Below, in pieces: positions 1-53,182 of a stretch of 53,182 nt of DNA. A model generated the notes under the pieces. It ran no database searches. It was not told where the DNA came from and was given only the letters and a program-made list of their open reading frames with translations. The position numbers were made by a program, and so were the translations under genes. Every line of letters starts with the position of its first letter. Positions within the stretch are counted from its first letter, which is position 1. Source of the stretch: Gemmatimonadota bacterium (GTDB lineage Bacteria; Gemmatimonadota; Gemmatimonadetes; Longimicrobiales; RSA9); assembly GCA_039715185.1 (NCBI GenBank), contig JBDLIA010000011.1, forward strand, positions 1-53,182. The letters run 5' to 3'.

Positions 1-283
1 CTAGCAGGTCGCTGAAAAAGGGTAGCGAGCCGCGTTGGGAGCGCCACGGGGTCGGCTGCGAGGCGGCGCGACGACGCGATACCGTTGCGTATCGGGGAGG
101 AGCGCTAACGACGTCGGACGACCCCGTGCCGCCCCAACCCGAAGGGAGCAGGGGGGTTGCGGGATCCAGCGTTCGTCTCTCCTCGTCGCCATAGCTTAGG
201 CTATGCCTCCTCGTCGTTCCTGCCCTGGACGCCCGCAAGCCCCCTGCTCGCGGCCGCACTCCCCTTTTTCAGCGACCTGCTAG
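1..283. mobile_element. 275-bp nested palindromic element with CTAG duplication (MITE-like)
   Basis: Non-coding element bounded by CTAG at 1-4 and 280-283. Its terminal inverted repeats are perfect over 18 bp (5-22, CAGGTCGCTGAAAAAGGG, and its complement at 262-279). Two large hairpin arms lie inside. Arm A pairs 34-54 with 119-138 and is tipped by a small hairpin (77-82/89-94). Arm B pairs 146-163 with 232-249 with one mismatch and is tipped by CATAGC-TTAG-GCTATG (191-206). The whole can fold as a three-way junction. No convincing protein is encoded. A 4-bp CTAG duplication fits the IS5-type target habit, so a transposase-dependent miniature element is likely (inference). The right repeat supplies the 3' end of engB. 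Confidence 0.72.
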
Positions 284-898
284 CAGGTGCGCGAGAGTCG
301 CCAGCAGCTCCTCTCGACCCTCCCCGGTGACGGAAGAGAACCCCAGGACCTGCTCCTCGTCCACCCCGAGCACCCGTGCCGCCGCTTGCTCGGCGTCCTT
401 GCGACTGGCGCGCGGGATCTTGTCCATTTTGGTCGCGACAACCAGCACTGGCACGCCGATCGCGCCCAGGAACTCGGTCATGCGCCGATCGTCCGCGGTG
501 GGAGGCCGCCGGGCGTCGACCAACTGGATGACCCCGCGGAGCAGCCGCGACCCGCCCAGATACCGGTCGATCGCTTCGCCCCAGGCCTCCCGCACCGCGT
601 CCGGGACCTTGGCGTAGCCGAATCCGGGCAGGTCGACGAGGTGAAAGGCGATGGCGCGCTCACCGTCCGGCTCGTCGTCCAGCGCACGCACGCGGTAGAA
701 GTTTATCTCCCTGGTCTTACCCGGACGGGCCGACACGCGTGCCATCTGGGTACGGGTGCGCCCCAACAGGCGATTGATCAGGCTGGATTTGCCGACGTTC
801 GAGCGGCCGGCGAAGGCGACCTGGGACAGCGGCTCGGAGGGTGCGGCTCCACCGGTGGCGGCGATGGCGCCATCGAACTCTACGGACAGGATGCGCAT
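269..898 (-). CDS. engB: Ribosome biogenesis GTP-binding protein EngB/YsxC
   Basis: GTPase of the TrmE-Era-EngA-EngB class needed for maturation of the large ribosomal subunit; 209 residues, the usual size. The G1 P-loop GRSNVGKSS is at residues 31-39. It is followed by the switch I region around KTREIN, the G3 motif DLPGFG and the G4 motif TKMD. The start is an ATG at 898, 46 bp after the clpX stop, on the same strand. The 3' end is odd: the last residues (LAGR) and the TGA stop are read from the CTAG and terminal inverted repeat of the palindromic element at 1-283, so the insertion appears to have rewritten the C-terminal tip. The G domain is intact and the protein should be functional. Confidence 0.95.
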
Positions 899-944
899 CG
901 GGGGGTGGCCGCGCCGCTCGCGAAGTCGGCGCGGCGAGTCGGCT

Positions 945-2183
945 TCAGGCCTCGCGCTTGGTCTGTTCGGGGTGCAACACCAGCAGCGGCGGAATGGCGT
1001 CCGTTACGGCCTCCTGCGTGACGACAACCTCGCGTACGTCTTCGCGCGAAGGCAGGTCGAACATGACGTCGCGCATGAGCTCTTCGAGCACCGCCCGCAG
1101 GCCGCGGGCGCCGGTGCCGCGCACGATGGCCTTGCGGGCGATCGCGCGCAGGGCGTCGGCGTCGAAGGTGAGGCCAACGGTCTCCAGCTCGAACATCTTC
1201 TGGTACTGCTTCACCAGCGCGTTCTTGGGCTCCTGGAGGATGCGCACGAGGGCGTCCTCGTCGAGAGACTGCAGGTTCACCATCGCGGGCAGCCGCCCAA
1301 CCAGCTCCGGAATCAGGCCGAAGCGCAGGAGATCCTCGGGCTCGACGCCCACGAACGGATCGTCAGTCTCCGCGCCTTGCTCCACGTCTTCGCCCACGAA
1401 GCCGATGCGGCGCTTGCCCACGCGGGAGCCGATGATCTTCTCCAGGCCGTCGAAGGCGCCCCCGCAGATGAACAGGATGTTGCGCGTGTTGATCTGGATG
1501 TATTCCTGCTGTGGGTGCTTGCGCCCTCCCTGCGGCGGGACCGAGGCGACCGTGCCCTCCAGGATCTTCAGCAGCGCCTGCTGCACTCCCTCGCCCGAAA
1601 CGTCACGGGTGATGCTCGGGTTCTCCGACTTCCGCGCGATCTTGTCGATTTCGTCTATGTAGACGATGCCGCGCTCGCATTCGGCGATGTTGAAGTCTCC
1701 GGCCTGAAGCAGGCGGACGAGGATGTTCTCCACGTCTTCGCCCACGTAGCCGGCTTCGGTGAGCGTGGTGGCGTCGGCGATCGTGAACGGGACCTGCAGG
1801 ATGCGAGCGAGCGTCTGCGCCAGCAGGGTCTTGCCGACGCCCGTGGAGCCCAGCAGAAGGATGTTCGACTTCTCGATCTCCACGTCGTCCAGCTGTCCGT
1901 GGTGATTGACCCGCTTGTAATGGTTGTAGACCGCAACGGACAACGACTTCTTGGCCTCTTCCTGGCCGATCACATACTCGTCCAGGACGTCCTTGATTTC
2001 CTGGGGCACGGGTAGCGTCGGGACGGCCTCGGCCGCCTCGCGCTCCTCTTCCTCCGCCAGGATCTCGTTACAGAGCGAAACGCACTCATTGCAGATGTAG
2101 ACCGATGGACCGGAGATGAACTTCTTCACCGCGTCCTTGGACTTCCCGCAAAACGAACATCTCAGGTGCTTGTCGCTCGGCAT
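945..2183 (-). CDS. clpX: ATP-dependent Clp protease ATP-binding subunit ClpX
   Basis: AAA+ unfoldase that feeds substrates to ClpP; 412 residues, typical length. The N-terminal zinc-binding domain uses C9, C12, C31 and C34. The Walker A motif reads [12 protein letters not shown] and Walker [12 protein letters not shown]. The pore loop GYVGED and the arginine-rich sensor region are present. The open frame extends far upstream, but the zinc finger fixes the start at the ATG at 2183 ([13 protein letters not shown]). The gene lies 5 bp downstream of clpP in the standard clpP-clpX order, directly after tig upstream, so tig-clpP-clpX-engB is probably one transcript. Confidence 0.97.
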
Positions 2184-2188
2184 GGCCT

Positions 2189-2815
2189 CTACTCGCTGTT
2201 GCGCTTGCCGTTCTCGATTCCCACCACGTCCGCGCGCTTCGATACGACGTTGTCGATGATCCCGTACTCGAGGGCCTCTTCCGGGCTCATGAAGCGGTCC
2301 CGATCCACGTCGTCGGCGATCTTCGCGACGTCCTGGCCGGTGTGCTTGGACAGGATCTGGTTCAGGCGCTCGCGCGCGTACAGGATCTCCTTCGCCTGGA
2401 TCTCGATGTCCGCCGCCGTCCCCTGGGCGCCAGAAGAAGGCTGGTGGATCATGATGCGCGAGTTGGGCAGCGCGCTGCGCTTGCCCTCCTCTCCCGCCGC
2501 GAGCAGGACGGCGCCCATCGACGCCGCGATTCCCACGCACATGGTCGCTACCGGGGCGCTCAGGTACTGGATCGTGTCGTAGATGCCCAGGCCCGCGTAG
2601 ACGCTACCACCCGGCGAGTTGACGTAAAGATAAATGTCACGCTCGGGATTGTCTGCCTGCAAGAAAAGAAGCTGCGCGATGACGATGTTGGCAACGTTGT
2701 CATCGATCGGAGTGCCGAGGAAGATGATCCGGTCCATCAGCAGGCGGCTGAAGATGTCGTAGCTCCGCTCGCCCCTGCTGGTGCGTTCGATCACGTACGG
2801 CGGGTAAATCGGCAT
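2189..2815 (-). CDS. clpP: ATP-dependent Clp protease proteolytic subunit ClpP
   Basis: Serine peptidase forming the tetradecameric chamber of ClpXP/ClpAP; 208 residues. The catalytic triad is visible as S99 (GIAASMGA), H124 (MIHQPSSG) and D173 (DRDRF). The start ATG at 2815 is preceded by GAGGAG and then CTAG, so the start context reads SD-CTAG-ATG. That makes it a natural, unoccupied version of the sites used by the palindromic elements in the ATP synthase operon. It is 65 bp downstream of tig and 5 bp upstream of clpX. Confidence 0.97.
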
Positions 2816-2880
2816 CTAGCTCCTCGTCTCGTTTTCCGTCACGCGGTCCACTGCCGACGGCGGCATCCCCACCACCTCCG

Positions 2881-4167
2881 TCACTCCCCAGCGGGCTCGA
2901 TCTCGACCTCGGACCGGGCCGCAAGCCAGCCGAACACCTTCTCCTCGGTCAGCGCGTCGCCGATGGCGTCGAGCCGTCCGGCCTTCTTCAACTCCCTTCG
3001 GACCTGCGCCGAGGTCCGATTGTTCCGCTCGGCGATCTCCGAGAGACGCGCATCGACCTCGACCTCGGACGCCCGCAGGCCCTCGGAATCCGCCAAGCGC
3101 TCCAGGATCAGCATGCGCTTGATGGCCCTCTCCGCGGCGGGCCTGGCGGCCTGTCGGATCTGCTCGAGTTGCTCCGGATCAGCGTCATCGGAAGCCGGCA
3201 CGAGCCCCGCTACGTAGCGGTCGATCATCGTGTTCGGGACGTCGAAGGCGTTGGCCTCGATGATCCGCTCGATGAGCTGCTGATGGACCGCCCTGTCCGC
3301 CTCCCGGTCGGCCTCCACGACGAGGTCCTCGCGGACGCGGGCGCGCAGGTCCTCGATCGAGTCGAAGTCGCCCACCGCCTGGGCGAACGCGTCGTCGGCT
3401 TCGGGCACGTCCGGCCGGCGGGCCGCGACGAGCTCGAGCCGGATGCGTCGCTCCTCCTTAGCCTGGACGTCCGCCGTGCCCGCGGCGTCACCGGGATCCG
3501 CGCCGGCGGCGATGAGAAACTCCCCGCTGCCACCGATCTCCAACGAGCGGATGGCCTCCTCTACGTCCGGCAGCGCTTGCTGGCGCCCCAGGATAACCTC
3601 GTAACCCCGCGTTTCGCCTTCGACGCCCTCGTCGTCCAGCGGCGTGATGCGCACGAATGTGACGTCGCCGTCCGCGCCGGAGCCTTCCTCGATCGGTTCC
3701 CAAGTGGCCTGCTCGTCGCGCAGACGCTGCAGCACGCGTTCGACCTCTTCCTCGCCCACTCCCACGCTCGGGCGACGCACCGAGAATCCCCCCGATCGGG
3801 CGATCTCGATCTCGGGCCGCACGTCGAATTGCACGTCGAAGGTCAGATCGGCGCCCTCGTCGTAGCGCACGTTGCCCACCGCCGCTTCGCTGATCGGCTC
3901 CAGCCCATGCTCGGCGAGCGCTTCCCGGTACGCTTTCTCCATCATGCGTTCGACCACGCGCTCCCGAATGGTGGCGCCGTAGTGCCGCTCGACCACGTTG
4001 GCCGGTACGTGGCCCTTACGGAAGCCGGGCATCCTGACGGATGCCGTTATGGAACGCGCCACGGCCTTGCGCTCGCGAGAGACGCGCTCGGCGGGCACGG
4101 TGATGGTCAGCCGACGAGCCCACGAGCCCGGCTCCTCGACGGCGACCTTCAGTTCAGTCGTGGACAC
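2881..4167 (-). CDS. tig: Trigger factor (ribosome-associated chaperone and prolyl isomerase)
   Basis: Chaperone that binds nascent chains at the ribosome exit tunnel; about 428 residues, as in the family. The N-terminal ribosome-binding domain carries the signature MPGFRKGHVP. The middle FKBP-like domain follows (around GDVTFVRITPLDDEG), then a helical C-terminal arm. I chose the GTG at 4167 because the preceding GAGGA is well placed and the family motif (KVAVEEPGSWARRLT) follows closely. An in-frame GTG at 4185 would add six residues. It sits 82 bp downstream of a tRNA-Leu gene and upstream of clpP and clpX, a common order. Confidence 0.95.
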   Translation of the reverse strand: MSTTELKVAVEEPGSWARRLTITVPAERVSRERKAVARSITASVRMPGFRKGHVPANVVERHYGATIRERVVERMMEKAYREALAEHGLEPISEAAVGNVRYDEGADLTFDVQFDVRPEIEIARSGGFSVRRPSVGVGEEEVERVLQRLRDEQATWEPIEEGSGADGDVTFVRITPLDDEGVEGETRGYEVILGRQQALPDVEEAIRSLEIGGSGEFLIAAGADPGDAAGTADVQAKEERRIRLELVAARRPDVPEADDAFAQAVGDFDSIEDLRARVREDLVVEADREADRAVHQQLIERIIEANAFDVPNTMIDRYVAGLVPASDDADPEQLEQIRQAARPAAERAIKRMLILERLADSEGLRASEVEVDARLSEIAERNNRTSAQVRRELKKAGRLDAIGDALTEEKVFGWLAARSEVEIEPAGE

Positions 4168-4249
4168 GCATCCTCGAAGCACCACTGCCGCGCGCCCACG
4201 CGGGTCGGTGCCTGGTCGATTGAGAGACGGCGCGACGCGCCGAGTGTCA

Positions 4250-4331
4250 TGCGAAAGGGGGGACTCGAACCCCCACGGGCAAGCCCACGAGATCCTAAAT
4301 CTCGCGCGTCTACCAGTTCCGCCACTTTCGC
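4250..4331 (-). tRNA. tRNA-Leu, anticodon TAG
   Basis: Class II tRNA of 82 nt read on the minus strand. The acceptor stem GCGAAAG pairs with CTTTCGC. The anticodon stem CGAGA/TCTCG encloses the loop TTTAGGA, so the anticodon is TAG (reads CUA and related leucine codons). A long variable arm and a GGTTCGAGTCC T-arm are present. The discriminator base is A and CCA is not encoded. It lies between htrA and tig in the same orientation. Confidence 0.95.
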
Positions 4332-4424
4332 TCGGGGTCCCAAAATCTACGAGACCGGAAAATCGGGATCAACCGACGATCCCGGCTGGAACGTTGCCGA
4401 CACGAGCGTCCGCTGCTCCTCGCC

Positions 4425-4462
4425 CGCTGAATGCCATCGACACTTCTGTTACGGTGCCCTAG
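4425..4462. repeat. Truncated copy of the 160-bp CTAG palindromic element
   Basis: About 38 bp starting CGCTGAATGCCATCGA and ending in CTAG match the right end of the complete element at 30043-30210 with a few substitutions. The left part is missing or unrecognisable. The terminal CTAG (4459-4462) contains the htrA stop codon (TAG on the minus strand). Confidence 0.7.
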
Positions 4463-5994
4463 GGCATCCGCAGATTGGCGATGCGCAGGATGCCGCCCGG
4501 GGCCTCGAGCTCCAACGAGGCGATGTCCCCGGAGGTGACCCGGCGCAGGTTGGCGGTCGCCTCCCGCGCGGTCGCAACCGCGGCGCCGTCGATCGACACG
4601 ATGCGCATGCCCACGAACACCCCGCGGCGATCGGCTGGTCCGAAACCGATCACCTCCTCCACTATCGCGCTGCGCCGAGGGTAGCCGAACTGATCGGCCT
4701 CCTCCGCTGTCGCGTCGCCGATGCGCAAGCCGAGCGCCTCGGCTCCCCTGCGTCGCCCGAGCCCATTCCCGTTTGTGGTGGACGGCTCCGCGGCGACGCT
4801 CGGCGCTTCGGTGAGTTTCACGAAGACGGACAGCGGCTCGCCGTAGCGGATGAGGTCGATGCGCACCTCGTCGCCCGGCCGGTTCTGGGCGACCAGCCGC
4901 TGCAGCTCGCCGACCCGCTCCACGGGCCGCCCCTCGATGCCGATGATCACGTCGTGGGGCCTCACCCCCGCCGCATCGGCCGGGGAGTCTTCCGACAGTT
5001 GACTCACCACCACGCCGCGGATGTCCGGCAGACCGTAAACCTCCGCGTCTTCGGGCGTGACCTCCTGGACGTTGATCCCGAGCAGCGCGCGGCGCACGCG
5101 CCCGTGCTCGACCAGGTCGCGCATGACGCGGCGCGCCAGGTTGATCGGAATCGCGAAGCCGTAGCCCTCGTAGCGGCCGGTCGAGCTGGAGATGGCGGTA
5201 TTGATGCCCACGACCTCTCCGCGGAGGTTGATGAGCGGCCCGCCGGAGTTGCCGGGGTTGATGACCGCGTCGGTCTGCAGGAAGTCCTCGATCGCGAAGC
5301 CCGCGTCGTCCTGGAGGCTGGCTCGCAGGATGGACAGCGGGCGGCCCTTCGCGCTGATGATACCGCTGGTAACGGTGAAGTCGAGGCTCGAGCTGCCTAT
5401 TCCAGGGTTGCCGAACGCCAGCACCCACTCGCCCACGCGGGCCGCGTCGGAGTCTCCGAGCGGCGCCGCCGGGACGTCGTCGACGTCGATCTTCACCAAG
5501 GCGATGTCGGTCGTCGGGTCGGTGCCGACGATGACGCCATCGTACTCACGCTTGTTGCTCAGGATCACCAGCAACGCGTCGGCGCCCTGGACCACGTGGT
5601 TGTTGGTGAGAATGAAGCCGTCCGAGGAGACGATGAAGCCGGTGCCCCCCGCTACTTCGAGCCGCGGCTCTTCTTCATTCTGGGAGCGGAACAGCGTGCG
5701 CTGAGGGCGGCTTACCCCGCGCTCGGCGCGTATGCGGACCACGGCGGGGGTGATCCTGTCCGCGATCGACGGGAAGGCCGCTCCCAGCTCGCTGGCCCGG
5801 CGCACTGCGTCGGGATTCATCTCCTCGGGCGCGGGCGCCGTGAATGTCGTGTCCAGGGCTTCGGCCAACGACGCGCTGCGGCGCAGGTCCGGGATGTCTC
5901 GGGCGCGCCCGAGCAACCCGTTCGCGAACAGCAGGCCCAGCGCGAACGCGCCCACGAGGAGCGCCAGGGCCAGCCAGCGGTTACGTATCACCAT
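4459..5994 (-). CDS. Trypsin-like periplasmic serine protease with two PDZ domains (HtrA/DegP family)
   Basis: Envelope protein quality-control protease, 511 residues. An N-terminal hydrophobic segment (about residues 7-26) works as a signal anchor. The protease triad is H133 (TNNHVV), D163 (TTDIALVK) and S250 (NPGNSGGPL). PDZ1 begins near residue 310 (LLGINVQEV) and a second PDZ-like domain fills the C terminus. Downstream of dnaK on the same strand, separated by 147 bp with a hairpin. The stop codon is part of the CTAG that borders a truncated palindromic element, so the very C terminus may have been shaped by that insertion. DegP, DegQ and DegS cannot be told apart here. Confidence 0.92.
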   Translation of the reverse strand: MVIRNRWLALALLVGAFALGLLFANGLLGRARDIPDLRRSASLAEALDTTFTAPAPEEMNPDAVRRASELGAAFPSIADRITPAVVRIRAERGVSRPQRTLFRSQNEEEPRLEVAGGTGFIVSSDGFILTNNHVVQGADALLVILSNKREYDGVIVGTDPTTDIALVKIDVDDVPAAPLGDSDAARVGEWVLAFGNPGIGSSSLDFTVTSGIISAKGRPLSILRASLQDDAGFAIEDFLQTDAVINPGNSGGPLINLRGEVVGINTAISSSTGRYEGYGFAIPINLARRVMRDLVEHGRVRRALLGINVQEVTPEDAEVYGLPDIRGVVVSQLSEDSPADAAGVRPHDVIIGIEGRPVERVGELQRLVAQNRPGDEVRIDLIRYGEPLSVFVKLTEAPSVAAEPSTTNGNGLGRRRGAEALGLRIGDATAEEADQFGYPRRSAIVEEVIGFGPADRRGVFVGMRIVSIDGAAVATAREATANLRRVTSGDIASLELEAPGGILRIANLRMP

Positions 5995-6045
5995 GCTCCG
6001 AATCTAGCGGATAGGTCCTGCCTTCGGCACCGCCGAATACGGCAA

Positions 6046-6075
6046 GAGCCGGTCCGAAAACCTCCGGACCGGCTC
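6046..6075 (-). terminator. Hairpin between dnaK and htrA
   Basis: A perfect 11-bp stem (GAGCCGGTCCG, 6046-6056, with its complement at 6065-6075) and an 8-nt loop lie after the dnaK stop. Only a weak T run follows on the minus strand, so it could be an attenuator or an mRNA-stabilising hairpin rather than a full terminator. Confidence 0.45.
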
Positions 6076-6141
6076 GATCTCGCCGCGTCTGCACGGCCCG
6101 ACGCTCCCGACCCTCCCAGACGGGCGGGCGGGCGGGCGGAA

Positions 6142-8073
6142 TTAACTCTCCTCTTCGACGATTTCGTAGTCGGCTTCGACCACGTCTTCCTCCTCGCCGC
6201 CGGAGGGCTCCTCGGCGCCCTCTTCCACCGGCGCCTCGGCCTCGGCCTCCGCGGACTCCGCCTCCGCGGCCTGCGCCTGGTAGACCTGCTGGCCGGCCGC
6301 GCTGAAGGCCTGCATCAGCTCGTCGCGAGCCGCCGCGAGCTCGCCGGCCTCGTCCTGCTTGAGCGCCTTCTTGGCCCTCTCCACCGCGGCGTCCAGCTTC
6401 TCCTTGATGTCGCCGTCCAGCTTCTCGCCCCACTCGCCCAGGTCCTTTTCCACCTGATAGACCAACGAGTCGAGCTGGTTGCGCGTCTCCACGCGCTCCT
6501 TGAACTGCCGATCCTCATCGGCGTGCGATTCGGCCTCGGACACCATGCGGTCGATCTCGTTGTCGGAAAGGCCGCTCGACGCCTCGATGCGGATCTTCTG
6601 CTCCTTGCCCGTGGCGCGGTCCTTGGCGGTCACGTGCAGGATGCCGTTGGCGTCGATGTCGAAGGTCACCTCTACCTGGGGCATCCCCCTCGGTGCCGGC
6701 GGAATCCCGGTCAGCTGGAACTTGCCGATGGTCTTGTTCTGCATGGCCATCGGCCGCTCGCCCTGCAGCACGTGGATCTCCACGGTCGTCTGATTGTCCT
6801 CGGCCGTGGAGAACGTCTCCGCCTTCTTGGTCGGGATGGTGGTGTTGCGCGTGATCAGCGCCGTCATCACGCCGCCCAGCGTCTCGATCCCCAGAGACAG
6901 CGGCGTGACGTCCAGAAGCAGGACGTCCTTCACGTCGCCCGCCAGGACGCCGCCCTGGATCGCCGCGCCGACGCCCACCACCTCGTCGGGGTTGACGCCT
7001 TTGTGCGGCTCCTTGCCGAAGAACTCTTTCACCACCTCCTGGACCTTCGGCATGCGCGTGGATCCGCCCACCAGGATCACCTCGTCCACCTGGTCGGGCT
7101 TCAGACCCGCGTCCTCCAGCGCCTTCTTCATCGGCTCGATGGTGCGCTGCACCAGGTCTTCGACCAGCTGCTCGAACCTGGCGCGCGATAGAGACACGTT
7201 GAGGTGCTTGGGGCCCTCCTGGGTGGCCGTGATGAACGGCAGGTTGATATCCGTCGACATGGTGGTCGACAGCTCCATCTTGGCCTTCTCCGAGGCCTCC
7301 TTGAGGCGCTGCAGGGCCATGGGATCCTTGGACAGGTCTATGCCCTGGTCCTTCTTGAATTCCTCCACCAGCCAGTCGATCACGCGCTGGTCGAAGTCGT
7401 CCCCGCCCAGGTGGGTGTCTCCGTTGGTGGCCTTCACCTCGAAGACGCCGTCACCCAACTCCAGGATCGAGATGTCGTAGGTTCCGCCGCCCAGGTCGTA
7501 GACGGCGATCAACTCGTCCTTCTTCTTGTCGAGTCCGTACGCCAGCGCGGCCGCGGTGGGCTCGTTGATGATCCTGAGCACGTCCAGGCCCGCGATCTTG
7601 CCCGCGTCCTTTGTGGCCTGCCGCTGCGAATCATCGAAGTACGCCGGCACGGTGATGACCGCCTGCGTGACGTCGTGCCCCAGATAGTCTTCCGCCGTCT
7701 GCTTCATCTTCTGCAGAGTCATCGCAGAAATCTCCGGCGGCGAAAACGTCTTGTCGGCGTTGGGAACGTGCACCTCGACGCGCCCCTGGCTGTCGGTGCG
7801 CACGTCGTAGGGCACCTTGCCTATTTCGTCGCGCACCTCCGAGCCGCGCCGACCCATGAACCGCTTGATCGAGAAGATCGTGTTGGTGGGGTTGGTGATC
7901 GCCTGACGCCGGGCTACCTGGCCTACGAGGCGCTCTCCGTCCTTGGTGAACGCGACCACCGACGGAGTCGTACGGCCGCCCTCGGAGTTCGGGATCACCA
8001 CCGGATCCCCGCCCTCCATGACCGCCACCACCGAGTTCGTGGTGCCCAGGTCTATGCCGATCACCTTCGCCAT
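6142..8073 (-). CDS. dnaK: Molecular chaperone DnaK (Hsp70)
   Basis: ATP-dependent chaperone, 643 residues. The start [14 protein letters not shown] is canonical, preceded by AGGGGA eight bases upstream. The ATPase domain shows the phosphate motif [19 protein letters not shown] and the GGSTRMP segment. The substrate-binding domain begins after [16 protein letters not shown]. The C-terminal tail is acidic and Glu/Ala-rich and ends in EEES, as usual. No grpE or dnaJ is adjacent. No CIRCE element (HrcA operator) is seen upstream; instead a sigma-54-like sequence is present at 8149-8164. Confidence 0.98.
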
Positions 8074-8148
8074 GTGCTTTCCCCTGTGTCAGTCGAAAAC
8101 CGCCGCGACAAGCGACGGTCGTAAGCATCCGGAGCCGCCTTCGCGAAG

Positions 8149-8164
8149 TGCAACGCCCATGCCA
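8149..8164 (-). promoter_or_regulatory. Candidate sigma-54 (-24/-12) promoter upstream of dnaK
   Basis: Read on the minus strand the sequence is TGGCATGGGCGTTGCA, matching the sigma-54 consensus TGGCACR-N4-TTGCW at every constrained position except one (T for C), with exact GG-to-GC spacing. It lies about 76 bp upstream of the dnaK start. A chance match in 53 kb of GC-rich DNA is not excluded. Confidence 0.35.
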
Positions 8165-8183
8165 GGGTTTGCCCCCCGTTTCG

Positions 8184-8228
8184 CGCCAATCCGGCGCATG
8201 CGACGGAACCTGCCCTGCCGGATTGGCG
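8184..8228. terminator. 12-bp inverted repeat between the TPR gene and dnaK
   Basis: CGCCAATCCGGC (8184-8195) is repeated inverted at 8217-8228 with a 21-nt loop. It lies just after the stop of the TolB/TPR gene on the minus strand. No T run follows, so factor-independent termination is uncertain. Confidence 0.35.
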
Positions 8229-8248
8229 GGCTTGGCGGCGCGTCGGGC

Positions 8249-10096
8249 TCAGTCGAGGCCGCACGTAAAGCTTGCGTCTTGCGACGGACTACAGAGCTCG
8301 GGCCAGCCCCGCGCCCGCCACAGGTCTTCGAGGCCGGCGTCCCGGATGGTCCCAATGGTGCGTGGGTCGGAGAGCACGGCGGGGTCGCGCGTGGCCAGCA
8401 GGTCGAACGCGGCGTATGTCTTGATCGGCTGTCGACCCACCCATTGCATGAATTCTTCCAGGCCATGCGTCGCCAGCAGGATCTCCCCGCTGAAGGCCAC
8501 GACCGACGGATCGGCAACGGGCGAAGGCGCGCCAGCAACCGCATCCTCCAGCAGTTCCGCCAACCCCCGGAAGGCGCTGCGCTGCTTGGCCGTCAGCTCC
8601 GCGAAGGCCGGCGCTCCTTGAACGTCTCGAAGGAATGTGCTTGCTCGCTCCGGGCCGCTCGCCGCCACCATGAACTGCGCAGCCCGGAAGATGGCGTAGG
8701 TGAATGTGGGGTCGGCCTCGTGTACGGCGAGCGCAACCCGGATGGCGTCCTCTAGATCCCCGCTCGCGGCAATGGCTTCGGCGGATTCGGTCCGGTAGAG
8801 GAGGTTGTCGGGCGCGATTTCCACGAGTCGCTCGAAAAGGCGTCTCGCCCGCTCTACGTAACCGGCCATCATAGTGAATTGGGCCAGATCCTCGAGCAGC
8901 ACATCGTTGTTCGGGTCGGCGGCCGCGGCCTCCTCCATGAGGGCGAGGGCTCGAACGTAGTCCCCGGCGAACGCCCGTCGCTGTCCCTGGCGTAGCATCG
9001 CGTTGGGGCTGCGCGGCGACAAGTCGTACGCTCGATCCGCGGCGTATGCCGCCCTCCCGTGCGCCCCCGCGGCAGGGATGTCGTCGTTCCACTCGTCCAG
9101 GAACGCGGGTGCCACGATGTATGCCGCGGCGAGTGTAGACCAGGCCGGCTCGTAAGCGGGGTCGGCCTCGACCACGCCCTCCAGGAGGTGCAGCGCCTCC
9201 CGCAGGTTCTCTCCTCGGGCGCGGTAGAGTTCGACGGCCCTCAAGTAGGTTTCGTACAGGTCCGCGTCCGTACGGCTCTCGATCAGCGCCTCGTCCGCGC
9301 CTAGCTCCAGCGACAGTTGGAGCTCGGCGGCGATGGTCCGGGCGATCTCCTCCTGCACCGCGAAGATGTCCGCCAGGTCGCGGTCGTAGGTGTCCGACCA
9401 GAGGTGCCGGTCGCTCGCGCCATCGATGAGTTGGGCCGTGATGCGCACGCGGCCGCCCGCGTCGTCGCGCCTGACGCTGCCCTCCAGCAGGTAGCCCACG
9501 TCCAGCGCGCCCGCGATTTCGGGAGCGCTCAGCTCGGGGTTCTTGAAGGTGAAGGACGAAGTGCGGCTCGCCACGCTCAGGCCGGGCACCCGCACCAGCG
9601 CGTTCAGGATCTCCTCCGTGATGCCGTCTGAGAAGTACTCGTTGTCCCGAGAGCCGGACATGTTCTGGAACGGCAGGACGGCGATCGAACGCAGCGCGAC
9701 GGCTTGGGCGGCGGCTCCCGGGCCCGGGGGAGAGTCAGCCCGATCGGGGCCACCCGCGAATCGGCTCTCCCATACGAAGTAGCCGAGGCCCAGGACTAGG
9801 CCGGTGATGGTGATGACGGTAAGAGGCGAACCGCGTCGGGGTGGCGTCGCCTGTTGCGCTCCCGCCGGCACGGCGCGCTTGACCCCTGCGGGCGTGAGGT
9901 CGAAGGCCCAGGCCAGTATAACCGCCAGCGGGAAGCCCACGCCCATCATGACGATAACCCCCGTCGGGAACCACCCCGGCAGCCCGAGGGGCTCCGCGAT
10001 CTCGTTGACGACCTGGATGAGCAGCCACCCGACGACCGCGTAGGCGGCGGCGACTCTGAATACGCTTCGTCGCTTGAGTTCTTCGATGAGGTTCAT
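8249..10096 (-). CDS. Membrane-anchored TolB-like/TPR protein
   Basis: 615 residues; exact function unknown. The N terminus (MNLIEELKRRSVFRVAAAY) leads into two close hydrophobic segments (about residues 13-30 and 44-62), a basic linker, and a third membrane span near residues 90-105. A TolB N-terminal/FlgO-like domain follows (IAVLPFQNMS, YFSDGITEEI, then GYLLEGSVRR). The C-terminal half is built of helical TPR-like repeats. This architecture is common in Gemmatimonadota and related groups, often attached to signalling domains, but no kinase or DNA-binding domain is present here. The upstream frame stays open for more than 250 codons, but its composition is unlike protein and the start at 10096 fits the family. 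It is divergent from tyrA across an 88-bp gap. Confidence 0.8.
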   Translation of the reverse strand: MNLIEELKRRSVFRVAAAYAVVGWLLIQVVNEIAEPLGLPGWFPTGVIVMMGVGFPLAVILAWAFDLTPAGVKRAVPAGAQQATPPRRGSPLTVITITGLVLGLGYFVWESRFAGGPDRADSPPGPGAAAQAVALRSIAVLPFQNMSGSRDNEYFSDGITEEILNALVRVPGLSVASRTSSFTFKNPELSAPEIAGALDVGYLLEGSVRRDDAGGRVRITAQLIDGASDRHLWSDTYDRDLADIFAVQEEIARTIAAELQLSLELGADEALIESRTDADLYETYLRAVELYRARGENLREALHLLEGVVEADPAYEPAWSTLAAAYIVAPAFLDEWNDDIPAAGAHGRAAYAADRAYDLSPRSPNAMLRQGQRRAFAGDYVRALALMEEAAAADPNNDVLLEDLAQFTMMAGYVERARRLFERLVEIAPDNLLYRTESAEAIAASGDLEDAIRVALAVHEADPTFTYAIFRAAQFMVAASGPERASTFLRDVQGAPAFAELTAKQRSAFRGLAELLEDAVAGAPSPVADPSVVAFSGEILLATHGLEEFMQWVGRQPIKTYAAFDLLATRDPAVLSDPRTIGTIRDAGLEDLWRARGWPELCSPSQDASFTCGLD

Positions 10097-10184
10097 GGCG
10101 ATCGCCCAAGTTGCTCGGGCGCTCCGTGCCCGGCAACACCTTGTAGGGCTTGCTCCCGAAGCCGCCCGCTGTGACGATGCGCCG

Positions 10185-11312
10185 ATGGACGATCCGACGC
10201 GCCCCCCCGAAGACGCGCTCGCCGAACTTCGAGCGAGGCTCGCCGATGTGGACAGGGAGCTAATCGACCTCATCGCCCGCCGGGCTCGGCTGTCCTCTCG
10301 GATGGCGGACGCGAAGCATCGTGCGGGTCTGACGACGCGCGACTTCAGGCAGGAGCGCGACGTGCTGGAGAGGGCCCGAGCCGAGGCACGCGCGCGCGGC
10401 GCCGACCCGGACCTGGCCGAGGCCGCCGTCCTGCTGCTCATCCGCGACTCGCTGACCGTGCAGGAGCGGGCCAGGGTCGCGGCCGCGGCGGAGGGCGATG
10501 GACGTACCGCGCTGGTGATCGGCGGGCACGGGCGCATGGGGCTGTGGTTCACGCGCTTCCTGGCCTCGCAGGGGTTCGCGGTCGAGGTCGCCGACCCCGC
10601 CGCGGCGCCGCCCGACGACGCCTGGCCCCACCGCGCCGGCTGGGCGGAGGGCTCGACGGACCACGACGTGGTGGTGGTCGCGGCGCCCCTCGCTCGCTCG
10701 GCCGAGGTGCTCTCCGGGCTCGCCGCCCGGCGGCCGCGTGGCCTGGTGTTCGACATCGGCTCGCTCAAGACCCCGCTGCGGGCGGCGCTCGCCGAGCTGC
10801 GCGACGCCGGCGCGCGGGTGGCGTCCGTGCACCCGATGTTCGGCCCCGACACGCGCCTGCTCTCCGGTCGGCACGTGATCTTCGTGGACGCGGGAGACCC
10901 CGAGGCGACGCGCGAGGCGCGCGGTCTCTTCGACGCGACGATGGTCCTGCAAGTGGAGATGGGCCTCGAGGAGCACGATCGCCTGGTCGCCTACGTGCTG
11001 GGCCTGTCGCACGCCCTCAACATCGCGTTCTTCACGGTGCTTCAGGAGAGCGGGGAGGCCGCGCCCCGTCTCGCCGCGCTGTCCAGCACGACCTTCGACG
11101 CGCAGCTGGACGTGGCGTCGCTCGTGGCCGGAGACAACCCGGCGATGTATTTCGAGATTCAGCGCCTGAACGACTACGGAGGGGAGCCGCTCGCAGCGCT
11201 GGCCGACGCCGTCGAGCGCATCCGCGCCGCGGTGCAGGCCGGGGACCAGGCGGGGTTCGGGTCGTTGATGGAACGGGGTAAGGCCTACCTGAGCAGCCGG
11301 CGGAGCCGCTGA
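10185..11312 (+). CDS. tyrA: Bifunctional chorismate mutase / prephenate dehydrogenase (T-protein)
   Basis: Makes 4-hydroxyphenylpyruvate from chorismate via prephenate in tyrosine synthesis; 375 residues. The N-terminal AroQ-type chorismate mutase helix bundle is at residues 10-95 (LRARLADVDRELIDLIARRA). The NAD-binding prephenate dehydrogenase follows, with the nucleotide motif VIGGHGRMG and the VHPMFGP motif. The fusion order matches enteric TyrA. The start is the ATG at 10185; an upstream in-frame start would run into the divergent promoter region. A rhomboid gene follows after 24 bp. Confidence 0.92.
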   Translation: MDDPTRPPEDALAELRARLADVDRELIDLIARRARLSSRMADAKHRAGLTTRDFRQERDVLERARAEARARGADPDLAEAAVLLLIRDSLTVQERARVAAAAEGDGRTALVIGGHGRMGLWFTRFLASQGFAVEVADPAAAPPDDAWPHRAGWAEGSTDHDVVVVAAPLARSAEVLSGLAARRPRGLVFDIGSLKTPLRAALAELRDAGARVASVHPMFGPDTRLLSGRHVIFVDAGDPEATREARGLFDATMVLQVEMGLEEHDRLVAYVLGLSHALNIAFFTVLQESGEAAPRLAALSSTTFDAQLDVASLVAGDNPAMYFEIQRLNDYGGEPLAALADAVERIRAAVQAGDQAGFGSLMERGKAYLSSRRSR

Positions 11313-11336
11313 GACCCACTCGCCCCGGAGGGCGCC

Positions 11337-12095
11337 ATGTTCCCCCTGCGAGACGACAACCCGACCGAGCTGACGCCGTTCGTCACAATGGCGCTGATCG
11401 CGGCCAACTTCGTGATCTGGCTCGTGGTGCAGGGCGGCGGCGCGGACCCCCAGGCGCTGCAGGCGTCGGTGTGCGCCTTCGGCACGATCCCGGGCGAGCT
11501 GACGGGCTCTGCGGTGCCACCCGGGGCGGGGCAAGGGCTCCCGTGCGTGCCCGGAGGGCTCACCTGGTCCACCCTGGGGACCAGCATGTTCTTCCACGGC
11601 AGCTGGATGCACCTCATCGGCAACATGTGGTTCCTGTGGATCTTCGGGAACAACATCGAGGACTCGATGGGGCACCTCAGGTACCTCGGGTTCTACCTGC
11701 TGACGGGCGCCGCGGCGGCGCTGGCGCACATCTACAGCGGCCCCGGCTCCTGGATCCCCACGGTGGGCGCCTCGGGGGCCATCAGCGCGGTCATGGGGGC
11801 CTACCTGCTGCTCTACCCGCGGGTGCGCATACACACGCTGTTCATCTTTGTGATCATCGTGCGGGTGTTTCCCATTCCGGCGTGGATCATCCTCGGCCAG
11901 TGGATCGCCATCCAGGTTCTGGCCGGCGCGACCACCACCGCCGGCGGGGCGGGAGTGGCCTTCTGGGCGCACATCGGCGGCTTCGTCGCGGGTCTGCTGC
12001 TCGTGAGGCCGTTCCGCATGCGCCGGCTGGTCGAAGCCAAGCGCGCCCGAGTGAAGCTGCGTCCGGAGGAGATTCCGCATCGCGGATGGTGGTAA
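11337..12095 (+). CDS. Rhomboid family intramembrane serine protease
   Basis: Membrane protease of 252 residues with about six hydrophobic segments. Catalytic residues are visible: the GASG serine S146, histidine H212 (WAHIGGF) and the oxyanion asparagine N96 (HLIGNMWFL). A cysteine-containing loop of about 45 residues lies between TM1 and TM2 (residues 33-78), as in other rhomboids of this subtype. The C-terminal tail is basic and cytoplasmic. The substrate cannot be inferred. It sits between tyrA and deoC on the same strand, probably in one transcript. Confidence 0.92.
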   Translation: MFPLRDDNPTELTPFVTMALIAANFVIWLVVQGGGADPQALQASVCAFGTIPGELTGSAVPPGAGQGLPCVPGGLTWSTLGTSMFFHGSWMHLIGNMWFLWIFGNNIEDSMGHLRYLGFYLLTGAAAALAHIYSGPGSWIPTVGASGAISAVMGAYLLLYPRVRIHTLFIFVIIVRVFPIPAWIILGQWIAIQVLAGATTTAGGAGVAFWAHIGGFVAGLLLVRPFRMRRLVEAKRARVKLRPEEIPHRGWW

Positions 12096-12124
12096 TGGGT
12101 GCGCGCCTCAGGTAGATTCTCGGG

Positions 12125-13282
12125 ATGAGCGACACTACGGAAACTCCGCGCGCTTCGGGCGCTTCCGTGCGCGGCGGTCCGGCCGAGAGCCGCACCACGA
12201 CCGCGACGGGGACCACGGATCTGCGCGCCGCGGGTGTGTCCGCGCCGCCGGCGCGGGCCCAGACCCCTCCGCCAACGGCGCGGACGGCGGATGGCGGCGC
12301 GCCCGCGCCGGCCGCCGCCCCCGAGCCGATCGAATTCGAGCGCAACGCCGGCGTGCCGTTCGAATCGGAGTGGATCCGCGACGTGCGGGTCAACCGCAGC
12401 GCGGTCGAGCGGCGCACCGCGACGCTCACGCGTCGGCGCAGCATCAAGAAGGACTGGCAGGCGGCCTGGCTGCTGCGGGCGATCAGCCTGATGGACCTGA
12501 CCACCCTTGCGGGCGACGACACGGAGGGACGCGTGCGTCGTCTGTGCGCGAAGGCGCGCAACCCCGTGCGCGAGGACATTCTGGACGCGCTCGGGGCGGG
12601 CGACCTGGGGCTGACCACCGCCGCCGTTTGCGTCTACCACGTGTTCGTGCCCGCCGCGGTGGACGCGCTGCGCGGGTCGGGCATCCCGGTCGCGGCGGTG
12701 TCCACCGGCTTTCCGGCGGGCCTATCCCCGCTGCCGCAGAGGCTGGCTGAGATCAGGGCGTCGGTGGAGGCGGGGGCGCGCGAGATCGACGTCGTCATCA
12801 CACGCGCGCACGTCCTCACCGGCGCGTGGCAGGCACTGTACGACGAGGTGCGCGAATTCCGCGCGGCCTGCGGGGAGGCCCACCTGAAGACCATTCTCGC
12901 CACCGGCGAGCTGGGTACGCTGCGCAACGTCGCGCGCGCGAGCCACGTGTGCATGATGGCCGGCGCCGATTTCATCAAGACCTCCACCGGCAAGGAGTCC
13001 GAGAACGCGACGCTGCCCGTGGGCCTGGTCATGACCCGGGCCATCCGCGAGTACCGCGAGCGCAGCGGGCACATCGTCGGCTTCAAGCCGGCGGGGGGCA
13101 TTCGCAAGGCCCGAGAGGCGCTCGACTGGCTGATCCTGATCAAGGAGGAGCTCGGCGACCGCTGGCTCAGGCCCGACCTGTTCCGCTTCGGCGCGAGCTC
13201 GCTGCTGGCCGACATCGAGCGGCAGCTGGAGCACCACGTCACGGGCCGCTATTCCGCCTCCTACCGCCACCCGGTGGCATGA
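12125..13282 (+). CDS. deoC: Deoxyribose-phosphate aldolase
   Basis: Class I aldolase splitting 2-deoxyribose 5-phosphate into glyceraldehyde 3-phosphate and acetaldehyde. It has 385 residues against about 220-260 for the core family. The extra length is an Ala/Pro/Thr-rich, probably disordered N-terminal region of about 75 residues plus a linker. The Schiff-base lysine is K285 in DFIKTSTGKE; the second lysine lies in GFKPAGGI. The gene overlaps the next one by 4 bp (ATGA). The neighbour oxidises aldehydes, so acetaldehyde is probably handed on. This is the first gene of a nucleoside-catabolism unit. Confidence 0.95.
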   Translation: MSDTTETPRASGASVRGGPAESRTTTATGTTDLRAAGVSAPPARAQTPPPTARTADGGAPAPAAAPEPIEFERNAGVPFESEWIRDVRVNRSAVERRTATLTRRRSIKKDWQAAWLLRAISLMDLTTLAGDDTEGRVRRLCAKARNPVREDILDALGAGDLGLTTAAVCVYHVFVPAAVDALRGSGIPVAAVSTGFPAGLSPLPQRLAEIRASVEAGAREIDVVITRAHVLTGAWQALYDEVREFRAACGEAHLKTILATGELGTLRNVARASHVCMMAGADFIKTSTGKESENATLPVGLVMTRAIREYRERSGHIVGFKPAGGIRKAREALDWLILIKEELGDRWLRPDLFRFGASSLLADIERQLEHHVTGRYSASYRHPVA

Positions 13283-15720
13283 TGAGCACGCACATCGCCG
13301 AAGTGTTCGAGACCATGGAGTACGGGCCGGCGCCCGAGAGCAGAGCCTTCGTGGACGAGTGGCTGGAGGCGCGGGCCGGTGGCTTCCAGCACGTGGTCGA
13401 TGGGGCGCTGAGGCCTCCCGCCGGGGGCGAGTACCTGGACGTCATGAACCCCGCCACCGGAACCTTGCTCGCGCGCGTGGCGCAGGGCGACGAGGCGGAC
13501 GTGAACGCGGCGGTGGCCGCCGCCCGGCGCGCGCAGCCGGGCTGGGCCGCTCTGGGAGGGCACGTCAGGGCGCGGCACCTGTACGCCATCGCCCGGCGCA
13601 TCCAGAAGATGTCGCGCTTCTTCGCGGTTCTGGAGACGCTGGACAACGGCAAGCCGATCCGCGAATCGCGCGACATCGACATCCCCCTGGTCGCCCGACA
13701 CTTCTACCACCACGCGGGCTGGGCGCAGCTCATGGACAGCGAGCTGCCGGACGCGGAACCGGTCGGGGTCGTGGGTCAGATCATCCCGTGGAATTTCCCG
13801 CTGCTGATGCTGGCCTGGAAGATCGCGCCGGCCATCGCCATGGGGAACACGGTGGTGCTTAAGCCCGCCGAGTACACGCCGCTCACGGCGCTGTACTTCG
13901 GCGAGCTGTGTCTGGAGGCGGGGCTGCCCCCGGGCGTGGTGAACGTGCTCGCGGGCGACGGTCGCACGGGCGCGGCGCTGGTGGACCACGCCGACGTCGA
14001 CAAGATCGCCTTCACCGGCTCCACCGAGGTCGGCCGGATCATCCGGCGGGCCACCGCCGGGACCGGCAAGAAGCTCTCGCTGGAGCTCGGCGGGAAGTCT
14101 CCTTTCATCGTCTTCGACGACGCCGACCTGGACAGCGTCGTGGAGGGCGTGGTGGACGCCATCTGGTTCAACCAGGGTCAGGTCTGCTGCGCCGGGAGCC
14201 GGATCCTGGCTCACGAAGGCATCGCCGACCGCCTCGTCGCCAGGCTGCGCGCGCGCATGGAGAAGCTGCGCGTGGGCGATCCGCTGGACAAAGGCGTCGA
14301 CATCGGCGCGATCGTCGCGCCGGTGCAGCTCGAGCGGATCCGCACGCTCGTCGAGAAGGGCGAGCAAGAGGGCGCGACTCTGTGGCAGCCCTCGTGGAGT
14401 TGCCCGACCGAGGGCTGGTTCTACCCTCCCACCCTGCTTACCGACGTGGCGCCGGCGGCCACCGTTGCGCAGGTGGAGATTTTCGGCCCCGTGGTGGTGC
14501 TGATGACCTTCCGCACGCCCAAGGAGGCGGTGCAGTTGGCCAACAACACCCGCTACGGGCTCGCCGCCAGCGTGTGGACGGAAAACATCAATTTGGCGTT
14601 GGACATCGCCCCCAAGGTGAAGGCCGGGACCGTCTGGGTGAACTGCACCAACCTGTTCGACGCGGCGTCGGGGTTCGGCGGCTACCGCGAGAGCGGCTTC
14701 GGCCGCGAGGGCGGCAAGGAGGGGCTCTGGGAGTACGTCCGGTCGCGCCGTGAGCCCAAGGGCGCGCCGGCGCGCGGCGCCGGGTCGGCCGGCGGAGACG
14801 GTGCCGCTGGCAACGGCGCCGGTCCCGAGGCGGACGCAGACCGCGAGCCCCCCGCGGTCCCGGAGGCCGGCGTGCCCCCGATCGACCGCACCGCCAAGCT
14901 CTACATCGGCGGCAAGCAGGCGCGCCCCGACCAGGGCTACAGTCTGGACGTGTACGGGCCCGGCGACGCGCTCGTGGGCCAGGTCTCGCGCGGCAACCGC
15001 AAGGACATCCGCAACGCGGTAGAGGCGGCGCACCGGGCCGTGGACTGGGGCCGCGGCGTGGCCCACACGCGCGCACAGGTGCTCTACTACCTGGCCGAGA
15101 ACCTGCAGGCTCGCGCCGCCGAATTCGCCGAGCGCCTGCGCGCGCTGGGCGCCACCGAGGCCGAGGCCTCGCGCGAGGTAGAGGCGTCGGTGCGGCGCGT
15201 GTTCACCTACGCCGCCTGGGCGGACAAGTGGGAGGGCGTCGTCCACCACACGCCCATGCGCAACGTGACTATCGCCATGCCCGAGCCGATTGGGGTGTTC
15301 GGGGTGCTGTGCCCGGACGAGGCGCCGCTGTTGGGGTTCCTGTCCACCGCGCTGCCGCCGCTCGCGGTGGGCAACGCCGTGGTCGCGGTGCCGTCCGCAC
15401 GAGCGCCGCTCGCGGCGACGGATCTCTACCAGGTGCTGGAGACTTCGGATGTGCCGGCGGGCGCGCTGAACATCGTCACGGGCCTGCACGACGAGCTGGC
15501 TCCCACTTTGGCCGCCCACGACGACGTAGACGCGCTCTGGTATTTCGGCTCTCCGGCGGGCTCCGCCGACGTGGAGGAGCGGTCCGCGGACAACATGAAG
15601 CGCACGTGGGTGAGCCACGGAGCGCGCCGCGACTGGTACGACGACAACGTCGCCGAGGGGAGGGCGTTCCTGCGCCGCGCCACCGAGGTCAAGAATATCT
15701 GGATTCCATACGGCGAGTGA
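13279..15720 (+). CDS. ALDH16-type aldehyde dehydrogenase with a catalytic and a pseudo-ALDH domain
   Basis: 813 residues made of two aldehyde dehydrogenase modules. The N terminus carries the ALDH16 hallmark ETMEYGPAPES. The first module is complete: NAD-binding region (IIPWNFPLLM), general base E269 (LELGGKSP) and catalytic cysteine C303 (GQVCCAGSR). After an Ala/Gly-rich linker near residue 500, the second module (from about residue 535) keeps the cofactor-domain fold but lacks the ELGG glutamate and the catalytic cysteine. It ends in the family tail VKNIWIPYGE. Known bacterial ALDH16 enzymes have this active-plus-inactive design. Next to deoC, the likely substrate is the acetaldehyde from deoxyribose 5-phosphate (inference). 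The start is the ATG at 13279, overlapping the deoC stop; a second ATG follows directly. Confidence 0.93.
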   Translation: MMSTHIAEVFETMEYGPAPESRAFVDEWLEARAGGFQHVVDGALRPPAGGEYLDVMNPATGTLLARVAQGDEADVNAAVAAARRAQPGWAALGGHVRARHLYAIARRIQKMSRFFAVLETLDNGKPIRESRDIDIPLVARHFYHHAGWAQLMDSELPDAEPVGVVGQIIPWNFPLLMLAWKIAPAIAMGNTVVLKPAEYTPLTALYFGELCLEAGLPPGVVNVLAGDGRTGAALVDHADVDKIAFTGSTEVGRIIRRATAGTGKKLSLELGGKSPFIVFDDADLDSVVEGVVDAIWFNQGQVCCAGSRILAHEGIADRLVARLRARMEKLRVGDPLDKGVDIGAIVAPVQLERIRTLVEKGEQEGATLWQPSWSCPTEGWFYPPTLLTDVAPAATVAQVEIFGPVVVLMTFRTPKEAVQLANNTRYGLAASVWTENINLALDIAPKVKAGTVWVNCTNLFDAASGFGGYRESGFGREGGKEGLWEYVRSRREPKGAPARGAGSAGGDGAAGNGAGPEADADREPPAVPEAGVPPIDRTAKLYIGGKQARPDQGYSLDVYGPGDALVGQVSRGNRKDIRNAVEAAHRAVDWGRGVAHTRAQVLYYLAENLQARAAEFAERLRALGATEAEASREVEASVRRVFTYAAWADKWEGVVHHTPMRNVTIAMPEPIGVFGVLCPDEAPLLGFLSTALPPLAVGNAVVAVPSARAPLAATDLYQVLETSDVPAGALNIVTGLHDELAPTLAAHDDVDALWYFGSPAGSADVEERSADNMKRTWVSHGARRDWYDDNVAEGRAFLRRATEVKNIWIPYGE

Positions 15721-15783
15721 GTCTCGCCGCCGCGCGCGCGTCCGGGCCTACGCGGCCAGGGCGCGCGGCCGGCGACTGATCCT

Positions 15784-17382
15784 GTGACGGAGCGGGGGCG
15801 CGTGAGAGCAACCTTACGGGTGCTTCGAACGCTGTGTGTGGTGGGTTGGGCGACGGGATTGGCGCCGGCGGGCGCGGCGGCCGCCGACTCCGGCGCCGTT
15901 CTTCCGGTAGCCTACCAGGCGCAAGAAGTCGCGGCTGTGCCGGCGGCGACGGACGCGCAGGAACCGGGCGCCCAGGAGGCCGCTGGTGACATCGGCCAGG
16001 CCGCGCGAGAAGCCCGCGCGGAGCTGGCCACGACGCCGCTGCAGCGGCTGCAGTCGGTGCTGGGACTGGCCGTCCTGCTGCTCATCGCCTGGGGCCTCTC
16101 GAACAACCGCTCGCGCATCCCCTGGCGCGTGGTGGGCTGGGGCCTCGGACTACAACTCGTCTTCGCCCTCTTCATCCTGAAGACCCCGGCGGGCGAGGCG
16201 ATCTTCGCCTTCCTCAACCGCGTTGTCGTCAAGCTGCTCGGTTTCACCGCGGACGGCGCGCGCTTCCTTTTCGGCAACCTGGTCTACAACAACATCCCGG
16301 TCGGCACCGGGGTGGTCGGCACCAACATTCCACCGAGCGCCGATCCCGGCATGGTGGCGAACGCGGGCGCGTTCTTCGCCTTCAACGTCCTGCCCACGAT
16401 CATCTTCTTCTCCTCGCTGATGGCGGTGCTCTACCACCTGGGCGTCATGCAGCTGGTGGTGAGGGGCGTGGCGTGGGTGATGATGCGCACCATGCGCACG
16501 TCCGGGGCGGAGACGCTGTCGGCGGCCGGCAACATCTTCGTGGGACAGACGGAGGCGCCGCTGCTGATCAAGCCGTTCGTCGAGAAGATGACGATGTCGG
16601 AGCTGAACGCCGTCATGACGGCCGGCTTCGCCACCGTCGCGGGCGGGGTGCTCGCGGCCTACGTGGGCATGCTGGTCGGGTTCTTCCCCGACATCGCGGG
16701 CCACCTCATCGCCGCCAGCGTGATGTCGGCGCCCGCCGCGCTGGTGGTGGCCAAGATCATCGTGCCCGAGGACGGCACCCCGGAGACCCAGGACTCGCTG
16801 CTGGTCCACGCCGAGTCGGCGGACGCGAACGTCATCGACGCGGCGGCGCGAGGGGCCGGAGACGGTCTGCGCCTGGCGGCGAACGTGGGCGCGATGCTGC
16901 TCGCGTTCGTGGCGCTGGTGTTCATGCTGAACGAGCTCATGGCCTGGGCCGCGGGGGTGCTCGGGATCACGGGGTTGTTGCAGTCTTCGGGCGCCCTCGC
17001 GGCCGACGCGCCGCTCACGCTGCAGGTGCTGCTCGGCTGGATCTTCGCGCCGCTGGCGTGGGTCATGGGGGTGCCCTGGGGGGACGCCACGCAGATCGGC
17101 TCGCTCATGGGCATCAAGACCGTGCTGAACGAGTTCTTCGCGTTCCTGGACCTGTCCACGCTGCTGTCCACGGGCGCCGACCTGTCGCCGCGTTCGATAG
17201 TGATAGCCACGTACGCGCTCGCCGGGTTCGCGAACTTCAGCTCGATCGCCATCCAGATCGGCGGCATCGGCGGGATCGCGCCGTCGCGCAAGAGCGACCT
17301 GGCGGTGCTCGGCCTGCGCGCGATGATAGGCGGGACGATAGCCGCGTTCCTGACCGCCACGGTCGCCGGGATGGTGCTGTGA
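15784..17382 (+). CDS. nupC: NupC/CNT family nucleoside transporter
   Basis: Concentrative (ion-coupled) nucleoside importer of the inner membrane; 532 residues. The transporter core starts near residue 85 and shows CNT signatures: GQTEAPLLIKPFVEKM, NEFFAFLDL and YALAGFANFSSIAIQIGGIG. Compared with NupC of about 400 residues it has an extra N-terminal stretch. That stretch holds a signal-peptide-like segment (LRTLCVVGWATGLAPAGAAAA) followed by an acidic, Ala/Gln-rich region, so the extension may lie in the periplasm. GTG start at 15784; the 3' end overlaps punA by 4 bp (GTGA). Confidence 0.93.
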   Translation: MTERGRVRATLRVLRTLCVVGWATGLAPAGAAAADSGAVLPVAYQAQEVAAVPAATDAQEPGAQEAAGDIGQAAREARAELATTPLQRLQSVLGLAVLLLIAWGLSNNRSRIPWRVVGWGLGLQLVFALFILKTPAGEAIFAFLNRVVVKLLGFTADGARFLFGNLVYNNIPVGTGVVGTNIPPSADPGMVANAGAFFAFNVLPTIIFFSSLMAVLYHLGVMQLVVRGVAWVMMRTMRTSGAETLSAAGNIFVGQTEAPLLIKPFVEKMTMSELNAVMTAGFATVAGGVLAAYVGMLVGFFPDIAGHLIAASVMSAPAALVVAKIIVPEDGTPETQDSLLVHAESADANVIDAAARGAGDGLRLAANVGAMLLAFVALVFMLNELMAWAAGVLGITGLLQSSGALAADAPLTLQVLLGWIFAPLAWVMGVPWGDATQIGSLMGIKTVLNEFFAFLDLSTLLSTGADLSPRSIVIATYALAGFANFSSIAIQIGGIGGIAPSRKSDLAVLGLRAMIGGTIAAFLTATVAGMVL

Positions 17383-18212
17383 CCGACGTCTCCCCCAAGG
17401 CGGCGGTGCGGGCCGCGGTGCAGATGCTCGAGGAGCACCTGCCGGAGCGTCCGCGGCTTCTCCTCATCCTCGGATCGGGACTGGGCGGGCTCGCCGACGC
17501 GGTCGACGTCACCGCGTCGTTCCCGTACGACGAGATCCCGGGCTTCGCCGCGTCGGCGGTGCAAGGCCACGCCGGCCGTCTCCTCCTCGGCGAGTTGGAG
17601 GGTGTTTCGGCGCTGGTGATGGCGGGTCGCTACCACCTCTACGAGGGACACGAGCCCTCGGTGATCGCCCACCCCGTACGCGTGGCGGCGGCGGTGGGAG
17701 CGGACACGCTGTTCGTCACCAACGCCGCCGGCGGCATCGCGCCCGGGCTCGATCCGGGCAGCCTCATGCTGATCGAGGATCACATCAACATGATGGCCGC
17801 CAATCCGCTGCGCGGTCCCGTGTTCGGTGACGAGGAGCGCTTCCAGGACATGACGCGGGCCTACGATCCCGACCTGCTGGAGCTATTCTCGGACTGCGCA
17901 GCGGAGGTCGGCGAGACGGTGGCACGGGGCGTGTATTGCGCTGTGCTCGGGCCCAGCTTCGAAACCCCCGCCGAGGTCCGCATGCTGGAGCGTCTGGGCG
18001 CGGACGCGGTCGGCATGAGCACGGTGCCGGAGGTCATCGCGGCGCGCTCGGCGGGGCTGCGCGTGGCAGGCATGTCGCTGATCACCAACCACGCCGCGGG
18101 GTTGACGGGCGCGGAGCTGGATCACACCGAGGTGCAGGAGGTCGGCCGCGCCGCGGCCGGCAGGCTGGAGAAGCTTGCGCGGGCTTTCGTCCGCGCGCTG
18201 GGTGAGCACTGA
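17379..18212 (+). CDS. punA: Purine nucleoside phosphorylase
   Basis: Phosphorolysis of purine (deoxy)nucleosides to base and (deoxy)ribose 1-phosphate; 277 residues, matching the trimeric PNP family. Motifs visible: GSGLGGLAD near the N terminus, RYHLYEGH, VTNAAGGI, GPSFETPAEVRM, VGMSTVPEVI and the base-binding asparagine in LITNHAAG. The start is the GTG at 17379 overlapping the nupC stop, so translation is probably coupled. With nupC, deoC and ALDH16 it forms a nucleoside import and degradation unit. Confidence 0.94.
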   Translation: MTDVSPKAAVRAAVQMLEEHLPERPRLLLILGSGLGGLADAVDVTASFPYDEIPGFAASAVQGHAGRLLLGELEGVSALVMAGRYHLYEGHEPSVIAHPVRVAAAVGADTLFVTNAAGGIAPGLDPGSLMLIEDHINMMAANPLRGPVFGDEERFQDMTRAYDPDLLELFSDCAAEVGETVARGVYCAVLGPSFETPAEVRMLERLGADAVGMSTVPEVIAARSAGLRVAGMSLITNHAAGLTGAELDHTEVQEVGRAAAGRLEKLARAFVRALGEH

Positions 18213-18225
18213 CGACGAGGGTGAA

Positions 18226-19914
18226 ATGGGGACGCGGACGGGGTTGGGCAGGGTGACGACGGGGCTTTTCGGGTGGCGTTGGCCGGTAGTTGTGATCGGC
18301 TTGGTCGTGACCTCCGGGTGCGCCGAGGTGGGCGACGCGGACGCGGGAGAGGATGAGGTGGCGATCGGCGGGACCGCGGTGATCGCGGGTCCGGTCGACC
18401 TGGGAAACCTGAACCCGCTGGTGGCGGTCGAGGCCACCACGCAGGAGTTCGTGCGCGACGCGCTCTTCTTGCCGCTCCTGCGCATGGGTCCGGACATGCG
18501 GCCCGAGCCCGGCCTGGCGGAGAGCTGGGAGTTGGCCGGCGATACGCTCGTCACGTTCACCTTGCGCGACGACGTCCTCTGGCACGACAGCACGCCCACC
18601 ACGGCGGCGGACGTCGCGTTCACGTTCCGCGCTGTGAAGGATCCCGAGACGGGATTCCCGGACCCGGTGCGCTTCGCGGCCTGGGACAGCGTGGAGGTCG
18701 TCGACACGCGCACCGTGCGTTTCCACGTGCGTCCGGGCCCCGACCCGCTGTTCGGCTGGACGCTTACCGCCATCGCCCCGGTGCACCTGCTCGCCGACGT
18801 GCCGCCGGCCGACATGGCGCAGGCGGCATTCAACAGGGATCCCGTGGGCAACGGCCCGTTCCGCTTCGTGTCCTGGAGCGCGAACGACCGCGTCGTGCTG
18901 GAGGCGAACCAGGATTACCCCGTCGCGCTGGGAGGTCGCCCCAACGTGGACCGCCTGGTCTATCGCGTGATCCCGGAGTCCACCGCTCGGGTCGCCGAGC
19001 TGGTGTCGGGCGGCGTCGACCTGGCCTTCGGCTACCCTGTTTCGGACCTCGCCCAGCTCAGCGGCGGCCTGAGCGCGGTGGAGACCGACGCCCGGCAGGT
19101 GTCGTTCGTCGCCTGGAACGCGCGCCGACCCCCGCTGGACGACCAGCGCGTGCGGCGGGCGCTGTCCATGGCCATCGACCGGCGCGAGATCGTCACGCTG
19201 CTGCGCGCCGGACACGGCAGCGTGGCCGTATCCACGGTGCCGCCGAGCCACTGGGCGTTCAACGCCGACCTCCGGCCCGTGCCGTTCGACACCGCCGGCG
19301 CGCGCGCCCTCCTGGAGGAAGCCGGCCTGGCGGACAGCGATGGGGACGGCGTCCTCGAGCTAGCCGACGGCGAGCCGTTCAGCATCGAGATCAAGTTCCC
19401 CGGCCAGGACACCAACTTCCGGTCTTCTTCCGAGATGGTGCGCTCCGACTTGGCGGCGATCGGCGTGGACGCGCGCCCGCTGGGGCTGGAAGGGGGCACG
19501 CTGATCGGCGACGTCACCAGCCCCGAGCGACGCTTCGACGGGGTCATGCTGTCGCTCGAGATAGAGATGCGGCCCAACCTGAGGGACCTCTTCCACTCAG
19601 GCAGCATGGATGGCCCCCTTCAGCTGTCCGGGTACGCCGACCCGGACCTGGACGCGGCCATCGACGCCCTCGCGCAGGCTACGGACCGGGACGCGGAGCG
19701 CGGCCACTGGCTGCGCGCGCAGGAGCTCCTGGCCCGCGACCAGCCCTGGACTTTCCTGTACTACTTCCCGAATCTCGCGGGCGTCAGTCAGCGGCTCCGG
19801 GGGGTAGAGATGGACCTGCGCGGGCGGCTCGTCAGCGTCGCCGATTGGTGGCTGGAAGGTGGCGCCGCGGAATCGGCCGAAGTGGACGGGGCGGACGCGG
19901 ATGCCGCCGGCTAG
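18226..19914 (+). CDS. ABC transporter solute-binding lipoprotein, family 5 (peptide/nickel type)
   Basis: Extracytoplasmic binding protein of the DppA/OppA type, 562 residues. The N terminus has a hydrophobic signal ending in LVVTSGC, a slightly atypical lipobox. Family features include the early repeat around NLNPLVAVEATTQEFV, LRDDVLWHDSTPTTAADVAFTF and the C-terminal region with YYFPNLAG. The start at 18226 has GAGGG upstream. No permease or ATPase gene accompanies it, so it either serves a transporter encoded elsewhere or has another role; its ligand is unknown. It lies 13 bp after punA, so a nucleoside or base link is possible but unproven. Its stop codon shares a CTAG palindrome with the convergent thiD stop. 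Confidence 0.88.
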   Translation: MGTRTGLGRVTTGLFGWRWPVVVIGLVVTSGCAEVGDADAGEDEVAIGGTAVIAGPVDLGNLNPLVAVEATTQEFVRDALFLPLLRMGPDMRPEPGLAESWELAGDTLVTFTLRDDVLWHDSTPTTAADVAFTFRAVKDPETGFPDPVRFAAWDSVEVVDTRTVRFHVRPGPDPLFGWTLTAIAPVHLLADVPPADMAQAAFNRDPVGNGPFRFVSWSANDRVVLEANQDYPVALGGRPNVDRLVYRVIPESTARVAELVSGGVDLAFGYPVSDLAQLSGGLSAVETDARQVSFVAWNARRPPLDDQRVRRALSMAIDRREIVTLLRAGHGSVAVSTVPPSHWAFNADLRPVPFDTAGARALLEEAGLADSDGDGVLELADGEPFSIEIKFPGQDTNFRSSSEMVRSDLAAIGVDARPLGLEGGTLIGDVTSPERRFDGVMLSLEIEMRPNLRDLFHSGSMDGPLQLSGYADPDLDAAIDALAQATDRDAERGHWLRAQELLARDQPWTFLYYFPNLAGVSQRLRGVEMDLRGRLVSVADWWLEGGAAESAEVDGADADAAG

Positions 19915-20777
19915 TCGCTCGGCGCCGAAGGCCCCGCAACGAGGTGGTTGAGCGGACCGTGTCCGGCGCCGAGCCCGGGCGCCGTTTCGATGGCTCGCGT
20001 AACGTAGTCGAGGGCGTCGCCGACGGCGTCCTCCGGCGCGCGCCCGTGCGCGAGCCCCGCGGCGATGGCGGCCGACAGAGTGCAGCCGGTGCCGTGCGTG
20101 CTGGAGGTTGCGATGCGGGGGCGCCGGAAGATCACCGGGCTGGGGCCGCCCGCGAGCACGTCGACCACTTCTTCGCCCCCGCCATGACCGCCCTTCACCA
20201 GCGCGGCGCCGGCGCCCATCTCCACCAAACGCTCGGCCGCCCGAATCATGCCTGCCTCACCGCGGACCTCGCGCCCGGTGAGGATCGCGGCTTCGGGGAG
20301 GTTGGGTGTGACCAGCGCGCACAGCGGCAGAAGGCGCGTCGCGAGTATCTGCTCCGCGTCCCGGTCCAGGAGGCGGTCGCCGCTGGTGGCGACCATGACC
20401 GGATCGAGCACGTAGTTCGGCAGCGGCAGCTGGACCATCCCTTCCGCCAGCGTGTCGACTATCTCGGCCGTGGCCAGCATGCCGCTCTTGGTCGCGGCCG
20501 GGGGCAGATCCTCGGCCACGGCCAGGAGCTGCTGGCGGATGTTGTCGATGGGGACGACGTGCACCGCGCGGACGCTGAGCGTGTTCTGCGCGGTCACCGC
20601 CGTCAGGACCGACGTGCCGAACACTCCGAACGCGTGGAAGGTCTTGAGGTCGGCCTGGATGCCGGCGCCTCCCCCGCTGTCGCTGCCCGCGATGGTGAGG
20701 GCTACGGGAGGGCGCGCCGGCGCGGCGGCGGGGGCCGGACCGGCGCTGTGTGGTGCGTCGATGGACTTTTCCCCCAC
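19911..20777 (-). CDS. thiD: Hydroxymethylpyrimidine/phosphomethylpyrimidine kinase
   Basis: Phosphorylates HMP to HMP-PP in thiamine synthesis; 288 residues including an Ala/Pro-rich N-terminal extension of about 25 residues. Ribokinase-fold motifs are visible: [16 protein letters not shown], the AQNT and KSGML segments, [10 protein letters not shown] and the C-terminal anion hole [15 protein letters not shown]. The gene lies 3 bp downstream of an M48 protease gene. Its TAG stop and that of the convergent lipoprotein gene use the two strands of a single CTAG (19911-19914). No TPP riboswitch is seen upstream. Confidence 0.94.
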
Positions 20778-20780
20778 GCC

Positions 20781-21620
20781 CTACTTCCGGTCTTCGCTCC
20801 GAAATTCCGGCGGCGGCTCGGGCATCGTGCGCAGCCGCTCCTGCATGCGCTGGAAATTGTCGGTTTGCATCAGCAGGCCTTCGAGCGAGGCCTGGGGGAG
20901 CTGCGCGATGCGCGCCTCCGCGGCGGCGATGCGATCCTCGGTCAACGGGTGCGTGGAGAACCATTGTTCCAGCGCGCCGGGCGTCCGCTCGCGCTCGGCG
21001 AGCAGCTCTCCGAAGAACGTGGTGAGTCCTTGCGGGTGAATGCCCGATTCGACCAACAGGGGCACGGCTATGGCGTCCGCCTCGTGCTCGGCCTGCCGGC
21101 TGTTCTTCGCGAAGTAGAGACCGGCTCCTACGTTGACCGCGGCGGCCGTGGCACCCTGCGGCGGACCGAGCAGGATGCTGCCCAGCGCGACCCCCAGCTG
21201 CGCCCGTTGCATGCGCTCCATCTGTTCGACGCCGTGGCGCAGCTCCACGTGACCGATCTCGTGGCCGATGACCCCGGCCAGCTCGGAGAGGTTGTCGGCT
21301 CGCTCGATCAGGCCCCTGTTCAGGTAGATGTATCCGCCCGGGATCGCGAAGGCGTTGATGACGTCCGCGTTCACCACGTAAAAGGTGTAGTCGAGATTAC
21401 GTCCACCGGCCTGCGCGATGCGGTCGCCGAGGAGGTTGACGTACCGGACGATCTCGGCGTCTTCGATGAGCGGGAGCTGCTCGTTGATCTCGGTCGAGTA
21501 CTGCTGGCCGAGCGCCAGCTCCTGCTGCGTGCTGATGGCGCAGGCGCTCGCCCCCGCGGAGGCGACGGCGAGCGAGCCGATCGCGGCGTATCGATTGATT
21601 CCCTTGGTAAGTCCGCGCAT
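20781..21620 (-). CDS. M48 family metalloprotease (BepA/LoiP-like), exported
   Basis: Zinc protease of 279 residues with an N-terminal signal sequence (residues 10-27). A cysteine in ASACAIS may make it a lipoprotein, though the lipobox is not ideal. The zinc site is HEIGH (H120, E121, H124) and the third ligand is E178 in EHEAD. This resembles periplasmic proteases that oversee outer-membrane protein assembly. Followed after 3 bp by thiD, a functionally unrelated gene. Confidence 0.9.
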
Positions 21621-21697
21621 GGCGTCCTCGTCCCGTGTGCAGGTGCGTCAAGACTCGAAGACCCTGGGGAGCAAGACGTGTTCCATACCGGTGCCGT

Positions 21698-22483
21698 ATG
21701 CTGACCCGCAAGCAGCGAAGCCTGCTGCACACGCTGCACAGGCGGCGCGTACGGGAGCGCGAGGGGCTGTTCCTGGCCGAAGGGCCTCGCGTGGTGCGCG
21801 ACCTGGTGGCGTCCTCGCTGGAGTGCCTGTTCGTGGTGTCGTCGTCCTCTTTTGCGGACAGCGAGGGAGGGGTGGCTCTGTCCGAGGCCCTCGAGGGGCG
21901 CGCGCCGTTGGTGCGGGTCGAAGACGAAGCGTTCGCGGACGTGAGCCGGACGGAGACGCCCCAGGGAATTCTGGCGGTGGCCCGGATACCCGCTGTGGCT
22001 CTCGACGGCCTGGCTCTGGCGACCGGCGACGTGGCGTTGGCGCTGGACGGGGTCCAGGACCCGGGCAACGTCGGCACCCTGGCGCGCACCGCGGAGGCCC
22101 TGGGCGCCTCGGTGCTGATCGTGCTCGAGGGCACGGCGGACCCGTGGGGGCCCAAGGTGGTGCGCGCGGCGGCCGGGGCTCTGTTTCGACTGCCGACGCC
22201 GCGCGCGCCCTCGGCCGACTGCGTAGCCTGGTGTCGACGCGAGAACGCGCGGATACTGGTCGCGGACCGCTCGGGCGGGCCGATTCGGTCGCTGCGACGC
22301 GACGCTCTGCGGCCCACCTTGCTGGTGCTCGGCAACGAAGCCGCCGGCGGTGGCCCGACCATGGCCGCCGCCGCGGACGCCAAGGTCGCCGTGCCCCAGT
22401 GCTCGGTGGCCGATTCACTGAATGTAGCGGCCGCGGGGGCGATCCTGCTCTGGGAGCTGCTCGCGGGCGAGGAGCCGGAATGA
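21698..22483 (+). CDS. TrmH/SpoU family RNA 2'-O-methyltransferase
   Basis: SPOUT-fold methyltransferase, 261 residues. An N-terminal substrate-binding domain (LLHTLHRRRVREREGLFLAEGPRVV) precedes the knotted catalytic domain. That domain carries motif 1 (ALDGVQDPGNVGTLARTAEA), motif 2 (LVLGNEAAGG) and motif 3 (VPQCSVADSLNVAAAGAILL). Most similar in layout to 23S rRNA methyltransferases such as RlmB, but the exact target cannot be decided. ATG at 21698; overlaps the next gene by 4 bp (ATGA). Confidence 0.92.
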   Translation: MLTRKQRSLLHTLHRRRVREREGLFLAEGPRVVRDLVASSLECLFVVSSSSFADSEGGVALSEALEGRAPLVRVEDEAFADVSRTETPQGILAVARIPAVALDGLALATGDVALALDGVQDPGNVGTLARTAEALGASVLIVLEGTADPWGPKVVRAAAGALFRLPTPRAPSADCVAWCRRENARILVADRSGGPIRSLRRDALRPTLLVLGNEAAGGGPTMAAAADAKVAVPQCSVADSLNVAAAGAILLWELLAGEEPE

Positions 22484-23238
22484 TCGGTTGGGCGTGGGTG
22501 GTGGCGGCGCCGCTCGGAGCGGCGCTCGGGTCGTTCCTGAACGTGTGCGTTCACCGGTGGCCGATCGACCAGTCGGTCGTGTCTCCGCGTTCAAGTTGCC
22601 CGGTCTGCGAGCGTTCCATCGCGTGGTACGACAACCTCCCCGTGCTGAGCTGGCTTCTGTTGCGGGGACGCTGCCGCGGGTGCGCCGAACCCATTTCCGT
22701 CCAGTACCCGTTGGTGGAGCTCGCGGTGGCCGGGATCTGGGGAGGCGTGGTCGCGTGGTCGGGGCCGTCCGTGGAAGCGGTCCGGATCGCGGTGTTCCTG
22801 ACGATCCTGCTGGGCATCGCCCTGACCGACGCGCGCCACTACATCATCCCGGACGAGTTCTCCATGGGGGGCCTGGCCATCGGGCTGGGGTTCGCGGCGA
22901 TCCCGGGCGACACCCCGCTGACCACCGCGCTGCTCGGAGCGGCCGTGGGCTTCGGTCTCCTGTGGGCGATGGCGGTGCTCGGGGAGAGGGCGTTCAAGAA
23001 GCCCGCGATGGGCGGCGGCGATATCAAGATGATGGCCATGGTGGGGGCGTTCCTGGGCACGCCGGGCGTCTTTCTGACGGTCTTCCTCGGCGCCCTGCTG
23101 GGCGCGCTGATCTTCGGCCCCATTTCCATGAAGACCGGCAAGCTGGTGCCGTTCGGGATCTTTCTGGCGCTGGGCGCGGCGGTGGCGGCGCTGTGGGGGC
23201 CGGCGGTTATCGAATGGTACGTAGGCGCGTTTCTGTAG
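22480..23238 (+). CDS. Prepilin peptidase (A24 family, PilD-like)
   Basis: Membrane aspartyl protease that cleaves and N-methylates type IV pilin-like precursors; 252 residues with about seven to eight membrane spans. The N-terminal cytoplasmic loop holds the two-pair cysteine motif (CPVCER and CRGCAE). The two catalytic aspartates are in TDARHYIIPDE and GGGDIKMM. No pilin or secretion gene lies nearby. Coupled to the methyltransferase by ATGA overlap. Confidence 0.94.
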   Translation: MIGWAWVVAAPLGAALGSFLNVCVHRWPIDQSVVSPRSSCPVCERSIAWYDNLPVLSWLLLRGRCRGCAEPISVQYPLVELAVAGIWGGVVAWSGPSVEAVRIAVFLTILLGIALTDARHYIIPDEFSMGGLAIGLGFAAIPGDTPLTTALLGAAVGFGLLWAMAVLGERAFKKPAMGGGDIKMMAMVGAFLGTPGVFLTVFLGALLGALIFGPISMKTGKLVPFGIFLALGAAVAALWGPAVIEWYVGAFL

Positions 23239-23266
23239 CCGGAGCCCGGCGCCCGAGCGGGCGCGG

Positions 23267-23449
23267 TCAGGGATCCGAGCAGTCGCGCTGAAATCCGCAG
23301 TTGAGGCACAGTATCTTGCAGTGACGCTCCAGCACCGGGCCGCCGCACAGCTCGCACACGGACGTCGGGGCGGTCGCCGGATCCTCTTCGGGTCGCTGCG
23401 CCGGACGCGGGCGGGAGGGAACGTCGGCCGGGTCGGGGCTCCGAGTCAC
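23267..23449 (-). CDS. Small zinc-ribbon protein of unknown function
   Basis: 60-residue protein, easily missed because a longer open frame runs upstream. The N-terminal half is Pro/Arg-rich. The C-terminal half has paired cysteines: CELC, then C, then CLNC, then a final DCSDP, as in zinc ribbons. The GTG start at 23449 overlaps the thiO TGA by 4 bp (GTGA), strong support for a real, coupled gene. The tail HCKILCLNCGFQRDC looks like a conserved motif. No function is known to me; RNA or protein binding is possible. Confidence 0.7.
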   Translation of the reverse strand: MTRSPDPADVPSRPRPAQRPEEDPATAPTSVCELCGGPVLERHCKILCLNCGFQRDCSDP

Positions 23450-24597
23450 CTCGTCGGGCCTCCGGACACGGGCGGCGCGACCGCCTCGAGGGGGTGCTGC
23501 CGGGCGCCGAACCGGGCGGGCGAGAAAGCCACCGGCGCGGGCACGCCCGCCGCGATGCCGTCCGCGCACACGCGTCCCGTTTCGGGCGCGAGCAGGATGC
23601 CGCTGCGGTAGTGTCCCGTCGCGTACCAGAGCCCGGGCACGTCGGGATCCGGACCGAGCAGCGGGGCGCCGTCCGGCGACCCGGGCCGCAGCCCGGACCA
23701 GGTTTCCACCACCGCCGCCCCGCCCAGATCGGGGAACAGCCGAACCAGCCCTCCCAGGACCGCGGCGATCCCGGCCGCGGTCGTCTCGTCGCGATAGCCG
23801 GCGTCCTCCTCGGTGGCGCCCGCCAGGACCAGGCCCCCACGGGCCAGCGCGTATCCAGCCGAGCCGAACACCACGTGGCGCGGTCCCTCCGTCGCCCGGA
23901 CCGCCGCCATCTGCCCTCGCACCGGGCGCACCGGAAGCGCGCGAGGAAGCCCGCCGAGCCGCCCCGACCAGGCCCCCGCGGCCACCACCACGAACGCCGC
24001 CCGCAGCGTGATTCCGTCCGCGAGCTCGACGCGCAGCGCTCCCTTCGATTCCGGGTTCACCGAGGTCGCGTCGATCCCCAGCCGGAAGCGCGCGCCGGCC
24101 CGCGCCGCGGCGAGCCACAGCGCGCGCGCCAGTCGACGGCTGTCGACCGAGCCCTCGTCCTCTGCCCAGGCGCCGCCGACGACCTCGCGGGACAGCCGTG
24201 GTTCCAGCCGACGCAGCGTTGACGGCTCCACCCACTCCAGCCCCGCCACGCTCCGCGCGCGCCCTCGGAGCGCGGCGGCCTCCCGCTCGGACAGCGCGAC
24301 GTCCAGCTTGCCGTCGAGCGTGAGGCCTACATCGACGCCCGACTCCTCCAGCAAAGCCGCGGCGAGCTCCGGGTAGCTCGCCAGCGACCTGAGTCCCAGG
24401 TCCAGGGACGCCCCGGCCTCGGTCGCCTCGGAGCGGGGCGCGAGCATCCCGGCTGCCGCCCACGTCGCCTCGCGCCCCGGGATCGCTCGTTCCACCACCT
24501 GCACGCGCATGCCCCGCAGGGAGACGGCGCGGGCGACGGCGCAGCCGATGACGCCGCCGCCGACGACCACGACGTCGGGGCTCCGCGCCGCCTTCAC
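23446..24597 (-). CDS. thiO: FAD-dependent glycine oxidase ThiO-like
   Basis: D-amino-acid-oxidase-family flavoenzyme, 383 residues. In thiamine synthesis ThiO converts glycine to the imine used for the thiazole. The dinucleotide-binding motif VVVGGGVIGCAVARA is at residues 9-23. The GREATWAAAGMLAP segment and the C-terminal WSGLRPGSPDGAPLLG and TGHYRSGILLAP motifs match ThiO. A general D-amino acid oxidase role is possible since no thiG or thiS is nearby. Overlaps both neighbours by 4 bp. Confidence 0.85.
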   Translation of the reverse strand: MKAARSPDVVVVGGGVIGCAVARAVSLRGMRVQVVERAIPGREATWAAAGMLAPRSEATEAGASLDLGLRSLASYPELAAALLEESGVDVGLTLDGKLDVALSEREAAALRGRARSVAGLEWVEPSTLRRLEPRLSREVVGGAWAEDEGSVDSRRLARALWLAAARAGARFRLGIDATSVNPESKGALRVELADGITLRAAFVVVAAGAWSGRLGGLPRALPVRPVRGQMAAVRATEGPRHVVFGSAGYALARGGLVLAGATEEDAGYRDETTAAGIAAVLGGLVRLFPDLGGAAVVETWSGLRPGSPDGAPLLGPDPDVPGLWYATGHYRSGILLAPETGRVCADGIAAGVPAPVAFSPARFGARQHPLEAVAPPVSGGPTR

Positions 24598-25139
24598 GGC
24601 GCGACGTCCACCACGCCGATGCCCTGCGCCAGATAGGATCGCGACAGCGCCACGTAGTGGTCCGCGCTGCGCCCCACCCAGCCCGCCGACTCGCCTTCCA
24701 GCTCCTTGCGAACGCTGGCCGGCGCGCCCGCCACGAGGGTGCGCGGCGGGACGCGCATGCCTTCTGGCACCACGGCGAGCGCCGCCACCAGGGCCCCCTC
24801 GCCGATGTCGGCGCCGTGCAGGATCACGGCGTTCATGCCGACCAGCGCGCGTGCTCCTATCCGGCAGCTTTCGAAGGTGGCGCCGTGCCCGATGGTGGCG
24901 CCCTCCCCGACCACCGTGTCGCCGCGTTCACTGACGTGCAGGACGCAGTTGTCCTGCACGCTCGCCCGCGCGTGCACGCGAATACCGCAGTCCGGGTGGT
25001 CGCCGCGCAGCACGGCGCCGAACCAGATGCTCGCTTCGGGACCCACTTCCACGTCGCCGATCAGCACCGCGCTGGGCGCCACGAAGGCGCTCGGGTCGAT
25101 CCGGGGAGTAATCCCGCCGTAGGGAAGTATCAACGCCAT
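24594..25139 (-). CDS. Gamma-carbonic-anhydrase-like hexapeptide-repeat protein
   Basis: Left-handed beta-helix protein of 181 residues with the gamma-CA layout: LRGDHPDC, VQDNCVLHV, TIGHGATFESCRIG and ALVGMNAVILHGADIGEGALV. In active gamma enzymes three histidines bind the metal. Here the first two are H68 and H85, but the third position (usually LHGC) reads FESC, so a glutamate, E90, stands in for histidine. Carbonic anhydrase activity is therefore doubtful or metal preference altered. The start ATG at 25139 lies 2 bp after the dehydratase stop; the 3' end overlaps thiO (ATGA). Confidence 0.88.
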   Translation of the reverse strand: MALILPYGGITPRIDPSAFVAPSAVLIGDVEVGPEASIWFGAVLRGDHPDCGIRVHARASVQDNCVLHVSERGDTVVGEGATIGHGATFESCRIGARALVGMNAVILHGADIGEGALVAALAVVPEGMRVPPRTLVAGAPASVRKELEGESAGWVGRSADHYVALSRSYLAQGIGVVDVAP

Positions 25140-25141
25140 GA

Positions 25142-26134
25142 TCAGTCGCCCGTGCCTGGAAGCGGAGGCCGCTCTCCCGCAAGAACCGCGGCGAGCGCTT
25201 CGTCGTCGATGTTGCCGCCGCTGACGATGACGACGACGGGATCGGCGGTCCGGACGGCGCCGGTAGCGAGCGCCGCGAGCGCGACCGCCCCAGACCCCTC
25301 GGCCCTGATTCCCAGCGCGTGCAGCCTGCGCATGGCCTCGGCCGTCGCCGCTTCGGGCACCAGCTCCACGCGCGCCTCGCGAGTCAGCAAGCGATCCAGG
25401 GCTCGCCGGGTCGTGCGTCCGGCCAGCCCGTCCAGCAGCGTCGGCACGACGGGGGTTTCCACCAGATCGCCGGCCCGCAGGGCGTCGTGCATCGCCCGCG
25501 TGCGGTCGCCCTGCGCGCCCACCACGTCGACCCCCCTGCCGTCGCACGCGGTGAGCAGCCCGGCGAGAAGGCCCCCCCCGCCCACCGGGGCGACGATGGC
25601 CCGGACCCCGGGGAGCTGCTCCAGGATCTCCAGGCCCAGCGTACCCTGTCCTGCCACCACGCGCGCGTCGTCGAAGGCGTGGATCAGGTCGGCGGCCGGC
25701 TCCGACGCGGCCCACCGCGTCGCCGCGTCCTCGGCGTCGTCGTAGCCGCCGTCTATCAGCCGTACCTCACCGCCCGCCTCGCGCACCCCCGCGATCTTGG
25801 CGGCGGGGGCGTCGGAGGGCACGAACAGCACGGCCTCGCGGCCGACCAGGCGCGCGGCGTGGGCGAGCGCGAAGGCGTGATTCCCAGCCGAGGCGGCGAC
25901 CACCGGACCCGGCCCGCCGGCCTCCGGCAGCAGCGCGTTCAGCGCCCCGCGGATCTTGAAGGATCCGGTGGGCTGGCGGTTTTCCAGCTTGAGGTAGACG
26001 TCGGCGTCGAGCGACTCCGAGAGCGCCGGAAAGCGCCGTAGCGGGGTCGCCGCCAGGTGCGGCGCGAGCCGCCCGGCGGCTTCCCGAACCTGGCCCGCCG
26101 TGGGCCGGGCGGGATCACCAGCGCCCGGCCTCAC
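25142..26134 (-). CDS. Threonine/serine dehydratase-like PLP enzyme
   Basis: Fold-type II PLP enzyme of 330 residues, the length of catabolic threonine dehydratases or serine racemases, without the ACT regulatory domain of biosynthetic IlvA. The PLP lysine is K60 in PTGSFKIRGA. The substrate loop ASAGNHAFALA and the phosphate loop VGGGGLLAG are present, as is the C-terminal VSGGNID. The GTG start at 26134 overlaps the CorC-like gene stop (GTGA). Whether it acts on threonine, serine or another hydroxyamino acid cannot be read from the sequence. Confidence 0.88.
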   Translation of the reverse strand: MRPGAGDPARPTAGQVREAAGRLAPHLAATPLRRFPALSESLDADVYLKLENRQPTGSFKIRGALNALLPEAGGPGPVVAASAGNHAFALAHAARLVGREAVLFVPSDAPAAKIAGVREAGGEVRLIDGGYDDAEDAATRWAASEPAADLIHAFDDARVVAGQGTLGLEILEQLPGVRAIVAPVGGGGLLAGLLTACDGRGVDVVGAQGDRTRAMHDALRAGDLVETPVVPTLLDGLAGRTTRRALDRLLTREARVELVPEAATAEAMRRLHALGIRAEGSGAVALAALATGAVRTADPVVVIVSGGNIDDEALAAVLAGERPPLPGTGD

Positions 26135-27435
26135 CGCCCCGGCCGAGTCGCCTCCTGCAGGGAGCGCGTGTCGGCGGCCAGGTCGGGCATGGGCTGCTGC
26201 CGCCTCAGGCGGGCGCGGATCACGTGCGTCTCGCTCGCCTCCACGACCTCGATTTCGATGCCCTCCCGGACCAGGCGTTCGCCCACCGAGGGAACGTGTC
26301 CCAGCTCCTCCAGCACGTAGCCGTTGAGCGACCTGTGCTCGAGCAGCGGGAACCGCGCGTTGAAACGATGGTTCAACTCGCGCAGGTCCACGTCTCCGTC
26401 GGCCACTATCTCGGAGCGCGAAAGACGCAGGATCGGCTCCTCGGCAATGTCCGTCTCGTCCACTATCTCGCCGACCAGCTCCTCGAGGATGTCTTCGAGG
26501 GTGACGATCCCGTCCGTGCCTCCGTACTCGTCCATGACCACGGCCAGGTGGATGCGGCGGGCCTGGAACTCGCCCAGGAGACCCGTGAGTCGAATCGACC
26601 CCGGCACCACCAGCGGCTCGCGCGCCAGGTCCGACAGCGCCACATCCTTGCGGTCGCGGAGTAGGGCCTGATAGGCGTCGCGCACGTAGAGGACCCCGGT
26701 GACCTCGTCTATGCTCTCGCCGTAGACGGGGATGCGGGAAAAAGGCACGAGCGCCAACTCCGACGCGATGTCGCCGAGCGTCATGGATTCGCGCCACGCG
26801 AAAACGTCCACGCGCGGCGTCATCACCTCGTGCGCCTGCGTTTCGTCGAGCCGGAACGCACGCTCCAGGAGCAGCCGCTCGGTGTCGTCGATGACGCCCT
26901 CGTCGCTGCCCAGGGATGCCAACTGCCGGATCTCGTCTTCCGGTTCGACCTCCATGAGACCCGACGACGTCTCGGGCAGCCCCTCCACGAAGGCGCGAAA
27001 CGGCGCCAGCGCCGGCCTGGCCACGCGCGCCGCCCGGTCCAGCCAGGGCGCGGCGGCCAGTGCCACGCGCACGTTCCTGCCGGCGGCGTAGCGCGCCGGC
27101 CACAGGCTGCCCAGGGTCAGGATCGCGAGCGCCGCCACCACGAAACCGGCGGCGGCGCCGAGCGGCCCGGCACCGGCGTAGCCGGCGACACCCAGACACG
27201 CCGCCGTCGCCGCGTCCGCCGACGCGGTGCCGAACCGCAGCAGTACGAGCGGGTAGACCGGCCGCTCGCGCAGGCCGATCAACCGCTCGTGGTCATGGAA
27301 ACCCTCCTCTTCGAGGGTCCGTAGGCGCGCCGGGCCGAGCGAAAAGATGGCGGTCTCGACGAGCGTGAGTAGCGCGGACACGACGACGCCCGCGGCCGCG
27401 ACTACGATCAGCGCGGCCAGCGCGGCGGGGTTCAC
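26131..27435 (-). CDS. CNNM/CorC (HlyC) family membrane protein with CBS domains
   Basis: 434 residues. The N-terminal DUF21-type domain has about three to four membrane segments (residues 5-140). A CBS pair follows (around EVMTPRVDVFAWRE and YGGTDGIVTLEDILEELVGEI). The C-terminal CorC_HlyC domain begins near residue 335. The family is linked to magnesium and cobalt efflux or tolerance. This is the first gene of a five-gene minus-strand run in which nearly every junction overlaps by 4 bp or is spaced by 2 bp. Confidence 0.93.
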   Translation of the reverse strand: MNPAALAALIVVAAAGVVVSALLTLVETAIFSLGPARLRTLEEEGFHDHERLIGLRERPVYPLVLLRFGTASADAATAACLGVAGYAGAGPLGAAAGFVVAALAILTLGSLWPARYAAGRNVRVALAAAPWLDRAARVARPALAPFRAFVEGLPETSSGLMEVEPEDEIRQLASLGSDEGVIDDTERLLLERAFRLDETQAHEVMTPRVDVFAWRESMTLGDIASELALVPFSRIPVYGESIDEVTGVLYVRDAYQALLRDRKDVALSDLAREPLVVPGSIRLTGLLGEFQARRIHLAVVMDEYGGTDGIVTLEDILEELVGEIVDETDIAEEPILRLSRSEIVADGDVDLRELNHRFNARFPLLEHRSLNGYVLEELGHVPSVGERLVREGIEIEVVEASETHVIRARLRRQQPMPDLAADTRSLQEATRPGR

Positions 27436-27511
27436 GATTGGCGGAGGGCGCGCGCGCGCGGGGGATCCGTTCGGCGCGCTGGACCCGGTCTAGGAGGGTC
27501 GCTGCTTAGTT

Positions 27512-28534
27512 CTACGTCCATGAACGACTTCGTTCGATCAGTTCGTCGACGATGCTCTCGGCGTCGCGACCTTCCGCTTCCGCCTCGAAGTTCGGTACTA
27601 CTCTGTGCCGAAGGACCGACGGCGCCACGGCGCGGACATCCTCCAGGTTCGGCACCCCGCGTCCGTCCATGGCCGCGCGGGCCTTGGCCCCCAACACAAG
27701 ATACTGGGATGCGCGCGGTCCCGCCCCCCAGGATACCAGGCTCCGCGTCAGTTCGGGAGTGTCGGCCTCTTCCGGGCGGGTGGATCGGACCAGGCGCACC
27801 GCGTACTGCACCAGCGACGGAGGCGCGGGGACGCGCCGCACGAGGCCCTGGAGATCGCACAGCTCGGCGCCCGTCATAACGGGATGAATCGGCTCGGCCG
27901 GCGCGCCGGTGGTCTCCATGGCGATGCGTTCCTCTTCCTCGCGCGTGGGATAGCCGATACGCAACTCGAACATGAACCTGTCCAGTTGGGCCTCGGGCAG
28001 CGGGTAGGTGCCCTCCTGCTCGATGGGGTTCTGCGTCGCCAGCACGAAGAACGGTGGGGACAGCCGAAACGTCTCGTTGCCGGCGGTGACCGATCGCTCC
28101 TGCATGGCCTGCAGAAGCGCCGCCTGCGTCTTCGGTGGTGCCCGGTTGATCTCGTCCGCCAGCACGATGTTGCCGAAGATCGGTCCCTGCATGAAGCGAA
28201 ACACCCGCTTGCCGGTGGAGCGGTCCTCCTCCAGCACTTCCGTGCCCGTGATATCGGCGGGCATCAGGTCGGGGGTGAACTGGATGCGGCTGAACTTCAG
28301 GTCGAGCGCCTGCGCCAGGGTCGACACCAGCAACGTCTTCGCCAGCCCCGGCACCCCGACGAGCAGCGCGTGCCCATCGGCCAGGATGGCGGTCAGGAGC
28401 CCTTCCACGATGTCCGCCTGACCGACGACTCGCCGCCCGATCTCGTGCTCCAGGGAGCGCCGAGACTCGCCCAGCTTGCCGAGCAGGTCGACGTCCTTGT
28501 CGTCTTCTATGCGGGGTGCTGCGCTGGCTTCCAT
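27512..28534 (-). CDS. MoxR family AAA+ ATPase
   Basis: Chaperone-like ATPase, 340 residues. Walker A is GVPGLAKT, Walker B VLADEINRA, and the ATQNPIEQEGTYPLPEAQLDRF segment is the family signature. MoxR proteins normally sit beside DUF58 and VWA-domain genes; none of those is here. I chose ATG 28534 (MEASAAPR) because the extra upstream residues do not look conserved; a start at 28675 would add 47 residues. An AAGG precedes the chosen start. Confidence 0.93.
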   Translation of the reverse strand: MEASAAPRIEDDKDVDLLGKLGESRRSLEHEIGRRVVGQADIVEGLLTAILADGHALLVGVPGLAKTLLVSTLAQALDLKFSRIQFTPDLMPADITGTEVLEEDRSTGKRVFRFMQGPIFGNIVLADEINRAPPKTQAALLQAMQERSVTAGNETFRLSPPFFVLATQNPIEQEGTYPLPEAQLDRFMFELRIGYPTREEEERIAMETTGAPAEPIHPVMTGAELCDLQGLVRRVPAPPSLVQYAVRLVRSTRPEEADTPELTRSLVSWGAGPRASQYLVLGAKARAAMDGRGVPNLEDVRAVAPSVLRHRVVPNFEAEAEGRDAESIVDELIERSRSWT

Positions 28535-28689
28535 GGGCAACCTTGGGCGGCAACGGGGGGGACGCGCGAAGGCGTCGTACCCGCCTCCCGTCTGCGAGTC
28601 TCGTAGTGTCCGCGTTGAACGCTCGGGCGGCGTCGGTCTACTCGGCTCCGGCACGGAGACCACCGCCCCCCACACCCCGAATAGTGCGC

Positions 28690-29178
28690 CTACGGTCCCT
28701 GGGGTCCCTCTCCGTCCAGCGGCACCCGCACGTCTACTTCCTGCCGGATGTCCCTATTGCTGGCCGTAACCCAACCCGCCACTCGGTAGTTTCCAGCGGC
28801 AGGTTCGGGCCAGCTCGTTTCATAGCTCAGGGTCGCTCCCGGAGCCAGCGTCTCGGAACCGAGAGCCTGGATGAAGGAGCGGCCCTCCGACCAGCGCCAC
28901 ACTTCCTCGCCCTCGACATCGGAAACTGAGACATCGAAACGCTGCCCGGAGTTGAAATCGAGTCGCACGGCCTCGCCGCCGGCATTCGTGATGCTGAGGA
29001 CGACGGCCACGTCGCGCTCGGCTACGCGCGCGATCAGTGACGTCGCGAGGTCGGCGGGTGCCTCGGCCGCCGCCGCGCCATCATCGGTCGCCGGCGAACC
29101 GTTCTGCGTGCCGCCGTCGGTGCCACCCGCGCACGAAAGCGTCAGCGCGCCCACGCCCGCGATGAAAAAACGATGCAT
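28690..29178 (-). CDS. Lipoprotein with a BsuPI (intracellular protease inhibitor-like) domain
   Basis: 162 residues. The signal peptide MHRFFIAGVGALTLSC ends in a lipobox with cysteine C16, followed by a Gly/Thr/Asp-rich linker to about residue 45. The rest is a beta-rich domain matching the BsuPI pattern (VVLSITNAGGEAVRLDFNSG, then a late LAPGATLSYETSW). The lipobox decides the start at 29178 over an in-frame ATG at 29277. Members occur in cell envelopes of several phyla, with unclear roles. It is divergent from the ATP synthase operon. Confidence 0.8.
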   Translation of the reverse strand: MHRFFIAGVGALTLSCAGGTDGGTQNGSPATDDGAAAAEAPADLATSLIARVAERDVAVVLSITNAGGEAVRLDFNSGQRFDVSVSDVEGEEVWRWSEGRSFIQALGSETLAPGATLSYETSWPEPAAGNYRVAGWVTASNRDIRQEVDVRVPLDGEGPQGP

Positions 29179-29360
29179 TCGTCGACCACCGTTGGAGCCA
29201 TTGACAAGTGCAAGAAGGTGCTCGATGTGAGGCCCGCCCGTCAAGCCGCGGAGGCCGACCGCCGTTTCCATTGCCAATCATTGAAGTCAGTACACAGCAA
29301 TGAGTTAGCTGGTGCGCGCCGGGCCCCGTGAAAGGGCCGTCCAGAGGGTCCTCCGGACGC

Positions 29361-29378
29361 TTGCGAAAAATTTCACAA
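29361..29378. promoter_or_regulatory. Rex-type operator upstream of the ATP synthase operon
   Basis: TTGCGAAAAATTTCACAA is a near-perfect dyad matching the Rex consensus TTGTGAA-N4-TTCACAA with one change (C for T in the left arm). The symmetry extends by GC on both sides (29359-29380). It lies 58 bp upstream of atpZ. Rex is the NADH-sensing repressor of respiratory and atp genes in several phyla. The rex gene itself is not in the window. Confidence 0.68.
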
Positions 29379-29389
29379 GCGGGTAGCTT
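29361..29389 (+). promoter_or_regulatory. Candidate promoter of the atp operon
   Basis: TTGCGA (29361-29366) and TAGCTT (29384-29389) are separated by 17 bp. The -35 box is the left arm of the Rex-type operator, so repressor binding would block RNA polymerase. The -10 match is modest. Confidence 0.5.
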
Positions 29390-29435
29390 AGGGCGCTGCA
29401 AACGAGCCGGTCACCGTTCGGGGAGTCGACTCGGC

Positions 29436-29675
29436 ATGACGAGTCCGGATCCGCAGGGAAGGCGCGGGGTGTCTGGCGCCGAGGCGCTTGGATTCGCCAT
29501 GACGATCGCCGCGAGCACGACGCTCTTCTTCTTCGGAGGAGGGGCGTTGGATCGCTGGGCCGGAACGGAGCCGCTTTTTAGTGTCCTGGGCGCGCTCCTT
29601 GGAGCAGGCGCGGGGATCTATTATATGATCCGTCGACTGATGCCGGGCGAGGGGCCAGGGGACGGCGCCGGGTGA
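29436..29675 (+). CDS. atpZ: AtpZ/AtpI-type ATP synthase accessory membrane protein
   Basis: 79-residue protein with two membrane spans (about residues 17-35 and 44-64) separated by GALDRWAGTEP, the pattern of AtpZ-like proteins at the head of F-ATPase operons. AtpZ with AtpI has been linked to magnesium/calcium transport or c-ring assembly. ATG 29436 has GGGGAG upstream. Its TGA overlaps the next GTG by 4 bp. Confidence 0.78.
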   Translation: MTSPDPQGRRGVSGAEALGFAMTIAASTTLFFFGGGALDRWAGTEPLFSVLGALLGAGAGIYYMIRRLMPGEGPGDGAG

Positions 29676-30046
29676 GGCGCTGGCTGCATTACGCGGCCGC
29701 GAGCGCTGTCATCGTCGCGGCGGGCGTGGGCTTGGGGAGCGCGTTGGCGCGTGAGCACTGGGAAGCGTTCCTGCTGGCCGGGGCGCTAGCGCTCGCGGTG
29801 CAGTTGGCCGCGTTCGGAGCGCTGGTGTGGGCCGCCGGTCGGCCGACGGAGTTTCTGGCGGCGTGGGCGGGCGGCATGGTGCTGCGGCTCGGGGTGGTGA
29901 TAGGGCTGGGCGTCTGGCTGACGAGGGGTGGACCGTTTGCGCCCCTCCCGACCCTACTGGCGGCCATAGCGCTGCTGTTCGCGCTGGCCTTGCTGGAACC
30001 GTGGGCGCTGCGTCGAAAAAACGAACCGACGGGAAGAGTCACCTAG
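29672..30046 (+). CDS. atpI: ATP synthase subunit I-like protein
   Basis: 124 residues with four predicted membrane helices, placed between atpZ and atpB as AtpI usually is. Sequence conservation in AtpI is low, so position and topology carry the call. The GTG start overlaps atpZ. Its TAG stop lies inside the left CTAG (30043-30046) of a palindromic element; the frame ends there, and the protein itself does not appear truncated. Confidence 0.75.
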   Translation: MRRWLHYAAASAVIVAAGVGLGSALAREHWEAFLLAGALALAVQLAAFGALVWAAGRPTEFLAAWAGGMVLRLGVVIGLGVWLTRGGPFAPLPTLLAAIALLFALALLEPWALRRKNEPTGRVT

Positions 30047-30210
30047 TGTACCGTAACGGAAGTTGGGTGTGCACCGAAGCGCGCGCAGCGCCCGCGAAGC
30101 AAGGCGCCGCGACGAAGCGTAGCCGTAGCTACGGTAAGAAGCGGCAACGATGCGCTCGCGGGATGCAGCGTGCGCTGAATGCCATCGAAACTTCGGTTAC
30201 GGTACACTAG
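30043..30210. mobile_element. 160-bp palindromic element with CTAG duplication (copy between atpI and atpB)
   Basis: CTAG at 30043-30046 and 30207-30210 flanks a 160-bp element (30047-30206). The ends read TGTACCGTAACGGAAGTT and, inverted, the same with one mismatch. The interior continues as an imperfect hairpin tipped by CGTAGC-CG-TAGCTACGG. No protein is encoded. The copy at 34427-34594 is the same length in opposite orientation. The upstream CTAG contains the atpI stop and the downstream CTAG touches the atpB ATG. A non-autonomous transposon (IS5-like target habit) is the likely origin. Confidence 0.85.
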
Positions 30211-31092
30211 ATGCGATCGTTCTTGCCGCTGCTCAAATCCGCCCAGGAGGGCGAGTTCGACATCGGGGAGATGATTCTCCATCACCTGGCCGACTCGCAC
30301 GAGCTCGAGATCGGCTCCTGGGTGATCCCGCTGCCGCGGTTCGACCCCGTCCACATCGGCCCGCTAACGCTGGACTTCTCCATCACCAAGCACGTGGTCT
30401 TCCTGATCCTGGCGGCCGCGCTTGTCATGCTCATGCTGATCCCGGCCGCCCGGCACGCCCAGCGCGCGCGCGCCGCCGGGTCGGAGCGCGGACCGAAGGG
30501 CGCGGCGAACGTGGTCGAGGCGTTCGTCCTCTTCGTCCGCGACGAGATAGCCATGAAGGGGGTCGGCCCGGGCGGTGAGCGCTACGCGCCGTACGTGGTC
30601 GGCGTCTTCTTCTTCATCCTGATGGGCAATCTGCTGGGCCTCGTGCCCTGGGGGGCTAGCCCCACGGGAAACATTTCCGTCACGGCCGCGCTGGCCGCGC
30701 TGACGTTCATCGTCGTCGAAGTCGGCGGTATGCGCGAGCTGGGTCCGGTGGGCTACTCCAAAACGATCTTCTTTGCGCCCTCCGGCCTGCCGCTGATCGG
30801 CACGGCGATCCTGATGATGGTCATGGCCCCCGTGGAGGCTCTGGGCAAGCTGACCAAGCCCTTCGCTCTCGCGATCCGGCTTTACGCGAACATGACCGCC
30901 GGCCACGCGGTAGTCCTCGCGTTCACGGGGATGGCGGTGACGGCGGGCCTCGCGCTGAACCTGATCTGGGTCGCGCCGATCTCGATGGCGGTCGGCATCA
31001 TGCTCTTGGAGATCCTGGTCGCGTTCCTCCAGGCCTACATCTTCGCGATGCTCAGCGCCGTGTTCATAGGGCTGATTCGGCATCCCCACTAG
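30211..31092 (+). CDS. atpB: ATP synthase F0 subunit a
   Basis: Proton-channel subunit of F0, 293 residues and multi-spanning. The essential arginine lies in ALAIRLYANMTAGH; the GNLLGLVPW segment is also typical. The ATG at 30211 follows the in-frame TAG of the element's CTAG directly, so no earlier start is possible and no Shine-Dalgarno sequence precedes it. An internal ATG at residue 21 (MILHHLADSHELE) is an alternative but has a poorly spaced GGGGAG. The other F0 genes follow. Confidence 0.95.
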   Translation: MRSFLPLLKSAQEGEFDIGEMILHHLADSHELEIGSWVIPLPRFDPVHIGPLTLDFSITKHVVFLILAAALVMLMLIPAARHAQRARAAGSERGPKGAANVVEAFVLFVRDEIAMKGVGPGGERYAPYVVGVFFFILMGNLLGLVPWGASPTGNISVTAALAALTFIVVEVGGMRELGPVGYSKTIFFAPSGLPLIGTAILMMVMAPVEALGKLTKPFALAIRLYANMTAGHAVVLAFTGMAVTAGLALNLIWVAPISMAVGIMLLEILVAFLQAYIFAMLSAVFIGLIRHPH

Positions 31093-31308
31093 CGGGGGAG
31101 GCCGGGCGAGCGGGGGCGCCCTCGTGGCCTCCGCCTTCGGGTGCCAGCGTCCCGGCGCGCCCGTCGAACGAGTACCCGGCCGCGTGGCCGGGGAGAGCCG
31201 TGGGCCGCGTGCGGCCGGTAGCGGCGACGCCTACGTGGGAGCAAGCGGGCGCTCCCGTCGAGGCGAGGGACGGCGAAAATGGGGCCCGCTCACAAATACG
31301 GAGGAGCA
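31093..31308 (+). other. Structured intercistronic region between atpB and atpE
   Basis: 216 bp without a gene. At least three hairpins can be drawn: GGAGGCC/GGCCTCC enclosing a GGGCG/CGCCC stem at the start, CCGGCC/GGCCGG in the middle, and GGGAGC/GCTCCC near the end. A strong Shine-Dalgarno sequence for atpE follows. It may guide mRNA processing or raise atpE expression, as needed for the multi-copy c ring (inference). Confidence 0.45.
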
Positions 31309-31578
31309 ATGCTCTCCATTCTTGGAGTGATTCAGGACGCCGCTGCGGTCGACGGGGGCCAGGGCCTGGCGATGCTGGGTCGGGCCGTGGGCGCTGGTGT
31401 CGCCGTCATCGGGGCGGGACTCGGAATCGGCCGCATCGGCGGCAGCATGGCCGAGGCCATGGCGCGGCAGCCGGAGATGGCCGGTCAGATCCAGACGGCC
31501 GCGCTGATCCTGGCGGTGTTGATCGAAGGTGCGGCGATGTTCGCGCTCGTGATCGCGCTGCTGATCCCGATTTCCTGA
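31309..31578 (+). CDS. atpE: ATP synthase F0 subunit c
   Basis: 89-residue helical hairpin forming the rotor ring. Helix 1 has the Gly-rich repeat GAGVAVIGAGLGIGRIGG, the loop is ARQPEM, and helix 2 carries the ion-binding glutamate in LAVLIEGAAMFALV. Sodium-type residues (a Gln in helix 1, ES after the site) are absent, so a proton ring is expected. A strong GGAGG precedes ATG 31309. A 216-bp structured spacer separates it from atpB. Confidence 0.96.
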   Translation: MLSILGVIQDAAAVDGGQGLAMLGRAVGAGVAVIGAGLGIGRIGGSMAEAMARQPEMAGQIQTAALILAVLIEGAAMFALVIALLIPIS

Positions 31579-31661
31579 GGACCGATACGACATCTCCCGG
31601 TGGTCCGGCCGGCGGGCCTGAGCGCCGCTGGCCGGATCGGCGGGAGTGACCCTGAGAGACG

Positions 31662-32231
31662 ATGAACGCCATTTTCTTGCTGCTGCAGGAAGCGCATGAC
31701 GCCGTGGAGGGAGCCGCGGAGCAAACGCCGAACATCTTCAACCTGGAGATCGGCGTGTCCTTCTGGACGTGGGTGATCTTCCTCGGTCTGTTGTTCGTCC
31801 TCTCCAAGTGGGCGTTCCCGCCCATCCTGGGCTACGCCGCGGCGCGCGAGGAGCGCATCCAGAACAGCCTGGACGACGCGAAGCAGGCGCGCGATGACGC
31901 GGCGGCCCTGCTCGAGCGGCAGCGCGCGGAGTTGGCCGAGGCGAAGGACGAGGCGCAGCGCATCATCGCCGAGGGCAAGCAGGACGCCGAAAAGCTCAGG
32001 GCCGAGCTGCTGGAGCGCGCGCGCGCCGAGCAGCAGGAGTTGGTAGACGGCGCCCGCGCCGACATCCAGCGTGAGCGCGAACGGGCGGTGGAAAGCGTGC
32101 GCCGCGAGGCCGTCGATCTGGCTCTTGCCGCCGCGTCCAAGCTCGTGTCGGAGCGCATGGATGCGGACAACGACCGAAGGCTGGTCGAGGAGTTCCTGGC
32201 CGAGGCCGGTGCCGGCCTCGAGCGCGCGTAG
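31662..32231 (+). CDS. atpF: ATP synthase F0 subunit b
   Basis: Peripheral stalk subunit, 189 residues: one N-terminal membrane helix (about residues 33-52, SFWTWVIFLGLLFVLSKWAF) followed by a long charged coiled coil rich in Ala, Glu and Arg. Only one b-type gene is present, so a homodimer is expected. It is 6 bp upstream of atpH. Confidence 0.95.
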   Translation: MNAIFLLLQEAHDAVEGAAEQTPNIFNLEIGVSFWTWVIFLGLLFVLSKWAFPPILGYAAAREERIQNSLDDAKQARDDAAALLERQRAELAEAKDEAQRIIAEGKQDAEKLRAELLERARAEQQELVDGARADIQRERERAVESVRREAVDLALAAASKLVSERMDADNDRRLVEEFLAEAGAGLERA

Positions 32232-32237
32232 CACGCC

Positions 32238-32789
32238 GTGGAAGGCACGATCGTCGCGCGCAGCTACGCCTCCGCGCTCCACGACATCGGCGAGCGCAAC
32301 GGCGTCGCGGATCGCTTCGGCGAGGAGCTGCAGCGACTCGCCGAGCTGATCCGGCAGGAGCCGCGCGTGCGTCAGTTCATCGAGGCGCCCACGGTGGAGG
32401 TCGCGGATAAGAAGTCCGTGCTGCGGTCCGCGCTCGGCGCCGAGTTCCACCCGCTGCTCGTGAACTTCGTGCTCGTGGTGGTGAACAAGCGCCGGCAGCG
32501 CCTGCTGGGCGAGATCGCGCGCGAGTATCAGACCATTCGCGACGACACGAAGGGGCACCTGCGAGCCGAGATCACGCTCGCGCGTGAGCCGGACGAGCGG
32601 CTGGAGGAGGAAATCTCCAGCACCCTGTCGCGCAGGCTGGGACGCTTGCTGATCCCGCACTTCCGGGTGGACCCGAAGATCCTGGGCGGCATCCGGGTGC
32701 GATACGAGGACCGCGTGATAGACGGGACCCTGCGGCGGCGCCTGATTGCCATGCGGCGGGCGATGCTGTCGGCGGAATTGATGCGATAA
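32238..32789 (+). CDS. atpH: ATP synthase F1 subunit delta
   Basis: Peripheral stalk connector, 183 residues, beginning VARSYASALHDIGER and ending with the C-terminal IGGIRVRYEDRVIDGTLRRRL motif typical of OSCP/delta. GTG start at 32238. Standard position between atpF and atpA. Confidence 0.94.
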   Translation: MEGTIVARSYASALHDIGERNGVADRFGEELQRLAELIRQEPRVRQFIEAPTVEVADKKSVLRSALGAEFHPLLVNFVLVVVNKRRQRLLGEIAREYQTIRDDTKGHLRAEITLAREPDERLEEEISSTLSRRLGRLLIPHFRVDPKILGGIRVRYEDRVIDGTLRRRLIAMRRAMLSAELMR

Positions 32790-32837
32790 TCGCTTCCCGC
32801 TGAGGAAGCGCCGGAACGACCGAGACGGAGCCAGACG

Positions 32838-34400
32838 ATGGCGAGCACCGAAGCCCAGCTTCGCGCCGGAGAAATCAAGGAAGTCCTGTTGCGCGAGATC
32901 GAGCGCTACGAGGACGACATTCAGGTCGACGAGGTCGGCGAGGTCCTGGAGGTCAAGGACGGCGTCGCCCGTATATACGGGCTCTCGAAGGCCATGGCGA
33001 GCGAAATCCTGGAGATCACGTCGTCCGAGTCGGGCGAGGTGATCAGCGCGCTCGCGCTGAACCTCGAAGAGGACAACATCGGCGCCGTGATCATGGGCGA
33101 CTGGACGGCCCTGCAGGAAGGGGACGCCGCGCGTCGCACGGGGCGGGTGTTCGACATCCCGGTTGGCGACGGCTACCTGGGCAGGGTCGTGAACCCGCTC
33201 GGCGAGGCGCTCGACGGCAAGGGTCCCATCGACCCCGTGGCCGGCAGCCGGCAGATCGACGTGGTGGCTCCGGGAATCGTGAAGCGCCAGCCGGTCGCCG
33301 AGCCGCTCCAGACCGGCCTCAAGGCGATCGACTCCATGATCCCCATCGGTCGCGGTCAGCGCGAGCTGATCATCGGCGACCGCGGCACCGGGAAGTCGGC
33401 GATCGCGCTGGACGCGATCATCAACCAGCGCGACACGGGCGTCGTGTGCGTCTACTGCGCCATCGGCCAGCGCGCGGGGAAGGTCGCGAGCGTGGTGGAG
33501 ACGCTGAGGGAACGCGGCGCGATGGACTACACCATCGTGGTCGCGGCCAACGCGAGCGATCCGGCACCTCTGCAGTACATCGCCCCGTACGCTGCCTGCG
33601 CCCTCGCCGAGCACTTCATGTGGCAGGGCAAGCACACGCTGGTCATCTACGACGATCTGACGAAGCAGGCGCAGGCGTACCGCCAGCTGTCGCTGGTGCT
33701 GCGCCGTCCGCCGGGGCGCGAGGCGTTCCCCGGCGATGTCTTCTATCTGCACTCGCGTCTGCTCGAGAGGGCGGCCAAGCTGGCCGACGAGCAGGGCGGC
33801 GGGTCGCTGACCGCGCTGCCGATCGTGGAGACGCAGGCCGGCGACGTGTCGGCCTACATCCCCACCAACGTGATCTCCATCACCGACGGCCAGATCTTCC
33901 TCGAGTCAGACCTGTTCTACTCGAACGTGCGACCCGCGGTGAACGTCGGCCTGAGCGTTTCGAGGGTCGGGGGCGCGGCCCAGGTGAAGGCCATGAAGCA
34001 GGTCGCCGGTCGCCTGCGGCTGGACCTCGCGCAGTACCGCGCGCTGGAGGCCTTCGCGCAGTTCGGGTCCGAGCTGGATGCCACCACGCAGCGTCAGCTC
34101 GAGCGCGGCAAGCGGATCGTCGAGGTGCTCAAGCAGCCGCAGTACGCGCCGATGGCCGTGGAGGATCAGATCATGGTCATCTACGCGGTGACCAACGGGC
34201 ACCTGGACAAGGTGGACGTGGACAAGGTGCGCGCGTGGGAGCGCGGCTTCCTGGAGTTCGTCCGAACCCAGCGCGGTGAACTCGCCGAGCGGGTGCGCGA
34301 GGAGAAGAAACTCGGCGACGAGCTGGAGGAGGACCTGAAGGCGGCCATCACCACCTTCCACGACCGCTTCGAGTCGGGCGGGGAAGCCGAGGCGGCCTGA
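32838..34400 (+). CDS. atpA: ATP synthase F1 subunit alpha
   Basis: Non-catalytic nucleotide-binding subunit, 520 residues. The P-loop reads [11 protein letters not shown] where most alpha subunits have GDRQTGKT. The arginine that reaches the catalytic site is in the [11 protein letters not shown] segment. The full length and the remaining motifs ([20 protein letters not shown]) indicate a functional protein. Followed after 26 bp by a palindromic element and then atpG. Confidence 0.97.
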
Positions 34401-34426
34401 GCGATGCGAACCACGGAGAACGGTCG

Positions 34427-34594
34427 CTAGTGTACCGGAACAGAAGTGTCGGTGGCGTTCAGCGCGCGCTGCATCCCGCGAGCGCATCGTTGCCGCTCCT
34501 CACCGTAGCTATGGCTACGCTTCGTCGCGGCGCCTTGCTTCGCCGGTGCTGCGCGCGCTTCGGCGCACACCCAACTTCCGTTACGGTACACTAG
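34427..34594. mobile_element. 160-bp palindromic element with CTAG duplication (copy between atpA and atpG)
   Basis: CTAG at 34427-34430 and 34591-34594 flanks 160 bp (34431-34590) that match the 30047-30206 element in reverse orientation with scattered substitutions. The terminal repeats start TGTACCGGAACAGAAGT and end in the complement of TGTACCGTAACGGAAGTT. The right CTAG is followed at once by the atpG ATG. No coding potential. Two inverted copies in one operon, 4.2 kb apart, could recombine and invert the segment between them. Confidence 0.85.
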
Positions 34595-35476
34595 ATGGCC
34601 AAGGGCCAGGAACTCAAACGGCGCATCCGGTCGGTCGGCAAGACCCGCCAGATCACGCGCACGATGGAGCTGGTCGCCACATCCAAGCTGAAGCGGGCGA
34701 GCGACCGGGTCAAAGCGGCCAAGCCCTACGCGGAAGGCCTGCGGGGCGTCATCGGGCGGCTCCTGGACCCGGAGCTGCGCGAGCGCTACCCGCTCCTGCG
34801 CGAGCCCGATTCGGTCCGCCGCGCGGCGGTCGTGTTGCTCACCTCCAACCGCGGTCTCGCGGGGGCGTTCAACGTCAACCTGATCCGGGAGGCGCGTGAG
34901 CTGGTGGAGCGTCTGCGCGGAGACGGGGTCGAGGTCGACCTGCACGTGGTGGGCAAGAAGGGCATCAGCTTCTTCCGCTTCCGCGGCTGGGAGATGGCCT
35001 CCCAGCGGACGGACATCAGCGACAGGCCCTCCCTGGAGGACGCGGCCGGCCTGGTGGACGACCTGATGGGGGCATACGAGGGCGGCGAGCTGGACGCGGT
35101 GTGGGTCATCTACGCGCAGTTCCGTTCCGCGATGTCCACGCCGCCGTTCGCCAAGCGCATCCTGCCCGTCCAGACCGAAGCAGCGTCGGAGACCGCGGAA
35201 GAACGCGGCCGCTGGGTGGCGAACTTCAGCCTGTCGCCGTCGGCGGACCGGATCCTGAACGAGGTGCTGCCGCTCTACGTGCGCAGCTCGGTGTACGGCG
35301 CGCTGGTGGAGACGGCCGCCGCCGAGCAGGGCGCGCGCCGCACCGCCATGAAGAGCGCCACCGACAACGCCGGCGACATTCTGGAGGCGCTGCAGCGCAA
35401 GTACAACCGGGAGCGGCAGGCGCAGATTACGCAGGAGCTGGCCGAAATCGTGGGCGGCTCGGCAGCGCTGGAATAG
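34595..35476 (+). CDS. atpG: ATP synthase F1 subunit gamma
   Basis: Central stalk, 293 residues. The N terminus is canonical (MAKGQELKRRIRSVGKTRQITRTMELVATSKLKRA), as is the C-terminal ALQRKYNRERQAQITQELAEI, so the ATG at 34595 is certain. The start codon follows directly on the CTAG of the palindromic element and lacks a Shine-Dalgarno sequence. A 98-bp gap separates it from atpD. Confidence 0.97.
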   Translation: MAKGQELKRRIRSVGKTRQITRTMELVATSKLKRASDRVKAAKPYAEGLRGVIGRLLDPELRERYPLLREPDSVRRAAVVLLTSNRGLAGAFNVNLIREARELVERLRGDGVEVDLHVVGKKGISFFRFRGWEMASQRTDISDRPSLEDAAGLVDDLMGAYEGGELDAVWVIYAQFRSAMSTPPFAKRILPVQTEAASETAEERGRWVANFSLSPSADRILNEVLPLYVRSSVYGALVETAAAEQGARRTAMKSATDNAGDILEALQRKYNRERQAQITQELAEIVGGSAALE

Positions 35477-35559
35477 AAGCGCAGTGCCCGCGCGTGGGCG
35501 AAGCGCGCCGGCCAACGGGTGGTGTTTTTTGCGGTGGGGCAACGGGCCCGGCCGCGTGA

Positions 35560-37001
<1,442 letters not shown>

Positions 37002-37002
<1 letters not shown>

Positions 37003-37256
37003 TGGCCCTGCGCGTGTCGGTGATAACACCTCAGAGCACGGCGTTCGAAGGCGAGGCGACGCAGGTCGTCGCGCCCGCCTGGGATGGCGAGATCGGGATC
37101 CTCGCCGGGCACGCGCCGCTCATGGCATTGCTCGGCGAGGGGCAGCTCAGGATCGACTCGGCCGAGGAGACGCATACGCTGACGATCGCGCGCGGCTTCC
37201 TGCAGGTGGCCGACGACGTGGTTTCGATCCTGACGGAGGAAGCGAGCTCCGCGTGA
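37002..37256 (+). CDS. atpC: ATP synthase F1 subunit epsilon, short form
   Basis: 84 residues, covering only the N-terminal beta-sandwich (VSVITPQSTAFEGEATQVVAPAWDGEIGILAGHAPLM and so on). The C-terminal two-helix domain that inhibits ATP hydrolysis in E. coli or Bacillus is absent. Short epsilons are known in some phyla. It overlaps atpD and ends the operon, just before a strong hairpin. Confidence 0.94.
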
Positions 37257-37310
37257 GTGCGGCCGGCGGCCGCGGGTAGGAAGTCCGCGGGGCCGCACGG
37301 GATTTGCAGA

Positions 37311-37343
37311 GGGGAAGGCCATGGCGCCTTCCCCTTCGTCGTT
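37311..37343 (+). terminator. Probable terminator of the atp operon
   Basis: A 9-bp GC-rich stem (GGGGAAGGC, 37311-37319, with its complement at 37326-37334) and a 6-nt loop lie 55 bp after atpC, followed by a moderately T-rich stretch (TTCGTCGTT). Confidence 0.6.
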
Positions 37344-37373
37344 CAGCAGCCGCGCGTGCGCGCGCACGGGCCC

Positions 37374-38204
37374 GTGCGCATAGACCTACACATCCACAGC
37401 ACGGCCTCGGACGGTGCGTTGTCCCCGGAGGCCGTGGCGGCCGCCGCGTTCCAGGGCGACCTGAACGTCATAGCCCTCGCGGACCACGACACGGTGGCGG
37501 GCGTGCCGCCGCTCGTGGCATCGGCTCCGCCGGGTCTGCGCGTGGTCCCGGCCATCGAGATCTCCGCCAGCGGGACCGGCGGCGAGCGGCATATCCTGGG
37601 TTACGGGATCGACGTCGATAGCCCCGTCATGGAGCGGCACGCCGCCGAGGCCCGCGTGATGCGCGCCGACCGCATGCGGGAGATGATCGCCGCCCTGGGG
37701 CGGCTCGGCGTGGAGGTCGAGCCTGCCCGCGTAGAAGGCGAAGCCGCCGGCGCTCCCCTCGCCAGGCCCCACCTGGCGAGGGTGCTCGTGGCGCTCGGCT
37801 ACGTGCAGTCCCACGGTGAGGCGTTCGCGCGGTATCTGGGCGATGACGCCCCGGCGTACGTGCCAGCGGACGCCGTGTCCGTCGCGGACGCCATCCAACG
37901 GATCGACGACGCGGGGGGTCTGAGCATATGGGCACACCCACCCCCGGCGGCGTCGCCCGAAGAACTGGACGGGTACGTGTCGGTCGGCCTGGACGGAATC
38001 GAAACGTATCGGCCTCGACAGACCCGAGAAGCCACCAGGCGTGTGGTCCGGTTGGCGCGCAGCAGAGGGCTGCTGACGTCGGGGGGCTCCGACTGGCACG
38101 GCCCGTGGGATGTCCCGCTCGGTACGTTCTCCGTGGACGCCGATGAGGTCGGGGAGTTGCTCGCACGACTGGCCGTCCCGCGGGCCGGAACAAGCCCCAC
38201 ATAG
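37374..38204 (+). CDS. PHP domain metal-dependent phosphoesterase
   Basis: 276 residues with the PHP metal-binding pattern: HIHSTASDG at the N terminus, ALADHDTV, EIS, ARPHLARVLV and SGGSDWHG near the end. Similar to RNase AM/YciV-type 3',5'-nucleoside bisphosphate phosphatases, but the substrate is uncertain. The frame opens at 37257. I prefer the GTG at 37374 because family members start a few residues before the HIH motif and because the operon terminator lies within the upstream part. No clear Shine-Dalgarno sequence is seen. Confidence 0.82.
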   Translation: MRIDLHIHSTASDGALSPEAVAAAAFQGDLNVIALADHDTVAGVPPLVASAPPGLRVVPAIEISASGTGGERHILGYGIDVDSPVMERHAAEARVMRADRMREMIAALGRLGVEVEPARVEGEAAGAPLARPHLARVLVALGYVQSHGEAFARYLGDDAPAYVPADAVSVADAIQRIDDAGGLSIWAHPPPAASPEELDGYVSVGLDGIETYRPRQTREATRRVVRLARSRGLLTSGGSDWHGPWDVPLGTFSVDADEVGELLARLAVPRAGTSPT

Positions 38205-38251
38205 GCGGTTAGAAGCACGCGCCGCCACGCCACGGCTGGAGGAACACCCAT

Positions 38252-40453
38252 ATGTCGCTCATGCGCGGCAGTGGGCCGACTTGCGCGTCGGCCCAATCGC
38301 TGGAAAAACGACCACTGCATTCGCATAGACTCGCCCTGGTGGGCGTTGCGTGCGCCCTCGTGGGTGCGGCTCTCGCCGTGTCGGGCGCGGACGCAGTCGC
38401 CCAGGAGACGGACCCCGACTCGGCGCTCGCCTACTACCAGCACGGCAGATCGCTGCTGGACGACGGGGATCAGAAGATTCCATCGCCGCTGGGCATCCTC
38501 GATGCGGTAACCGTGTGGGAGGACTTCCTGGGCCTGTTCGGGCGCGACCACGTCTCGAAGGCAGAGAAGGCGTTTCGACGATCCCTGGAGTTCGACCCCG
38601 GTTTTCCACCCGCGGCGATAGCGCTCGCTGAACTCGCCGTAGCCTCGCGAGAGGACGACCTGCTGGGGGAGGCGGCCGGTGGTCTGGCGGCGGCCACGGA
38701 GCACGCGGACGCCGACGCCGACGTCTGGGTATGGCGTGCGCGAGTCGCGGCGCTGCGCGAGGACCCCGAGGCGGCTTCCTTCGCCCAGCGCGCCGCGGAG
38801 CTGGGCGCCGATCGGTCGCTCGCCTTCCTGGCCGAAGCCCGCTCCCACTTCGCGCTGAGCAGGGACAGCCTGGGAGCCATCGCGTACTACTCGGGACTGG
38901 AAGACGCGAGCTCGGAGGGCGCCGACCTCTACTACGCCGAACTGGGCCCCATCGTGCGACCCAGCGAACGCGCCAATTGGGGCGGCTCGGAGGCGGAGCG
39001 GGCGGAGTGGGTGAGGAATTTCTGGCGCAAGCGGGCTTCGGAGACGGGGGCGAACCCCGAAGAACGCGTCGCCGAGCACTATCGACGCATCGCCTTCGCC
39101 AGCGAAATGTACAGGCGGGCGGGCAAGCGTCGGATCCAGATGATAGGTAACGACGGGCTATCCGGCGACACGGTCCTGGTCGAAGGGCGGGATCTGGGGC
39201 TGGACGACCGTGGCACGGTCTACCTGCTGCACGGCGAGCCCGACGACGTGATCCGCACGTCCAGCTGCGCGAACCCCAACGAGAGTTGGCTCTATCGCAG
39301 GCCGAGGGGAAGGCTGGTCTTCCACTTCGCAGCGCTCGGGAGCGGGCAGCAGTTCTCCATGGTGAGTGGCCCCATCAGCGCATGTCTCGGGCGCGCGACC
39401 CAGGTGAACGCGGGCAACGTGGACCTCGTCATCGAGGCGCTCGAGGACAGGCGCGATTTCGACCCCCGGCTGGGCATCCAGGCCACACGTCTTCGGTCGA
39501 CGAGCAACGAGCTCGCCAACGCGCAGAGCTCAGCCGATGTCCAGCGCGTCTCGCTCGCCCTGACCTCGGATCTGATACGCTTCGAGAGCGACGCCAGGCG
39601 CGACGCGCTCAAGGGGTTGGAGCGGGACAGCTATGCCACCGACCTGGGCGAACCGATCCCGTTCTTCTACGACACCTACGCGTTCAAGGGCCGGGGCGCT
39701 GATACGGATCTCGTCGTGGCCTTCGCGGTGCCAGGAGACCAGCTTCCGAGCGAGGAGCGAGCGGGCAGCTTCCTGTATCCGGTGCAGGTCGTGCTCGCGG
39801 TCGCGGACACGGTGCGGGAGGAATTCTTCCGCGCGGACACGGCGCGCACGTTCTCTTCCGGGGCAGCCCTGGGGGAGGGCGAGCACCTGCGGACCGCGTT
39901 GGAGATAGCGGTGCCGCCCGGGGAGTCCTATACGCATACGGTGACCCTTCGCACCACCGGACAGGGCAAGGTGGGCGGGGCTTACGGCGGGCCGATCGAG
40001 ATCCCCGATTTCAGCGGTCCCGACCTGGCGATCAGTGACATCGTGTTGGGGCAGGCGGGCGATTCCTGGACGCGGGGCGAGGTGAGCCTGGGACTGGTTC
40101 CTCCGCGCCGCTATCCACAGGGCAGCACGGTCACGCTGTTCTACGAATTGTACGGGCTGGACGCTACGGGCGACCCGATCCGTACCTCCATCTCGGTAAG
40201 GCCGCTCGAGGGCGGAGTCGGAGGCTTTTTCAAGAGGCTCTTCGGGGGCGGCTCGGGCGAAATCAAGTTGGAGTTCGAAGACCTTGTGCGGCCCGATGAG
40301 AGTGGCGCCGTACAGGTGCTTCGGACCGTGGACGGACGCGGACTCGACCCCGGCGCCTACCGGCTCGCGGTGGAGATCGAATCCGACGGCGAGAAGGTCC
40401 GCAGAGAGCGAGAGTTCATCATTCTGGATCTGGACGAGGCGAGCGGCCCCTGA
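38252..40453 (+). CDS. Exported GWxTD domain-containing protein
   Basis: 733 residues. A signal sequence (LALVGVACALVGAALAVSGADAVAQE) ends near residue 51. A helical, TPR-like region follows (about residues 60-230). The GWxTD-type domain comes next (about residues 235-370: an EWVRNFWRKR segment, then GTVYLLHGEPDDV). The C-terminal half is beta-rich. Such proteins are frequent in Gemmatimonadota, Acidobacteriota and Bacteroidota; their function is not established. GGAGGA precedes ATG 38252. A perfect 13-bp hairpin follows the stop. Confidence 0.85.
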   Translation: MSLMRGSGPTCASAQSLEKRPLHSHRLALVGVACALVGAALAVSGADAVAQETDPDSALAYYQHGRSLLDDGDQKIPSPLGILDAVTVWEDFLGLFGRDHVSKAEKAFRRSLEFDPGFPPAAIALAELAVASREDDLLGEAAGGLAAATEHADADADVWVWRARVAALREDPEAASFAQRAAELGADRSLAFLAEARSHFALSRDSLGAIAYYSGLEDASSEGADLYYAELGPIVRPSERANWGGSEAERAEWVRNFWRKRASETGANPEERVAEHYRRIAFASEMYRRAGKRRIQMIGNDGLSGDTVLVEGRDLGLDDRGTVYLLHGEPDDVIRTSSCANPNESWLYRRPRGRLVFHFAALGSGQQFSMVSGPISACLGRATQVNAGNVDLVIEALEDRRDFDPRLGIQATRLRSTSNELANAQSSADVQRVSLALTSDLIRFESDARRDALKGLERDSYATDLGEPIPFFYDTYAFKGRGADTDLVVAFAVPGDQLPSEERAGSFLYPVQVVLAVADTVREEFFRADTARTFSSGAALGEGEHLRTALEIAVPPGESYTHTVTLRTTGQGKVGGAYGGPIEIPDFSGPDLAISDIVLGQAGDSWTRGEVSLGLVPPRRYPQGSTVTLFYELYGLDATGDPIRTSISVRPLEGGVGGFFKRLFGGGSGEIKLEFEDLVRPDESGAVQVLRTVDGRGLDPGAYRLAVEIESDGEKVRREREFIILDLDEASGP

Positions 40454-40460
40454 CCCTGTT

Positions 40461-40497
40461 TCGGGGGTCGGGACGCAGCGGCGCTCCCGACCCCCGA
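40461..40497 (+). terminator. Hairpin after the GWxTD gene
   Basis: TCGGGGGTCGGGA (40461-40473) is repeated inverted at 40485-40497 around an 11-nt loop. There is no T run, but the position between the coding region and the rRNA promoter favours a termination or insulation role. Confidence 0.5.
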
Positions 40498-40514
40498 TAG
40501 CTCGGTTCGCACCG

Positions 40515-40543
40515 TTGACCAACGCTTCCGGGACCGTTATCCT
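40515..40543 (+). promoter_or_regulatory. Candidate promoter for 23S-5S rRNA
   Basis: TTGACC (40515-40520) and TATCCT (40538-40543) with a 17-bp spacer, about 185 bp before the mature 23S 5' end. This supports transcription of 23S-5S independent of any 16S gene. The rest of the 40454-40736 gap shows leader-like GC-rich sequence and no gene. Confidence 0.55.
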
Positions 40544-40736
40544 ACCCTGCTCCGCTAGAGATCCGAGAGGGTTTTGTGCGGCGGCAAAGCTGATTGACAA
40601 TAGGGGTGAGTGGAGTAGGGGAAGAGGTATGAGGTAAGCGGTTAGGCGAAACGGTGTGAGGGTCTGCACGGTTGAGTCTCGGCGCGAGCGTACGTTGGGT
40701 CTAATCGTGCGCGAGTTGCCGGGCGAGACGGAGGCA

Positions 40737-43725
<2,989 letters not shown>

Positions 43726-43915
43726 GCCCCCCCGAATTTGGGGCGGACCACGCACCGCACGTAGCACAACAACGCCACACGGCCGCTTGCCGCGGCCCCC
43801 CTCCACTCACCCTTGTTTTTTCTTGCGCACGCGGCCCCATCGCGCGCGGACCTCTTGGCGAGTAAGCGGACAGTTCGCTCGTTCTTGTCAAGAATCCGCA
43901 GCGAAATGGCGCCGT

Positions 43916-44023
43916 GTAGAATCGTCGAGGTCAAGGCGCGCGAGTGGGCGACGAGTGAGGCGTAGTCAAAGCTACGCCGCAGCGAGCGCCCACGAGCAGC
44001 AACGCAGAGATCGGCGATTCGAC
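43916..44023. repeat. 108-bp imperfect palindrome in the 23S-5S spacer
   Basis: GTAGAATCGTCGA at the left mirrors the right end (rc GTCGAATCGCCGA). The arms also share GTGGGCG and GGCGTAG, closing with CTACGCC at the centre. The layout (imperfect long hairpin, GTAGC/GCTAC tip) recalls the CTAG elements, but without their terminal sequence or CTAG. The other 200 bp of the 43726-44035 spacer hold a small CCGCCCC/GGGGCGG hairpin and a T-rich patch but no tRNA. Confidence 0.6.
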
Positions 44024-44035
44024 CAAGCCATTTTT

Positions 44036-44151
44036 GTCGGCGGTTATTGCGCGGGGGTCACACCCGTTCCCATACCGAACACGGTCGTTAAGCCCCGCTG
44101 CGCGGATGGTACTGCCCGGGCCACCGGGTGGGAGAGTACGTCGTCGCCGGC
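44036..44151 (+). rRNA. rrf: 5S ribosomal RNA
   Basis: About 116 nt. The ends GTCGGCG and CGCCGGC pair. The conserved CACACCCGTTCCCATACCGAAC, GTTAAGC and GGGAGAGTACG blocks are present. It lies 310 bp after 23S. Confidence 0.93.
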
Positions 44152-44159
44152 GCCCTTTG

Positions 44160-44219
44160 GCGGGCCGCGTTTTTCGGGCCCGCTTCGAGCCCGCTCCCCT
44201 CTCCGGGGACGCGGGCTCG
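44160..44219 (+). terminator. Tandem hairpins after 5S rRNA
   Basis: A 7-bp stem (44160-44166/44177-44183) enclosing TTTTT is followed by a 9-bp stem CGAGCCCGC/GCGGGCTCG (44186-44194/44211-44219). The site at the end of the rRNA unit suggests termination. Confidence 0.5.
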
Positions 44220-44334
44220 CTTCGTGTCCCCTCCTTTCTGGGCTCCCCTCTCGCTTGGCGCACCACCGGACACGATCTAGATTGGCGAAGCAGGTTCTTC
44301 CTGCCACCCCGCGGCGCCACGATCGAGAGCGCGC

Positions 44335-45768
44335 ATGACCCGACTTTCCGACCAGAAGTCCGATGCGTTGAAGATCCTGGTCATCGACGACGAGGAGGGT
44401 CTGGCGCGGAGTTGTGCCCAGATCGCGCGCGCGGAAGGTCACGAAGTCCACATCGCGCACCGAGCCGACGAAGGCAGGCGCATGGCGCGAGCGTTCCGGC
44501 CGGAGATCGTGCTGTGCGATGTCGTCCTCCCGGACGCCAATGGACTCGACATCCTCAAAGACCTTCGCGCCGAGGCTCCGGACGCGCTGGTGATCATGAT
44601 CACCGGGTTCGCCACCGTCGACGCCAGCGTGGAGGCGCTCGACCTGGGCGCCTACGACTACATCCCGAAGCCATTCACGGCGATGCAGCTGCGCATCCTG
44701 TTGGGGCGGGCTTCCATCCAGGCGCGCCTCGCCCGCGACAACAGGCGGCTGCGAGCCCAGCTGTTGGATGGAGGGGTCGGGTCGGACCGCGCCGTGGGGA
44801 GCTCGCCTGCCATGCTGGAGCTCATGGAGCGGGTGCGTCGGGTCGCGGCGACCGAGGCGAGCGTGCTGATCAGCGGTGAGAGCGGGACCGGCAAGGAGCT
44901 CGTCGCGCGGGCGCTGCACGCGAACAGCGCGCGGGCCGAGCACCCGTTCGTTGCCGTGAATTGCGCCGCCGTTCCCTCGGACCTGCTCGAATCGGAGCTG
45001 TTCGGACACGTCGAGGGCGCGTTCACCGGCGCCCGCGAGGCGCGCGTGGGCCTCATGGAATCGGCGGCCGGCGGCACGTTCTTCCTGGATGAGATCTGTG
45101 AGATGGGGAACGACCTCCAGGCCAAGATGTTACGCGCATTGCAGGAACGACGCGTGCGCCCGGTGGGCGGTCGCGACGAGGTGGAGCTGGACATTCGAGT
45201 GCTGGCCGCCACGAACCGCGACCCCGAACAGGCGGTGCGGGACGGGCTCCTCAGGGACGACCTGTACTTTCGCCTGAACGTGGTGCCCATTCGGGTGCCG
45301 GCGCTGCGCGACCGGCGGGATGACGTAGAGCTTCTCGCGGCACACTTTCTGGAGCGATTCTGCGCCCGGTACGGCCGTCGGCTGACGCTGACGGGCGATG
45401 CCATCGAGGCCCTGCGGGCTTACCGCTGGCCGGGCAACGTGCGCGAACTCCAGAACGCCATCGAGCGAGTGGTGTCTCTGGCGGTGGACGACGCCTCGAT
45501 CGATGCCCTGGCGCTACCGCCGGAGATCAGGGCGGAGCGCAGCGGGCCGGCCGAGGGCGCGGAGGCGCCCAGCGGCCCGCTCGCACCCTACCACGTCGCC
45601 AAGGAGGGAGTGGTAGATCGCTTCGAGAGGCTGTACCTGCGCAGGCTCCTCGACGAGCACGGTGGCAACGTCTCCGCAGCGGCCCGAACGGCTGGGCTGT
45701 CACGCCGCACCGTCCATCGACTGCTGGCCAAGCACGAGCTGGACATCGGCGTGTCCGGATCGGCCTAG
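44335..45768 (+). CDS. Sigma-54-dependent response regulator (NtrC family)
   Basis: 477 residues in three domains. A receiver domain (residues 12-125) has phospho-acceptor D62 (LCDVVLPD) and KPF. The AAA+ sigma-54 activator domain has Walker A GESGTGKE, the sigma-54-contact motif GAFTGA and GTFFLDEI. A C-terminal Fis-type helix-turn-helix follows (GGNVSAAARTAGLSRRTVHRLL). No sensor kinase is adjacent, so the partner is unknown. It shows the organism uses sigma-54. The TAG stop shares a CTAG (45765-45768) with the convergent thiE stop. Confidence 0.95.
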   Translation: MTRLSDQKSDALKILVIDDEEGLARSCAQIARAEGHEVHIAHRADEGRRMARAFRPEIVLCDVVLPDANGLDILKDLRAEAPDALVIMITGFATVDASVEALDLGAYDYIPKPFTAMQLRILLGRASIQARLARDNRRLRAQLLDGGVGSDRAVGSSPAMLELMERVRRVAATEASVLISGESGTGKELVARALHANSARAEHPFVAVNCAAVPSDLLESELFGHVEGAFTGAREARVGLMESAAGGTFFLDEICEMGNDLQAKMLRALQERRVRPVGGRDEVELDIRVLAATNRDPEQAVRDGLLRDDLYFRLNVVPIRVPALRDRRDDVELLAAHFLERFCARYGRRLTLTGDAIEALRAYRWPGNVRELQNAIERVVSLAVDDASIDALALPPEIRAERSGPAEGAEAPSGPLAPYHVAKEGVVDRFERLYLRRLLDEHGGNVSAAARTAGLSRRTVHRLLAKHELDIGVSGSA

Positions 45769-46382
45769 TGGGTCAGCAGCGCACGCACGACGGCGCCCGG
45801 GTCCGGGGCTGACATGAGCGCGCTCACCGCCGCGACGCCCACCACCCCCGCGGCGAGCGCCAGCCCCGCGTTGGCCGGCGTGATCCCTCCTATCGCCACG
45901 ACTGGCACCGTGCTCGCGGCCACGACGCGGGCCAGCCCGTCCGGACCGATCCGCTCCCCGGCCGCCTCTACTTTGCTACTCGTCCCGAACACCGCTCCGC
46001 AGCCGATGTAGTCGACTCCCAGCCGCGCGGCACCCGCCGCGGCGCGCGCGGAATCCGTCGACCAGCCTATGAGGAACCCGTCCGGCACCACGCGGCGAAC
46101 CGCGTCAGGAGGCACGTCGTCGGGGCCCAGGTGCACGCCGTCCGCGCCGCACGCCAGCGCGATGTCGGCTCGGTCGTTCACGAAGAAGAGTGCGCCGTGC
46201 CTGGCGCAAAGCGCCCGCAGTCCGCGGGCCCGCCCGAGCAAGGCGCCATCGTCGGATCGCTTGTCCCTGAGTTGCACCGCGGGCGCCCCGGCCTCGAGAC
46301 ACGCCGCCACCACTTGTTCGGTCGATCGGGGGGCGGCGAGCTCGTCGTCGGTGACGACGATCAGGCGGAGGTCCGCCGTCAC
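45765..46382 (-). CDS. thiE: Thiamine-phosphate synthase
   Basis: Joins HMP-PP and thiazole phosphate to thiamine phosphate; 205 residues. TIM-barrel motifs: VQLRDKRSDD, FVNDRADIALACGADGVHLGPDD, IGCGAVFGTSSK and VAIGGITPANAG. GTG start at 46382 overlaps the mltG stop by 4 bp. The stop codon is one strand of a CTAG shared with the convergent regulator. Last gene of an operon otherwise devoted to DNA and cell-wall functions. Confidence 0.94.
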   Translation of the reverse strand: MTADLRLIVVTDDELAAPRSTEQVVAACLEAGAPAVQLRDKRSDDGALLGRARGLRALCARHGALFFVNDRADIALACGADGVHLGPDDVPPDAVRRVVPDGFLIGWSTDSARAAAGAARLGVDYIGCGAVFGTSSKVEAAGERIGPDGLARVVAASTVPVVAIGGITPANAGLALAAGVVGVAAVSALMSAPDPGAVVRALLTH

Positions 46383-47401
46383 GGGGCCGGCGGTCCCCCG
46401 GCCCTGCGGTCGCGTCGAATCTGCCTGATCGCCCGATTGTGCTCGGCGAGGGTGCGCGTGAAGACGTGCGATCCGTCGGGGCGGGCGACGAAGTAGAGGA
46501 ACGGGACGTCGGCTGGGTTGAGCGAGGCGTCGATCGCCTCCTCGCTGGGCGATCCGATCGGGCCCGGGGGCAGGCCCGGGTGCGCGTAGGTGTTGTAGGG
46601 GCTGTCCGCGACCGAGTCGATGTGCGCGTTCAGAAGCCGCTCGCGCCAGGGGCCGCCCAGTGCGTACTGCACGGTGGGGTCCGCCTGCAGGGCCATGCCG
46701 ATGCGCAGACGATTCCGGTAAACCGCGGCGATCGTCCCGAGCTCGCTCCGCCGCCTGGCTTCTCGCTCGACGATCGACGCGAGCGTGGTCACCTCCCGCC
46801 GGTCAAACCCGGCGGCCAGCGCCGCGGTGTCTCGCGCCGGCGTCCAGACTCGACGGTAGCGGTCGATGGCCACCGCGAGCGCGTCCTCGGGGCCCGACTC
46901 CACCGGGACGAGATAGGTCGCGGGGTAGACGTACCCCTCCAGCGTGGGGCCCGGCACGGCCCACCGTTCGGCCGCTCCCGCCTCCGTCAGGAGCGCGAGC
47001 ACGGAATCGACCGGCGTGGGTCCGAAGTTGGACAGGATCTCGGCGATTCGGGCGAGGTCCCAGCCCTCCGGAATGACGAAGCTGGTCAGCACGATGTCGC
47101 CGGTGGTGAGCTTGGCGAACACCGAGTCCCACCCCGTCCCGGTCCGGAACTCGTAGGTGCCCGGACGGACGCGCGCCGCGGCGTCGCCGAAGCGGGCGTA
47201 GACGCGCAGCAGCCTCGGCGAGCGGACCAGCCCGTGGGCCTCCAGCGAGTCGACGACCGCGGCGAACGGCGAGCCGGGCGGAATGTAGACTCTTTGCGGC
47301 TCTCCGGTGCCTGCGCCCGAGCAGCCCGCCAGCGTCGCGGTGAACACGGCGGTCGCCAGCAAGGCGCGCCAACCGACGCTCGCGAAGCGGCGTGAAGTCA
47401 T
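46379..47401 (-). CDS. mltG: Endolytic murein transglycosylase MltG, lipoprotein-type N terminus
   Basis: Cuts nascent glycan strands and so limits their length; 340 residues. The LysM-like N-terminal part (VYIPPGSPFAAVVDSLEAHGLV) is followed by the YceG catalytic domain with the active glutamate in TLASIVEREARR and the motifs LQADPTVQYALGG, YNTYAHPGLPPGPIGSP. Usual MltG proteins have an N-terminal membrane helix; this one has a signal ending in the lipobox TLAGC (C27), so it is probably lipid-anchored. Overlaps ruvX (ATGA) and thiE (GTGA). Confidence 0.92.
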   Translation of the reverse strand: MTSRRFASVGWRALLATAVFTATLAGCSGAGTGEPQRVYIPPGSPFAAVVDSLEAHGLVRSPRLLRVYARFGDAAARVRPGTYEFRTGTGWDSVFAKLTTGDIVLTSFVIPEGWDLARIAEILSNFGPTPVDSVLALLTEAGAAERWAVPGPTLEGYVYPATYLVPVESGPEDALAVAIDRYRRVWTPARDTAALAAGFDRREVTTLASIVEREARRRSELGTIAAVYRNRLRIGMALQADPTVQYALGGPWRERLLNAHIDSVADSPYNTYAHPGLPPGPIGSPSEEAIDASLNPADVPFLYFVARPDGSHVFTRTLAEHNRAIRQIRRDRRAGGPPAP

Positions 47402-47814
47402 GCCCGTCCGCGCCGGTCGAGGTGGCGCTGAAGGATGAGCGTGGCGGCCGCGGCGTCGACGCGTCCCTTTTCCTCACGGCGCGACTTGGGCAGCCCCACC
47501 GATCTCACCGCTCGTTCGGCCTCCACCGAGGTAAGACGCTCGTCGATCCAGAACACGGGGAGGCCCGTACGCTCCGCGAGGCGCTCGCCGAAGCGCCGCA
47601 CCTCCAGCGTCCAGGGGCTCTCCGAGCCGTCGAGCGCGAGGGGCAGCCCCACGACGATCTCGACGGCCTCGCGCTCCTCGGCCAGCCGGGACAGGGCCTC
47701 GACGGGGGGGCGCTTGCCCCTGCGTCTCTTCACGGTGGGCAGCGGCGAGGCGATGGTCGCCGTGGGGTCGCTGAGCGCGAGCCCGATCCGCCTCTCGCCG
47801 TAGTCCACCCCCAT
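47398..47814 (-). CDS. ruvX: RuvX/YqgF, Holliday junction resolvase-like nuclease
   Basis: 138 residues, the family length. RNase H-like fold with MGVDYGERRIGLALSD at the N terminus, VGLPLALDGSESPWT in the middle and the late WIDERLTSVEAER and KGRVDAAAATLILQ motifs. The family acts in 16S pre-rRNA processing or recombination. ATG 47814 is chosen; no usable earlier start lies between it and the V4R stop. Confidence 0.93.
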   Translation of the reverse strand: MGVDYGERRIGLALSDPTATIASPLPTVKRRRGKRPPVEALSRLAEEREAVEIVVGLPLALDGSESPWTLEVRRFGERLAERTGLPVFWIDERLTSVEAERAVRSVGLPKSRREEKGRVDAAAATLILQRHLDRRGRA

Positions 47815-47846
47815 GATCCGCCCCGTGCGCGCAGGTGCTGTCTCGA

Positions 47847-48374
47847 TCAGCCCAGCGCCCCCAACGCGCTCTCCGCGGCGCGCCCCTGGAGGAGCGCCGC
47901 GTGGACCGCCGCGATGGCCTCCTGGCCGCCGAACAGGAAGCGGCACTCGCCGTCGCCCTGAGACCGGCACGCCACCTCGAGAACCGCCACCGGTCCGGCG
48001 TCGACGCCGGCCAGCAGGCCCGCGATCACCCCGGCGGAAAGAAAGCAATCGGGCCGGCTTCCCCCCTCGTCGATCTCGGCGCTGTCCGCGGTGACGAGCT
48101 CGCCGGCCCCCGCGTGCACCGTCCGGTGCGTGAAGTCTCCCCAGCCTCGTCCCCGCAGCTCACCCAGCACGCGCCCCCAGAACGCCGACGGCGCCAGGTC
48201 CGCGGGATCGCCGTCGAGCGCCATGTCCGCGTAGATGGCGCGCCCCAGAGCCACTCCGGCCCGCTGTAAGGCCCGCGCCCCGGCGTCCGCGTCGCACGAA
48301 GAGCGCACCGCGGCCCTGAGCGCCGACAGACCCTCGACGGGAAGGCGCACCTCCCGGGCGGTCTGACCTCTCAT
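47847..48374 (-). CDS. V4R (4-vinyl reductase-like) domain protein
   Basis: 175 residues. The C-terminal half matches the V4R pattern: WGDFTHRTVHAGAGELVTADSAE, then DCFLSAGVIAGLLAGVDAGPVAVLEVACRSQGDGECRFLF, with several cysteines. V4R domains bind small hydrophobic ligands or metals and often regulate transcription. The N-terminal 50 residues have no clear domain. ATG 48374 lies 7 bp after ligA. The role beside ligA and ruvX is unknown. Confidence 0.78.
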   Translation of the reverse strand: MRGQTAREVRLPVEGLSALRAAVRSSCDADAGARALQRAGVALGRAIYADMALDGDPADLAPSAFWGRVLGELRGRGWGDFTHRTVHAGAGELVTADSAEIDEGGSRPDCFLSAGVIAGLLAGVDAGPVAVLEVACRSQGDGECRFLFGGQEAIAAVHAALLQGRAAESALGALG

Positions 48375-48381
48375 TCGTTCC

Positions 48382-51452
<3,071 letters not shown>

Positions 51453-51575
51453 TCGAATCTCGGGTTCGGGCCCTGGTGGCGGTCACGCCGTTGACGGTGC
51501 AGAATGGCAGACGCTCGCGAGCCGTGGCAAGGAGGTCGGCTCGCCGAGTCCGTGGCCCCCACAACCTGTGCGGCT

Positions 51576-51737
51576 ATGCGGTACGAAGAAGAGCCTCGAG
51601 CGTTCAATCTGCTGGCCGGGCTGGCCCTCGGGCTGGCCTTCGGCGCCAGCGTGGCGCTGCTGCTGTCGCTGGACCTGACCCATCCTCGCGGTGGAACTCG
51701 GCGCGGCGCCTCCCCGGCGGTTCGCCGACCTCTGTGA
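51576..51737 (+). CDS. Small YtxH-like membrane protein
   Basis: 53 residues: MRYEEEPRAFNLLAGLALG, one hydrophobic Gly/Ala helix to about residue 35, then a basic, Arg/Gly-rich tail. This resembles the YtxH-type single-span proteins common in many bacteria. The TGA overlaps the deoA GTG start by 4 bp (GTGA), which supports a real gene. An earlier in-frame ATG at 51504 would add 24 residues of unconvincing sequence. Confidence 0.65.
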   Translation: MRYEEEPRAFNLLAGLALGLAFGASVALLLSLDLTHPRGGTRRGASPAVRRPL

Positions 51738-53074
51738 CCCTGACGCCCTACGAGCTCATCCGTCGCAAGCGCGACGGAGAACACCTGGCGTCCGCGGAGC
51801 TGGCGGAGTTCCTGGACCGATACGCCCAGGACCGCGTGCCCGACTACCAGATGGCGGCGTTCCTCATGGCCGTCTACGTGCACGGGCTGAGCGGCATAGA
51901 GCTGGACGCCATGGTCCAGGCCACCCTCGACTCCGGCACCGTTCTCGATCTGTCGGACATCCCCGGGCCCAAGGTGGACAAGCACTCGACCGGTGGCGTC
52001 GGCGACAAGGTATCGCTCGTCCTCGCGCCGCTCGCCGCCAGCCTCGGCCTGCGGGTGCCGATGATGAGCGGCCGGGGGCTCGGCCACACCGGCGGCACGT
52101 TGGACAAGCTGGAGAGCATCCCGGGCTTCCGCACCGACCTGTCGATCGAGCGCATGCGCTCCCAGCTCGCCACCATCGGCTGCGCGCTGATAGGCCCCAG
52201 CCAGGATCTCGCGCCGCTGGACGGACGCCTCTACGCGCTGCGCAACGCCACCGCCACGGTGGCGTCGATCCCGCTGATCGCCGCGAGCATCATGAGCAAG
52301 AAGATCGCGGAGGGGGCCGAGGGGCTCGTCCTGAACCTGACGCGCGGGGAAGGGGGCTTCATCCCCGATCTGGCGCGGCTCGAAGAGCTGGGCCGGACCA
52401 TGATCGCCATCGGCGCCGAGCACGGGTGCGCGGTAACCGCGTTCGTGACCGCGATGGACCGGCCGCTGGGGCGCGCCGTCGGCAATGCCCTGGAGGTGGA
52501 AGAGGCGATGGCCGCGCTGCGCGGCGACGGACCCGACGACCTGCGCGAGGTGACGCTGGCGCTGGCCGCCGAAATGCTGGTCGTGGGGGGATTGCGACAG
52601 GACTCCGCGCTGGCTGGCGCGGACGTCGCGGAAGCGCTCGACTCCGGCCGCGCCGCCCGCACCATGGAGCGCATAGTGGAGGCGCAGGATGGCGACCCGC
52701 GCGTGGTGACGACCCCTGGCCTGCTCGCCACCGCGCCGGTGCGGCGGCCCGTTCTCGCGGTTGACGCGGGCTGGGTCCACGCCGTGCGGGCCCTGACCAT
52801 CGGCCGGGCGGCCGTGGCGTTGGGAGCCGGCGCGCGGTCGCTGGAGGAGAGCATCGATCCGGCGGTCGGCTTCGAGGTGTTGGTGAGCCCCGGGGACCGG
52901 GTGGAGGCGGGCGCCGAACTAGGGATCGTGCACGCGGCCGACGACGGCGCAGCGCGGGAAGCGGAGCGGGCGCTGCTGGCGTCGATCCCCATCGCCCGGG
53001 AGCCGGGGCCGGAGCCGCTCCCCCTGATCTCCCACCGCGTCGACGCGGACGGCGCCCACGCGATCGAGGCCTAG
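51734..53074 (+). CDS. deoA: Pyrimidine-nucleoside (thymidine) phosphorylase
   Basis: Phosphorolysis of pyrimidine (deoxy)nucleosides; 446 residues. The phosphate-binding KHSTGGVGDK (83-92), the SGRGLGHTGGTLDKLES signature, R170, S185 and K189 are present. Two usually conserved stretches differ: TATVDSIP reads TATVASIP (A177), and the VKVGSGAF loop reads LTRGEGGF (203-209). The frame is uninterrupted, so this is divergence and not a frameshift. GTG 51734 is the natural start, overlapping the small membrane-protein gene. Completes the pathway of the deoC-ALDH16-nupC-punA unit, though unlinked to it. Confidence 0.92.
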   Translation: MTLTPYELIRRKRDGEHLASAELAEFLDRYAQDRVPDYQMAAFLMAVYVHGLSGIELDAMVQATLDSGTVLDLSDIPGPKVDKHSTGGVGDKVSLVLAPLAASLGLRVPMMSGRGLGHTGGTLDKLESIPGFRTDLSIERMRSQLATIGCALIGPSQDLAPLDGRLYALRNATATVASIPLIAASIMSKKIAEGAEGLVLNLTRGEGGFIPDLARLEELGRTMIAIGAEHGCAVTAFVTAMDRPLGRAVGNALEVEEAMAALRGDGPDDLREVTLALAAEMLVVGGLRQDSALAGADVAEALDSGRAARTMERIVEAQDGDPRVVTTPGLLATAPVRRPVLAVDAGWVHAVRALTIGRAAVALGAGARSLEESIDPAVGFEVLVSPGDRVEAGAELGIVHAADDGAAREAERALLASIPIAREPGPEPLPLISHRVDADGAHAIEA

Positions 53075-53084
53075 CGGCCGGCGC

Positions 53085-53182
53085 CTAGTGTACCGTTGCA
53101 GAAGTCCCGTAGGCATTCGGCCCGCGCTGCATCCCGCGGATGCGGCGTTGGAACTCCTTGCCGTAGCGACGGCTACGGCGCG
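53085..53182. mobile_element. 160-bp CTAG palindromic element, cut by the window end
   Basis: CTAG (53085-53088) followed by TGTACCGTTGCAGAAGT and 94 bp in total matching the left part of the 34427-34594 copy in the same orientation, with more divergence. It begins 11 bp after the deoA stop. The right end lies outside the window. Confidence 0.75.

Follow-up and report, generated by a model that had tools for sequence, protein, structure and literature searches.

In Streptomyces avermitilis, the NADH-sensing repressor Rex binds and represses the operons atpIBEFHAGDC, nuoA1-N1, cydA1B1CD and rex-hemAC1DB (PMC5355995). The protein has been shown to footprint the atpI and nuoA1 operators, which cover the -35 box, and to repress both (PMC5355995). 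In Thermotoga maritima, the residues through which Rex contacts DNA are Gln46, Arg48, Lys49, Ser52, Gly58, Arg60, Gly61 and Tyr64 (PMC8836258). For Gemmatimonadota, no literature on Rex was found in the open-access text searched, which agrees with the preliminary description of the DNA considered here, where no Rex report was known for the lineage. The genome concerned belongs to this phylum (order Longimicrobiales), and the window is the whole stretch of 53,182 nucleotides that was analysed, including the atp operon. Judged from sequence, the segment at 29359-29380 is very probably a Rex operator lying over the -35 box and the spacer of the atp promoter. This would extend to Gemmatimonadota a control of oxidative phosphorylation by Rex that is known from Actinobacteria.

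The candidate operator is an imperfect dyad of 22 bp, GCTTGCGAAAAATTTCACAAGC (29359-29380, plus strand), in whose arms, GCTTGCGAAAA and ATTTCACAAGC, nine of the 11 pairs match. Its core, TTGCGAAAAATTTCACAA (29361-29378, plus strand), differs from the Rex pattern TTGTGAANNNNTTCACAA by a single change, T to C at position 4; both the one-change fit and the 22-bp dyad had been given in the preliminary description and are confirmed. The 3′ half of the operator, TTCACAA, occupies 29372-29378 on the same strand. At one mismatch, the core is the sole match to the Rex pattern within the window, and its exact sequence would be expected, with up to three mismatches, 0.01 times per window.

The core lies 57 bp upstream of the atpZ-like open reading frame that opens the atp operon. 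This first gene (29436-29675; domain match to ATPase_gene1, PF09527) has a GGGGAG ribosome site at 29420-29425 and is followed, all on the plus strand, by a gene for a small membrane protein at the place of atpI (29672-30046, no Pfam match), atpB for subunit a of ATP synthase (30211-31092, PF00119), atpF for subunit b (31662-32231, PF00430), atpA for subunit alpha (32838-34400), atpG for subunit gamma (34595-35476, PF00231) and atpD for subunit beta (35575-37002). The intergenic region is common to the operon and to a divergent gene encoding a BsuPI intracellular proteinase inhibitor domain (28690-29277, minus strand). A palindromic repeat of ~169 bp (ends CTAGTGTACCG...CGGTACACTAG) occurs twice within the operon, in opposite orientations, at 30043-30211 between the atpI-like gene and atpB and at 34427-34597 between atpA and atpG; the RNA hairpins predicted for the two copies have energies of about -106 and -99 kcal/mol. 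About 40 copies are found in the genome, eight at an identity of at least 92% and many others at contig ends, and the repeat resembles elements of the MITE type. A further copy may begin near the end of the window (TAGTGTACCGTTGCAGAA, 53086-53103).

Control by Rex presupposes a Rex protein, and the window's genome has one rex gene, a canonical one, at C1:90294. Its product matches PF06971 (winged-helix N domain) and PF02629 (NAD(H)-binding Rossmann domain), both above cut-off, and its best PDB matches are Rex proteins. The recognition region, QVRKDLSVFGTFGKRGLGY, was aligned to solved Rex proteins, and all the DNA-contacting residues of T. maritima Rex are present in the motif according to our own mapping by motif position. 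The homologue on which the earlier reading depended is thus in place, with the right domains and the DNA-reading helix. A scan of the 3.66-Mb genome for TTGTGAANNNNTTCACAA with up to three mismatches returned 25 places, versus 4 for a reversed control pattern. Only three matches in the whole genome have zero or one mismatch: the single perfect one stands directly upstream of rex, and the two with one mismatch are the atp site and TCGTGAACGATTTCACAA before nuoA. The atp operator is therefore among the three best matches of the genome, and a Rex-type site does stand before nuo, one of the places where the preliminary description would expect the motif. Three matches with two mismatches were not convincing as Rex targets; two look intragenic, within coding sequence, and the third is positioned before a PpiD/SurA-like gene.

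The motif set recurs in relatives. Upstream of rex, the perfect palindrome is found in 44/50 genomes, and 3 others have a site with one mismatch. Upstream of nuoA, a site with up to three mismatches is present in 45/45 rex-carrying genomes, to which G007 adds a 46th, and in 0/5 of those lacking rex. A Rex-type site was also sought before cydA, since the preliminary description had named cyd genes as well, and none was found at the 15 loci examined. In Gemmatimonadota, rex, atp and nuo would thus form a small conserved regulon. An exact-pattern scan for CTTGCGAAAWWTTTCACAAG across 84,980 species yielded at least 119 stretches; among the 80 matches listed, nearly all are from Gemmatimonadota, and about 75 of these 80 loci are upstream of atp, in a uniform orientation. 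Among the exceptions in the listed loci are the promoter of gltB in a member of Gemmatimonadales and a gene of Acidobacteriota that, as read from the proteins, resembles the first gene of alternative complex III. One match labelled Kuenenia stands upstream of an atp operon of Gemmatimonadota type and may reflect a binning error.

Two observations on the wider distribution of these sequences can be added. In Gemmatimonadales UBA2989, a gltB-like gene for glutamate synthase is preceded by the same operator-promoter module. Perfect TTGTGAANNNNTTCACAA palindromes are in great excess in genus g12, with 17 in G012 and 5 in G022, and number 1 each in G034, G036 and the window's genome. Those of G012 (L350-L368) lie, as judged by eye, before or inside varied genes, such as a glycoside hydrolase, thyX, pyrF and an OYE-like gene, and some of the g12 palindromes that have CG at the centre may be sites for LacI-family proteins.

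Non-conservation of the dyad before atp in relatives would have spoken against the preliminary description, and the dyad is conserved. The site is found upstream of atpB in 64/67 genomes that carry rex versus 3/17 that lack it (Fisher test, 1.3e-10, a value inflated by relatedness), and shuffled upstream regions used as a control contain an atp-type site in 4/1680 cases. An AtpB tree of 57 genomes shows 9 changes of rex. Of 7 independent pairs, 5-6 show the site following rex, and in nearly all of 200 pairings no pair shows the opposite; rex and the operator have been lost jointly. The tree-corrected test gives a median p of 0.06 (range 0.03-0.22). The direction of the co-occurrence is clear, and its significance after correction is borderline. 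In agreement, a coarser survey of the phylum over 200 genomes, with a stricter pattern, found that pattern in 2/17 genomes without rex versus 113/183 with it. Three genomes have rex and no atp site (G070, G082 and G007, the last of which retains its nuo site), and three have the site with no rex found. Among the latter, G045 is only 72% complete, the genus of G104 has rex in other genomes, and the palindrome of G087 is degraded; the absence of rex from draft genomes may be a gap.

The 5′ half of the operator coincides with a putative -35 box, TTGCGA (29361-29366, plus strand), which is followed after 17 bp by a putative -10 box, TAGCTT (29384-29389, plus strand). The operator thus overlaps the -35 box of the predicted promoter from which atp transcription would start. 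The two boxes are weak relative to the sigma-70 consensus, matching it at 7/12 positions, and a consensus scan reported nothing. The spacing is conserved, TANNNT being found 16-18 bp downstream of the TTG hexamer at 61/65 atp sites. Genomes devoid of rex are informative here: the atp promoter reads TTGCGC-17-TAGCTT in genus g17, TTGCGC-17-TAGGTT in G173 and TTGCGACCCTTTTCCCCAGCCCCTATACT in G004; all of these retain both boxes and lack TTCACAA. Other rex-less genomes have the same -35/-10 geometry with a different -35 (TTGACC, TTGAAG or TTGATT). Because several rex-less genomes keep TTGCGN-17-TANNNT yet have lost TTCACAA, the left arm of the operator probably doubles as the -35 box, a dual use that the preliminary description had already proposed. 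Repeated natural losses of rex would in this way tell apart, at the level of single bases, the requirements of the promoter (TTGCG and the -10) and those of the repressor (TTCACAA).

Other regulators could be envisaged for the same bases. The dyad fits a site of the Crp/Fnr family (TGTGA-N6-TCACA) with one mismatch, as TGCGA-N6-TCACA, the Crp and Rex consensus sequences overlap, and a search of the window's genome gives one match above cut-off to a Crp-type HTH. However, the presence of the site tracks rex and not crp: four rex-less genomes with clear Crp-type proteins are without the atp site, whereas G034, a one-contig genome, has the site and no Crp match above cut-off. In addition, the genome's best match to the motif stands before rex itself. 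A Crp/Fnr regulon was rejected and appears highly improbable. It is hard to credit, too, that the segment is simply a strong promoter element whose spacer is AT-rich and whose dyad has no regulator. The persistence of the -35 half TTGCG and of the -10 without rex is what such a promoter would show, but TTCACAA is dispensable in the rex-less promoters and nearly invariant in the sites of rex-carrying genomes, and the same half-site is also found before rex and nuoA. Operators of the LacI family typically have a central CG; the atp site has none, and a LacI-type operator was rejected.

Within the Rex reading, the imperfection of the operator calls for its own explanation. At position 4, 98% of rex sites have T and 89% of atp sites have C. 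The atp mismatch is confined to the 5′ half and conserved across the phylum; the nuo sites of nearly all genomes deviate in the 5′ half at positions 1-2, and 43/45 are imperfect in this half only. TTCACAA, the 3′ half, hardly varies in the rex, atp and nuo site classes, although the atp sites of this tally were preselected for TTCACAA and their absent 3′ mismatches are partly by construction; an unconditioned scan gives the same picture. In twelve genomes a second atp operator stands in tandem with the main one at a distance of 23-56 bp, and its position 4 is A, G or C. We tentatively suggest, at somewhat less than even confidence, that selection keeps the atp and nuo operators of the phylum imperfect with a fixed 5′ polarity, as opposed to the perfect rex operator. 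If true, a conserved affinity ladder would exist, in which ATP synthase and complex I are released earlier than Rex itself as NADH rises.

It is likewise possible, if somewhat doubtful, that C at position 4 reflects affinity tuning rather than the -35 box, targets with operators kept weaker than the perfect one of rex being freed at smaller rises in NADH; this is a variant of the Rex-operator explanation and is compatible with it. In favour of tuning, the extra upstream atp operators, which are off the -35 position, read TTGAG, TTGGG or TTGCG and not TTGTG, and nuo sites, which have no evident -35 overlap, are also imperfect; rex sites are perfect. Against tuning, TTGCG is retained as the -35 in rex-less genomes, and the contacts described for T. 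maritima omit position 4, where the operator has A (PMC8836258), so that the effect on affinity may be small. The missing contact in T. maritima speaks for little cost to binding and for a reason that lies in the promoter, and the conserved C may be explained by a need of the -35 box for TTGCG. The conserved 5′ imperfection makes a case for asking whether bacteria may tune operator strength through one imperfect half-site.

Rex control of atp would then operate as follows. At low NADH, a Rex dimer, NAD+-bound or free, would sit on the atp dyad and block RNA polymerase; as NADH rises, Rex would leave the dyad and ATP synthase would be made. The same Rex would act at nuoA, for complex I, and at its own gene, and complex I and ATP synthase would thereby have their capacity set jointly by the supply of NADH. 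In the atp operator, the 5′ half would stay TTGCGA because it doubles as the -35 box, and the 3′ half TTCACAA would serve Rex alone.

As far as sequence can tell, this control would work in Gemmatimonadota as it does in S. avermitilis, where Rex operators likewise stand before atp, nuo and rex, and where the -35 lies under the atpI operator, TTGTGATACGGTTCACGA, as in the present case (PMC5355995). The two systems differ in that cyd is a target in S. avermitilis, whereas 0/15 cyd loci of Gemmatimonadota have a site. They differ also in the operator itself: the S. avermitilis atpI operator retains the left arm TTGTGA and has its mismatches elsewhere, whereas the mismatch of the Gemmatimonadota atp operator is always in the 5′ half, phylum-wide. 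The T. maritima TM0201 operator, TTGAGAAATTTATCACAA, is likewise imperfect at position 4 of the 5′ half, and T. maritima Rex has its DNA-contacting residues in common with the Rex of the window's genome, but its targets are central carbon and hydrogen metabolism (PMC8836258). Rex of Staphylococcus aureus has the same operator consensus, TTGTGAAWWWWTTCACAA, and acts as repressor of genes for fermentation and nitrate respiration, not of those for complex I and ATP synthase (PMC2883068). Set against these systems, the proposed mechanism would be known in kind and new in the phylum, and its fresh part would be the conserved polar imperfection.

Follow-up and report, generated by a model that had tools for sequence, protein, structure and literature searches.

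Two palindromic repeats inserted in the ATP synthase operon of this Gemmatimonadota bacterium are very probably copies of a MITE that is moved in trans by an IS630-type transposase, that settles at CTAG sites, often at stop codons, which are spared, and whose conserved tip, under selection, would act as a folded strand. Two results, the siting at stop codons and the conservation of the interior, go beyond the preliminary description of this DNA. The window, i.e., the whole stretch of 53,182 nucleotides that was analysed, is exactly one whole contig of a 252-contig draft genome (96% complete, 3.66 Mb), and the features discussed below are listed in Table 1.

Results

Insertions in the ATP synthase operon

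Two elements of equal length had been described in the operon, and their positions and length (168 bp including CTAG on both sides) were confirmed, while the length of 160 bp given for the element itself needs a small correction, as the mobile unit measures 162 bp if the TA within CTAG is the target duplication. The two copies agree at 156/168 positions after one of them is reversed, and both insertions are intergenic. The suggestion that the inverted pair could flip atpB–atpA found no support, the gene order of the operon being normal in this genome. Each copy is predicted to fold into a single full-length hairpin (−106.1 kcal/mol, z −10.3 for the copy before atpB; −98 kcal/mol, z −8.2 for the copy before atpG), with 0/200 shuffles being as stable in either case. 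The ORF that ends within the left CTAG of the first copy had no match in a Pfam search, and tblastn matched it to the ORF that precedes atpB in relatives. In front of atpG, a GGAG (34415–34418) now lies 176 nt from the ATG, whereas the distance would be 12 nt in the empty site; purely as a hypothesis, CUAG–CUAG pairing of the hairpin might keep this displaced GGAG close to the start codon.

Relatives had been proposed as a check for a native regulatory RNA shared at the same junctions, and they did not carry the element: it was present between atpA and atpG in 0/29 of them, and a gap of its size was seen between atpI and atpB in 0/12. Because none of the 29 has it between atpA and atpG, the insertion is lineage-specific and not a native regulator. 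An empty site with a single CTAG was not found in a close relative, the genome set comprising one genome of the genus.

Table 1 Positions of the element copies and of the neighbouring features in the window
Feature	Position	Strand	Remarks
Remnant, decayed; one terminus of a copy of subfamily A	4426–4462	−	End pattern, sequence comparison
TAG stop codon of the ORF 5' of atpB	30044–30046	+	Within left CTAG; ORF 29672–30046
Copy 1, full-length, subfamily A	30043–30210	−	Between AtpI-like ORF and atpB; mobile unit 30046–30207; strand given is the one reading GGCATTC...CGGTGC
Conserved tip motif of copy 1 (CATCGTTGCC...GCGCCTTGC)	30099–30152	−	By position; A-type tip, row L002 of alignment A7
atpB (Pfam ATP-synt_A)	30211–31092	+	ATG directly after right CTAG
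atpA–atpG spacer, left of insert	34401–34426	+	Sequence
Copy 2, full-length, subfamily A	34427–34594	+	Between atpA and atpG
Conserved tip motif of copy 2	34485–34538	+	By position
atpG (Pfam ATP-synt)	34595–35476	+	ATG directly after right CTAG
Subfamily B copy, cut by contig end	53085–53182	+	End pattern

Copies in the window and in the genome

The end pattern occurred six times in the window at ≤ 3 mismatches (0.00 expected from shuffles). The third copy reported from 53085 is present, cut off by the contig end, and the remnant reported to end at 4462 is real. The high genome copy number proposed earlier was also borne out, with 150 matching ends (81 + 69) against 1 (0 + 1) for a reversed control pattern, and 48 two-ended copies, i.e., those read by pairing ends after two spurious pairings were left out; the atp copies stand, as had been suggested, as CTAG insertions in opposite orientations that belong to a transposed repeat family. 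Two subfamilies, about 75–77% identical, were distinguished in the genome: A, with the atp copies, and B, with the copy at 53085. Internal deletions have shortened 22 of the 48 two-ended copies to 30–90 bp, with loss of the interior. In this genome dozens of copies sit at unrelated genes, and between co-directional genes the copies show no orientation bias (13 sense, 11 antisense). A coding role was rejected: one reading frame runs open through copy A, but the element is 165–168 long in other genomes and frames are not kept.

Ends and candidate mobiliser

Judged by its sequence, the element is a non-autonomous MITE of the IS630/Tc1-mariner type, being short, dispersed and without a transposase gene. 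An IS with matching termini, which the preliminary description had suggested looking for, was found in relatives, likewise at CTAG. The subfamily B end is identical at 19/21 positions to the end of an intact IS630-family IS of 1,149 bp in the relative G058, which is flanked by CTAG on both sides and encodes a transposase with the Pfam domains DDE_3 and HTH_32. In the family member G007 an IS end with 18/21 identical positions adjoins a transposase C-terminus that is 81% identical to that of G058, and in the relative G022 an IS with a DDE_3 transposase is bounded by CTAGTA[CG]ACCGG...GTACTAG. The 96%-complete draft of the genome studied here yielded neither a DDE_3 match nor a match to the G058 transposase; its autonomous partner IS may have been lost, or it may be unassembled among the 252 contigs. 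Two other transposase types were rejected as mobilisers: DDE_Tnp_1 (PF01609), present twice, both times on contig C159, and with no matching ends at either locus (L229/L234), and the IS701-type DDE_5 (PF13546), of which this genome has none.

From the similarity of the ends and the shared target, the transposase of an IS630-family IS with the same ends would act in trans on the element, which would be excised at its TGTACCG... ends and inserted at the TA in CTAG, with duplication of the TA. A preference of IS630 for the TA in CTAG is stated in the title of Tenzen and Ohtsubo 1991, as cited in PMC2170065, a paper that also treats TA duplication.

Target sites and stop codons

CTAG was found exactly on both flanks of 35/48 copies, and exceptions such as CTAA or GTAG retain the TA. 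We infer that the TA within CTAG is the duplicated target, a 4-bp duplication of the entire CTAG being the less likely alternative. With gene calls from a codon model made for this analysis, the TAG of the CTAG was the stop codon of a gene at 21/39 element sites, compared with 21/79 unoccupied CTAG sites (Fisher p 0.0045). At a threshold of 100 codons the difference in this genome was not significant (18/27 vs. 39/65, p 0.64), and a rank test gave p 0.017. Since p was 0.057 when only non-intragenic CTAG sites were used for comparison, avoidance of coding regions accounts for part of this siting. In other Gemmatimonadota, an open frame of at least 100 codons ended in the TAG of the site at 16/19 CTAG–CTAG sites and at 6/19 controls. 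Because the element begins with G (its ends being G...C), the stop codon of a gene that finishes in C-TAG survives the insertion, and insertion at such sites therefore leaves proteins intact.

Conserved interior and tip

The element is palindromic over almost its whole body, and its conserved interior is carried by 67/298 Gemmatimonadota genomes. The tip motif (GCGTTGC..hairpin..GCGCCTTGC) forms a hairpin that is strand-specific and whose internal loop is fixed; it was also present in 89/274 sampled genomes of the class to which Colwellia belongs (Gammaproteobacteria), as well as in one Planctomycetota and one Frankia genome. The ends of the tip-bearing repeats are unrelated between these groups, and near-identical loci also occur in different genomes (L438, L439). 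Inverted tip pairs, 107–138 nt from start to start, were seen at five loci (L459, L463, L369, L464, L440). A match in Cobetia does not include the tip and is probably due to chance.

Changes on both sides were observed in 18/51 pairs of alignment A2 and in 22/30 pairs of alignment A4 (27 genomes), and compensatory changes in 17/20 pairs of alignment A7 (44 tips); many rows of A4 and A7 were found with covariance models, and their structures were taken from these alignments themselves, a procedure biased towards pairing, while A2 was collected otherwise. The covariation score of A7 was 0.531, against 0.140 when shuffled and ≤ 0.129 when slid, and 194 of its cells had changes on both sides, against 60.2 when shuffled. 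A U-G wobble is retained in 41/44 tips and another one in 29/29 cores. On these alignments, selection on the tip is well supported, because base-pair compensation maintains the hairpin across phyla in elements whose ends are unrelated.

An Rfam search with seven loci (E up to 1) returned a single chance match outside the element, plasmids and phages searched with one locus (L315) as query gave no match, and neither did the exact core pattern in IMG/VR. A looser tip pattern gave 70 matches (14 for the reversed control), most of which look like coding DNA, and only 4/70 were judged to lie within long palindromes (L362, L388, L369, L406). In open-access literature, apart from sequences printed in figures, we found neither the conserved tip nor MITEs sited at CTAG/stop codons.

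Discussion

What the tip may do

The most likely role of the tip would be that of a folded single strand of DNA, at replication or during transposition, which could help short repeats to spread or survive and would not regulate host genes. The very stable hairpin predicted for each copy in the atp transcript could instead point to a native regulatory RNA of this operon, one that controls the processing of its mRNA or the ratios of the subunits, and similar mobile hairpins of Neisseria (NEMIS) have been proposed as RNase III targets, according to the passages on them in PMC2229807 and PMC3049150. Such a role is, however, extremely improbable given the empty junctions in relatives at both atp positions, the opposite orientation of the two atp copies, the dozens of copies at unrelated genes and the lack of orientation bias; an incidental effect of the hairpin on atp mRNA may exist. 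The NEMIS precedent would also suit selection on the tip as RNA, whereby RNase III or another host factor would bind or cut transcripts in the right orientation, sparing neighbouring operons polarity, so that copies persist. The U-G wobbles kept in nearly all tips and cores, as in RNA structures with polarity, agree with this, but a single DNA strand is equally compatible with wobble, antisense copies are as frequent as sense copies in this genome, and the 22 two-ended copies without interior persist all the same, so that we regard selection at the RNA level as rather unlikely.

Alternatively, the tip would be a REP-like hairpin recognised by a REP-associated tyrosine transposase (RAYT), in which case the elements would move, or have moved, by a single-strand mechanism. 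In our own comparison, E. coli REPs resemble the tip in their succession of a stem, an internal loop (AAG opposite GCA, when the other strand is read) and a further stem, and the inverted tip pairs resemble REP doublets. Nevertheless, the tip model, run on a 32-kb stretch of E. coli K-12 that contains 16 REP-type sites, reached at best an E of 0.56, a RayT homologue was absent from the 17,926 ORFs of the fetched loci (2.59 Mb; loci only), and the ends and target of the element are of IS630 type, which makes a REP/RAYT origin improbable. Recent horizontal spread, with no selection on structure, could account for similar tips in different phyla, as mobile elements are able to cross phyla and the loci L438 and L439 are near-identical. 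It is very unlikely to be the only cause, considering that the stem sequences are by now almost wholly different while the loop letters were kept and pairing was maintained by changes on both sides far beyond the shuffled expectation, and that the ends are unrelated between groups. Action of the tip as a folded single strand of DNA, within a MITE moved by an IS630-type transposase, remains our preferred reading.

Implications

The usual view of bacterial MITEs is that they are passive remains of a single insertion sequence and that their interiors have no meaning. In the present elements it is the interior that is conserved, whereas the ends appear exchangeable. This holds for Gemmatimonadota and Gammaproteobacteria at the least, and probably also for Planctomycetota and Actinomycetota. 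We lean towards a cross-phylum superfamily of ~160-bp palindromic mobile elements that share one conserved polar tip with a fixed internal loop, an independent functional module to which these repeats may owe their success, and that have swapped their ends for those of other ISs; the Correia repeats of Neisseria may be included. Such a conserved interior offers a testable reason for the large number of similarly sized hairpins among bacterial repeats. Siting at CTAG and stop codons provides a route into essential operons such as atp without harm to proteins, as well as a simple rule by which such elements can be found and assembly breaks explained.

Comparison with known repeats

The Correia elements of Neisseria (NEMIS, CREE; 107 or 155 bp) share with our element the hairpin and a similar GCGTTGC...CGCCTTG arrangement around an inner hairpin, but their ends (TATAGTGGATTAA, TATAG[T/C]GGATTAA-type) differ from TGTACCG. 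Six marginal matches of the tip model (E 0.0089–0.86) were obtained over 17 loci. REP, BIME and REPIN sequences are likewise imperfect hairpins with a fixed internal loop, dispersed and sometimes arranged as inverted doublets; unlike them, our element has IS630-type ends, its tip model does not match E. coli REPs, and RayT was not seen in the fetched loci. The IS630 of Shigella, going by the title of Tenzen and Ohtsubo 1991, has the same preference for TA in CTAG, but it encodes a transposase and the element none. RUP of Streptococcus pneumoniae is described in sections of PMC2229807 and PMC3049150 as an IS630-linked MITE, proposed to be moved by IS630-Spn1, and is similarly short, without a gene, with IS630-family-like ends and a TA target. 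The element differs from RUP in its CTAG target, whole-length palindrome, conserved interior and tip, stop-codon siting, and in that no partner IS was found in the same genome. The BOX elements of pneumococcus, which have another sequence and other ends, are also often located at gene ends and provide 36 annotated genes with their stop codon, as stated in the part of PMC3049150 devoted to them; there the stop is supplied by a random junction, whereas here the target keeps a stop codon that already existed.

A repeat family in the window and the draft genome

The two copies in the ATP synthase operon (subfamily A) are each 168 bp long including the terminal CTAGs, are inverted relative to each other and are identical at 156/168 positions once one is reversed, and a full-length hairpin was predicted for both (z -10.3 and z -8.2). 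This inverted pair, the third copy (subfamily B, approximately 75–77% identical to A) and the remnant were all present as the preliminary description had it, and the high genome copy number that it expected was recovered as well, with 150 occurrences of the element end pattern in the 3.66-Mb draft (G000) vs. one for the reversed control. Under fixed thresholds, and with two spurious pairings left out, 48 two-ended copies were called, of which 26 have 159–161 bp between the CTAGs and 22 are internally deleted to 30–90 bp. About two dozen additional ends lie within ~180 bp of contig ends and many contigs terminate inside the repeat (e.g., C12, C38, C47, C50, C118); the repeat thus also breaks the assembly, and copy numbers in the draft are lower bounds. 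Very small derivatives persist, either CTAGTGTACCGTTGCACACTAG-like or as a 39-bp form that retains CTAG at each end, and are possibly deletion or excision products.

Locations of the element copies and associated features (window positions unless a fetched locus, L, is named)
Feature	Location	Remark
atp copy 1	30043-30210 (-)	at the stop codon of the ORF preceding atpB
atp copy 2	34427-34594 (+)	begins 26 nt past the atpA stop, ends directly 5' of the atpG ATG
Subfamily B copy	53085-53182	cut by the contig end
Subfamily A remnant	4426-4462
GGAG	34415-34418	likely atpG ribosome-binding site
atpG ATG	34595
Open frame through an A copy	29827-30210 (+)	ends ...VTVH-TAG at the element's own right CTAG
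Small derivatives	L016 and L017; L051:2874-2912	L016 and L017 adjoin the element
Intact IS in G058	L249:913-2061	CTAG on both sides
Second layout around the tip	L438, L444, L449, L450, L451, L461, L467	several genomes

Insertion into the ATP synthase operon

Judged by the junctions of relatives, the atp copies are insertions, i.e., transposed and not native to the operon, as previously proposed. The atpA-atpG gap measures 194 nt here vs. 1–96 nt in the relatives, and the element was absent in 29/29 relatives with a readable junction; in nine named Gemmatimonadota contigs, some of which may repeat the same genomes, this gap ranged from -4 to 63 nt. Among the 12 relatives whose upstream ORF could be recognised, none had an element-sized atpI-atpB gap (164 nt here). 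The named organisms closest in AtpG, at 62% identity and less, belong to Gemmatimonadota. Five relatives of family f3 (L180, L181, L184, L185, L190) carry a different palindrome, in which short words (AGTGCGA or CCCAGTG, for example) recur, in an 88–96 nt atpA-atpG gap, so one junction has gathered unrelated hairpins. The insert separates the likely atpG ribosome-binding site from its ATG, and CUAG-CUAG pairing might, hypothetically, return GGAG to the vicinity of the start codon. One A copy is open throughout in one frame, which is not kept in other genomes (element length there 165–168).

Probable IS630-type partner, target and siting

A search for a full-length IS with like termini retrieved an intact one in the relative G058, with ends CTAGTGTAGTGTTGCAGAAGT and CTAGTGTAGTGTTGCCAAAGT, the first of which shares 19/21 positions with the subfamily B end CTAGTGTACCGTTGCAGAAGT. 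DDE_3 and HTH_32 were both matched by its 362-aa transposase, which is thereby assigned to the IS630 type. In G007, which belongs to the same family as G000, an IS end (CTAGTGTACCGTTTCTAAAGT, 18/21 vs. the subfamily B end) adjoins a transposase C-terminus, truncated by the contig end and 81% identical to that of G058 over 37 residues, and G022 has full IS between CTAGTA[CG]ACCGG and GTACTAG. A transposase of this type (DDE_3, like that of G058) was not found in the G000 draft. The short contig C159 (L229, L234) carries two DDE_Tnp_1 transposase frames.

CTAG is exact at both sides in 35/48 copies. IS630 prefers the TA in CTAG, according to the title of Tenzen and Ohtsubo (1991) as cited in PMC2170065, and TA duplication is described in the latter; with this target, the mobile unit is GTGTACC...GGTACAC, 162 bp between two TA. 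By the tested features, the element is an IS630-type MITE and works like one.

Because the element starts with G after TA, insertion into a C-TAG stop codon leaves TAG. For siting, genes were called from codon usage, with the window as the training sequence, and 9/48 copies were too close to a contig end: TAG was the stop of a flanking gene at 21 of 39 sites, 15 were intergenic and three intragenic, vs. 21, 35 and 23 of 79 unoccupied CTAG sites (Fisher p 0.0045). Without intragenic sites p rose to 0.057, so purging of intragenic insertions accounts for part of the stop siting. When no gene caller was used, element sites had the longer frames up to TAG (median of the longest frame 321 vs. 121 codons, p 0.017), and the share of frames ≥ 100 codons was not different (18/27 element sites vs. 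39/65 controls). Among other Gemmatimonadota, such a frame ends in TAG at 16/19 sites (those with CTAG at both ends among 28 examined) vs. 6/19 control CTAGs (p 0.0025).

A conserved interior with a structured tip

A covariance model built from 14 copies of three genomes, with at most nine candidates scored per genome, detected full-length relatives in 67/298 genomes of the phylum (eight families). In the aligned relatives the interior is alike and the ends differ (TGTACCGTTGC, TGTGGTGTCGC, TGTCCTGTCCC, TGTCCCGAGTC, TGGACTGTCTC). In 29 cores (the conserved interior) from 27 genomes, 22/30 pairs had changed on both sides and still paired, with 103 such cells vs. 30.6 in shuffles.

Outside the phylum, the core model had matches with E ≤ 0.01 in 6/30 genomes, namely a gammaproteobacterial MAG (1.4e-8), Colwellia, Frankia, a planctomycete, Saccharospirillum and Cobetia, the last probably by chance. 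A 73-nt model of the tip, the conserved hairpin within the core, was built from 17 tips, four of them from IMG/VR and with Colwellia in the training set, and matched 89/274 genomes from the class of Colwellia polaris, taken as Gammaproteobacteria from the name, at E 0.001 or better (~0.3 expected), often in many copies and at best with 3e-17. The outermost inverted repeat of 36 tip loci outside Gemmatimonadota spanned 155–167 bp in 14, 144 in two and other lengths in six, and none was detected by a simple test in the remaining 14/36. Their ends form unrelated groups (TATACCCGT..., TATACCAATTGAT, CTAGTACTCTGC, GGGGGTGTTAAC, GAAGCTCTGATC, AGAGCCTATCCGG and CTAG-(AG)TGTCCTG), so that CTAG-type tip elements are present in the Colwellia class as well (L447, L453, L457, L465). 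A second layout has outer inverted repeats of the CCTAGAAnnnnnnAGTTGACC ... GTCCAACTnnnnnnTTCTAGG type ~230–250 bp apart, with the tip off-centre.

In a MAFFT alignment of 44 tips, 89.0% of cells pair vs. 65.8 shuffled, both-side changes affect 17/20 pairs (194 such cells vs. 60.2). The covariation score reached 0.531, compared with 0.140 after shuffling and no more than 0.129 after sliding. As a caveat, many rows were gathered with structure-aware models and the structure was derived from the same alignment, which favours pairing. The invariant parts read GC-NGC-G-U-UGC along one side of the hairpin and GCGCC-UU-GC along the opposite side; they comprise a 3 × 3 internal loop together with a bulged U, and a U-G pair is kept in 41/44.

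What the tip may be selected for

The analysis shows a repeat family with its target and its siting, and it shows both conservation and compensation; that an IS630 transposase moves the element in trans and that selection acts on its folded strand are inferences. Simple palindrome repair is disfavoured as a source of the pairing, since it would turn the U-G wobble into a Watson-Crick pair; the kept wobble gives the tip structure a strand. Relative to transcription, 13 copies are sense and 11 are antisense, and the interior is lost in 22/48, which makes regulation of host genes unlikely as the main reason for tip conservation. We favour the reading that the tip, as a folded single strand, serves the element's own spread or survival. 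The main rival is that it would act as RNA, for which NEMIS and its proposed targeting by RNase III are the precedent (PMC2229807).

Comparison with known repeats

No description of the shared tip was found in text searches of an open-access library. REPs gave no match to the tip model; five loci (L459, L463, L369, L464, L440) have two inverted tip motifs, ~107–138 nt start to start, resembling REP doublets. IMG/VR contigs also hold what we take, by two patterns, to be Correia elements. These have an arrangement similar to that of the element described here, but the tip model matched them only marginally (best E 0.0089), so that a possible kinship is a lead.
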